Part shown: positions 1-39,846 of the stretch, piece after piece
How the letters are laid out: each line of letters starts with the position of its first letter
Numbering within the stretch: the first letter of the stretch is position 1
Source: Bacteroidota bacterium
GTDB taxonomy: Bacteria; Bacteroidota; Bacteroidia; AKYH767-A; 2013-40CM-41-45
Direction: 5' to 3'
Assembly (NCBI GenBank): GCA_026391975.1
Contig: JAPLDB010000071.1
Span: 1 to 39,846, forward strand
DNA length: 39,846 nucleotides
Position numbers and translations under genes: made by a program
Notes under the pieces: generated by a model
What the model was told of the DNA's origin: nothing
Database searches by the model: none
The model's input: the letters and a program-made list of their open reading frames with translations, nothing else

Positions 1-107
1 TATTACTCCTTCTTTAATCATAAAGAACCTCTCCGGGGTTTTCCTCATCTAGCGTCGTGGTATTTTGAGTAGGTTTGCCTTATCTCATAAAAGCATTATT
101 GCATTTT

Positions 108-926
108 ATGAATTGTAAAATGCTCAGGTGCTTGTGGGTTCTTTTCTGTTTGACCGCTATGTTGAGGTCTGAAGCACAGATAGCAGATTCTTCCGGTCTC
201 GATTCAATAAAACCCGGGCCGCAACGCAATGTAAATACATCTTTCAATTTATCTTTCAATGAATTGATTCCTACAGCTGATCTTGCAAAGCTGAAGGGTT
301 CCTTCAGCTATAGTGTAGTTCCAGCTTTTACATTCCTGCTAAACAAAATCCATTTGGGATTTGTGATCAACCTGCAATTTGATGTTTTGAAATTTGATGA
401 AAAATCATTCTCAGGATACTTCCACAACAAATTTGACGACCTGGACGGGTTCACTGATTCTCTCAGTAAAAACGAATCAATTGAAACAGTCGGAATATAT
501 GGGGGACTCTATTATGAATATTTACTGCCAAAACAATTTAGTTTGAAGTTGTTTGCGACATGCGGCACTTCAGATGCCGGAGATAATTTGGGCGGAAAAT
601 TATTTACCTACAGTGGTAAAAGAGAATCTGTCACACGGTATTTTTCAAATGAAGATGATGACCGTGTTACTTATATACTTTGTCCGGAATTCAGCAGTTT
701 TAATATGAACCTGTCGCTTGAGTTTGTGAAAACTTTTGGCAGGAGGTTTTTCCTGGGATTACGTTTTGCATATTATAATGCACACAATAATATTGAAATT
801 AAGGAAAGTCGATTTAGCGACTCCTCGCATTTGACAACTGAAAAAACGTACCATGACAGGATGAATCTTTCTTTTTTTCATGGTGGTGTATGCTTTGGTG
901 TTTTAATGGAAAAATGGAAACCATGA
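108..926 (+). CDS. Putative outer-membrane beta-barrel protein, unknown function
   Basis: I do not recognise a named family. The frame is open from a TTG at 75, but the first ATG is at 108 and begins a good signal peptide (hydrophobic core LWVLFCLTAML, likely cut after SEAQ), so I start there. An alternative ATG lies at 120. The mature protein is rich in alternating aromatic and polar residues with glycine-rich turns (GIYGGLYYEYLL, FLGLRFAYYN) and ends in GGVCFGVLMEKW, a pattern typical of outer-membrane barrels with 8-12 strands. It stands alone on the plus strand and is convergent with the ATPase gene downstream. Barrel topology is an inference from composition; no catalytic motif is visible. 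Confidence 0.6.
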   Translation: MNCKMLRCLWVLFCLTAMLRSEAQIADSSGLDSIKPGPQRNVNTSFNLSFNELIPTADLAKLKGSFSYSVVPAFTFLLNKIHLGFVINLQFDVLKFDEKSFSGYFHNKFDDLDGFTDSLSKNESIETVGIYGGLYYEYLLPKQFSLKLFATCGTSDAGDNLGGKLFTYSGKRESVTRYFSNEDDDRVTYILCPEFSSFNMNLSLEFVKTFGRRFFLGLRFAYYNAHNNIEIKESRFSDSSHLTTEKTYHDRMNLSFFHGGVCFGVLMEKWKP

Positions 927-1065
927 AGGCATAGAAATCGCTCTCCGAGGTCCGCAATAAATAATTCAGTATTTCATTTTAGGGGACTGCTTCGTTCCTC
1001 GCAGTGACTACTCCAAAAAGGGAGGCTTCGCAATGACAAAACTATTTGGGTGGGCCCCAAACAAA

Positions 1066-1090
1066 AAAGGAAGAATCGCTTCTTCCCTTT
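1066..1090 (-). terminator. Rho-independent terminator of the DUF4175/ATPase operon
   Basis: A perfect 7-bp stem (GGAAGAA at 1069-1075, TTCTTCC at 1080-1086) with a TCGC loop lies 24 nt past the stop codon of the ATPase gene. Read on the minus strand it is followed by a run of T residues, as in an intrinsic terminator. Confidence 0.7.
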
Positions 1091-1113
1091 CAGTAATTTA
1101 ATATTTTAGTTTC

Positions 1114-1533
1114 TCAATTAACCAGCTTGAAGTTGAGCTCCACTACCCTTCCATTGTCTGAAAAGATCAACTGGTCGGTAAGGTGTTTCATCAGGAAAAT
1201 ACCGCGGCCGCATTCCTTCTCGATGTTTTCGGGAGCGGTTGGATCGGGCAGGTTATAAAAATCAAAACCGGGGCCCTGGTCGGTGATGGTAAAGCTGAGG
1301 TGGTGATTGCTGAGGGCGTACTTAACGTGTACTTTTTTTGAAGCATCGCCTCCATTGCCGTGGTAGATGGCATTGGTAACGGCTTCGGTTATGGCCACGA
1401 GCATGTTTCCGAAAGTATCTTCGCTGATGTTGTACTTGGTACGAACTTCATCGATCATGCGTTCAACTGCGCCGAGAGAATCGGGCTGCGAGTTAAGTTC
1501 TAATGTTTGGGTGTCTCCTTCTACGTACATCAT
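1114..1533 (-). CDS. RsbW-like ATP-binding protein (anti-sigma factor kinase family)
   Basis: This 139-residue protein is a single GHKL/HATPase domain of the RsbW/SpoIIAB type, the family of serine kinases that bind anti-sigma-factor antagonists. Visible motifs are the N-box around E50-N54 (EAVTNAIYHGN), the G1 box D85-QGPGFD and the G2 box GRGIFLMK at 109-116. There is no sensor or dimerisation domain, as expected for this family. The start overlaps the stop of the upstream DUF4175 gene by 4 nt (ATGA), so the two are translationally coupled. No sigma factor or STAS-domain partner lies in the window, so its target is unknown. It could equally be a stand-alone ATPase regulating the membrane partner. 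Confidence 0.85.
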   Translation of the reverse strand: MMYVEGDTQTLELNSQPDSLGAVERMIDEVRTKYNISEDTFGNMLVAITEAVTNAIYHGNGGDASKKVHVKYALSNHHLSFTITDQGPGFDFYNLPDPTAPENIEKECGRGIFLMKHLTDQLIFSDNGRVVELNFKLVN

Positions 1534-4500
1534 TGATTCTCGATAGCTTGAAAATAATCGTTGACTTTTTGTTTGTAGTAGCTGTTTAATTCAGGTGGAA
1601 CAGTGCGAAGCAATTCCATCTCCTTCAGCTTTAATTTCTTATACTCTTCAAATGCAGGAGGGTTACGCTTCTGGTAATTTTTTGCTTCCTCACTTTTCCG
1701 CTGCTCATCCTGGTCGCGTTCCCGCTCTGCGCGCTCGCTTTCGAGGAGTCGGGTCAAGATTTCCTGCTGGCGGTTGAGGGTTTGTTCCGTGATGTTCCTG
1801 TTTACGATATCGCTTTCCGTTTCCTCCATCTGTTTCTGGATTTCCTGGAGGTTACCAAGTGAATTGCGCCCGTCTTTGTTCTCCTCCATGTTCAGCTTTT
1901 GCAACTGTTCGCGGATAAACTGCTGCTGTGCAGCCATTTTTGATAGTTGTTCACTCATGCCCATACCTTCTCCCGGCTTGCCCCGCTTACCCGGTGTATT
2001 GCCGCCCTTTTGCATGGCTTCCTTGGCTTTCTTCATGTTTTTGTTCAGCTCCTCCTGGGCCTTTTTCATCTCTGAAAGCGATGGTTTTTTTCCCATGCCA
2101 CCCGGCTTTTTGCAACTGCCGCTTCCGGGTTTGCTTTGTTGTGCCTGCTGCTGCATCTGTTCCAGCGCTTCGCTCAGCATAAGGGTCAGGTTGTTGATGC
2201 TGGTCATGGCAAATTGCTGACGGCTGCGTGATTGAGGAACCATCCTGTCTTCAAGATTGTCAAGCGCTTCATCCATATTCATGTTGATGGCGCTGATCTC
2301 CTGATTTACTTTACTTGCAATGGCAGCTACGCGTTTGCTAAGGGCAAAAAGCGAATCCTCGATCATTTTTGCATCGTCTTTCAGCTTGCGTTGCTGCTGA
2401 GAAGCTTTCAGGTACTGCGGATTGTTTACGTCCATTGTTTTCAGCTCTTCCATCAGCTTTTCCTGATCAAAGGAAAGATGTAGCAGATTTTCAAGGAGTG
2501 CGCGCAATGCATCCATGTCTTCTTCCTGCTGTTCGGCTTCCATGGCAGACTGCATCTGTTCCATCTTTTTAGCCATGTCATCCATCTTCTGTGCAGCGCT
2601 CTTCTGGCTCTTGGAAGCTTTGCCTTTCTTGTCGCCTGCAAGCTGCTCCGAACTTTCTTTCTGATCCTGTGAAATGCTCTCCTCCTGCTGGTCTGTCTTC
2701 TCCATGTTGTTCTTCTCCTCCAGTGCATCGTTCTTCTTTTGCAGTTCGTCCATGTCTTTTTTAAACTCATCGAACTGCTTGTTCATGTCGTCCTGCTTGT
2801 CTTTCAGGTCCTTGCTGTCGGAATTTTTATCCTCTGATTTTTTAGAGAGGTCGTCCTGCTTCTGGGCAAGGTCCTTCAGTTTGTCGATGTTGTCCTGCAA
2901 CTTCTGCTGAAACTCCAGTTGCTTGAATAATTCCAGCGCCCGTTCCATTTCCTTCTCCATGTCTTTGTTGTCGAGCTTCATCTGCTTTAGCTGGTCCTGC
3001 ACATCTTCCTTGTTGGCCTGCTCCATCATTTTTTGCAACTCCTCAAGCAGTTTTTTCATCTCAGGCGTCATCATCTTTTCAAGTAAGTCCTGAAGCTGTT
3101 TTTGCTTTTCAAGCAACTTCGGATCAACCGGCTTGTATTCGCTTTTCTCTTCGTTGTTCTGCTTGTTGTTCTTTTTCAGGTCTTCCAGTTTTCGTTGCAG
3201 GTCCTGTTGTTTATTAAGGAGCTCATTTGCCTTCTTCTTGTCATCCCAGGCCAGTTCCTTTTTATCCATGAGCTTGTTGTTGAAATCGGTCAGCTCTTTT
3301 TGAAGCTGTTTTGCTTCGGCAATGCTTTCCTTCAGGTCGCTCTTGAGATTGTCATTTTTCTTATCGGCGTTCTCTGCTATCTCTTTTAATGTTGGCGCTT
3401 TGAAGATCTGTGACTGAGAACGGGTCGACTTCGGACCATTAATGCCATCATTGTCTGTCACTTCAAAATAGTACTCGATCTCATCCCCCGCCTGAACATT
3501 GATATCGGTAACATCCCAGTAATGAAAGAACTGATCAGTGGTTGAATTCCGGTTTACGCTGAGTTGTTCGTTAAATTGCTTTCCCTTTTTTGATTGTGTA
3601 CTATCGCCGGATTTCAGGAAATGATAATTGAAAGATAATTTTGTAAAACCATAATCATCTTTTACCAGTCCCTTGAAGTAGATACGTTTCGTGGAAAAAG
3701 AATCCTGTTGCTGCTCCAGGCTGATGCTTGGATAGAGATCAGGGATCACAGAGATTGCATATTGAACCACTGCGCTCTGCACCAAATGATTTGCAGCCAT
3801 TACGGTATAAGAGTCGTTTTTGATAAACCGTTTTGATAATGTAAAGGCATTCTCCCCGGATTCCTTCGGCGCAATCACTGTGTCTTCAAAAGATAACCTG
3901 ATTGACTCTGTATTACGCGTATTAAATTTCCATGTCGCTTTAGTTCCTGCCGGGATGAGGAGATCGCCTGTATTAAGTAATTTTTCATTCGGCTTTTTGA
4001 GGTAGGCAGGATAATCAAGTGCGATCTCGAAATTCATGAGCTCAGGATTAGGCAATGCCTCCAGCGAAAACTCATTTGAATAAAAACCGTCTGCAAAAAA
4101 TTTGAAATCAGTACTTTTCTGAATGTTCTTAAACGTGTAATGAAAGGTTGTCAGGTTTTCCTTTTCCAGCTTGTACTGGTTGCCGTCGATCTCAATGAAT
4201 GCTTCCAGCGGGACTTCCTGTCCTTTGATTTTCACATCTAAAGTGAAATCCTGCTGCTGTAATGTCATCAGACTTTTATTTTGCAGTTCAAACAGAAAAG
4301 GCGCCGGTTTGGTAAAATAGGTTGTGTGATCGATGAGCCGCCGTGTACTGTCTTTAATAAGGCTTGGCGCTGTAAAAAGCACAACCACAAGGATCAGCAA
4401 AGGTATTGCCGCATAGCGCAAATATTTTTTATTCTCCGAGAAGTTTACCGCTGATACAAATGGAACCGGTTTTAATTCAGCAGCCTTCTGGTTGATTGAT

Positions 4501-4901
4501 GCAAGAAGAAGTTCGGAGTTTGTTGAGCTTGGTCCGGAGTCAACAGCCAGCTGTTCTTTAAGTTGAAGTACGTTTAACAACTTATCCTTCACTTCTGAAA
4601 AATGCTCCCCAACGATCCGTGCCGCCTGTTCATGTGAAATAATTTTTCCGATACGGTAGAGATGAAAAAGGGGGATTGCAACAAACCTCCAGATGATAAA
4701 TAGAATACCTGCAACAAATGAATAGAACAATACTGTGCGCATGGTTGTGTTAAAATGCCCTGCAGACTCAAGCATTGTAACGATCAGGTAGAAAGCCAGC
4801 CCAAGTGTAAACGCATAGATCCCTCCGCGAATCAGCTGATTCTTGTAGTACTTGCGGATGAAAGCGTCAAGCTTTGATATTAAGATCTGGTAGTTATCCA
4901 T
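1530..4901 (-). CDS. DUF4175-type membrane protein with long coiled coil
   Basis: A 1123-residue protein resembling the DUF4175 proteins of Bacteroidota. Two transmembrane helices lie at about residues 25-47 and 58-80 and a third at about 160-180. They are followed by beta-rich Ig-like segments to about residue 500, then an extremely Lys/Glu/Gln-rich region from about 505 to 770 with heptad-like spacing (coiled coil). A Met/Gln/Lys-rich second helical part containing a Gly/Lys/Pro-rich low-complexity patch near 945-1000 follows, and the C-terminus is charged. The protein is probably anchored in the inner membrane. The biochemical function of the family is unknown to me. It is the first gene of a two-gene operon with the RsbW-like ATPase. 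Confidence 0.8.
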   Translation of the reverse strand: MDNYQILISKLDAFIRKYYKNQLIRGGIYAFTLGLAFYLIVTMLESAGHFNTTMRTVLFYSFVAGILFIIWRFVAIPLFHLYRIGKIISHEQAARIVGEHFSEVKDKLLNVLQLKEQLAVDSGPSSTNSELLLASINQKAAELKPVPFVSAVNFSENKKYLRYAAIPLLILVVVLFTAPSLIKDSTRRLIDHTTYFTKPAPFLFELQNKSLMTLQQQDFTLDVKIKGQEVPLEAFIEIDGNQYKLEKENLTTFHYTFKNIQKSTDFKFFADGFYSNEFSLEALPNPELMNFEIALDYPAYLKKPNEKLLNTGDLLIPAGTKATWKFNTRNTESIRLSFEDTVIAPKESGENAFTLSKRFIKNDSYTVMAANHLVQSAVVQYAISVIPDLYPSISLEQQQDSFSTKRIYFKGLVKDDYGFTKLSFNYHFLKSGDSTQSKKGKQFNEQLSVNRNSTTDQFFHYWDVTDINVQAGDEIEYYFEVTDNDGINGPKSTRSQSQIFKAPTLKEIAENADKKNDNLKSDLKESIAEAKQLQKELTDFNNKLMDKKELAWDDKKKANELLNKQQDLQRKLEDLKKNNKQNNEEKSEYKPVDPKLLEKQKQLQDLLEKMMTPEMKKLLEELQKMMEQANKEDVQDQLKQMKLDNKDMEKEMERALELFKQLEFQQKLQDNIDKLKDLAQKQDDLSKKSEDKNSDSKDLKDKQDDMNKQFDEFKKDMDELQKKNDALEEKNNMEKTDQQEESISQDQKESSEQLAGDKKGKASKSQKSAAQKMDDMAKKMEQMQSAMEAEQQEEDMDALRALLENLLHLSFDQEKLMEELKTMDVNNPQYLKASQQQRKLKDDAKMIEDSLFALSKRVAAIASKVNQEISAINMNMDEALDNLEDRMVPQSRSRQQFAMTSINNLTLMLSEALEQMQQQAQQSKPGSGSCKKPGGMGKKPSLSEMKKAQEELNKNMKKAKEAMQKGGNTPGKRGKPGEGMGMSEQLSKMAAQQQFIREQLQKLNMEENKDGRNSLGNLQEIQKQMEETESDIVNRNITEQTLNRQQEILTRLLESERAERERDQDEQRKSEEAKNYQKRNPPAFEEYKKLKLKEMELLRTVPPELNSYYKQKVNDYFQAIENQ

Positions 4902-4938
4902 CTACTTTGTTATCCCATCGAATTACGAATCAAATACA

Positions 4939-5137
4939 TACGAAGATACTAATTACGAAACCGGTATCCCATTTTACAATTCCATCAACTTTTTTCTGCT
5001 TTGCGTATTTGCGCCTTTGCGTGAAACCCTATTTACTAAATACTGATATTTACGAATATACTAATTACGAAACCGGTATCCGACTTTACAATTCCATCAA
5101 TTTTTTCCTGCTTTGCGGGCTCTGCGCCTTTGCGTGA
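4939..5137. repeat. Tandem pair of about 85-nt repeats in the gap 4902-5337
   Basis: Copy 1 is 4941-5024 and copy 2 is 5053-5137, 112 nt apart. They differ by about five substitutions and one divergent block of 5-6 nt. Each begins with the motif TACGAAnATACTAATTAC, which also occurs at 17785, and ends with GCGCCTTTGCGTGA, a phrase seen in many Bacteroidota intergenic regions. The rest of the 436-nt gap holds only a candidate promoter for the minus-strand operon. The open frames crossing the repeats are not genes. Confidence 0.85.
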
Positions 5138-5156
5138 TAAGGCTTTAGGCGGACCA

Positions 5157-5164
5157 CAAAGGTA
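5157..5164 (-). promoter_or_regulatory. Candidate -7 box for the DUF4175 operon
   Basis: The minus strand reads TACCTTTG, a perfect match to the Bacteroidota -7 consensus TAnnTTTG. No convincing -33 TTTG lies at the right spacing. If used, it gives a leader of about 250 nt that contains both repeat copies. Confidence 0.35.
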
Positions 5165-5337
5165 CTAAACGTACAAGAGGGAAAAGTTGTTTTAAGCGTT
5201 AAATGTTACGAAAGCAGGAACCGGCTTCCATTTGGCGATCAGGATTATTTTTATATACCTTAGTACTCGATTTCGTTCTGGCTGACCTGCTGACTTGTTC
5301 AGCGTTTACTATATACTAACCGTTTAACTTTTTCAAG

Positions 5338-6744
5338 ATGAAATCAAAATTAATCACCTTTCTCCTTTTTATTTTCATGTCCAGCGTGGGCTTACACTCC
5401 GCCAACGCTTGCCGTCAGGGCGGGTTTGACATCAGTTACATCCATCTGAATGGACCCAATTACAGGGTACATTGTAATTTTTACAGAGACTGTTCGGGTA
5501 TCATGCTGAACACCTTGACATTGACTGTAACTTCTGTAAACTGTGGCTACACCAATACTTATACGATGGTCCCTGTTACGCATACCGGTCTTCAATTAAC
5601 CCATGCCTGTTATGGTCATGATATAAATTGCAACGGCGGAAGCGAATTAGGTATGGAGCTTTGGGAGTATGAAGTTGATGTCGTATTAGGCCAATGCCCG
5701 GATTGGAGTCTGAGTGTTTATGATTGTTGCAGGAACTCTGCCATCACTACCCTGCAGAGCCCGGCAACAGGTTTGGTTGTAGAGGCCAGATTGGATAATT
5801 CAATAGACGACAATTCTTCTCCTCAGTTTCAAAATAATCCTTTCTTTATTGGATATCCCAACCAGGATTTTCATTTTAACAATGGCGCTGTTGATCCCGA
5901 TGGAGATTCGCTGGTCTATTTGCTCGTCGCCCCCAGAATGGGTCTGAATACACTGATTAATTATTTTCCCCCTTTATCATCACAGCAACCGTTTGAATCA
6001 CTTCATCCCATCACGCTGGATTCTTCCACTGGTGATTTTTTCATGCATCCTACCATCGCACAGGTCGGCGTTATTGTGTATGAAATACTTGAATACAGAA
6101 ACGGTCAGCTAATCGGCAGTGTTACCAGGGACATTATTCTCTTCATTCTTCCTTATCCAAATAATAGTCCCGGCCTGTCAGGAATTAACGGTGGAATAAT
6201 GCATACAGTGAATGCATTCCCTGGCTATGAACTTTGTTTTGATATTCTTTCCAACGACCTTGATGCAGGTGATTCACTTTTTATCACCTGGAACCAGGGA
6301 ATCCCGCTGGGTTCGTTTACGTCATCCAATTCTTTGCATCCTGCCGGAACATTCTGCTGGACTCCGCAATGGAATGATGCGCGACCACAACCATATATCT
6401 TCACCGCTTCTGTTACTGACAATGGGTGTCCGATCAGCTCAACCGCCATATTTTCATATGCCGTGTATGTGACAACCGATTCAACACTGATCAATTCAAC
6501 AATCAGCCCTTCGGGCGAAGCAAATATGCTGACGATTTCTCCGAACCCATCAAATGGAGTTTTTACAATTTTGAATTCTGAAAAATTTTCGAATGTTAGA
6601 GTTTATAACCCGCTTGGGGTGAGGTTTTCCGAAAAGGTTGTTCACGGCACCATAAACCTGAGCAATCAACCTGCAGGAATTTATTTCGTGGAGGCCGTGA
6701 TGCATGACGGGAAAGCGACGTGGCTGAAAGTGATAAAAGAGTAG
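5338..6744 (+). CDS. Secreted T9SS type A sorting-domain protein
   Basis: A 468-residue exported protein. Residues 1-24 are a clear signal peptide (LITFLLFIFMSSVG, cut near SANA). The N-terminal part of the mature protein is cysteine-rich (CNFYRDCSG, CYGHDINCNGG, VYDCCRN), so it is probably disulfide-bonded. The middle has a cadherin/Ig-like look with NNGAVDPDGDSLVY and NDLDAGDSLFITW, which resemble calcium-binding beta-sandwich loops. The last 75 or so residues are a T9SS type A signal: ISPNPSNGVFTI, then NVRVYNPLG, LSNQPAGIYFVE and a basic end WLKVIKE. It would cross the outer membrane through the T9SS and be attached to or released from the surface. No enzymatic motif is seen. Adhesin or structural surface roles are guesses. 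Confidence 0.85.
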   Translation: MKSKLITFLLFIFMSSVGLHSANACRQGGFDISYIHLNGPNYRVHCNFYRDCSGIMLNTLTLTVTSVNCGYTNTYTMVPVTHTGLQLTHACYGHDINCNGGSELGMELWEYEVDVVLGQCPDWSLSVYDCCRNSAITTLQSPATGLVVEARLDNSIDDNSSPQFQNNPFFIGYPNQDFHFNNGAVDPDGDSLVYLLVAPRMGLNTLINYFPPLSSQQPFESLHPITLDSSTGDFFMHPTIAQVGVIVYEILEYRNGQLIGSVTRDIILFILPYPNNSPGLSGINGGIMHTVNAFPGYELCFDILSNDLDAGDSLFITWNQGIPLGSFTSSNSLHPAGTFCWTPQWNDARPQPYIFTASVTDNGCPISSTAIFSYAVYVTTDSTLINSTISPSGEANMLTISPNPSNGVFTILNSEKFSNVRVYNPLGVRFSEKVVHGTINLSNQPAGIYFVEAVMHDGKATWLKVIKE

Positions 6745-6752
6745 GCTCTATT

Positions 6753-7175
6753 TCACGCTTTCTTTTTTCCGTGGTTCAGCTTCTTCATCATCTCCCAATA
6801 CTCCCTGCCATAACCGACAAAAATTTCCTCTCCTTTTAAAATCTTCCGGGTGGATTTTATGTAGCAGCGTTTGTTCTTTTCAATGTATTCGGCATTGTTG
6901 CGAAGCCCTTCTGCGCGGCTCCAGCCTCTGGCGTCGTTGGCATATCGGCCAAATGTTTTAACGTACGGCTTTGCATTGATCACATGTTTCGAATTGATGT
7001 AATACAAATAGCCATTGGTTCCGTCTTCATGCTTGATTTCATTCCAGGTATATACACGGCCTTTGTATTCGACAATCACCGTTCCTTTTGGTATTTCCTT
7101 TTTGGTAAAAAGCCCTTTCCCTGCATTGGGTAATCCGGATTTTTTTAAATAGAGTTGTTTTTCGAGTAAGGGCAT
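6753..7175 (-). CDS. SET-domain protein, putative lysine methyltransferase
   Basis: A compact 140-residue SET domain, the SAM-dependent protein-lysine methyltransferase fold best known from eukaryotic histone methylases. The SAM-binding NAGKGLF motif is at 17-23, the central GYLYYINSKHVINA at 55-68, the pseudoknot motif GRYANDARGW at 76-85 (in place of the usual RFxNHSC), and GEEIFVGYGREYW at 115-127 with the likely catalytic Tyr122. Pre-SET and post-SET zinc clusters are absent, as in other short bacterial and viral forms. Its target is unknown. The gene ends 8 nt from the convergent T9SS gene. Fold assignment is firm; substrate is open. Confidence 0.85.
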   Translation of the reverse strand: MPLLEKQLYLKKSGLPNAGKGLFTKKEIPKGTVIVEYKGRVYTWNEIKHEDGTNGYLYYINSKHVINAKPYVKTFGRYANDARGWSRAEGLRNNAEYIEKNKRCYIKSTRKILKGEEIFVGYGREYWEMMKKLNHGKKKA

Positions 7176-7260
7176 ATGATAAGTCAGAATTCAAAAGTTA
7201 GAAGTTAAAAGTTAAAAATTTCGGGTTTGAGGTAAGGTTCTTCCGTTTATGATCATTAAT

Positions 7261-7341
7261 CGGCTGCCTGATTCTCAAATTGGCTGCTCAATCTTCAAAC
7301 CTTCAAATCGGCTGCTCCATCTTCATCCCGATCTATCGGGA
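7261..7341 (-). repeat. Heptamer-punctuated repeat and palindrome at the 3' end of the rlmI-like gene
   Basis: On the minus strand AGCAGCC occurs at 7312-7318 and 7282-7288, with a one-base variant (GGCAGCC) at 7262-7268. Between them are short low-complexity phrases (GATTTGAAGGTTTGAAG, AATTTGAGAATC). Immediately upstream on that strand is TCCCGAT-AG-ATCGGGA at 7326-7341. The block supplies the last codons of the methyltransferase gene. The same heptamer recurs at 18988-19070. Confidence 0.7.
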
Positions 7342-8212
7342 CAGTTTTCCTGTACCTCCCAAATACGCCAAGCGGAAGTTTACAACCGGAAGTAGCATTC
7401 AAAAACAACTCACCGGTTTCAAGGTCGGGCGCTCCCTTTAAAAGATTTTCAATGATCAGGGAAGAAAATCCGAGTGAGTAAGTATTGAGAATTAAAAAAT
7501 GTTCTTTCTCGTCGAGCAACTCCATCACCAGCTTCATCATTTCATTGATCATTTCTTCAAGCTTCCATTTCTGGCCTTCCGTGCCGTGTCCGTAAGCCGG
7601 AGGATCGAGTATGATCCCCTGGTATTTTTTTCCGCGCTTCACTTCGCGCTTAACAAAAGTGAGGGCGTCTTCCACGATCCAGCGGATATCTTTAAGACCG
7701 CTCAATTCCATATTCTCCCTTGCCCAGGACACCACCTGCTTGATAGAGTCCAGGTGTGTGATGTCGGCTCCTGCGGCTTTGGCGGCAAGAGAAGCACCAC
7801 CTGTATATGCAAACAGATTCAAAACCTTTGGCGGAGATGTTTTCATCATCGAAACACTTTCAGCAATGTAATTCCAGTTCGATGCCTGTTCAGGAAATAT
7901 ACCTACGTGTTTGAATGAAGTCAATGCTAATCTGAATTTGATAATTCGGTTTTCGGTATTCGATATTTTATATTCGATATTCCACCGGTCCGGCATTTCC
8001 TTCAATTGCTTCCAGTCACCACTGGAACTTGAACCGGCCACAAATTTTACATGGGCCTTTTTTAACCATTCTTTTTCTTCCAGCATTTTATCCCAGACAG
8101 CTTGTGGCTCGGGTCTGATCGTGATGTATTTTCCAAAGCGCTCCAGCTTTTCAAAATTGCCGCAGTCGATCAGTTCATAGTTGGGAAAATTCTTGGGAGA
8201 TAGTAAAAGCAT
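7295..8212 (-). CDS. Class I SAM-dependent rRNA methyltransferase, RlmI-like
   Basis: A Rossmann-fold methyltransferase similar to the catalytic half of RlmI/RlmK-type 23S rRNA methylases. It has an N-terminal beta domain, then the SAM motif I LNLFAYTGGASLAAKAAGA, an acidic ribose-binding residue in THLDSIKQVVSWA, and the catalytic-loop motif LDPPAYGHG. I start at the ATG at 8212 (MLLLSPKNFP), because the ORF extends nine codons further to 8239 without similarity to a domain. The family usually ends soon after the GRYRK motif. Here about a dozen extra residues (VPIDRDEDGAADLKV) are encoded by a palindrome plus intergenic repeat, so the C-terminus looks extended by repeat DNA. The modified base is not predictable. 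Confidence 0.85.
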   Translation of the reverse strand: MLLLSPKNFPNYELIDCGNFEKLERFGKYITIRPEPQAVWDKMLEEKEWLKKAHVKFVAGSSSSGDWKQLKEMPDRWNIEYKISNTENRIIKFRLALTSFKHVGIFPEQASNWNYIAESVSMMKTSPPKVLNLFAYTGGASLAAKAAGADITHLDSIKQVVSWARENMELSGLKDIRWIVEDALTFVKREVKRGKKYQGIILDPPAYGHGTEGQKWKLEEMINEMMKLVMELLDEKEHFLILNTYSLGFSSLIIENLLKGAPDLETGELFLNATSGCKLPLGVFGRYRKTVPIDRDEDGAADLKV

Positions 8213-8270
8213 TGCGCGAAAGTAGGTGTTTGTGTGCAAATTTTTCTGACATAATTACGTTTAAACCGGA

Positions 8271-8879
8271 ATGAAGAATCGTCTCATTACCCTTCTTCTT
8301 TGCTTTATTCGCTTCGATGCACACAGCGAAATCGATTCCCTGTACAACAGCAAATGGAAAGGGGGATTGAAAATTTCCCTTTTTGAAATGTATGCGCAAA
8401 ACGAGAATGGTTTTGCCGGACATCTGCTATTCGGTGTGCCTATCACCAGGAACATACATCATTCATCATTCAATCTTGAATCAGGAATTAATGCTGGAGG
8501 TTATATTCCATTCGAAAGCCCTGGTCAAAATTATTACGATAAAAAAGGCGGATACAACCTTGGCCTGCCGCTAAAAATAAAATATGACAGGGATGGAATG
8601 TTCCTTGCTTGCGGCATTCTCAACTGGTATTGTCATACGAAGTATAATGGATTCGATGACTGGCATGAACCCGTATCATTTACGGTTGATGCATACATTC
8701 TCAAGTACAATTTCACCATGGGTTTTGAAAAATATGTTGGTCGGGATTGCGAGATCTTTGTCGATGCTTATTATGAAAGGACCCTTGTAATATCTTCAGA
8801 TAAACGCGAATATTTTTATAGCAGTTATTTAGAAAGCACTATTGGCTTCAGCCTTGGATTTTTAATCAGGGGAAATTAG
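8271..8879 (+). CDS. Exported protein, probable small outer-membrane barrel
   Basis: I do not recognise a family. The 202-residue product starts with a short signal-peptide-like segment (MKNRLITLLLCFIRF) and continues with alternating hydrophobic/polar strands rich in Tyr, Phe and Gly. It ends in STIGFSLGFLIRGN, the kind of terminal strand seen in outer-membrane barrels. The gene is divergent from the rlmI-like gene with only about 58 nt between starts. A weak promoter (TTTG, 19 nt, TAATTACG) ends a few nucleotides before the ATG. Function unknown. Confidence 0.6.
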   Translation: MKNRLITLLLCFIRFDAHSEIDSLYNSKWKGGLKISLFEMYAQNENGFAGHLLFGVPITRNIHHSSFNLESGINAGGYIPFESPGQNYYDKKGGYNLGLPLKIKYDRDGMFLACGILNWYCHTKYNGFDDWHEPVSFTVDAYILKYNFTMGFEKYVGRDCEIFVDAYYERTLVISSDKREYFYSSYLESTIGFSLGFLIRGN

Positions 8880-8958
8880 TTTTTCAACATCAAAAGTTAT
8901 TAACAAGGCCACTAATGATGTTTGAATCCTCTATTTTTATCACCAAAATACAATCAAT

Positions 8959-9738
8959 ATGGATATTGAAGCCCTGAAACTAAAAGTTGAAAACCAGCAA
9001 ATTGTGATTAATGAGCTGACCTCTGAAAACGAACAATTATTCCAGCAATTCAACCACCTCATGGTTCGAAACGGCAAACTCCTGAAGAGGATTGATGACA
9101 TGCAGCAAATTATAGACAGCATGCATTTGCGCATTGAGGAATCCCAGCTCATCAATGATAATATGCTGAAGATAAATGATGGTCTAAGGTTTAATAATTA
9201 TACTACAACCGTTTCTTCAGGCAAGGCAGTTGCCGAAAAGGACATCACGGGCGCCATCGACAAGCTGAACCGCAGGATTGATGAACTGCATCTTCGGAAT
9301 GACCTGCTTCAACAGCGCACAAACATATTATCGGGCGGAAGTGAAAGCCCTGGTCTGGCAAAAAACGATCACGAAAATCATTCAGGTATTGATGCTGAAA
9401 AGCTTTATGATTTCTGGAAAAATTACCCCGGACAAAATGGTAAGAATGAACCCAATCTGCGCAAGCAATCCAGGATGCTCATTCATCTTTATGAAGATAA
9501 ATCGCTCAATGCCGAAACCCTTTTTCAAAAAACAGGGGTTAACGGCGTGACCGGTGCACGCTATGTGGCAGTGCTGAAACAATTCAACCTGATTGAATAC
9601 AAAGGAGCCCGGAAGAAAGGTCAATATTACATCACTAAAAATGGTACTGAATTAACTGAGCAATGCAGATACGGCAACCCACCGGTGGATGAGATGTATG
9701 CTGACACTGTTGATCCGAAAATGTATTCGAACAACTAG
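8959..9738 (+). CDS. Coiled-coil protein with C-terminal winged-helix-like domain
   Basis: A 259-residue cytoplasmic protein with no signal peptide. Residues 1-120 form an amphipathic, Asn/Gln/Leu/Ile-rich helix with heptad spacing (IEALKLKVENQQIVINELTS), then a linker. Residues 150-245 look like a helix-turn-helix/winged-helix unit: DFWKNYPGQNGKNEP, an RKQSRMLIHLYEDKS helix, ETLFQKTGVNGVTGARYVAVL as recognition region, and FNLIEYKGARKKGQYYITKNG as a wing. The arrangement suggests a dimeric or oligomeric DNA-binding regulator. It is a single gene, convergent with the oxygenase. The DNA-binding call is inferred from pattern only. Confidence 0.55.
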   Translation: MDIEALKLKVENQQIVINELTSENEQLFQQFNHLMVRNGKLLKRIDDMQQIIDSMHLRIEESQLINDNMLKINDGLRFNNYTTTVSSGKAVAEKDITGAIDKLNRRIDELHLRNDLLQQRTNILSGGSESPGLAKNDHENHSGIDAEKLYDFWKNYPGQNGKNEPNLRKQSRMLIHLYEDKSLNAETLFQKTGVNGVTGARYVAVLKQFNLIEYKGARKKGQYYITKNGTELTEQCRYGNPPVDEMYADTVDPKMYSNN

Positions 9739-9795
9739 TTCTTCCTCTTTAACGGTTCGATTTAGTAAGGTGTACCGGGAAAAATACCTTTATCC

Positions 9796-10590
9796 TTAGG
9801 AAGCCTTTTCTTTCTTATTGATGCGTTCTAAAAATGCTTTTACCCCGGAAGTAAATCTTTTAACCTGCCCTCCTACTCCCTCTGTATTAACATAAATGGT
9901 ATTGTGATCGCCTGCAATTTCATTCTTGGGCCTTGTAGGTGTATAATAGTAGGTGGCGATGGACTTTCTGTTAATCTCCTTTGGTGTCTTGAGTGGCTTG
10001 GGATGTCCATGAAATGATATTTCATTGGTTTCAAAAATAACGCACCTGTTAAACGTTGGTGCATATCGACCCAGCAATATTTTTTCATCCTTGCTTAGGT
10101 CCCACAATTCCAAATGTCCTTCATATTCGTCTTTCCAATCCTTATTCATATAAACCAATACATTCAGCCTTCGATGCATTTTTGTTTTGGGGTGGAAATT
10201 ATAATCAACGTGAACATTTAAGAAAGCACCGGCTAAAGATTGATGGAGGCCCCCACCAAATAGTTCGTCATCTCCAACCAATTTATCTTCCATTTCAGTC
10301 ACCTCCTGAAGCCATTTTAAGAACTCATCTGAGTTTAATTCTGAAAAAACCTTGTCCATTACTGAGTCTTTTTCAAACTTCGTCTTCTGAAACTTATTTT
10401 TTTGGTCAAGATAAGTCGTTCCATCCCACTTGCCGTCTTCTATGGAAGGGTAATTTTGATGAATTAGCTCGGCCTTTGCCGGAGTGAAAAAATTCTCAAA
10501 TACAACATACCGAAAAGGTTTTTTCGATTGATACTCTTCCTTAATAGACGATTGCCTTTCAAGAAGGCTGCTGAAATTAATGAGCTCCAT
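9796..10590 (-). CDS. 2-oxoglutarate/Fe(II)-dependent oxygenase
   Basis: A 264-residue cytosolic oxygenase of the prolyl-4-hydroxylase-like 2OG-Fe(II) superfamily. The iron triad is visible as H127-x-D129 (NVHVDYNFHP) and a distal histidine in ISFHGHP (H194, possibly H196). R208 in INRKSIATYYYT is the likely 2-oxoglutarate salt-bridge residue. The HGHPKPL and RKSIATYYYT motifs are typical of a subgroup found near glycan and nucleotide-sugar genes. It follows the methyltransferase directly: the repaired upstream frame ends 2 nt before this ATG, so the two form an operon. The substrate is unknown; a sugar or lipid moiety methylated by its partner is a reasonable guess. Confidence 0.85.
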   Translation of the reverse strand: MELINFSSLLERQSSIKEEYQSKKPFRYVVFENFFTPAKAELIHQNYPSIEDGKWDGTTYLDQKNKFQKTKFEKDSVMDKVFSELNSDEFLKWLQEVTEMEDKLVGDDELFGGGLHQSLAGAFLNVHVDYNFHPKTKMHRRLNVLVYMNKDWKDEYEGHLELWDLSKDEKILLGRYAPTFNRCVIFETNEISFHGHPKPLKTPKEINRKSIATYYYTPTRPKNEIAGDHNTIYVNTEGVGGQVKRFTSGVKAFLERINKKEKAS

Positions 10591-10592
10591 TT

Positions 10593-10700
10593 TTATAAAA
10601 TTTTAATATTTGGTTTTGAAATTATTAGAAGTTCCTTTCCTTCCTGGTAAGGGCTGGTTATCTGACTAAGGCCATCCCATTCAGCCAATTTATCAGCATC
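10593..10700 (-). pseudogene. Displaced C-terminus of the methyltransferase (frameshift)
   Basis: In the minus-strand frame one base away from the gene above, 35 codons run uninterrupted from the T6 run at 10701-10706 to a TAA at 10593-10595. They encode DADKLAEWDGLSQ and end in GKELLIISKPNIKIL, the usual type of last beta strand in these methyltransferases. Removing one T from the hexamer joins the frames. Confidence 0.75.
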
Positions 10701-11466
10701 AAAAAATCCAGTCACCCGTCAGTATAAGATAAGGATTATTCCGAAAAGCATATTGTGCGAATTCAACAGTGAGCGAATTGGGGTGTACAGCTCCCCAGCT
10801 TACATGCCAGATATCCGGCTCACGTTTTTTATACGGATCACTTCCATTAGGGCAAAAAGCCATAAAGATCCCATCCTTTTTCAAAAGCCTGCAAGAAACC
10901 GAAATGAAATCATTAATGTTATCCAAATGTTCAATAACATGCGAACTAAGAACTAAATCATTTTCTACAGGAAGGAACTCCGTATCAGAATAGATTGCTA
11001 CACCTAATTTTTCTTTCCCGAATTCTGCTCTTGGAACAGATATTTCAAAGCCAACCACCTGGTTTCCTGATTTTGCTAATTTATAGACATTGTAGCCCCA
11101 GCTGCAGCCATAATCAACAACCTTTATTCCGGAGTCTTCTTTAAACAATGCGTCCAGGTAATTCTGATAAGACCTTAAAGAAGAAAAATTATTTTCTTTA
11201 AGTTTTACAATCTCTGCATCAGATGGCAATTTGGTCATCATGTGCGTATCAATGGCATATTCTGTTTGATAAAATCGCCTTAGCCATTCCTTATCATCCT
11301 TAGGATGTCGATGCTCCAATTTACAATTCCGACATCGCTGCAGTGATGTGAACAAATATTTGCTGTCTGTTTTTACAAGATCAGTTCCTCCGCAAAAGGG
11401 GCATTTTTTTTCCTGCCCAATGTTCATGATCGAACGAAACAAATAATTCGCATTTTTTTTTATCAT
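10699..11466 (-). CDS. Zinc-ribbon SAM-dependent methyltransferase (frameshifted)
   Basis: A class I methyltransferase with an N-terminal zinc ribbon (CPFCGGTD, then CRNCKLEH) followed by a Rossmann domain: motif I VVDYGCSWGYNVYKLAKSG, the acidic strand VVGFEIS, and LVLSSHVIEHLDNINDF. This is the Methyltransf_23 arrangement seen in sugar- and small-molecule-modifying enzymes. The uninterrupted frame stops at 10699 after GDWIF, within a T6 run. The natural C-terminus continues one frame over to 10593. The first ATG is used here; an ATG at 11427 just before the zinc ribbon is also possible. It is the first gene of a two-gene unit with the 2OG oxygenase and is divergent from gltX. Confidence 0.8.
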   Translation of the reverse strand: MIKKNANYLFRSIMNIGQEKKCPFCGGTDLVKTDSKYLFTSLQRCRNCKLEHRHPKDDKEWLRRFYQTEYAIDTHMMTKLPSDAEIVKLKENNFSSLRSYQNYLDALFKEDSGIKVVDYGCSWGYNVYKLAKSGNQVVGFEISVPRAEFGKEKLGVAIYSDTEFLPVENDLVLSSHVIEHLDNINDFISVSCRLLKKDGIFMAFCPNGSDPYKKREPDIWHVSWGAVHPNSLTVEFAQYAFRNNPYLILTGDWIF

Positions 11467-11701
11467 GCCTGATCTTCCGAAGTTATTTCTGATTACTAAA
11501 CCCTCTTACTTGAATTAAAATACCTTTGCAGGTATCAAAAGTATTAATATTTAAGGTCTAATCACAAAATTAAACCAGCTCACTGACTGCAGAAGGTATA
11601 TTTAGTTTTTTATCCTAATTTTTATCAGGCTTGAATGCCCGATAAATAATGCAGATACATTAATTTCCAATATTTCCTTTCTTTGTCCGACCTAAATTAA
11701 A

Positions 11702-13243
11702 ATGAACCGTAAGACAAGAACACGTTTTGCCCCAAGTCCCACAGGCCCCCTCCACATGGGTGGCGTGCGCACGGCATTGTATGCCTACCTCTTTGCAAAG
11801 CAAAAGGGCGGAGATTTTTTATTGCGCATTGAGGATACTGATCAGACACGATTTGTTCCAGGAGCTGAAGAATACATTATTGAATCACTCAACTGGAGCG
11901 GAATAAAAATTGACGAAGGCGTTTCTGTCGGCGGCAAATTCGCTCCGTACCGCCAAAGTGAGCGCAAGGAAATGTACAGAAAGTATGCAGAGCAACTGAC
12001 CGCAAGCGGACATGCATATTATGCTTTTGATACTTCTGCAGAACTCGATGCCATACGCAAGCAAGCTGAAGCAGCGAAGGGTGCCTTCTCATATGACTCC
12101 ACTTCACGGATGAAATTGAATAATTCGCTCACGATTTCTAAAGAAGAAACCGAAAAGAAAATTGCATCAGGCGATCACTACGTTATCCGTTTGAAAGTTC
12201 CGGAAAACACAGAGGTAAAGTTCACAGATATCATACGAGGTGAAGTTTCTTTTAATTCCAGTCTGGTTGATGACAAAGTATTGCTGAAGAGTGATGGCAT
12301 GCCTACCTATCACCTTGCCCACATTGTGGATGATTACCTCATGGAAATCACCCATGCCATCCGTGGGGAAGAATGGCTGCCTTCTGCGCCTGCACATATT
12401 TTGATTTATAAATTCCTTGGCTGGGAAGATCTTATGCCACAATATGCGCATCTGCCTTTATTGCTGAAGCCCGATGGGAATGGAAAACTAAGCAAGCGTG
12501 ATGGAGACAAGTTGGGATTCCCTGTTTTTCCATTGGAGTGGAAAGATCCAAAGACAGGAGAAATTTCCAGCGGCTATCGTGAGAAAGGATATTATCCTGA
12601 AGCCTTTGTAAATATGCTTGCTTTCCTCGGATGGAATCCCGGCACAGAGCAAGAAGTTTTTACCATGGATGACCTGATTCAGAAATTTTCTTTCGCTCAC
12701 GTACACAAAGCCGGTGCACGCTTCGATCCTGAAAAAACAAAATGGTTCAATGAACAGTGGTTGCACCGCCAGCCTGAGACAGAACTTGCATCACGATTGA
12801 AATCATCTTTGAAAGATCAGTTTCAGTTTGCAGATAATGACAGAAGAGTAAGTGAATCATTTCTTACTAAATGTGTTCAGTTGCTGAAAGTCCGCACCCA
12901 ATTTGAAAATGAATTTATAGAAAAAGGAAAGTATCTCTTTCTCGCACCCACACAGTACGATGAACAAGCCATTCAGAAAAAGTGGAAACCAGAACTGACT
13001 ATTTTCTTTCAAAACGTATCCGGAGTATTTGCCGGCATGTCATCTTTTACAGCGCCTGAAATTGAAATTACTTTTAAAGAAACTGCAGCAGCAAACAACC
13101 TGAAGCCGGGCGATGTGATCCAGCTTTTCAGGGTATTTCTGAGCGGTCAATCAGCCGGGGTAGATCTATTCCCTATGGCTGAGTTGCTTGGAAAGGAAGA
13201 AGTAGTTGCAAGGATAAATGCTGCACTGAATCACGTCAAATAA
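11702..13243 (+). CDS. gltX: Glutamate--tRNA ligase
   Basis: Class I aminoacyl-tRNA synthetase charging tRNA-Glu (and tRNA-Gln where no GlnRS acts). The 513-residue length fits bacterial GluRS. The HIGH signature is at PSPTGPLHMGG (His18) and the KMSKS loop is KLSKRD at 262-267. Between them lie RIEDTDQTR and the Glu-binding region around YHLAHIVDDYLMEITHAIRGEEWL. The C-terminal helical anticodon-binding domain begins near residue 330. The ATG at 11702 immediately precedes the conserved TRTRFAPSPTG. folB follows 39 nt downstream, and the gap is filled with an AACTTCTAACT-type microrepeat. Confidence 0.98.
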   Translation: MNRKTRTRFAPSPTGPLHMGGVRTALYAYLFAKQKGGDFLLRIEDTDQTRFVPGAEEYIIESLNWSGIKIDEGVSVGGKFAPYRQSERKEMYRKYAEQLTASGHAYYAFDTSAELDAIRKQAEAAKGAFSYDSTSRMKLNNSLTISKEETEKKIASGDHYVIRLKVPENTEVKFTDIIRGEVSFNSSLVDDKVLLKSDGMPTYHLAHIVDDYLMEITHAIRGEEWLPSAPAHILIYKFLGWEDLMPQYAHLPLLLKPDGNGKLSKRDGDKLGFPVFPLEWKDPKTGEISSGYREKGYYPEAFVNMLAFLGWNPGTEQEVFTMDDLIQKFSFAHVHKAGARFDPEKTKWFNEQWLHRQPETELASRLKSSLKDQFQFADNDRRVSESFLTKCVQLLKVRTQFENEFIEKGKYLFLAPTQYDEQAIQKKWKPELTIFFQNVSGVFAGMSSFTAPEIEITFKETAAANNLKPGDVIQLFRVFLSGQSAGVDLFPMAELLGKEEVVARINAALNHVK

Positions 13244-13282
13244 TGAACTTCGAACTTCTAACTCCAAACTTCTAACTTTCAG

Positions 13283-13639
13283 GTGGGAATCATCAACGTT
13301 ACCGGAATAAAACTTTACGCCTATCATGGCTGCCTTGAAGAAGAAGCAATCATTGGCGGACAATATGTTGTTGACGTAAAAATTGAAACCGACTTTTTGC
13401 GTGCTCAGGTTGAAGACGACCTAACCCAAACGGTGGACTACGTTACAGTGTATAATATAGTAAAGGCACAAATGGCGATCCGTTCAAAGCTTATAGAACA
13501 TGCAGCAGCGCTCATTGCCGGCGGACTCATAAAACAAATTCCTGCCATTCAGCACGTTGAGGTAAAGGTTACAAAGATCAACCCTCCAATGAATGGTGAT
13601 GTAAAAGAGGTAAGCGTGACGGTTATGGCCGGCACCTGA
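13283..13639 (+). CDS. folB: Dihydroneopterin aldolase
   Basis: FolB converts 7,8-dihydroneopterin to 6-hydroxymethyl-dihydropterin and glycolaldehyde in folate synthesis. The 118-residue length is normal. Diagnostic features are YAYHGCLEEEAIIGGQYVVDV near the N-terminus, TVDYVTVYNIVK (active-site tyrosine region), and VEVKVTKINPPMNGD with the likely catalytic lysine. The start is GTG at 13283. No ATG lies near it, and the family normally starts at the same strand (GIINVTGIKLYAYHG). It is probably co-transcribed with gltX. No other folate gene is in the window. Confidence 0.95.
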   Translation: MGIINVTGIKLYAYHGCLEEEAIIGGQYVVDVKIETDFLRAQVEDDLTQTVDYVTVYNIVKAQMAIRSKLIEHAAALIAGGLIKQIPAIQHVEVKVTKINPPMNGDVKEVSVTVMAGT

Positions 13640-13710
13640 AAATCATCGCTCAATTCCTTACAGAAACGCGGCTGTTTGGTCGAAATTCACTATAATTGCA
13701 GCCCTTAAAA

Positions 13711-13781
13711 GGTTCCGTGGCCGAGTGGCTAGGCAGAGGTCTGCAAAACCTTCTACAGCAGTTCGAATCTGCTCGGAACCT
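13711..13781 (+). tRNA. tRNA-Cys (anticodon GCA)
   Basis: All four arms fold. The acceptor is GGTTCCG with CGGAACC, the D-arm GCC...GGC, the anticodon stem GAGGT/ACCTT (one G-T pair) with loop CTGCAAA, and the T-arm AGCAG/CTGCT with loop TTCGAAT. Discriminator base 73 is T, the identity element of tRNA-Cys. CCA is not encoded. Confidence 0.97.
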
Positions 13782-13791
13782 CAATGAATAG

Positions 13792-13830
13792 AAATCCCTC
13801 CCGCTGAAAGCGGGAAGGGATTTTTTATTT
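13792..13830 (+). terminator. Intrinsic terminator of tRNA-Cys
   Basis: A 13-bp stem with one bulge (AAATCCCTCCCGC, loop TGAAA, GCGGGAAGGGATTT) is followed by TTTATTT. It lies 11 nt after the tRNA. Confidence 0.85.
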
Positions 13831-14270
13831 GGCAGCGACTCAAGCTTGCTTGAAGGCGCGGACAAATAAAAAAGCCCCGGCGGACGAAGGACGCCAGGGA
13901 TTTCATTCTGACTTTAGGTTCAATTGCAGATCGGCGAAGCCAACCTGCCCTGAACCCCGATCCCGTCCCGCCGAAATCAAGAAGGGATTTTTTATTTCGA
14001 AGTAAGCTCGAGTTTGCTCGAAGCTGCAGGGAAAGAAAAAAGACCCTGGATGGCGAAGCCAGACATTGGGATTTCATTCTGACTTTAGGTTCCAATGCAG
14101 ATCAACGAAGTTAATCTGATTCAGGCATACCGAAGATGTATAGAAAAAAAAAAGACCGAACGACCGCCTTGCTTCGCCAACCTTACGCATATGATATTTT
14201 GGTGGCGCAAGCTACGCTAAGGCAAGAAGGGCGTGGGGAGACATGTTGACTTTAGGTTCCAATGCAGATC
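13817..14270. repeat. Decayed tandem array, about 170-bp period, after tRNA-Cys
   Basis: A conserved core (TTTAGGTTCCAATGCAGATC) ends at 13932, 14103 and 14270, so the period is 171 and 167 nt. The last two cores are identical over 23 nt; the first has two changes. GGGATTTTTTATTT at 13817 and 13984 gives the same period. The core with its GGGATTTCATTC flank resembles the reverse complement of the tRNA-Cys 3' end and trailer. A 104-codon minus-strand frame at 13781-14095 is an artefact of the repeat. The remainder to 14515 holds a CCACAGAG...CACAGAG phrase near 14335-14362 and nothing else recognisable. Confidence 0.8.
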
Positions 14271-14515
14271 ATGAGCATAGCAAATAACCTGCGTTTATAA
14301 AACCAACACATGATTCAAAAAAAATAGCCGCAAACCACAGAGTTACACTGAGGTTCACAGAGAAAATTCACTATCTCAATGTTCCCTGTCCTTCAGCGGT
14401 TAAAGTCTTCCGGTTTTTCTCATCTCTGATCCAATAAAATATCCATGAAATAAAATCACCCCATTTAAAACGAACAAAGTACTTTTGCCCTCCAAACCGG
14501 ATAAATCAAACACGA

Positions 14516-14770
14516 ATGAAATTATTTGTAAGGAACATCGAAGGTTCCATTAATGAAGTTGCGCTGGAGAGTTTATTTGCCATGCATGGTAAAGTCCTCA
14601 ACACAAAAATTGTTTACGACAAAATTACATGGGAATCGAAAGGCTTTGGCTTTATTGAAATGAGCAAGAAAGAAGAAGGCGAAAAAGCCATTGCAGCACT
14701 GAATGGTTTTGTGATCAAAGGAAAACCGCTGCAGGTGCAGGAAGCAGACGAAACAAAAAGGAAGTTTTAA
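14516..14770 (+). CDS. RRM-domain RNA-binding protein
   Basis: An 84-residue single RNA recognition motif, the small glycine-poor type found in Bacteroidota and cyanobacteria. RNP2 is LFVRNI at residues 3-8 and RNP1 is KGFGFIEM at 42-49, each with the aromatic residues that stack on RNA bases. A basic tail (ADETKRKF) follows the last strand. The full domain fits with no truncation. In cyanobacteria such proteins are cold-inducible and affect mRNA fate; the role here is not known. The next gene starts 16 nt downstream, so this may be co-transcribed with the ComF-like gene. Confidence 0.93.
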   Translation: MKLFVRNIEGSINEVALESLFAMHGKVLNTKIVYDKITWESKGFGFIEMSKKEEGEKAIAALNGFVIKGKPLQVQEADETKRKF

Positions 14771-14785
14771 TTTTTTTCAGGTGCC

Positions 14786-15505
14786 ATGATCGGCAGTATC
14801 AAATCACCGGTGCATCAGGTCGTGGCATGGCTCGATGACCTGCTATGGCTTGTCTACCCTGAACTCTGTGTTTCATGCGACAAGCCATTGAATACGGGAG
14901 AAAAGTGCCTTTGTACTTCTTGCCGTTTTCACCTGCCGAAAACCAATTTTCATCTTGAGGAGGTAAATCCCATCATCAAGCATTTTTGGGGGAAAGTAAA
15001 AGTGGAGGCAGCTGCCGCATACTTCCTTTTCACCAAAGGAGAAAAAGTGCAGCATCTCATCCACCAGTTAAAATACAGAAAGAGAAAAGACATCGGTGTT
15101 TTTCTTGGCGAGCTATACGGATACGATCTGAAAAAATCAGCCGTATTTTCTACTGTTGACGTCATCATACCTGTTCCATTGCATCCGAAAAAATTACGAA
15201 AGCGCGGATACAACCAAAGCGAATGCTTTGCAGAGGGGCTGAGTCAATCGCTAAAAGTGCCATATGATGTCAAATCACTGAAGCGGAAAAAAGAAACACA
15301 AACCCAAACGCGCAAGCACCGTTTTGAGCGGTTTGAAAATGTGAACAATGTTTTCTCTGTTACAAAACCCGAACAATTAAAAGGCAAACACATCCTGCTC
15401 GTTGACGATGTGATCACTACAGGTTCCACCCTAGTCGCCTGTGCCGAAGCGTTGCTTGATGTTCCGGGAACAAAGGTGAGTATTGCTGCGATTGCATATG
15501 CCTGA
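14786..15505 (+). CDS. ComF family phosphoribosyltransferase-like protein
   Basis: A 239-residue ComF/GntX-type protein with an N-terminal four-cysteine zinc finger (CVSCDKPL, then CLCTSCR) and a type I phosphoribosyltransferase domain. The PRPP-binding loop is ILLVDDVITTGST. Other family motifs are HQLKYRKRKDIG, DVIIPVPLHPKKLRKRGYNQSE and RKKETQTQTRKHRFER. In naturally competent bacteria ComF takes part in DNA uptake and is dispensable for nucleotide metabolism. Nothing else in this window concerns competence, so the physiological role is not certain. The start ATG directly follows the RRM gene. Confidence 0.92.
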   Translation: MIGSIKSPVHQVVAWLDDLLWLVYPELCVSCDKPLNTGEKCLCTSCRFHLPKTNFHLEEVNPIIKHFWGKVKVEAAAAYFLFTKGEKVQHLIHQLKYRKRKDIGVFLGELYGYDLKKSAVFSTVDVIIPVPLHPKKLRKRGYNQSECFAEGLSQSLKVPYDVKSLKRKKETQTQTRKHRFERFENVNNVFSVTKPEQLKGKHILLVDDVITTGSTLVACAEALLDVPGTKVSIAAIAYA

Positions 15506-15514
15506 AGAAGATCA

Positions 15515-15610
15515 AGTACATAGTATTAAGTATTAAGTATTAAGACTGGTTCGATGACACATTACGGATCGTGCACTTTTCTTAATACAGATTACTTATT
15601 ACTCTGTACT
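15515..15610. repeat. Imperfect inverted repeat with 30-nt arms
   Basis: The arms at 15515-15544 and 15581-15610 match at 25 of 30 positions as reverse complements. The left arm is AGTACA followed by a threefold TATTAAG-type repeat. The 36-nt loop is not AT-rich. The element fills most of the gap between comF-like and msrC and ends 28 nt before the msrC ATG. Confidence 0.75.
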
Positions 15611-15637
15611 TTTCCACATCTTTACAAAAATTTTCCA

Positions 15638-16123
15638 ATGAGCGAGGGTATTCTCATTCCTGAAACAATCACAAGCAAAAAAGAACGCTATGAACTGCTC
15701 ATTCCGCAGATCAAAGCGCTGGTGGAAGGAGAGCCTGACCTCATTGCCAATCTTGCCAACATCATATCTGCTTTGAAATATGGGATGGGTTTTTTCTGGG
15801 TGGGAGTTTACCTTGTAAAAAACAATGAACTGGTGCTCGGTCCCTTTCAGGGGCCTGTTGCATGCACGAGGATTGCGAAAGGAAAAGGTGTTTGTGGTGC
15901 AAGCTGGCAGCGCGAAGAAACGATCATTGTAAAAAACGTAGATGAATTTCCCGGACATATAGCATGCAGCAGCTCGTCCAAATCAGAAATCGTATTGCCT
16001 TTTTTCAAAGATCATAATGTTGCCGGCGTGCTGGATGTTGACAGTGATAAGCTTTCCGACTTTGATGAAACCGATGCGCATTACCTTATGCAAGTAACCT
16101 CTATTATTGAAAAACTGATTTGA
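15638..16123 (+). CDS. msrC: Free methionine-(R)-sulfoxide reductase (GAF domain)
   Basis: This enzyme reduces free methionine-R-sulfoxide to methionine with thioredoxin as electron donor. The 161-residue protein is a single GAF domain with the fRMsr signature GPFQGPVACTRIAKGKGVCG and FPGHIACSSSSKSEIVLPF. The three cysteines (76, 86, 110) have the same spacing as those of the E. coli enzyme (84, 94, 118). The frame is open further upstream to 15554, but the ATG at 15638 (MSEGILIPE) matches the normal domain start. The stop overlaps the next gene's ATG by one nucleotide (TGATG), implying coupling. Confidence 0.93.
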   Translation: MSEGILIPETITSKKERYELLIPQIKALVEGEPDLIANLANIISALKYGMGFFWVGVYLVKNNELVLGPFQGPVACTRIAKGKGVCGASWQREETIIVKNVDEFPGHIACSSSSKSEIVLPFFKDHNVAGVLDVDSDKLSDFDETDAHYLMQVTSIIEKLI

Positions 16124-17742
16124 TGCGCAACTGTTTTCGTTTTTTCCCTTTCTGTTTGTTGTTCATTGTCTCTTCCTGCGCCATACAGGTTGCACCCACG
16201 GGTGGAGAAAAAGATGAAACCGCTCCCACCGTTAAAATCTCTGCTCCTGAAAATTATTCAACCCGTTTTTCGGGCCGCGACATCAGGATATCCTTTGATG
16301 AATTTATTGCATTGAAAGAGTTGGGCACTCAGTTCGTGGTATCTCCCCCGCTTAAATACCAGCCTGATATAAAAGTGAAAAAGAAAACGCTGGAGATTCA
16401 CATTGAAGACACCTTACTTCGAAACACCACTTATACGATGAATTTCGGAAGTGCAATTACAGATATCAGAGAAGGAAATGCCCTGGAAGATTTTCAATAT
16501 GTTTTTTCAACCGGAGATATCATTGATTCTTTAAAGATTACCGGAAAAGTGGAGAACAGCTACGATAAAAAGACTGAAAAAGGAATCTTTGTGATGCTAT
16601 ACCGCGGCACCGATGATTCAATTCCACTGAAAACGCTGCCGGATTATTTTGCAAAAACTACGGCCGACGGTTCCTTTGAAGTAAAAAATGTATCTCCCGG
16701 TAACTACAGGATTTTTGCATTGAAAGACAACAACAGCAATTATCTTTTTGACAACAACGATGAAGTCATTGCATTTGATCCTGAGCCGGTGGAGGCGGGA
16801 AAGTCAAAAAGAACCCTGGGCTTGTTTAAAGAAACCAGGAAGCAGCAGTTGCTAAAATCGGGCAGTGATGAGCCGGGCCGGGCCACGATCATTTATGCCC
16901 TTCCGATTCGCAATGAGAAAATCATTTTTCTTTCCGACACATCTGCAATGAAAATACATTCCATGTCATTCTCCGGTAAAAAAGACACCCTTACCTTCTG
17001 GTACAGGAATATTCAAAGCGACTCGCTGAATTTTATTTTACAACATGAACTCGGCATCGATACCATAACTATCCGGCTGAAACAGTTTGACCCGAAAGCA
17101 AAGTCAAAATCACTCCCCACCCTCTCAACACAGTTCAATTCCAAATCAGAACCTTCTCTGGAACTCAACAAGCCGCTGCAATTGATATTAAATCATCCTG
17201 TTGACAGCTTTGATCTTTCAAAAATCGTTGTAACTGAAGATTCGCTTCCTGTTCCAAATCCGAAAATATTTTTTTCTGATTCGCTAAAAAGGAACCTCAT
17301 CATTGATTTTCCCAAAAAAGACAAAACACATTACACGGTTTTTATTCCCGGCTCTTCATTCAAAGACATTTTCGGATGGCGAAACGATACACTAAAACTG
17401 AATTTCCTTACTCGGTCTGTGGCGGATTATGGTACCATGGCAATCGTACTGAAGGCATCTGCCGCAAAAAATAATTTCATTTTGCAACTAATCGATGAAA
17501 AGGAAACGATCTACCGCCAATCAATCATTCATTCTGACACCACCATCAATTATGATTTTCTTGATCCGAAAAGTTACCGCCTCAAAATCATTGAAGACCT
17601 TAACAACAACAATGAATGGGATACGGGAAATTATTTACAACACAAACAACCCGAGCGTGTTTTTTATTACAAAGAAAGTTTAACGGTACGGGCGAACTGG
17701 GACGTTGATGTGAAGTGGGGAATGGGGGCCGATGGAAATTAA
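16123..17742 (+). CDS. Ig-like domain lipoprotein
   Basis: A 539-residue lipoprotein with lipobox LFIVSSC near residue 20, exported and probably held in the outer or inner membrane. The mature part begins with a bacterial Ig-like (Big_5) domain: APTVKISAPENYST, ISFDEFIALKELG and NTTYTMNFGSAITDIREGN. A prealbumin-like/SpaA-type domain follows with GSFEVKNVSPGNYRIFALKDNNSNYLFD, and further beta domains repeat the pattern (YDFLDPKSYRLKIIEDLNNNNEWDTG). Function is unknown to me. A TTG three bases upstream is also in frame, but the ATG fits the coupled start with msrC. It is convergent with the next gene. Confidence 0.85.
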   Translation: MRNCFRFFPFCLLFIVSSCAIQVAPTGGEKDETAPTVKISAPENYSTRFSGRDIRISFDEFIALKELGTQFVVSPPLKYQPDIKVKKKTLEIHIEDTLLRNTTYTMNFGSAITDIREGNALEDFQYVFSTGDIIDSLKITGKVENSYDKKTEKGIFVMLYRGTDDSIPLKTLPDYFAKTTADGSFEVKNVSPGNYRIFALKDNNSNYLFDNNDEVIAFDPEPVEAGKSKRTLGLFKETRKQQLLKSGSDEPGRATIIYALPIRNEKIIFLSDTSAMKIHSMSFSGKKDTLTFWYRNIQSDSLNFILQHELGIDTITIRLKQFDPKAKSKSLPTLSTQFNSKSEPSLELNKPLQLILNHPVDSFDLSKIVVTEDSLPVPNPKIFFSDSLKRNLIIDFPKKDKTHYTVFIPGSSFKDIFGWRNDTLKLNFLTRSVADYGTMAIVLKASAAKNNFILQLIDEKETIYRQSIIHSDTTINYDFLDPKSYRLKIIEDLNNNNEWDTGNYLQHKQPERVFYYKESLTVRANWDVDVKWGMGADGN

Positions 17743-17754
17743 TTATCTCGCCGA

Positions 17755-17772
17755 TCCCGATAGCTATCGGGA
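17755..17772. terminator. Perfect 18-bp palindrome between convergent genes
   Basis: TCCCGATAGCTATCGGGA lies in the 67-nt gap between two converging stops. Copies or near-copies occur at 7326, 17988, 25000, 25185 and 29700. The position suggests a bidirectional terminator, but there is no long T run. Confidence 0.5.
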
Positions 17773-17784
17773 ACGAATAACTCA

Positions 17785-17802
17785 TACGAAAATACTAATT
17801 AC
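17785..17802. repeat. Dispersed TACGAAnATACTAATTAC motif
   Basis: This 18-nt motif differs only at position 7 from copies at 4939-4956 and 5051-5068. It sits beside the palindrome at 17755. Confidence 0.7.
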
Positions 17803-17809
17803 AAATGTG

Positions 17810-18667
17810 TTACTCGACTACAAATTTTCCGCTTCCGATGAGTTCGTAATCTGGAGTAAGTAGTTCGTAGAAATACAAGCCTTCGCTCAAGATGCCGCGA
17901 TGTAAGATGTACGAATTAATGTTTGGGATTTTTTCATGGCGGACGAGAGCACCCATGGTATTAAATATTCTTAATTGCAAACTGCCATCCTGATAGCTAT
18001 CGGGAGTCAACTGCCTATTGACTGTTAATGTGGCTGATGTGTGGAAGGGATTGGGGGAGATTGAAAATCTTTTAGTGGGAACAGAATCAATATTAGTAAA
18101 TGGAACATTCAAAGAACGAGAAGGAGTGTACATCCACGTTGCATGGAAGCATCCGCAACCGGGATCAGTTATGCTGACATCGTATGTATGCCCCGGCTGA
18201 ATGCAACACCAGAAATAGCCTGAATAAGTACAATTAATATTCATGATTGTGTCAACCGGAATGCTGTCCTCCCATATTGTAATATATGCGGGACTCCATG
18301 AATTCGGATAACAACTGGGATGAGTATAAATGTTATTGCATGCAGGCAACTCTGCAGTAATATACAAAGACGAAAACCCACTGATGTGTAAATCCCAGGT
18401 GTCATGCCACATTGTCAATGGCAAGGAACTTAAAGTGCTGTCGGTATTATTGAATATGTACGCTGTATAATTTCCCGGTGGAACAGAAATGACATATGAT
18501 GTATCGCCTGTTGACCACCAGACTGCATAATCAGCAGGATCACAAAAAATGGATAGCCGCCCAATCGAATCATTACAGGAAGCATATTCTGTATATGGGT
18601 ACCATTGTGCTTTACCCTGAATGGTGAATAAAAAAATCAAAAAAAATATTATGATTATTTTTTGCAT
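17810..18667 (-). CDS. Secreted T9SS type A sorting-domain protein
   Basis: A 285-residue exported protein. The signal peptide is MQKIIIIFFLIFLFTIQGKA, cut before QWYPY. The central region has several cysteines (CNDSIGRLSIFCDPA, CNNIYTHPSCYPN, CGCFHATW) in short beta segments of no family I can name. The C-terminal 75 residues are a T9SS type A signal: FSISPNPFHTSATLTV, LQLRIFNTMGALV, and SEGLYFYELLT ending in GSGKFVVE. Within this domain residues PDSYQD are encoded by a copy of the TCCCGAT/ATCGGGA palindrome (17988-18005, one mismatch), lengthening a loop between strands. No enzymatic signature. Confidence 0.85.
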   Translation of the reverse strand: MQKIIIIFFLIFLFTIQGKAQWYPYTEYASCNDSIGRLSIFCDPADYAVWWSTGDTSYVISVPPGNYTAYIFNNTDSTLSSLPLTMWHDTWDLHISGFSSLYITAELPACNNIYTHPSCYPNSWSPAYITIWEDSIPVDTIMNINCTYSGYFWCCIQPGHTYDVSITDPGCGCFHATWMYTPSRSLNVPFTNIDSVPTKRFSISPNPFHTSATLTVNRQLTPDSYQDGSLQLRIFNTMGALVRHEKIPNINSYILHRGILSEGLYFYELLTPDYELIGSGKFVVE

Positions 18668-19070
18668 GTCTAGTTCAACCCAAATGTATTAATAATTATT
18701 CAATAAATTGGTTCCATTTCCGCCAACAGCTCAAACGGTTGGGTAAAAGTCTTATTGCTGCTATTGGAGAAAATAATTTTAAAAAGAAAAAACAAAACCG
18801 CCTCTCTCATCACTGAAAAAGGCGGCTGTTTATTTATACCAATGCTGGCTTTGGAAGATTATTAGAAAGGGGATTCGGAGTTCCCCTTGGGAGATTGCTT
18901 TCCCGCGAAAAGCGGGACAGGCCGTTCCTCGAAATGACTACGCTTGGGGGCTGTTCCTAATGACTTATTGACCTATGACCCAGTGACGGCTGCTTTCGGC
19001 TGCTCCCAATGACCTATGACGGCTGCTTTCGGATTTAATTCCCCCTTCGGGGGCCAGGGGGCCGGCTGCT
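18668..19070. other. 403-nt intergenic stretch with repeat fragments
   Basis: No gene. Contents are a GC-stem hairpin (CCGCC at 18798, GGCGG at 18821), a CCCGC/GCGGG palindrome near 18902-18916, a 19-nt fragment at 18923-18941 that matches 993-1011 with two changes, and four AGCAGCC heptamers on the minus strand (19064-19070, 19021-19027, 18998-19004, 18988-18994). A TTCCCCCTTCGGGGGCCAGG element begins at 19039, and its relative is found inside atpG. The CCCCC/GGGGG hairpin may terminate the ATP synthase operon. Confidence 0.6.
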
Positions 19071-19979
19071 CTACCCGTTCAGCGCTTCCGCACCCGCCAC
19101 GATCTCAAGTATCTCTCCCGTGATCGCTGCCTGTCTGCGCTTGTTGTATTCAAGACGCAATGCTTTCAAAATATCCCCGGCATTGTCAGTAGCTTTGTTC
19201 ATCGCTGTCATGCGCGCTCCGTGTTCAGATGCATGAGAGTCGAGGATCGCTTTGTACAACTGGATCTTTATTGATTTGGGGATGAGGTCAAGAACGAGTT
19301 CTTCTTTATTGGGTTCGAAAATATAATCGGCCTTCATTCCCTTCTCTTGCGCGTTAGGAGTTCCCCCTTTGGGGGTCAGGGGACCATGGGGGGCCATTGG
19401 CAATACCTGTTCTGTAATTACATACTGAACTGCGGCATTTTTAAACTGATTGTACACCACTTCTACTTTATCGTAATTACCATCAGCAAATTCCTTCATC
19501 ACCTTATCTGCAATTGCAGAAACAGCGTCGAAGCTCAGCTTTAAATAAACATCATTGTGATTTCCGGCATATACATTCGGCTGCTTGTTGAAAAAATCTG
19601 CCGCTTTTTTTCCGATCGCAAGCACCTTTACATTTCCTTCTTTCACCTGTGCTGCATAATCTTCGCGGACAAGCTTGTTCACCGCACGGTTGACGTTTGT
19701 ATTGAATCCGCCGCACAATCCGCGGTTGGAGTTCACAGCAATGATTAGCACTTTATTCACCGGACGTGCAGTTGCAAAAACACCACCTGTACTGCTGTCT
19801 AAAGAATCAGAAATGTTTTCCATCATCTCGCGCAACTTCGCTGCATACGGACGCATCTGCACAATGGCATCCTGCGCGCGCCTCAGCTTGGCTGCACTCA
19901 CCATCTTCATCGCTTTCGTAATCTGCTGGGTGCTGATTACCGATGCGATGCGGATCCGGACTTCTTTTAAATTGGCCAT
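19071..19979 (-). CDS. atpG: ATP synthase F1 gamma subunit
   Basis: The rotating shaft of F1, linking the c-ring to catalytic alpha/beta. The 302-residue product has the conserved N-terminal helix MANLKEVRIRIASVISTQQI, TKAMKMVSAAKLRRAQ, the central NSNRGLCGGFN and the C-terminal helix MTAMNKATDNAGDIL...YNKRRQAAITGEILEIVAGA. Between ITEQVLPMA and ADYIFEPN is an insertion (PHGPLTPKGGTPNAQEKG) encoded by an intergenic-type repeat at 19361-19382. It falls in a surface loop of the globular domain and keeps the frame. It is the last gene of the operon. Confidence 0.97.
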   Translation of the reverse strand: MANLKEVRIRIASVISTQQITKAMKMVSAAKLRRAQDAIVQMRPYAAKLREMMENISDSLDSSTGGVFATARPVNKVLIIAVNSNRGLCGGFNTNVNRAVNKLVREDYAAQVKEGNVKVLAIGKKAADFFNKQPNVYAGNHNDVYLKLSFDAVSAIADKVMKEFADGNYDKVEVVYNQFKNAAVQYVITEQVLPMAPHGPLTPKGGTPNAQEKGMKADYIFEPNKEELVLDLIPKSIKIQLYKAILDSHASEHGARMTAMNKATDNAGDILKALRLEYNKRRQAAITGEILEIVAGAEALNG

Positions 19980-19992
19980 TTTAAAAATTCAA

Positions 19993-20565
19993 AATTCACA
20001 ATGCAAAATTCAAGATTGGTTTTGCGTCGAGTGTTTTATTTGTTTCCCTTTGAGCTCTTAATTATTGTTATCAGAATCCTGATAATTGATCTCAAATCGT
20101 CTTTTAATTTATTATCTATATTGAATAATTTTCTTTCAATAACTTCAAACCAAAATCCTGTTTCTTCGGCTTCTTTTAATGCAATTCCCATTTTGTTAAT
20201 GAAATCTGCCTTACTAACCGCCCGCTGTGCTTCTCTAACATTCGCCCCAATCGAAGTCCCGCTTCCACACAACTGATCTGCAATTCTGAAATGCCTCAAA
20301 GCTGACAATCTTAAATAAACATCGATAACATCACATGCAAACTCAAATGTTATGGTTACGATAATATTATCTTCTGCTCTTTTCATTGAATACAAAAATT
20401 CCTGCTATTATTCATGCAACGTGAATCGTTGCATTGTGCATTTATTTTGTATCCGCAATTTTCAGCTATTTCTCAAAAATTATCAATTTATATATTACGT
20501 TTTTTATATTATACTTAGTCTATCCGACTGCTCAATTGCTCATTCTGTATTCTGCATTGTGAATT
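19993..20565. repeat. 13-bp inverted repeats flanking the four-helix-bundle gene
   Basis: AATTCACAATGCA at 19993-20005 and its exact reverse complement at 20553-20565 bracket the gene and its AT-rich flanks. A further partial copy (GCATTGTGCATT) lies near 20433. Flanks are close to the atpG and atpA termini. Confidence 0.65.
20036..20386 (-). CDS. Four-helix bundle protein (S23/Avd-like)
   Basis: A 116-residue all-helical protein of the S23 family, first known from intervening sequences in 23S rRNA genes and related to the Avd accessory protein of diversity-generating retroelements. Family hallmarks are ITFEFACDVIDVYLRLSALRHFRIADQL, GSGTSIGANVREAQRAVSKADFINKMGIALKEAEETGFWFEV and the C-terminal helix with IIRILITIIKSSKGNK. 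I start at the ATG at 20386; an in-frame TTG three codons upstream is weaker. It sits between atpA and atpG on the same strand and is not a subunit of the enzyme. No reverse transcriptase or variable repeat is near, so a retroelement role is not supported here. Confidence 0.9.
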   Translation of the reverse strand: MKRAEDNIIVTITFEFACDVIDVYLRLSALRHFRIADQLCGSGTSIGANVREAQRAVSKADFINKMGIALKEAEETGFWFEVIERKLFNIDNKLKDDLRSIIRILITIIKSSKGNK

Positions 20566-20570
20566 GTGCA

Positions 20571-22151
20571 TCAATTCTTGTATTTCGGGGTTAATTCCTT
20601 CGCCACTTTCTCCAGCACTCCTGTAATAGTATCATCCAGCGTTCCTTTTCTCAAAGCATCAAGTGTAGGACGATGTTGTGCATCAAGCAATGCAACATAT
20701 TCGGTTTCAAATTCACCGATACGTTTTACCGGAACATCGCGCAACAAACCTTTTGTTCCAAGGTAAATGATTGCGATCTGTTTCTCAACAGGAATCGGAG
20801 AGTACTGTCCCTGTTTCAGGATTTCCACATTGCGTGCTCCTTTCTCAAGGATTGATTTTGTTGAAGCATCAAGGTCTGAACCGAATTTTGAAAACGCTTC
20901 AAGCTCGCGGTACTGTGCCTGATCGAGTTTCAAAGTACCTGCGATCTTTTTCATCGATTTGATCTGTGCATTTCCACCCACACGTGATACAGAAATACCT
21001 ACGTTGATAGCAGGCCGCACTCCCGAGTTGAAGAGATTCGACTCAAGGAAGATCTGTCCGTCTGTAATGGAAATTACGTTTGTCGGAATGTATGCTGATA
21101 CGTCACCTGCTTGTGTTTCAATAATTGGAAGAGCCGTCAATGATCCGCCGCCTTTCACCATGTGTTTGATGGATTCAGGAAGATCATTCATCTGACGCGC
21201 AATTTCATCAGTGTTGTTCACTTTTGCCGCACGCTCAAGCAATCTGGAGTGAAGATAAAATACGTCTCCGGGATAAGCCTCACGTCCCGGTGGTCGGCGG
21301 AGGAGGAGAGATACCTCACGGTATGCAACGGCCTGCTTTGAAAGATCATCATACACGATCAGTGCAGGACGGCCGGTATCGCGGAAAAATTCTCCGATAG
21401 CAGCACCTGCCATTGGTGCGAAGAACTGCATCGGCGCAGGATCAGAAGCAGTAGCAGATACAATTACTGTATATGGCATCGCTCCGTTTTCAGTCAGCGT
21501 TTTTACGATCTGTGCAACGGTAGAACCTTTTTGTCCGATTGCTACATAAATACAGAAAACCGGTTCGCCTTTTTCAAAAAATTCTTTTTGGTTGATGATG
21601 GTATCAATACACACCGCTGTCTTTCCAGTCTGGCGGTCACCGATTACAAGCTCACGTTGTCCGCGGCCAATCGGAATCATCGCATCAATCGCTTTCAATC
21701 CTGTTTGCAGCGGCTCATTCACCGGCTGACGGTAAATTACACCGGGCGCTTTACGCTCCAGTGGCATTTCGTATAGCTCTCCGGTGATTGGTCCTTTGCC
21801 GTCGATTGGAGTTCCGAGTGTGTCTACAACACGGCCCAGCATTCCTTCGCCTACTTTAATGGAACCGATTTTTCCGGTACGCTTTACAACGTCACCTTCT
21901 TTAATATCGTTAGACTTACCGAGCAACACAGCACCAACGTTGTCTTCTTCAAGATTCAACACGATGCCTTGCAGACCCGTTTCAAATTCAATGAGCTCTC
22001 CCGACTGAACTTTTGTCAAGCCATAAATACGTGCGATACCATCACCCACCTGGAGTACGGTACCAACTTCTTCTAGTTCGTTTTCAGTTTTGAAGCCGGC
22101 AAGCTGCTGGCGCAGTATTGCGGAAACTTCATCTGGTCTTACTTCAGCCAT
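20571..22151 (-). CDS. atpA: ATP synthase F1 alpha subunit
   Basis: Non-catalytic nucleotide-binding subunit of F1. The 526-residue product has Walker [10 protein letters not shown] at 171-179 and the [10 protein letters not shown] motif with the conserved arginine 390 that reaches into the catalytic site. The [20 protein letters not shown] stretch before [17 protein letters not shown] is longer than in proteobacterial AtpA, and this extra loop is characteristic of Bacteroidota. The gene is intact. It is separated from atpH by 194 nt of TTGCCAATTGCC-like microrepeats and from atpG by the four-helix-bundle insertion. Confidence 0.98.
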
Positions 22152-22345
22152 GTTATTTTCAATTGAGTATTAGTAAAACTATTAATCAAACTGTCAGTTG
22201 GCAATTGGCAAACTCAACAGCCAAAATCATTTTATTTTTATTGGTAATGATTCTTCAATTCTTTCTTTCCTTTTTGCAAACTGCCAATTGCTATTTGCCA
22301 ACTTTCTTTCCTTGCAAACTGCCCACTGCCATTTGCAAATTGGCT

Positions 22346-22903
22346 TTAATTCTTTCTCACATAAGATGTATCAATCATCTCCTGCTTCATCAACCTGAGA
22401 TCGCGGGAGATACTTGCATCGTATTGTTTGTCGCCTACACGAAGAATAAATCCGCCGATGATGTTTTTGTCCACTTTCTCGATCAGTTCAATTTCGCTCT
22501 TCAGGCTTTCTTTAATAATCCTGTAAACATCACTTCTTAGTTTCTCGTCAAGTCCGATGGCTGATGTTACAATTGCCGTTTGAATTCCCTTGTATTCCTT
22601 AAGGGCGCGGATGTATTCTTTTGCAATTCCTTCAAGTTGTCCTTCGCGTCCTTTTTGTGTGATGATCCGGAAGAAACTCATGGTAAGTGCAGCAACCTTT
22701 CCTTCGAAAACTTTTTTCAAAACCACCAGCTTCTTGTCGCCGTTGATAATAGGACTTCCAAGCAATACCCTCAGGTCATGACTTTCTTCGCATACTTCTG
22801 CAAGCAGCTTCATGTCATTGTTAATTGCTTCCATCTCTCCTCTCTCCTTAGCAAGGTCGAGCAGTGACTTGGCGTATCGTTTGGCAACTTTTGTTTCTAA
22901 CAT
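22346..22903 (-). CDS. atpH: ATP synthase F1 delta subunit
   Basis: Peripheral-stalk subunit joining the top of F1 to subunit b. The 185-residue product starts VAKRYAKSLLDLAKERGEMEA and ends with the conserved segment KVDKNIIGGFILRVGDKQYDASISRDL, both standard for AtpH/OSCP. Length is normal. The preceding gap of 97 nt to atpF carries a candidate internal -7 box directly before the ATG. Confidence 0.96.
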   Translation of the reverse strand: MLETKVAKRYAKSLLDLAKERGEMEAINNDMKLLAEVCEESHDLRVLLGSPIINGDKKLVVLKKVFEGKVAALTMSFFRIITQKGREGQLEGIAKEYIRALKEYKGIQTAIVTSAIGLDEKLRSDVYRIIKESLKSEIELIEKVDKNIIGGFILRVGDKQYDASISRDLRLMKQEMIDTSYVRKN

Positions 22904-22910
22904 TTTAGTT

Positions 22911-22918
22911 CAAAGATA
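22911..22918 (-). promoter_or_regulatory. Candidate internal -7 box before atpH
   Basis: The minus strand reads TATCTTTG, a perfect TAnnTTTG, ending 7 nt before the atpH ATG. No TTTG lies 19-21 nt upstream, and transcripts from it would be almost leaderless. Confidence 0.25.
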
Positions 22919-23000
22919 GAACGCTGATTTTTTATGGTTCTTATGATTTACGCTGATCTTTTATCATAAACAATCATGATCATCACTGTTCCATTGTATT

Positions 23001-23495
23001 TTAATTCAACGAAATGTCTTTCATCAGATTCTCCATCAGAGATTTTTGCTTCTCGTCCTTGCTCAATTCCTGGCGAAGGATCTTTTCTGCAATTTCAATA
23101 CTCATGCTTGCAACCTGATTTTTCAGGTCGGCGATGGCAGCATTCTTTTCGGTGTTGATCGTCTCGCGGGCACCGGCCATGATCTTGTTCGCCTCAGCCT
23201 GTGCTTTCACTTTCGATTCAGCAATGATGGCATCTTTCGTGTCACGGGCTTCCTTCAGCAACAGGTCACGCTCTGCACGCGCCTGCTGAATAAGCTTTTC
23301 ATTGTCCGACTTCAGCAATGTCATCTCTTCCTTTGCCTTCTTTGCTGTGTTGAGTGCATCGGATATGGATTCTTCACGCGCCTTTAGCGATGCAAGAATG
23401 GGTTTCCATGCAAACTTCCTCAACAGGAATAGCACGATTACGAATGATACGATCATCCAGAACAACAAACCAATGTCAGGTGTTACTAATTTCAT
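23001..23495 (-). CDS. atpF: ATP synthase Fo subunit b
   Basis: Membrane-anchored peripheral stalk. The 164-residue protein has one transmembrane helix at about residues 8-26 (IGLLFWMIVSFVIVLFLL), the conserved KFAWKPILASLKAREE, and a long charged amphipathic helix to the end, as expected for a dimeric stalk. The order atpE-atpF-atpH is the normal one. Confidence 0.96.
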   Translation of the reverse strand: MKLVTPDIGLLFWMIVSFVIVLFLLRKFAWKPILASLKAREESISDALNTAKKAKEEMTLLKSDNEKLIQQARAERDLLLKEARDTKDAIIAESKVKAQAEANKIMAGARETINTEKNAAIADLKNQVASMSIEIAEKILRQELSKDEKQKSLMENLMKDISLN

Positions 23496-23633
23496 GAGGT
23501 TTGATTTTTATTTTACAAGCATTTTTGTAGCGTCAAATAGCCGGCAATTTGCCTCCTGACAATTGTCGGGATGCATATTGCGCACTGTCAATTTTCGGCT
23601 GACAGACATGCTTTCGATTGATCTCAATCCGAA

Positions 23634-23897
<264 letters not shown>

Positions 23898-23909
23898 TTA
23901 TTAGAATAA

Positions 23910-25055
23910 TTAATGATGTTCCGGTTCTGCTGTAGCCATTCCAAAATAAACGGCCGAGAGGAAAGTAAATACAAATGCCTGAAGAAAGCCCACAAGCAAT
24001 TCAATTCCGTTGATGAATATTGTAAATGCAATAGCCGGCACTGCTGCTCCGAATCCTGCGCCTGTTGATGCTGCTCCTGCAACAAAGATGAGACAGAAAA
24101 AAACCAATACTACAATATGCCCTGCCATGATGTTTGCAAAGAGTCGGATCATCAACACGAAAGGCTTTAAGAATATTCCTAAAACTTCCAACGGCGTTAA
24201 AATGATCAATATGGCTTTAGGTACGCCAGGCATTGCAAGGATATGCGTCCAGTAATTCTTGTTGCCGTAAAATAAAGTGATAAGCAAGGTGCATGTTGCC
24301 AATACCAACGGCACTGCAATATTTCCGGTTACATTGGCTCCGCCAGGGAAAACCGGTATCAGTCCCATGATATTACTAATCCAGATAAAAAAGAATATCG
24401 TGAGCAGGTAAGGCATGAACTTCGCGTAATGCTTTTCACCAATGGCCGATTTGGCAATGTCGTCCCGCACAAAAAGAATCATCGGCTCAATGGCATTCTG
24501 AAATCCGCTTGGTGCCTGGTCCGGTGTGCGTGCATATGTTTTCGCTACTCCGATAAAGATAAAAAGCATAAGTCCTGCTGCAATGAAAATAGCAAGAACG
24601 TTTTTTGTTATGGAGAAGTCATAAAATGCAGAACCCTCTTCAGAAATAATTTTGCCTTCCTCTAATTTGTATCCCTCGTAAGTTGCATGACCGTGCTCAA
24701 AACGGCTTGACATGAATGATGTGAAACCTTTGTCCTTATTATAAATGATGATCGGCAAAGGAATAGAAACAGGGTGTTCTTCGCTTCCGTAAATGTGCCA
24801 ATCGTGAGCATCAGCAATATGGCCAATGATGAGTTTACCCGGACTGAATTTTTCACTTTTTTCAGCATGCTCTTCTGTCGCTTCAGTATGCGTTGCTGCT
24901 GAATCAACGGCTACTTCTTCATTAGCAAAAGCGAAAAAGCCCGACAGCACAAATAGGAATACGATTCCCAATTGAACCAGGAACGTTTTTCCTGCTGCCT
25001 CCCGATAGCTATCGGGATGCTTACTGCCTACTTTCTTATTTACTGCTTCAACCAT
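23910..25055 (-). CDS. atpB: ATP synthase Fo subunit a
   Basis: Stator channel subunit. The 381-residue protein is longer than the E. coli form because of an N-terminal extension with a signal-like helix (LVQLGIVFLFVLSGFFAFA) and about 100 polar residues, a feature common in Bacteroidota AtpB. The essential arginine is R304 in LMIRLFANIMAGH. Residues 13-18 (PDSYRE) are encoded by the palindrome TCCCGATAGCTATCGGGA at 25000-25017, in the segment before the signal-like helix. The only nearby ATG is at 25055, so this insertion is either part of the protein or the true start is a non-ATG codon downstream. Confidence 0.96.
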   Translation of the reverse strand: MVEAVNKKVGSKHPDSYREAAGKTFLVQLGIVFLFVLSGFFAFANEEVAVDSAATHTEATEEHAEKSEKFSPGKLIIGHIADAHDWHIYGSEEHPVSIPLPIIIYNKDKGFTSFMSSRFEHGHATYEGYKLEEGKIISEEGSAFYDFSITKNVLAIFIAAGLMLFIFIGVAKTYARTPDQAPSGFQNAIEPMILFVRDDIAKSAIGEKHYAKFMPYLLTIFFFIWISNIMGLIPVFPGGANVTGNIAVPLVLATCTLLITLFYGNKNYWTHILAMPGVPKAILIILTPLEVLGIFLKPFVLMIRLFANIMAGHIVVLVFFCLIFVAGAASTGAGFGAAVPAIAFTIFINGIELLVGFLQAFVFTFLSAVYFGMATAEPEHH

Positions 25056-25112
25056 TTTAAGTATAACTCATTGAAAATGAACCGACTTGTAAGTTTTGAA
25101 TTTTTGAGGCCG

Positions 25113-25142
25113 CAAAACTAAGCATTCTTAGGAAATGACAAT
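25113..25142 (-). promoter_or_regulatory. Candidate promoter upstream of atpB
   Basis: The minus strand reads ATTG, 18 nt, TAGTTTTG. The -7 is a perfect TAnnTTTG and the -33 has one mismatch. The predicted leader is about 50 nt. It could serve atpB-E-F-H-A-G. Confidence 0.4.
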
Positions 25143-25184
25143 CTCCAAATGGCTATTTTTTTTTGAAATTGTAACCTCATCGAA

Positions 25185-25200
25185 TCCCGATAAATCGGGA
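25185..25200. repeat. Copy of the TCCCGAT/ATCGGGA palindrome
   Basis: TCCCGAT-AA-ATCGGGA in the 202-nt gap between the membrane protein gene and atpB. It is a shorter-loop member of the family described at 17755. Confidence 0.7.
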
Positions 25201-25257
25201 CGAATGAAATACTACTAATATGACGAATTACGAAATTCATACGTCGGTGGGGCTAAT

Positions 25258-25626
25258 TTATTGACCTCGAAACTGCTTCAATAGCGAAATCACCTCAAAT
25301 GCAGTAAAGAAAAAGTAATGCAAAATAAAAGCAATGGCAAACGGAACCATCGTTGGCTTGTCAATAAACCTGTATAAAAGCAAAATGATGATATATATAA
25401 ACAGCCTCAATACCGTTCCACTCATATAATACCTGACTATGACCTGTGGCCGGGCGTCTTTGTTCTTGGTTATGATATAATGGAATAATGCAGTAATCAG
25501 GAAAAAAAGGAGGATAATGGCTTCAGGATGGTAAACTGGATTTGCAGGAACGAATTTGTTCCAGCAAAAATCTGCAATGCCAATGGCCAGAGAGAAAAGC
25601 ACTAAATTGATGAGGAAATTTTTCAT
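25258..25626 (-). CDS. Small membrane protein of the ATP synthase operon (AtpI-like position)
   Basis: A 122-residue integral membrane protein with four predicted transmembrane helices (about 4-22, 35-52, 66-86, 94-116). The loop KNKDARPQVIVRYYMSG separates helices two and three. It occupies the position where Bacteroidota carry an AtpI-like gene between atpZ and atpB. AtpI assists c-ring assembly and Mg2+ supply in other bacteria; that role is inferred here from position and topology, not from a diagnostic motif. Confidence 0.7.
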   Translation of the reverse strand: MKNFLINLVLFSLAIGIADFCWNKFVPANPVYHPEAIILLFFLITALFHYIITKNKDARPQVIVRYYMSGTVLRLFIYIIILLLYRFIDKPTMVPFAIAFILHYFFFTAFEVISLLKQFRGQ

Positions 25627-25683
25627 TTTTGAATGGCCGGCTAAATTATAAAGAGATTCGGAGAAGGCGCCAAAATGAGAAAA

Positions 25684-25914
25684 TCAATCCTTCTTTTTTA
25701 ATAGATCCTTTAATGACCAGTACATTCCCACAAAAATCCCCACAAACAAAAACACAAGTGTAAAAGCAGGAAATTTTAGTCCGAGATAATGGTCGACCTG
25801 CCTTCCACCCCACACGCCAAGACCTATCAATGCTGCCATCTGGAACACCATTGACGAATAACGAACATAATTGTTCACCTTTGTTTTTGCATTAGGGTCT
25901 TGTTCGGGGTCCAT
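25684..25914 (-). CDS. AtpZ/AtpI family protein
   Basis: A 76-residue protein with two transmembrane helices (SMVFQMAALIGLGVWGGRQVD and AFTLVFLFVGIFVGMYWSL) joined by a short loop, and a charged end LKDLLKKKD. This is the AtpZ pattern, an accessory factor in ATP synthase assembly. It is the first gene of the operon. A partial -7 (TATCTTTA) lies 9 nt upstream of the ATG. Confidence 0.85.
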   Translation of the reverse strand: MDPEQDPNAKTKVNNYVRYSSMVFQMAALIGLGVWGGRQVDHYLGLKFPAFTLVFLFVGIFVGMYWSLKDLLKKKD

Positions 25915-26165
25915 ACTGCGAGTAAAGATAGAAAATGATTTATTGCATTTAACTCAGTCCAGATTTAACACAACTTCAAACTATATTTTGCAGACTTCCT
26001 AAAATTGTATTTCTTAGTAGTCTAACTTAACTCGTCGGGATTTAACCAACCGCAACACCTCAACAATCAGGACAGATTTTTTCTGACCTTAGACTTTGTT
26101 GCATTTGTTTTTTTCTTTGATGATGAAAGTGCTACTTCTGTTTTGAAATACTTGCACATCAATAA

Positions 26166-29100
26166 TTGAAACTACCTTTTAATATATATTCTGTCTTTTT
26201 CACTGCATTTATGCTGTGTGCCGCTACTGGTATGGCTCAGCAGGTTAATTACAAAGACAAACCGATTACTTTTATTAAGCAACGTGCAACCCATTTCGAT
26301 GAAAAAACATTGCGGGAAAACATGACTGCTGATGGTTTACCGCAACCAGTTGTGAATAAGCTGGTTGAACAACACAGGCAGATGTGGGACAAAGGAATGC
26401 ATGTGGAATGGAGCCGCGCTCAGACCGCAAGAAATGGTCCGGGAAACCCAAGCACCTGTGCTGTTTGCGATGCCATGAGTGCAGAAAACGGCTGGGGCGC
26501 ATGGCAGGGCGCTATAGGCGGGAATTCAAGTATGAACCCTCCCGTTTGGGGTCCTTTGGGGTCACCAGCAGCACCCAACTTCAACCTCAATTCAGGCGGC
26601 GGAAATGATTTGTGTACTCCCGGATTTAATTTCGGCGATCCTCCGCTTCAGTTGGTTGCTCCGGGATTTGGAAATACTTCAATAGAGCTTGGCGAACCAC
26701 AAACTGCCGGTTCCGTTGCCGAGCAACTGGTGTATCCGCTTACTGTTGCTGTTACGGACACCAATTTTATTTATGCCTATGCACTCGTGCTTGAAGATGC
26801 CGGACACCCTGACGGAGAGCGTCCTTATGCAGAATTTGTTATGTTGAATCCTGCCGGCGATACGATTCCTTGCGCCTTCTTTCATTACGAAGCCAGTGAA
26901 CCGAATGGCCAGTCGCTTCCGGGTTTTTACCAGGGTGTATGCGGAGCAAAGTATAAACCATGGACAACTGTTGGCGTCAACCTCTCATCTTATGTAGGTC
27001 AAACGGTTACGCTTGTAATCACCAATGCCGACTGTATCTGGGGCGCCCACTTTGCACAATCGTACTGGGATTTTAATTGCGGAATCCTTCAGGGCAGTTC
27101 TTCAACTGATTGTTATGGCGTTGCTGATACACTGCGCGCACCTGATGATCCTTCCATCAACTATACTTATCACTGGTATCCCGGTGGTCAGACTACACAA
27201 AACATTGTCGTATACCCACAACCCGGAGATACATTTGTGGTCGCAGTACAACCGCCAACCGGATGTAACTTTTACGAGATATTCGTTCCGCAACCACAGG
27301 GAATCAATCCTGACTTTACCTATACCTCCCTTTGTGGCGCTGTTAATTTTCATGACATCAGCACCACTTCAAGCGGGGCGCCTATAATCGCATGGCACTG
27401 GAGTTTTCCCGGTGGAAACCCTTCTTCTTCAACATTGCAAAATCCAACTGTCGAATACGTCGGTGGTAGTTTTACTGCCACGCTCATCGTAACGGCAGCT
27501 TCGGGATGTATTGACACTGTTACCTATTCAGGAATTCCAACGAGTGCTTCGCCAACTGCCGCATTTACAGCAGCCGGGGTCTGCCTGGGTAATGCCATTT
27601 CATTTACAGATCACTCTTCTCCCGTTGGCAATGATCCCATTGTTTCATGGCAATGGAGTTTTGGTGACGGCCAGCAATCTTCATTGCAGGATCCAACCCA
27701 TCTTTATTCCTCGTCAAATGCATTCATTGTTTCCCTAACCGTGACGTCGCAGGGAGGATGCTCCTCCACTATTACAGATACCGTGCAGGTTCATCCGCTT
27801 CCTGTTGCTGCATTTAGCGCTGCCAATGTTTGTGAAAACATTCCTGTTCTTTTCAATGACCTTTCTTCCGGCCCGCCTGCAAACTGGTATTGGGATTTTG
27901 GAGATGGAAACCAATCATTATTACAGAGTCCTACTCATTCATATTTAAGCAGTGGTTCATATACTGCAACCCTCGTGGTAGTCAGCATATTCAATTGCAG
28001 AGATACTGTAACACATGACCTGGTTGTTTATCCCCAGCCTCTCGCGCAATTCAGCGCAGTGAAGGTTTGCGTCGGAGATACAACATGCTTCACTGACTTA
28101 TCTACAGTTTCCTCAGGTAACAATACTTCATGGTCGTGGAATTTTGGTGACACACTTTCGGGAGCAGAAAACTCTTCAACACTACAATATCCTTGTCATG
28201 TTTTTACACCCGGTGAAATATTCAGCCCGGTTATTTTACAGGTTACTTCCGATTTCGGATGTTCAAATGTGATTGCCCACGCCATTGATTTTTATACCCT
28301 TCCTATTGCAGAATTCAGTGCCAATAAAGTTTGTGTGGGAGACGCAACCTGTTTCAACGATCTCTCAACTGTTACATCAGGCCAGGTGGTTTCATGGAAT
28401 TGGGAATTTGGTGATGCCGCCTCAGGCATCGACAACTATTCTGATTTTGAAGACCCTTGCCACACTTTTTCTCCCGGCGGTGTATTTCTACCTGTTCATT
28501 TAATTGTAACTACTGATAACGGATGTAGGGACAGCATTGACCGACAGGTGAATTTCTGGCAACTGCCTCAGGCAGCATTTACGAGTACTGTGGGATGTCT
28601 AAATACCATCACCCATTTCACAGACCTAAGCAATCCCGCTGAAGCAGCTGATCCGCTTCATGCATGGAACTGGAACTTTGGTGACAGCACAAATCATTCA
28701 TGGCAACAAAACCCTGATCACCATTATTCGAGCTACGGTTATTTTGATGTTCAGCTGGTGATTTCAACTACACACAATTGCAAGGATACCATCACGATCC
28801 CTGCGCGTGTTTACAGTCTTCCAGTTCCTGAGTTTTCTGATTCAGCAGAAGGATGCACGCCTTTCTGCGCTTCATTCAGTGATCTGTCGTCTACCTTTGA
28901 TGGAAATATCTCAGAATGGGACTGGACTTTTGCAGGAGGTAATCCACCTGTTTCATCTTCAACAAATCCGGGGGTGTGCTATTCAATTCCGGGGACATAC
29001 AATGTAACCCTTATTTCCACCACCAGCTTTGGATGCAAAGACACAATAATGAAACCGCAGTATGTAAACGTTTATGAATTGCCGGGAGCCGATTTCAGCA

Positions 29101-29687
29101 TCGTTCCTGATACTTCAACAAGTTTGCTTACGCCGGCTTTTGATTTCCGCGATCTCTGGACAGGCAATGTAACTGAATGGCAATGGGACTTTGGTGATGG
29201 GTCACCGTTAGAAAGCAACGTGAGTAATCCAAGACATTCATACGGATCCGCCATCGACAACAATACTTATTATTCTTATTTGGTAACTGTGTATGTACAA
29301 ACAGAACATGGTTGCCGCGATTCAATTTCCAGAAAGGTTGAAGTAACTCCCGATTTTTCATTTTTCATTCCCAATTCTTTTACGCCCAATGGAGATCATA
29401 TCAATGACCTGTTTTATGGAAAAGGAAGAGGTATTCAGGAATATACAATTTCGATCTATGACCGCTGGGGTGTTTTACTCTGGACCTGTCATGAAGAAGG
29501 ATTGAATACTGGCTGGGACCGCTATCAGCAGGATGGAATGCCAAGCGCCTGTCAATGGGATGGGATATTAGATGCCAACCTGACTGACAAAAAATTACAA
29601 AATGATGTTTACGTGTGGAGGGTGCGTCTCACCACTATTTTTGGTGAGAAGAAAACGTACATCGGTCACGTAAGCGCGGTTAAGTGA
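26166..29687 (+). CDS. PKD-repeat protein with T9SS type B (gliding-motility-type) C-terminal domain
   Basis: A 1173-residue secreted protein. The start is TTG at 26166: a TAA immediately precedes it in frame, and only this start gives the full signal peptide MKLPFNIYSVFFTAFMLCAATGMA. The next ATG, at 26211, would cut the signal in half. After an N-terminal beta domain of about 340 residues come eight PKD-like domains, most opening with the pattern F-x-A-x-x-V-C and closing with WxFGDG. Repeats four and five are very alike. The last 85 or so residues are the CHU_C/type B signal: FIPNSFTPNGDHINDLFY, ISIYDRWGVLLW, WDG, NDVYVWRV. It is probably a surface adhesin or a gliding-associated protein. 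Confidence 0.9.
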   Translation: MKLPFNIYSVFFTAFMLCAATGMAQQVNYKDKPITFIKQRATHFDEKTLRENMTADGLPQPVVNKLVEQHRQMWDKGMHVEWSRAQTARNGPGNPSTCAVCDAMSAENGWGAWQGAIGGNSSMNPPVWGPLGSPAAPNFNLNSGGGNDLCTPGFNFGDPPLQLVAPGFGNTSIELGEPQTAGSVAEQLVYPLTVAVTDTNFIYAYALVLEDAGHPDGERPYAEFVMLNPAGDTIPCAFFHYEASEPNGQSLPGFYQGVCGAKYKPWTTVGVNLSSYVGQTVTLVITNADCIWGAHFAQSYWDFNCGILQGSSSTDCYGVADTLRAPDDPSINYTYHWYPGGQTTQNIVVYPQPGDTFVVAVQPPTGCNFYEIFVPQPQGINPDFTYTSLCGAVNFHDISTTSSGAPIIAWHWSFPGGNPSSSTLQNPTVEYVGGSFTATLIVTAASGCIDTVTYSGIPTSASPTAAFTAAGVCLGNAISFTDHSSPVGNDPIVSWQWSFGDGQQSSLQDPTHLYSSSNAFIVSLTVTSQGGCSSTITDTVQVHPLPVAAFSAANVCENIPVLFNDLSSGPPANWYWDFGDGNQSLLQSPTHSYLSSGSYTATLVVVSIFNCRDTVTHDLVVYPQPLAQFSAVKVCVGDTTCFTDLSTVSSGNNTSWSWNFGDTLSGAENSSTLQYPCHVFTPGEIFSPVILQVTSDFGCSNVIAHAIDFYTLPIAEFSANKVCVGDATCFNDLSTVTSGQVVSWNWEFGDAASGIDNYSDFEDPCHTFSPGGVFLPVHLIVTTDNGCRDSIDRQVNFWQLPQAAFTSTVGCLNTITHFTDLSNPAEAADPLHAWNWNFGDSTNHSWQQNPDHHYSSYGYFDVQLVISTTHNCKDTITIPARVYSLPVPEFSDSAEGCTPFCASFSDLSSTFDGNISEWDWTFAGGNPPVSSSTNPGVCYSIPGTYNVTLISTTSFGCKDTIMKPQYVNVYELPGADFSIVPDTSTSLLTPAFDFRDLWTGNVTEWQWDFGDGSPLESNVSNPRHSYGSAIDNNTYYSYLVTVYVQTEHGCRDSISRKVEVTPDFSFFIPNSFTPNGDHINDLFYGKGRGIQEYTISIYDRWGVLLWTCHEEGLNTGWDRYQQDGMPSACQWDGILDANLTDKKLQNDVYVWRVRLTTIFGEKKTYIGHVSAVK

Positions 29688-29695
29688 TGTAATAA

Positions 29696-29721
29696 GTAAT
29701 CCCGATAGCTATCGGGATTAC
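29696..29721. terminator. Perfect 26-bp palindrome between convergent genes
   Basis: An exact palindrome centred on ATAGCTAT, with TCCCGAT/ATCGGGA arms extended by GTAA/TTAC, fills the 37-nt gap between the stops at 29687 and 29725. It is the longest copy of the family and is well placed as a bidirectional terminator. Confidence 0.6.
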
Positions 29722-29724
29722 ATG

Positions 29725-30546
29725 CTATCTCCCTTTTGCATCCGTCAGTCCGTGATCCATCGCCACATCAATAGTAGTAGCAGGAATCAATTCCGGATTA
29801 GCTTCAACATAAGTATCGTTCCAGATCACTTCTACATTGGCAAATTGCATGTCACCATTTGAAACGGGAATGTCTCTCCAGTACAAAGTGAAATTGTCCT
29901 CCTGACCTTTTTTCAGAAGAAATGGTTTGCGTTGTCCCTTGGTTCCCATGTTTGCAAACTCAGTTCCTTTGGGTGTTAGCAAAGATGCAGATCCCGGATT
30001 TACAATTCCAATCTTGCTTCCATTGTAGGTAGCTGTAAATTTCACCGCAACGAGATCTGTCTTCTTCTCATTCTTTAACTGAAGTACATGAAATGGCCCT
30101 GCATCAAATTCATTCTTTGCAACAGGCAATTTAAAGTTTTCAGCATCTTCTGATTTTGCCTTGGCAGGAACTTTTGAAAGTCCTTTCACTTCAAGTGAAA
30201 AATTCTCCACCTGCAGGTCCCCGCCCTTCATGTCAATAACCCTGTAGTCATCATCATTCGGGCCAATGAGAAGATCCTTTTCGGTATTCTTTATCTCTTT
30301 TCCGTTCGCATTGAATATGATGTCGTCAGTTTTGAGGAGAATATAATCGCCTGTATTGTTCCTGACCGTAAACTTAAATTTGATGTATGCATCTGTAGCT
30401 ACACCGTTTGAAATAGTCACAGTAACCGGACCCATATCCTTGGTCACTTCGCTGTAAAAAATCTTTTCATATTTTTTCTTTTTCTGTGCGAATCCGGTAT
30501 TGGATGCCAAGAATCCGATAAGTGCGATCAGGAATATTTTTTTCAT
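29725..30546 (-). CDS. Exported protein of unknown function
   Basis: I do not recognise a family. The 273-residue product has a clean signal peptide (MKKIFLIALIGFLASNTGFA, cut before QKKKKYE). The mature protein is two similar beta-sandwich-like halves (VTVTISNGVATDAYIKFKFTVRNNTGDY and VLQLKNEKKTDLVAVKFTATYNGSK), resembling DUF4352-type telokin folds. No cysteines or lipobox are present, so it is periplasmic. It is divergent from the EF-G paralogue and has its own promoter upstream. Confidence 0.65.
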   Translation of the reverse strand: MKKIFLIALIGFLASNTGFAQKKKKYEKIFYSEVTKDMGPVTVTISNGVATDAYIKFKFTVRNNTGDYILLKTDDIIFNANGKEIKNTEKDLLIGPNDDDYRVIDMKGGDLQVENFSLEVKGLSKVPAKAKSEDAENFKLPVAKNEFDAGPFHVLQLKNEKKTDLVAVKFTATYNGSKIGIVNPGSASLLTPKGTEFANMGTKGQRKPFLLKKGQEDNFTLYWRDIPVSNGDMQFANVEVIWNDTYVEANPELIPATTIDVAMDHGLTDAKGR

Positions 30547-30559
30547 AATAATTTTTTTT

Positions 30560-30592
30560 CAAACCTACAGGATTTTTTTGGAATGTGCCAAA
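30560..30592 (-). promoter_or_regulatory. Promoter of the exported protein gene
   Basis: The minus strand reads TTTG, 21 nt, TAGGTTTG, matching both Bacteroidota elements exactly. The predicted start of transcription is about 7 nt before the ATG at 30546. Confidence 0.55.
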
Positions 30593-30744
30593 CCAGAAAA
30601 TGAAAAATTGATGTAGGATTACCACAATGGTTGCTTCCGGTTTATCCGGTATGCCCAAAATGGATACCTGACAATTATCCCAAACGGCTATGATTTAAGT
30701 CATATGCGGGTTTCGGGCCGGGACAATACCTTAACGACCTAAGT

Positions 30745-30776
30745 TTTGACTTGTATTTATTTCTTTCCTACCTTTC
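30745..30776 (+). promoter_or_regulatory. Promoter of the EF-G paralogue
   Basis: TTTG at 30745-30748, 20 nt, then TACCTTTC at 30769-30776, one mismatch from TAnnTTTG. The predicted leader is about 63 nt. The rest of the 299-nt gap 30547-30845 shows nothing else. Confidence 0.5.
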
Positions 30777-30845
30777 GGAAAGGATATTTACTGTGATTCA
30801 TCTTCGAAGGAAAAAATTTAATTGAAACTCTTAAATTTATAACTT

Positions 30846-32972
30846 ATGAAAGTATACGATGACAAGCACATTAAAAATGTTGTGCTGGTAGGGGCGAGCA
30901 AGTCCGGCAAGACCACGCTCGCAGAAGCCATGTTGTTCGAAGCCGGACTGATCAACCGTAGGGGAACAGTAGAAGAAAAAAATACTGTTTCTGATTACCA
31001 CGAAATTGAACATGACCGTGGAAATTCTGTGTATGCGACCAGCATGCATACGGAATGGCGCGATTACAAAATCAATATTATTGACACTCCCGGGCTGGAT
31101 GATTTCATAGGGGAATTAATTTCTTCCCTGCGGGTAGCAGACACAGCCGTAATGTTGTTGAATGGTGAAAATGGTGTAGAGGTAGGGACGGAACTTATCT
31201 GGAATTACGTTGAGAAATTTCAGAAACCGATCATCTTCGCAGTGAATCACCTCGACCATAATAAAAGTGATTTTGACAATACTGTTGACCAGGCTCGCAA
31301 TCGTTTTGGAAAAGCGATCACACTGATGCAATACCCCGTCAACCAGGGGGATGGATTTGATTCCATCATTGACCTGCTCAAAATGACGATGTATAAATTT
31401 CCTGCCACAGGAGGCAAGCCGCAAAAGCTGCCAATTCCTCCTGATGAAAAGGCAAAAGCTGACATGCTCCACAATACACTCGTGGAAAAAGCAGCGGAGA
31501 ATGATGAGAAACTCATGGAAAAATTTTTCGAGAAAGGATCACTGGATGAAGACGAACTGAGGGAAGGACTGAAACTGGGAATGTTGCATCATGACGTATA
31601 TCCCGTGTTCTGCCTATCTGCAAAAAAAGACATGGGCAGTGGTCGTCTCATGGGATTCATAGATAATGTGGCGCCAAGTGCTACAGAACTCCTTCCTGAA
31701 AAACTTGTGGATGGCAGCGAACTCAAATGCGATCCGAAAGGCCCTGCAGTAATATTTGTTTTCAAAACACTGATCGAACCACATCTCGGCAAACTCACTT
31801 TCTTTAAAGTGATGAGCGGAGAAGTTGCAAATGGTATGGATCTCGTGAACACCAAAACAGGACATACTGAACGGCTCAACCAGTTGTTCATTATGGACGG
31901 GAAAAACAGAAACCCGATTGGAAAACTGGTTGCAGGCGATATTGGCGCCACTCTGAAGTTAAAAGATACCCAAACCAATCACACCCTTTGTGCCATTGGT
32001 AAAGAGTTTGAACTCGATCCCATTCATTTTCCGGATGCACGACTCCGTAGTGCCATCATTGCAAAAAATAAGGCAGACGATGAAAAGCTTGGTTTTGTAC
32101 TCAGCGAAATTCATCAGGAAGATCCTACCCTTACCTATGAGTTTGCACGCGAGCTCAAACAGCTCATCATCGGCTGTCAGGGTGAACTGCACATGGCCAT
32201 TACCAAATGGCGTCTGGAAAAAACATACCACTTGGAAATTGAATTTGAAAAACCGCGTATTCCTTACCGCGAAACCATACAAAAGCCTTCACAAGCCAGT
32301 TACAAACACAAGAAACAAAGTGGTGGCGCAGGTCAATTCGGAGAAGTGTACATGAAAGTTGAACCTTATCATGATGGCATGCCAGAGCCCACCGGGGTAA
32401 GTGTCAGGAATAAAGAAGTATTCGAATTGCAATGGGGTGGCAAACTTGTTTTTTACAACTGCATTGTAGGCGGCGTGATTGATGCACGGTTCATCCCGTC
32501 AATTCAAAAAGGTGTGATGGAAAAAATGCATGAAGGACCGATCACCGGTTCATTTGTGCGTGATGTCCGTGTAATAGTTTACGATGGAAAAATGCATGCT
32601 GTTGACAGCAATGACATTAGTTTCAAAATTGCCGGCATGATGGCTTTCAAAGAAGCATTCCATTTGGCCGACCCGAAAATTCTTGAACCGATCTATGAAA
32701 TTGAAGTCAACGTTCCTGAAGAACTCATGGGCGATGTTGTTACCGACCTGCAAGGCAGGCGAAGCATTATCATGGGCGTAGACAGCAAAGGCGGCTACCA
32801 GATTATCAAAGCCCGCACTCCGCTCGCAGAACTCGACCGCTACTCTACTTCACTTCGCTCCATCACACAGGGCCGCGGAAATTACTCAGGTAAATTTGCC
32901 GAGTATGCTCCCGTACCCGGCGACATCCAGAAAAAACTTGCGGAGGAGTATAAAAAGACGGAGGTGCATTGA
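30846..32972 (+). CDS. Elongation factor G paralogue (EF-G2-like)
   Basis: A 708-residue protein with the five-domain architecture of EF-G, the translocase of the ribosome. The GTPase motifs are divergent. G1 is GASKSGKT (16-23, usually GHIDAGKT) and the switch I end is RGNSV instead of RGITI. G3 is DTPGLDDF (80-87), so the catalytic histidine of DTPGH is Leu84. G4 is NHLD (134-137) instead of NKMD. Later domains look intact (SGGAGQFGEVYMKVEP, LMGDVVTDLQGRRSIIMGV, GRGNYSGKFAEYAPVP). Bacteroides carry an EF-G2 that supports translation without GTP hydrolysis; this gene is a likely relative. It is not the main fusA. Divergent promoter region upstream. Confidence 0.88.
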   Translation: MKVYDDKHIKNVVLVGASKSGKTTLAEAMLFEAGLINRRGTVEEKNTVSDYHEIEHDRGNSVYATSMHTEWRDYKINIIDTPGLDDFIGELISSLRVADTAVMLLNGENGVEVGTELIWNYVEKFQKPIIFAVNHLDHNKSDFDNTVDQARNRFGKAITLMQYPVNQGDGFDSIIDLLKMTMYKFPATGGKPQKLPIPPDEKAKADMLHNTLVEKAAENDEKLMEKFFEKGSLDEDELREGLKLGMLHHDVYPVFCLSAKKDMGSGRLMGFIDNVAPSATELLPEKLVDGSELKCDPKGPAVIFVFKTLIEPHLGKLTFFKVMSGEVANGMDLVNTKTGHTERLNQLFIMDGKNRNPIGKLVAGDIGATLKLKDTQTNHTLCAIGKEFELDPIHFPDARLRSAIIAKNKADDEKLGFVLSEIHQEDPTLTYEFARELKQLIIGCQGELHMAITKWRLEKTYHLEIEFEKPRIPYRETIQKPSQASYKHKKQSGGAGQFGEVYMKVEPYHDGMPEPTGVSVRNKEVFELQWGGKLVFYNCIVGGVIDARFIPSIQKGVMEKMHEGPITGSFVRDVRVIVYDGKMHAVDSNDISFKIAGMMAFKEAFHLADPKILEPIYEIEVNVPEELMGDVVTDLQGRRSIIMGVDSKGGYQIIKARTPLAELDRYSTSLRSITQGRGNYSGKFAEYAPVPGDIQKKLAEEYKKTEVH

Positions 32973-32983
32973 TCCCATATGCC

Positions 32984-33079
32984 GTCAGGTGTTTTGCGTT
33001 TGCCACGCGTGGTTCACCTGACGAGGTACAAAGAATTGTCAGGTCAAGCCACACACCTGCTTTCGCGCTAAGACCTGAC
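32984..33079. repeat. Pair of long hairpins sharing GTCAGGT arms
   Basis: Hairpin 1 has GTCAGGTG at 32984-32991 and CACCTGAC at 33015-33022, with an internal CCACGCGTGG palindrome. Hairpin 2 has GTCAGGTC at 33038-33045 and GACCTGAC at 33072-33079. They lie between the convergent EF-G-like and hicB genes and may act as terminators, but no T run follows. Confidence 0.7.
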
Positions 33080-33144
33080 ATCAAAAGAATAATTCTACAT
33101 TGCCCAAACCTCTTCGGTGTTTTAAAACAATTATGCGTAACGAT

Positions 33145-33363
33145 TCAGCGCACCGGCACCAACACACTATATGCTTCGGTTTCGCTTTTGGGAATGGGTT
33201 GCTTAAATTCTTTTAGTCCTTCAAGATGAAATTCGATAGCATCGTAAATCAACTTTTCTACTTGCGATTTAGTAGTTCCGGTAGCTGCACAACCGGGAAG
33301 ATCGGGTACGTAAGCCGAATAACCCGTTTTGGACTTTTCAAGAATGATTAAATATTTTCTCAT
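33145..33363 (-). CDS. hicB: HicB-type antitoxin
   Basis: A 72-residue protein with the HicB partial RNase-H-like fold: YLIILEKSKTGYSAYVPDLPGCAATGTTKSQVEKLIYDAIEFHLEGL. It neutralises HicA. It consists of this domain alone, without the C-terminal ribbon-helix-helix or HTH that lets longer HicB proteins repress their own operon. Its start overlaps the hicA stop by 4 nt (ATGA). Autoregulation through DNA binding is therefore uncertain. Confidence 0.9.
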   Translation of the reverse strand: MRKYLIILEKSKTGYSAYVPDLPGCAATGTTKSQVEKLIYDAIEFHLEGLKEFKQPIPKSETEAYSVLVPVR

Positions 33364-33551
33364 AATTCTATTTGTGCTTGCTTGATAATGCTCTTTAAAG
33401 TTCCGGTTGCAATATCATCGCTCATCCGGTGTGCTGCAATTGTGACTAACCCTTTTTTCCTGGCATGCCTGAACTGCCTGTGGCTTCCTTTCTGCCTCAC
33501 CATCACCCAGCCATCGCGTTCAATGATTTTAATTATTTCCGATACCTTCAT
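33360..33551 (-). CDS. hicA: HicA toxin, mRNA interferase
   Basis: A 63-residue toxin with the double-stranded-RNA-binding-like fold. The catalytic histidine is H24 in RQKGSHRQFRH, followed by LVTIAAHR and the terminal helix GTLKSIIKQAQIEL. HicA cleaves mRNA in a ribosome-independent way. It is upstream of hicB with a 4-nt overlap, the usual order. A perfect -7 box lies just upstream. Confidence 0.93.
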   Translation of the reverse strand: MKVSEIIKIIERDGWVMVRQKGSHRQFRHARKKGLVTIAAHRMSDDIATGTLKSIIKQAQIEL

Positions 33552-33564
33552 AAAATTGGAAACT

Positions 33565-33572
33565 CAAATGTA
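33565..33572 (-). promoter_or_regulatory. Candidate -7 box of hicAB
   Basis: The minus strand reads TACATTTG, a perfect TAnnTTTG, ending 13 nt before the hicA ATG. No clear -33 element. Confidence 0.4.
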
Positions 33573-33658
33573 GCTAGAATATCTATACGGAAGATTCCAT
33601 AGGGGTTCGGTAGTTACGCGAAATCTTAATTTGGGATCTGCCTTCTATTTCTAAAACC

Positions 33659-33692
33659 AAAAACCCTGACACATTGCTGCATCAGGGTTTTT
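33659..33692 (-). terminator. Intrinsic terminator after the response regulator gene
   Basis: An 11-bp perfect stem (AAAAACCCTGA, 12-nt loop, TCAGGGTTTTT). It is symmetrical, so it would also act on the plus strand. It lies 26 nt past the regulator's stop codon. Confidence 0.85.
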
Positions 33693-33717
33693 GTTTAGTA
33701 TTCTTGGTTAAACAATT

Positions 33718-34122
33718 CTACATCGTAAAATGATTCTTTAATATTGAGTCGAGCTTATCAAAACTCCCTGCGCTTTTAACTACATAATCCAATGCGCCTT
33801 TTTTCTTAGCCAGATCCACAATCTTTTCATTCTCCACAGAAGTAAGCATGATCACATCCATCTCCGGGTAAATTTCCTTCAGCTTGGATAGTGTCTCCAG
33901 ACCGTCTTTCGAAGCGCCAAAAGAGCTTTCCAGGAAATAATCCATCAGCACCAGTTCAGGCTCCGCTACATTTCCCGAGATCAGTTCTTTCAGACAGGCA
34001 TCGCCGCTTGAAAATTCTTTGACTTTCAGCTGTGGATATTTTGAAAGGTGGTCTGTAAGCATAGACCGCTGAACTGCATTGTCTTCTACAATAAATACAG
34101 TATTGAGTTTTTTAGTTGCCAT
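33718..34122 (-). CDS. Single-domain response regulator (REC)
   Basis: A 134-residue CheY-like receiver with no output domain. The phosphorylation site is D61 (LVLMDYF), the acidic pocket E13-D14, the switch threonine T94 (IMLTS) and the conserved lysine K116 (YVVKS). It would act by protein-protein contact. No histidine kinase lies in the window, so its partner is unknown. It is a single gene between the hicAB pair and the lysyl-oxidase-like gene. Confidence 0.93.
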   Translation of the reverse strand: MATKKLNTVFIVEDNAVQRSMLTDHLSKYPQLKVKEFSSGDACLKELISGNVAEPELVLMDYFLESSFGASKDGLETLSKLKEIYPEMDVIMLTSVENEKIVDLAKKKGALDYVVKSAGSFDKLDSILKNHFTM

Positions 34123-34209
34123 AATTTTCCTTTTTGGTTTTCTCTATTCGCTGTTACAAATTGTGAGAAGCGAAAGTATATAATTTTATTTGAGTACAAC
34201 AGGCATTGG

Positions 34210-37200
34210 TCATTCTACGATCAGATTGACCCTGGCGGTGGAATTGTCGCTGCTCTTCACGACGACAAGGTAAATTCCCGGCGTCAGATTTGAAAGATTC
34301 AGCTCTACCCCATTCTTTCCTTCAACCATGTGAAAAGAACCGTATTGCGCTTCTCTTCCGGCAATATCAAACAGGGCTAGCGTCGCATCGGCGTCCTTGT
34401 CTGAATTAAACTGCAAGGTAGCACTTGAACGTGCCGGGTTCGGGTAAATAATTACATCATGAAGCAGTCCGGCCGGATTTTCTGAAGCGATACGTGCTGC
34501 AAGCGTTGTAAAAATCACTGGTGAAGAATAACTGCTTGACGATCCCATGCTGGTACATACACTCCGTGCCTGCCACTGATAAACGGTAGAGGCCGCCAGC
34601 CCCGTAAGTGCTGCATTGGTCGTACCGCCGGATCCGCTTACGTCTTTCCATAAATAATTTGTGGTGCCGTTTACTGAATATCGAACACGGAATGTGTCAG
34701 CAACAACGAGATTTGTCCAGTTCACTACAGCCGAAGCATTGGTAATGTTCGTTGTTGAAAGAACATAGGGCACAATACAAGCAGCTGTGGTATTTAATGT
34801 GGAGAATACAAAAGAGGGACTATAAGCACTGCTGACACCAGCACATTTTGAACTCACCTGAAACTGGTACGTTGTTGCCGGTGTCAGTCCTGATAAAGTA
34901 GTGCTGTTACCACCAGCACCATTCACATCTTTCCAGATGAAATTCGTGGTGCCATTTATTGAATAGCGGACACGGAAAGTGTCAGCAGATACCATGTTTG
35001 TCCAGCTCACCAAAGCAGACGTATTCGTAATCGAAGTTGCATTCAGGTTGTATGGTGTGATGCATTGTGCTACCGTATTCAATGTGGTAAATGTTGAAGG
35101 CACTGCCTGGTAATTTGATGATGCAATACTCACACACAGGCTTCTCACCCACCAGTCATATTGTGTTCCGGGAGTTAACCCGGTGAGCGCTGTTGAAACA
35201 ACATTGGGCTGACCGTTGATTTTTTTCCAGCTGAAATTGGTTGTATTGTGTACGGCATAACGAACCAGGAAACTATCAGCCGAAGCTCCTGCCCAGTTTA
35301 CCTGCACTGAAGTATTCTGGATGTTTGATGCTGAGAGGTTATTCGGGATAAGGCAATTTACTGTTGGTGTCGTAACGCTTACTTGTTGTGTTTGTGTTCC
35401 TGTGCATCCCTGAGCATTTGTATATGAATATACAATGCTGTACGGACCTCCCACTCCTGCAGTGGCAGGATTGAACTGATTGCTATTCATGCCGGGGCCT
35501 GAAAACGTTCCTCCTGCAGGACTGCCTGTTAATGTTACAGCAGAAGAATTTGATGGGTAAGAAGAATTTAATCCGGTGAATGAAACTGAAGGAACCGGGT
35601 TGATCGTTGCAACAACAGGAATGCGCCCACTCTTTGCAACAAGATCAGGTGATTTTACAACCATGTCGTAAAAGAAAGTGTAATTCGTATGTCCTGAATA
35701 AGAACCAAAGATGTTACAAATGCCCGGAGCAGAATATGGATAAGAAACGCCTGATGTATTGTAATACAGATTCGGCGTTCCGCTCACCATGAGCTTATAT
35801 CCCGGACCGGCAGGAACAAACCAGTTCAGTGTAATTACATTGGCTCCTGTAGAAGGCACGTTGATCGTTTGTGATTTCAATTGCGTTGATGCACGGTCCT
35901 GTAAAATAAAAGTTCTGTTCCCTGCCACTGATGCAAAAACTTTTACTGAAACAAGTGTGAGATCACTTACTGCATCAAACTGGGAATACCAAGTTGTTGA
36001 AGGAGTAGTAGTCTGGTAAGCGCCACTTCCGATTGTATTGTCAACCGGACCAACATGTGTTGTAGCACCGGTTGTTGTTACTTCATTTTCTACATAATAG
36101 GTAGTTGTTGTTGAGATTGACGACGTAGTATATGATGTGCCCGTAGTCAGCGGGATTGTTGCAACCGCTGAGCTATACCATTTCATTGTTCCTGTTCCTC
36201 CGTTGCTTGCTGTGAGATTCACAGTTCCGGTTCCACATCTTGCAGCTCCTGTTGTGGACGGTGCATTTGCCGCAGGTAAAACAGTAACTACAAATGGTGC
36301 TGAGGTTGCTGTTCCGCAATAGTTTGTAACCGCACAGGTATATGATCCTGCCGCACTCACAGTAATACTTTGTGTTGTTGCACCGCCGGGGGCCCAGAGA
36401 TAAGATGAACCTGCAGTAGCAGTAAGAGTGATATTGTCTCCTGTCAAAATAGTTCCCGGTTTGTTCGCAGAAATTTTAGTGACAGGTGAACCCGCTGCTG
36501 ACTGATTGGAAATTGTGATCGGCACTGCGACAACATTGTTGTTCTCATTCAGCTCTGTCATGTTTTGATTCGGATCCAGCTGAACAACGATGTAATATGT
36601 TCCATTGCATGTTCCAGGCGGAACATCAATCCACATGCCATCAAGTCCTGAGCTGTAACTGTCGTACCAGCCGTTGGAAATTCCCTGCAGCGTAGAAGAA
36701 CAACCGTATCCTCCTGCACCGATTGTATAATTGGGAATCTGGTTAGAAAGTTTCGGGACATTGTTATCGTCTCTGCAATAAATTCCGCTGCCATTGTCAC
36801 ACGATCCGATATCAAGCAAACAAAATGCAAGTTTGGTTCCGGTTCCCACAATGCTCCAGTGTGTAGGGTCCGGATCATTCGGATTCAGTAATCGAAGTGT
36901 ATAAATTCCCCAGTTGTCAACGTGCATGTGTCCGTGTGACGGGTGATATGTCATTGTACCGCAAGGCACATCGGTGTATGACATTGCATTTCCATTCTTG
37001 TGGTAGATCCGCTGAACAACAAATCGTTTCGGAACTCTTCCGTCGGGACAGAGGGTGCCTGGATCAGAAAATAATGTATCAGTTCCGCAAAGCCATTTGT
37101 TTATAGACCGTGTTTCAAGCGGACCATAGCCGATGTTTGGTGTAGTTCCAGTTAAACGCAGCCGACCGTCATTGCTTCCCTGTGATCCGCTTGCTGCATT

Positions 37201-37392
37201 ACCGGATTGGGTATATACAGTATAGCCGCTTTGTAGCGCATCAACAGATACCTTCACATCTGGAAGCAGGTCGCAGTTCGTTCCTCCACCGGGAGGACAA
37301 ACGCAGGATGTTGCATTTGTTGTTGTGCATTGAGAAAATGAATTGCCTGAAATGAATGCTGCGAACAGCAGTGTAAGTAATGAACGTTTCAT
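34210..37392 (-). CDS. Lysyl-oxidase-like domain protein with FN3 repeats, T9SS cargo
   Basis: A 1060-residue secreted protein. Signal peptide 1-20 (MKRSLLTLLFAAFISGNSFS). Residues about 41-290 resemble the lysyl oxidase catalytic domain. The copper-site pattern is YHPSHGHMHVDNW (H150, H153, H155, H157). GTKLAFCLLD places K187 where lysyl oxidase has its LTQ lysine (GHKASFCLED). WYDSYSSGLDGMWIDVPPG places Y246 at the LTQ tyrosine, followed by YYIVVQLDPNQNMTELNENNN like the animal VNPxxxxxESxxxNN end. Then come two Ig-like domains, a beta-sandwich, a further PKD-like segment, three FN3 domains (about 690-960) and a type A T9SS signal (IIYPNPARSSATLQF to VNLIVE). It could oxidise peptidyl amines at the cell surface. 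Confidence 0.85.
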   Translation of the reverse strand: MKRSLLTLLFAAFISGNSFSQCTTTNATSCVCPPGGGTNCDLLPDVKVSVDALQSGYTVYTQSGNAASGSQGSNDGRLRLTGTTPNIGYGPLETRSINKWLCGTDTLFSDPGTLCPDGRVPKRFVVQRIYHKNGNAMSYTDVPCGTMTYHPSHGHMHVDNWGIYTLRLLNPNDPDPTHWSIVGTGTKLAFCLLDIGSCDNGSGIYCRDDNNVPKLSNQIPNYTIGAGGYGCSSTLQGISNGWYDSYSSGLDGMWIDVPPGTCNGTYYIVVQLDPNQNMTELNENNNVVAVPITISNQSAAGSPVTKISANKPGTILTGDNITLTATAGSSYLWAPGGATTQSITVSAAGSYTCAVTNYCGTATSAPFVVTVLPAANAPSTTGAARCGTGTVNLTASNGGTGTMKWYSSAVATIPLTTGTSYTTSSISTTTTYYVENEVTTTGATTHVGPVDNTIGSGAYQTTTPSTTWYSQFDAVSDLTLVSVKVFASVAGNRTFILQDRASTQLKSQTINVPSTGANVITLNWFVPAGPGYKLMVSGTPNLYYNTSGVSYPYSAPGICNIFGSYSGHTNYTFFYDMVVKSPDLVAKSGRIPVVATINPVPSVSFTGLNSSYPSNSSAVTLTGSPAGGTFSGPGMNSNQFNPATAGVGGPYSIVYSYTNAQGCTGTQTQQVSVTTPTVNCLIPNNLSASNIQNTSVQVNWAGASADSFLVRYAVHNTTNFSWKKINGQPNVVSTALTGLTPGTQYDWWVRSLCVSIASSNYQAVPSTFTTLNTVAQCITPYNLNATSITNTSALVSWTNMVSADTFRVRYSINGTTNFIWKDVNGAGGNSTTLSGLTPATTYQFQVSSKCAGVSSAYSPSFVFSTLNTTAACIVPYVLSTTNITNASAVVNWTNLVVADTFRVRYSVNGTTNYLWKDVSGSGGTTNAALTGLAASTVYQWQARSVCTSMGSSSSYSSPVIFTTLAARIASENPAGLLHDVIIYPNPARSSATLQFNSDKDADATLALFDIAGREAQYGSFHMVEGKNGVELNLSNLTPGIYLVVVKSSDNSTARVNLIVE

Positions 37393-37414
37393 ATTGTTAA
37401 GTTATTGAGTGAGC

Positions 37415-37445
37415 CAAACTAAAAAGAAAACCCTTGAAATGCAAG
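37415..37445 (-). promoter_or_regulatory. Candidate promoter of the lysyl-oxidase-like gene
   Basis: The minus strand reads CTTG, 19 nt, TTAGTTTG. Each element has one mismatch to the Bacteroidota consensus. The predicted leader is about 16 nt. Confidence 0.35.
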
Positions 37446-37487
37446 TGCAATAAGGCTTTGACCTGAAAATACTTATTTCAGTTCAAT

Positions 37488-38678
37488 TTATTCCGCCAAA
37501 AGTTTATCAATCAATCCTGTAAAATGGTTTTTCCATTGCTCGAAATATATTCCTGTAGCCGGACCGGAAAAACCGGTGTGGATGTTTCTCACATGACCTT
37601 TTTTGTCAATTATAATAGTTGTAGGAAAGCTTAGAATAGCGCTGAGCATGGGCAATGTTTTTTCCCGCTTTTCTTTATCCGTTGATCCGGCAAATAAAAG
37701 CATGTATTCTATGCCATACCTTTCACGCAGGCGTTTTAGATTTTTCTTTGCCGTCTGAAGTGTTGGAATGCGTTCATAGTCGAGACCGATAATTTCAAGG
37801 CCCTTCGCGCTATTCTTTTTATAGAACGGTGCGAGGAATTCTGTTTCGTCCATGCAATTCGGGCACCAGGTACCCATCACCTGGATAACGACAACTTTTC
37901 CTTCAAACTTTTTATCGGTCAGTGAAACCATGTTGCTGTCAGCATCAGGAAAAGCAAAAGCGATTTTGTCAAAACCTTTTTTCAGAAAAGTGAGGGAATC
38001 CGGATCAGGCAATGATGCATTTTCATTCCGGATCGCCTTCCATGTGTCGTGCCAGTGTTTGCCGCTGTAAAAATGACCATCAAGCACATCGTCAGGATTG
38101 ATGTCTGCAGAAAAATAAAACAAGTGACTTCCATCAAAACAAGACAAATACATTTTATTACCGTCAGCAAATCCATCCAGGTATCGGTAGTCTCCTGTCG
38201 GAGTAAGAAATGTTCCCGTGATGTGATTGCCTTGCTGACTGAATTCACCCACCGCTTTATTCATCGGAGGTTCGTCTCCCGCAAAGGTTACTTCCCATCG
38301 TCCCTCGAAATTTTTCAGTTCGAAAGAATTGACGAGCGGATTCAATTTTCCGGCAAAGGCCTGAAAAGGGATTATATTGTCGCTGGTGCGGGCATGATTC
38401 AAAAATTTGCCTGTCATTGTATCGCCCTTCAATTGACATCTGATCTCTGAGTCGAAGACAGGCATCTTTATAAAAACCGAGTCTCCCGATGCTGTTATTT
38501 CTGTAACTTTAATCCTTTCCTGCGCATTGATGAATTCGATTGTATTGCCCGCGGATTCAAACTGAAATGGAAGCGCTACAGTATCGTTCAGTTGAAATTC
38601 GCCATGCCAGATGCCAGGTTTCACCTGACAAAAGGAAAACAAAGGAAGAAATACCAGCAGAATGATGAGTTTGTTCAT
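37488..38678 (-). CDS. TlpA-like thioredoxin-fold protein
   Basis: A 396-residue exported protein. The ORF opens at 38726, but the ATG at 38678 starts a clean signal peptide (MNKLIILLVFLPLFSFC), so I place the start there. The first 235 residues are beta-rich repeats of a DUF4369-like kind. A TlpA/AhpC-TSA domain follows, with VVIQVMGTWCPNCMDETEFLAPF (active site W271-CPNC-275), GLDYERIPT, and a cis-proline region SFPTTIIIDKKGHV. The redox pair suggests a periplasmic disulfide reductase. A Cys at the end of the signal peptide could be a lipobox (FSFCQ), so it may be a lipoprotein. It is divergent from rsmI. Confidence 0.87.
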   Translation of the reverse strand: MNKLIILLVFLPLFSFCQVKPGIWHGEFQLNDTVALPFQFESAGNTIEFINAQERIKVTEITASGDSVFIKMPVFDSEIRCQLKGDTMTGKFLNHARTSDNIIPFQAFAGKLNPLVNSFELKNFEGRWEVTFAGDEPPMNKAVGEFSQQGNHITGTFLTPTGDYRYLDGFADGNKMYLSCFDGSHLFYFSADINPDDVLDGHFYSGKHWHDTWKAIRNENASLPDPDSLTFLKKGFDKIAFAFPDADSNMVSLTDKKFEGKVVVIQVMGTWCPNCMDETEFLAPFYKKNSAKGLEIIGLDYERIPTLQTAKKNLKRLRERYGIEYMLLFAGSTDKEKREKTLPMLSAILSFPTTIIIDKKGHVRNIHTGFSGPATGIYFEQWKNHFTGLIDKLLAE

Positions 38679-38682
38679 GATG

Positions 38683-38706
38683 TAAAAGTATTTTAAAATA
38701 TCTTTC
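38683..38706. promoter_or_regulatory. Overlapping divergent -7 boxes
   Basis: TATCTTTC (38699-38706, for rsmI) and, on the minus strand, TACTTTTA (38683-38690, for the TlpA-like gene) each match the -7 consensus at seven of eight positions. Neither has a -33 at the right spacing. The intergenic gap is only 41 nt. Confidence 0.3.
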
Positions 38707-38719
38707 GACCTTCGACCCC

Positions 38720-39433
38720 ATGGCAAAGCTATACCTTATACCTACTCCCATCGGAAATCTCGAAGATATTACACTTCGCGCCATCCGACTTTTGAAAGAG
38801 TGTGATTTTATTCTTGCCGAAGATACACGAACAAGCGGAGTGCTGCTGAAGCATTTTCAGATCCAGAAAAGGATGGTCAGCTACCATGCTCACAACGAAC
38901 ACAAGATGCTGGAAAGGATTGTGGAAGAAATTGAATCCTCCAATTCCGTTGCACTGATCACTGATGCCGGCACACCCGGTATTTCTGACCCCGGCTTTTT
39001 AATTGTGCGCGAATGCATCAAAAGAAATATTCCTGTTGAATGTCTGCCCGGCGCTACAGCCATCATCCCGGCCCTTGTTAATTCCGGCTTGCCAAACGAC
39101 CGGTTTTGCTTTGAGGGTTTTCTGCCGCAGAAAAAAGGCCGGCAGACAAAAATGCATTCCCTGAAAGATGAAGAACGTACGATGGTTTTTTATGAATCAC
39201 CCTACCGCCTTGTAAAAACGCTTGAACAGTTAGGTGAAGTCTTTGGAAAAGAAAGGCAGGCAAGTGTTTCCCGGGAACTCACGAAAATGTTTGAAGAAAA
39301 CAAACGGGGTACGCTGGAAGAACTTGCTGCTTATTTCAAAAGTAAGACGGTGAAGGGAGAGATTGTAATTGTTGTTGGTGGAAAAGAAAGCGGCAGCAAG
39401 GAACAGCAAGAGGAAGCAGAGGATCAAGAATAA
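38720..39433 (+). CDS. rsmI: 16S rRNA (cytidine-1402-2'-O)-methyltransferase
   Basis: RsmI methylates the 2'-O of C1402 in the decoding centre of 16S rRNA. The 237-residue tetrapyrrole-methylase-fold protein has PTPIGNLEDITLRA, LAEDTRTSGVLLKHF, LITDAGTPGISDPGF and PGATAIIPALVNSGLP with FEGFLPQKKG, all diagnostic. The C-terminus (GSKEQQEEAEDQE) is an unstructured acidic tail. Length is slightly shorter than the E. coli enzyme, which has a C-terminal extension. The divergent neighbour is the TlpA-like gene. Confidence 0.96.
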   Translation: MAKLYLIPTPIGNLEDITLRAIRLLKECDFILAEDTRTSGVLLKHFQIQKRMVSYHAHNEHKMLERIVEEIESSNSVALITDAGTPGISDPGFLIVRECIKRNIPVECLPGATAIIPALVNSGLPNDRFCFEGFLPQKKGRQTKMHSLKDEERTMVFYESPYRLVKTLEQLGEVFGKERQASVSRELTKMFEENKRGTLEELAAYFKSKTVKGEIVIVVGGKESGSKEQQEEAEDQE

Positions 39434-39517
39434 TCGTGCGCTATTTCTCCTTATTATATTTACACAACAAAAAATTCCGCCGCAATTCTATCCGCAAAAT
39501 ATTTTCCTTTTATTCGC

Positions 39518-39846
39518 ATGAAGTCAAAATTATCAATCCTATTTTGCTGCTTTCAATTAGCAGTGAGTGTTTATGCGCAAAAGAGAAACAACCAATGGAT
39601 TTTAGGCGGAACACATTACAGGAATTGCTATAAGCTAGATTTCAACTCAGGTTTTCCAGATACATCCACGCTAAATGCAATGGGCTTTTACGATTTCAAC
39701 ACGAGTATATGTGATACATCAGGTCAAATTCTTTTTTATTCAAATGGTGTTGAGATTGCCAATAGAGACCATGACACATTGTCCAACTCACAAGGTTTTA
39801 ATCCCGGAACCTTAACAACAAACAATAACGATGGGTTATCTATTAC
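39518..39846 (+). CDS. Secreted protein, partial at the window end
   Basis: A frame of 109 codons, open at the right edge with no stop. It begins with ATG at 39518 and a signal peptide (MKSKLSILFCCFQLAVSVYA, cut before QKRNNQW). The mature part reads WILGGTHYRNCYKLDFNSG, MGFYDFNTSICDTSGQ and ILFYSNGVEIANRD, a pattern seen in Bacteroidota secreted proteins with T9SS signals and beta-propeller-like repeats. The assignment to that group is an inference. The start is 84 nt past rsmI. Confidence 0.7.
   Translation, partial: MKSKLSILFCCFQLAVSVYAQKRNNQWILGGTHYRNCYKLDFNSGFPDTSTLNAMGFYDFNTSICDTSGQILFYSNGVEIANRDHDTLSNSQGFNPGTLTTNNNDGLSI

Follow-up and report, generated by a model that had tools for sequence, protein, structure and literature searches.

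The open reading frame described here lies at positions 34210..37392 on the minus strand of the window, a stretch of 39,846 nucleotides of DNA from a Bacteroidota bacterium. Its translation is a protein of 1060 amino acid residues with an ATG start. The chain consists, in order, of a signal peptide (residues 1-21), a lysyl oxidase (LOX)-like domain (residues 22-300), an unnamed stretch, an Ig_7 domain, a beta-sandwich, a second unnamed stretch, three fn3 stretches and a type A tail of the type IX secretion system (T9SS). The signal peptide (MKRSLLTLLFAAFISGNSFSQ; 37330..37392, minus strand) is probable and was recognized by inspection only. The predicted catalytic LOX-like domain (36493..37329, minus strand) was assigned from the Pfam profile PF01186, an AlphaFold2 model and a structural match to human LOXL2. 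The Ig_7 domain, an Ig-like domain associated with CHU_C (residues 377-441; 36070..36264, minus strand), and the best of the three fn3 stretches (residues 780-859; 34816..35055, minus strand) were both found by Pfam. The beta-sandwich (residues 440-611; 35560..36075, minus strand) has no Pfam name and was modelled by AlphaFold2 with a pLDDT of 84.4. It is common to most family members in which the LOX domain comes first (L005-L021), including those of the His-less clade described below. It was considered as a carbohydrate-binding module, and this was rejected: the model is confident, yet it gave no PDB match under E 0.001.

The T9SS type A sorting domain at the C-terminus (residues 982-1055; 34228..34449, minus strand) was found above cut-off with both PF18962 and TIGR04183. 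The TIGR04183 score is 39.1 bits against a cut-off of 23, and in the profile search of the protein the Por_Secre_tail/TIGR04183 match spans residues 982-1059. SprA, the T9SS translocon, is encoded in the same genome (TIGR04189, 2580 bits). Export of the protein as T9SS cargo is thus a supported prediction from the sorting domain and SprA. Two more T9SS cargo proteins are found in the window, at 26166-29687 and 5338-6744. One of them contains seven PKD_4 stretches and ends in a CHU_C/type B tail; the other matches Big_9 weakly and ends in a type A tail. The gene directly upstream of the LOX gene, on the strand that the two share, encodes a TlpA/ResA-like thiol-disulfide oxidoreductase of 412 residues (37488..38726, minus strand).

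Against the Lysyl_oxidase profile PF01186 (cut-off 20.4), the protein scores 38.6 bits over its whole chain and 43.2 bits when the domain is searched by itself. This match is limited to profile positions 129-198 of 204, the C-terminal third, so that the region of the His residues and the Lys residue is invisible to Pfam. The matched stretch also overlaps a CARDB-like beta-sandwich, and it is therefore weak evidence when taken alone. A profile of 74 relatives was aligned with one of 26 canonical Bacteroidota LOX domains at E 5e-16, and the HxHxH, G-x-K-x-x-FC, GI and DxY columns are in register in this alignment. In an alignment of the canonical LOX at C35 of the window's genome with human LOXL2 (E 4.6e-22), the H, K and Y residues are matched. 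LOXL2 was also the best match (E 9.5e-5) when the profile of the window protein's subfamily was compared with all PDB sequences. The AlphaFold2 model of the LOX domain, built from 19 sequences of this subfamily, has a pLDDT of 85.3 and a pTM of 0.82. LOXL2 is the one PDB entry that it matches under E 0.001 (5ze3_A, Foldseek E 7.2e-7), with a VIA Z of 14.8 and an rmsd of 3.5 over 175 residues; the next entry has a Z of 7.1. A search of the viral structure library for relatives of the LOX domain gave nothing under E 0.001.

As judged from the profiles and the predicted model, residues 22-300 are a divergent LOX domain. The first-pass annotation, made from the letters of the DNA alone, had proposed such a domain at residues 41-290 of a modular, T9SS-exported protein. 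The PF01186 match above cut-off and the LOX fold of the model, with LOXL2 as the top match, agree with that proposal, as do the Ig_7, fn3 and sorting domains and the SprA of the genome. The start at residue 41 does not hold. It is placed at about residue 22 instead, where inspection puts the cleavage region of the signal peptide, because the conserved Cys30, Cys32 and Cys40 belong to the domain.

The predicted copper site, H150-x2-H153-x-H155-x-H157 (36922..36945, minus strand), corresponds in the alignments to His623, His626, His628 and His630 of LOXL2. The predicted residues of lysine tyrosylquinone (LTQ) are Lys187 (36832..36834, minus strand), equivalent to LOXL2 Lys653, and Tyr246 (36655..36657, minus strand), equivalent to LOXL2 Tyr689. 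All six residues stand in the translation where the first-pass annotation had numbered them, the motifs GTKLAFCLLD and WYDSYSSG that it quoted occupy residues 185-194 and 242-249, and the Lys, Tyr and His correspondence that it had read by eye is upheld by the profile-profile alignment. Lys187 and Tyr246 are invariant in 74 of 74 distinct related domains. His153, His155 and His157 are invariant in all 67 domains outside one clade, and their LOXL2 equivalents are the copper ligands; the LOXL2 mutants H626Q, H628Q and H630Q form no LTQ (PMC9694262). At the position of His150, equivalent to His289 of LOX, His is the commonest residue (50/74) and Asp is found in 16/74. None of the 26 canonical Bacteroidota domains has His at this position, and Grau-Bove et al. 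(PMC4448552) reported it as missing from bacterial LOX. The LOXL2 mutant H623Q retains 21% of the wild-type kcat/Km, while H652Q retains 39% (PMC9694262). In the window protein, Thr186 stands in the place of LOXL2 His652, directly before the LTQ lysine.

It is useful to compare the window protein with the known lysyl oxidases. It shares with human LOXL2/LOX (PF01186; PDB 5ZE3) the fold, the HxHxH motif, the fourth His upstream of it, the LTQ Lys and Tyr and a W[IV][DN]I motif. However, the identity to LOXL2 in structural alignments is only about 17-23%, and the loop between Lys and Tyr is longer, with a spacing of 59 residues as compared with 36. In the precursor of LOXL2 the two residues are separated by 16.6 Å (PMC9694262), so their distance in a model is not decisive. 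The ten-cysteine pattern of animal-type LOX is absent from the window protein. By our reading of the alignments, three of the ten cysteines of the LOXL2 catalytic domain have equivalents, namely Cys191, Cys198 and Cys231 (LOXL2 Cys657, Cys663 and Cys673), while Trp242 and Gly252 are aligned with LOXL2 Cys685 and Cys695. Seven other conserved cysteines are located at new positions. In addition, the window protein has no SRCR domains and carries a T9SS tail, unlike LOXL2. With the canonical bacterial and archaeal LOX (the archaeal HTU-LOX and the C35 protein of the same genome) it has in common the copper His residues, the LTQ Lys and Tyr and secretion, but it belongs to a separate divergent subfamily and has His at the His289 position.

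Four members of this subfamily, the window protein among them, are encoded in the window's genome in addition to the canonical LOX. The C48 paralogue is 82% identical to the window protein and has 1627 residues, and those at C50 and C37 have 614 residues each. The latter represent the second of two main architectures. In the first, the LOX domain is followed by Ig_7 and a variable tail; in the second, a proprotein-convertase P-domain precedes the LOX domain and PKD and a T9SS tail follow it. The LOX domains of the second group belong to the same subfamily, with about 45% identity and the Lys and Tyr invariant. Approximately 18 such paralogues are found in a related genome, G006. It gave 19 matches, two of which are pieces on one contig, and the assembly is listed at 7% contamination. 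These genes (L046, L060-L075) are mostly of the size expected for the P-domain, LOX, PKD and T9SS architecture, and the first His is replaced by Asp or Asn in 17 of the 17 aligned domains. When the window's genome and 40 related ones were searched, 31 of the 41 matched the window domain at E up to 1e-3, and a profile search of the order matched 33 of 42; both counts include weak matches, several of those in the former being to canonical LOX. A wide sample of the phylum gave six matches in 247 genomes, three of them strong, which indicates that the subfamily is concentrated in the window's order and scattered elsewhere.

In our view, the window protein is likely to be a copper/LTQ amine oxidase of the LOX superfamily that is secreted to the cell surface, its enzyme domain standing at the N-terminus of a modular cargo of type IX secretion. 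Precedents for this reading are the activity of HTU-LOX (PMC6452851) and the loss of LTQ in the LOXL2 His mutants (PMC9694262). Points against it are the invariance of Lys187 and Tyr246 in the His-less clade, Thr186, the small number of cysteines shared with LOXL2 and the longer spacing between Lys and Tyr. The homology, fold, residue conservation and export signal were computed here, and the copper, LTQ, activity and cross-linking are carried over from the animal family. By analogy with LOXL2 and HTU-LOX, we infer copper binding, LTQ formation and extracellular oxidation of primary amines. The protein would enter the periplasm, its conserved cysteines would form disulfides, and Cu(II) would be bound by His153, His155 and His157. 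Copper-dependent oxidation of Tyr246 and subsequent attack by Lys187 would then yield LTQ. The protein would be exported by the T9SS after LTQ formation, and the exported enzyme would deaminate primary amines, probably protein lysines, to give aldehydes, ammonia and H2O2. By the same analogy, the aldehydes might form cross-links in polymers of the surface or matrix.

Besides cross-linking, such an activity could have other uses. An active amine oxidase might serve for nitrogen and carbon scavenging, for detoxification of amines or antibiotics or for H2O2 production, with the same enzyme mechanism as above, so that this reading competes with the cross-linking role only. It is a real possibility, though less probable than not. 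HTU-LOX, the homologue from archaea, shows amine oxidase activity sensitive to BAPN, and its relaxed specificity extends to small amines, aminoglycosides and polymyxin (PMC6452851). Moreover, the LOX domain occurs without any collagen match in seven genomes (G001, G002, G004, G005, G010, G018 and G020), and G014, with its 31 collagen matches, lacks a convincing member of the LOX subfamily. However, the T9SS tail and the adhesion modules suggest macromolecular substrates. LOX is known for its part in building animal connective tissue, where it cross-links collagen. Because the present subfamily occurs in multiple copies, is exported together with modules of the adhesion type and is found widely within one order, it lends itself to the question of whether bacterial surface proteins are cross-linked via oxidised lysines.

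The clade in which the ligands are not conserved consists of seven domains from six genomes (L038, L043, L082, L083, two genes of L084, and L085) and has a support of 99/91. His153 and His155 are lost in all seven domains and His157 in four of the seven. His residues are found instead at positions 186 and 275, in six of the seven domains each, as compared with about 1% of the other domains. These could represent a re-sited metal centre, or the clade could form a Lys-Tyr cross-link without the HxHxH copper. Of 42 columns that are near-invariant elsewhere, 35 are retained in all seven domains, and Lys187 and Tyr246 are among them. Since the two residues remain invariant in a clade without the copper His residues, their conservation alone does not prove an LTQ enzyme. 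From the alignments, Lys187 and Tyr246 may have a role independent of copper. The copper dependence of LTQ biogenesis can be probed in the His-less clade as a natural experiment.

This conservation is also what would be expected if the LOX fold had been turned to adhesion or binding without catalysis, with the protein as an adhesin or matrix component together with its Ig, fn3 and beta-sandwich domains. The Lys and Tyr would then be kept for structural reasons, for example as a buried ion pair or a cross-link other than LTQ. The architecture is adhesin-like, and the tails vary among PKD, fn3 and PKD_6. However, structure alone does not account for the fact that the window protein and the 67 of 67 domains outside the His-less clade keep the three ligand His residues, and we regard this reading as unlikely. 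With the His set of the window protein intact, the catalytic reading stays the best. A broader proposition, that Lys187 and Tyr246 of this divergent T9SS-exported LOX subfamily, expanded in one genome to about 18 copies, have a function that has outlived the copper site, seems to us quite doubtful. A CARDB or Ig-like beta-sandwich mistaken for LOX is most improbable and already disfavoured: CARDB does match in the C-terminal third to which the Pfam match is confined (in 12 of 19 members, with E values up to 0.01; the window protein scores 20 bits, under the cut-off of 22.7), and CARDB structures match the model at Z 6-7, but the Z of LOXL2 over its 175 residues is about twice that of any CARDB match, the HxHxH and Lys region aligns with canonical LOX outside the CARDB part, and LOX itself appears to include a CARDB-like beta-sandwich.

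As to the novelty of the amine oxidase proposed here, LOX in Bacteroidetes has been known since 2015 (Grau-Bove et al., PMC4448552), and the window protein therefore belongs to a divergent subfamily within a known kind of enzyme. Most prokaryotic LOX were reported to be single-domain proteins, whereas the window protein is modular. No relevant paper on T9SS lysyl oxidases was found among open-access texts. The new elements are the divergent, modular, multi-copy subfamily and its unexpected His-less branch, although the 2015 survey may already include members of the subfamily. The set of about 18 copies in one relative and the recurrence of a TlpA-like gene next to LOX in nine other genomes are likewise new points.

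A homologue of the TlpA/ResA-like gene is found directly upstream of the LOX gene in eight genomes (G001, G013, G022, G028, G030, G032, G033 and G035), and in a ninth, G036, it adjoins a fragment of LOX at the end of a contig. None of the other window neighbours tested is conserved beside LOX in those genomes. A part for this neighbour in disulfide or copper maturation is plausible, but no more than a lead. It was also considered as a LOX-specific partner, and this was ruled out: the gene is present in 38 of 41 genomes, some of them without subfamily LOX, and thus cannot be dedicated to LOX. The linkage may be partly ancestral.

Collagen-like proteins were considered as substrates. In G003, a protein of 1319 residues with ten collagen triple-helix repeat stretches is encoded just upstream of the LOX gene (L138:1911-5867), and the window's genome has one weak collagen match (E 2.4e-4). 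As a general rule, collagen substrates were rejected because the distributions of collagen repeats and LOX disagree across 21 genomes. A gene for a Reg_prop beta-propeller was not seen near the window LOX gene. Many relatives encode such a protein, ending in a T9SS tail, directly after the LOX gene or within a few kb of it (L006, L008-L016, L021, L125, L128-L130, L132-L134, L138 and L139).
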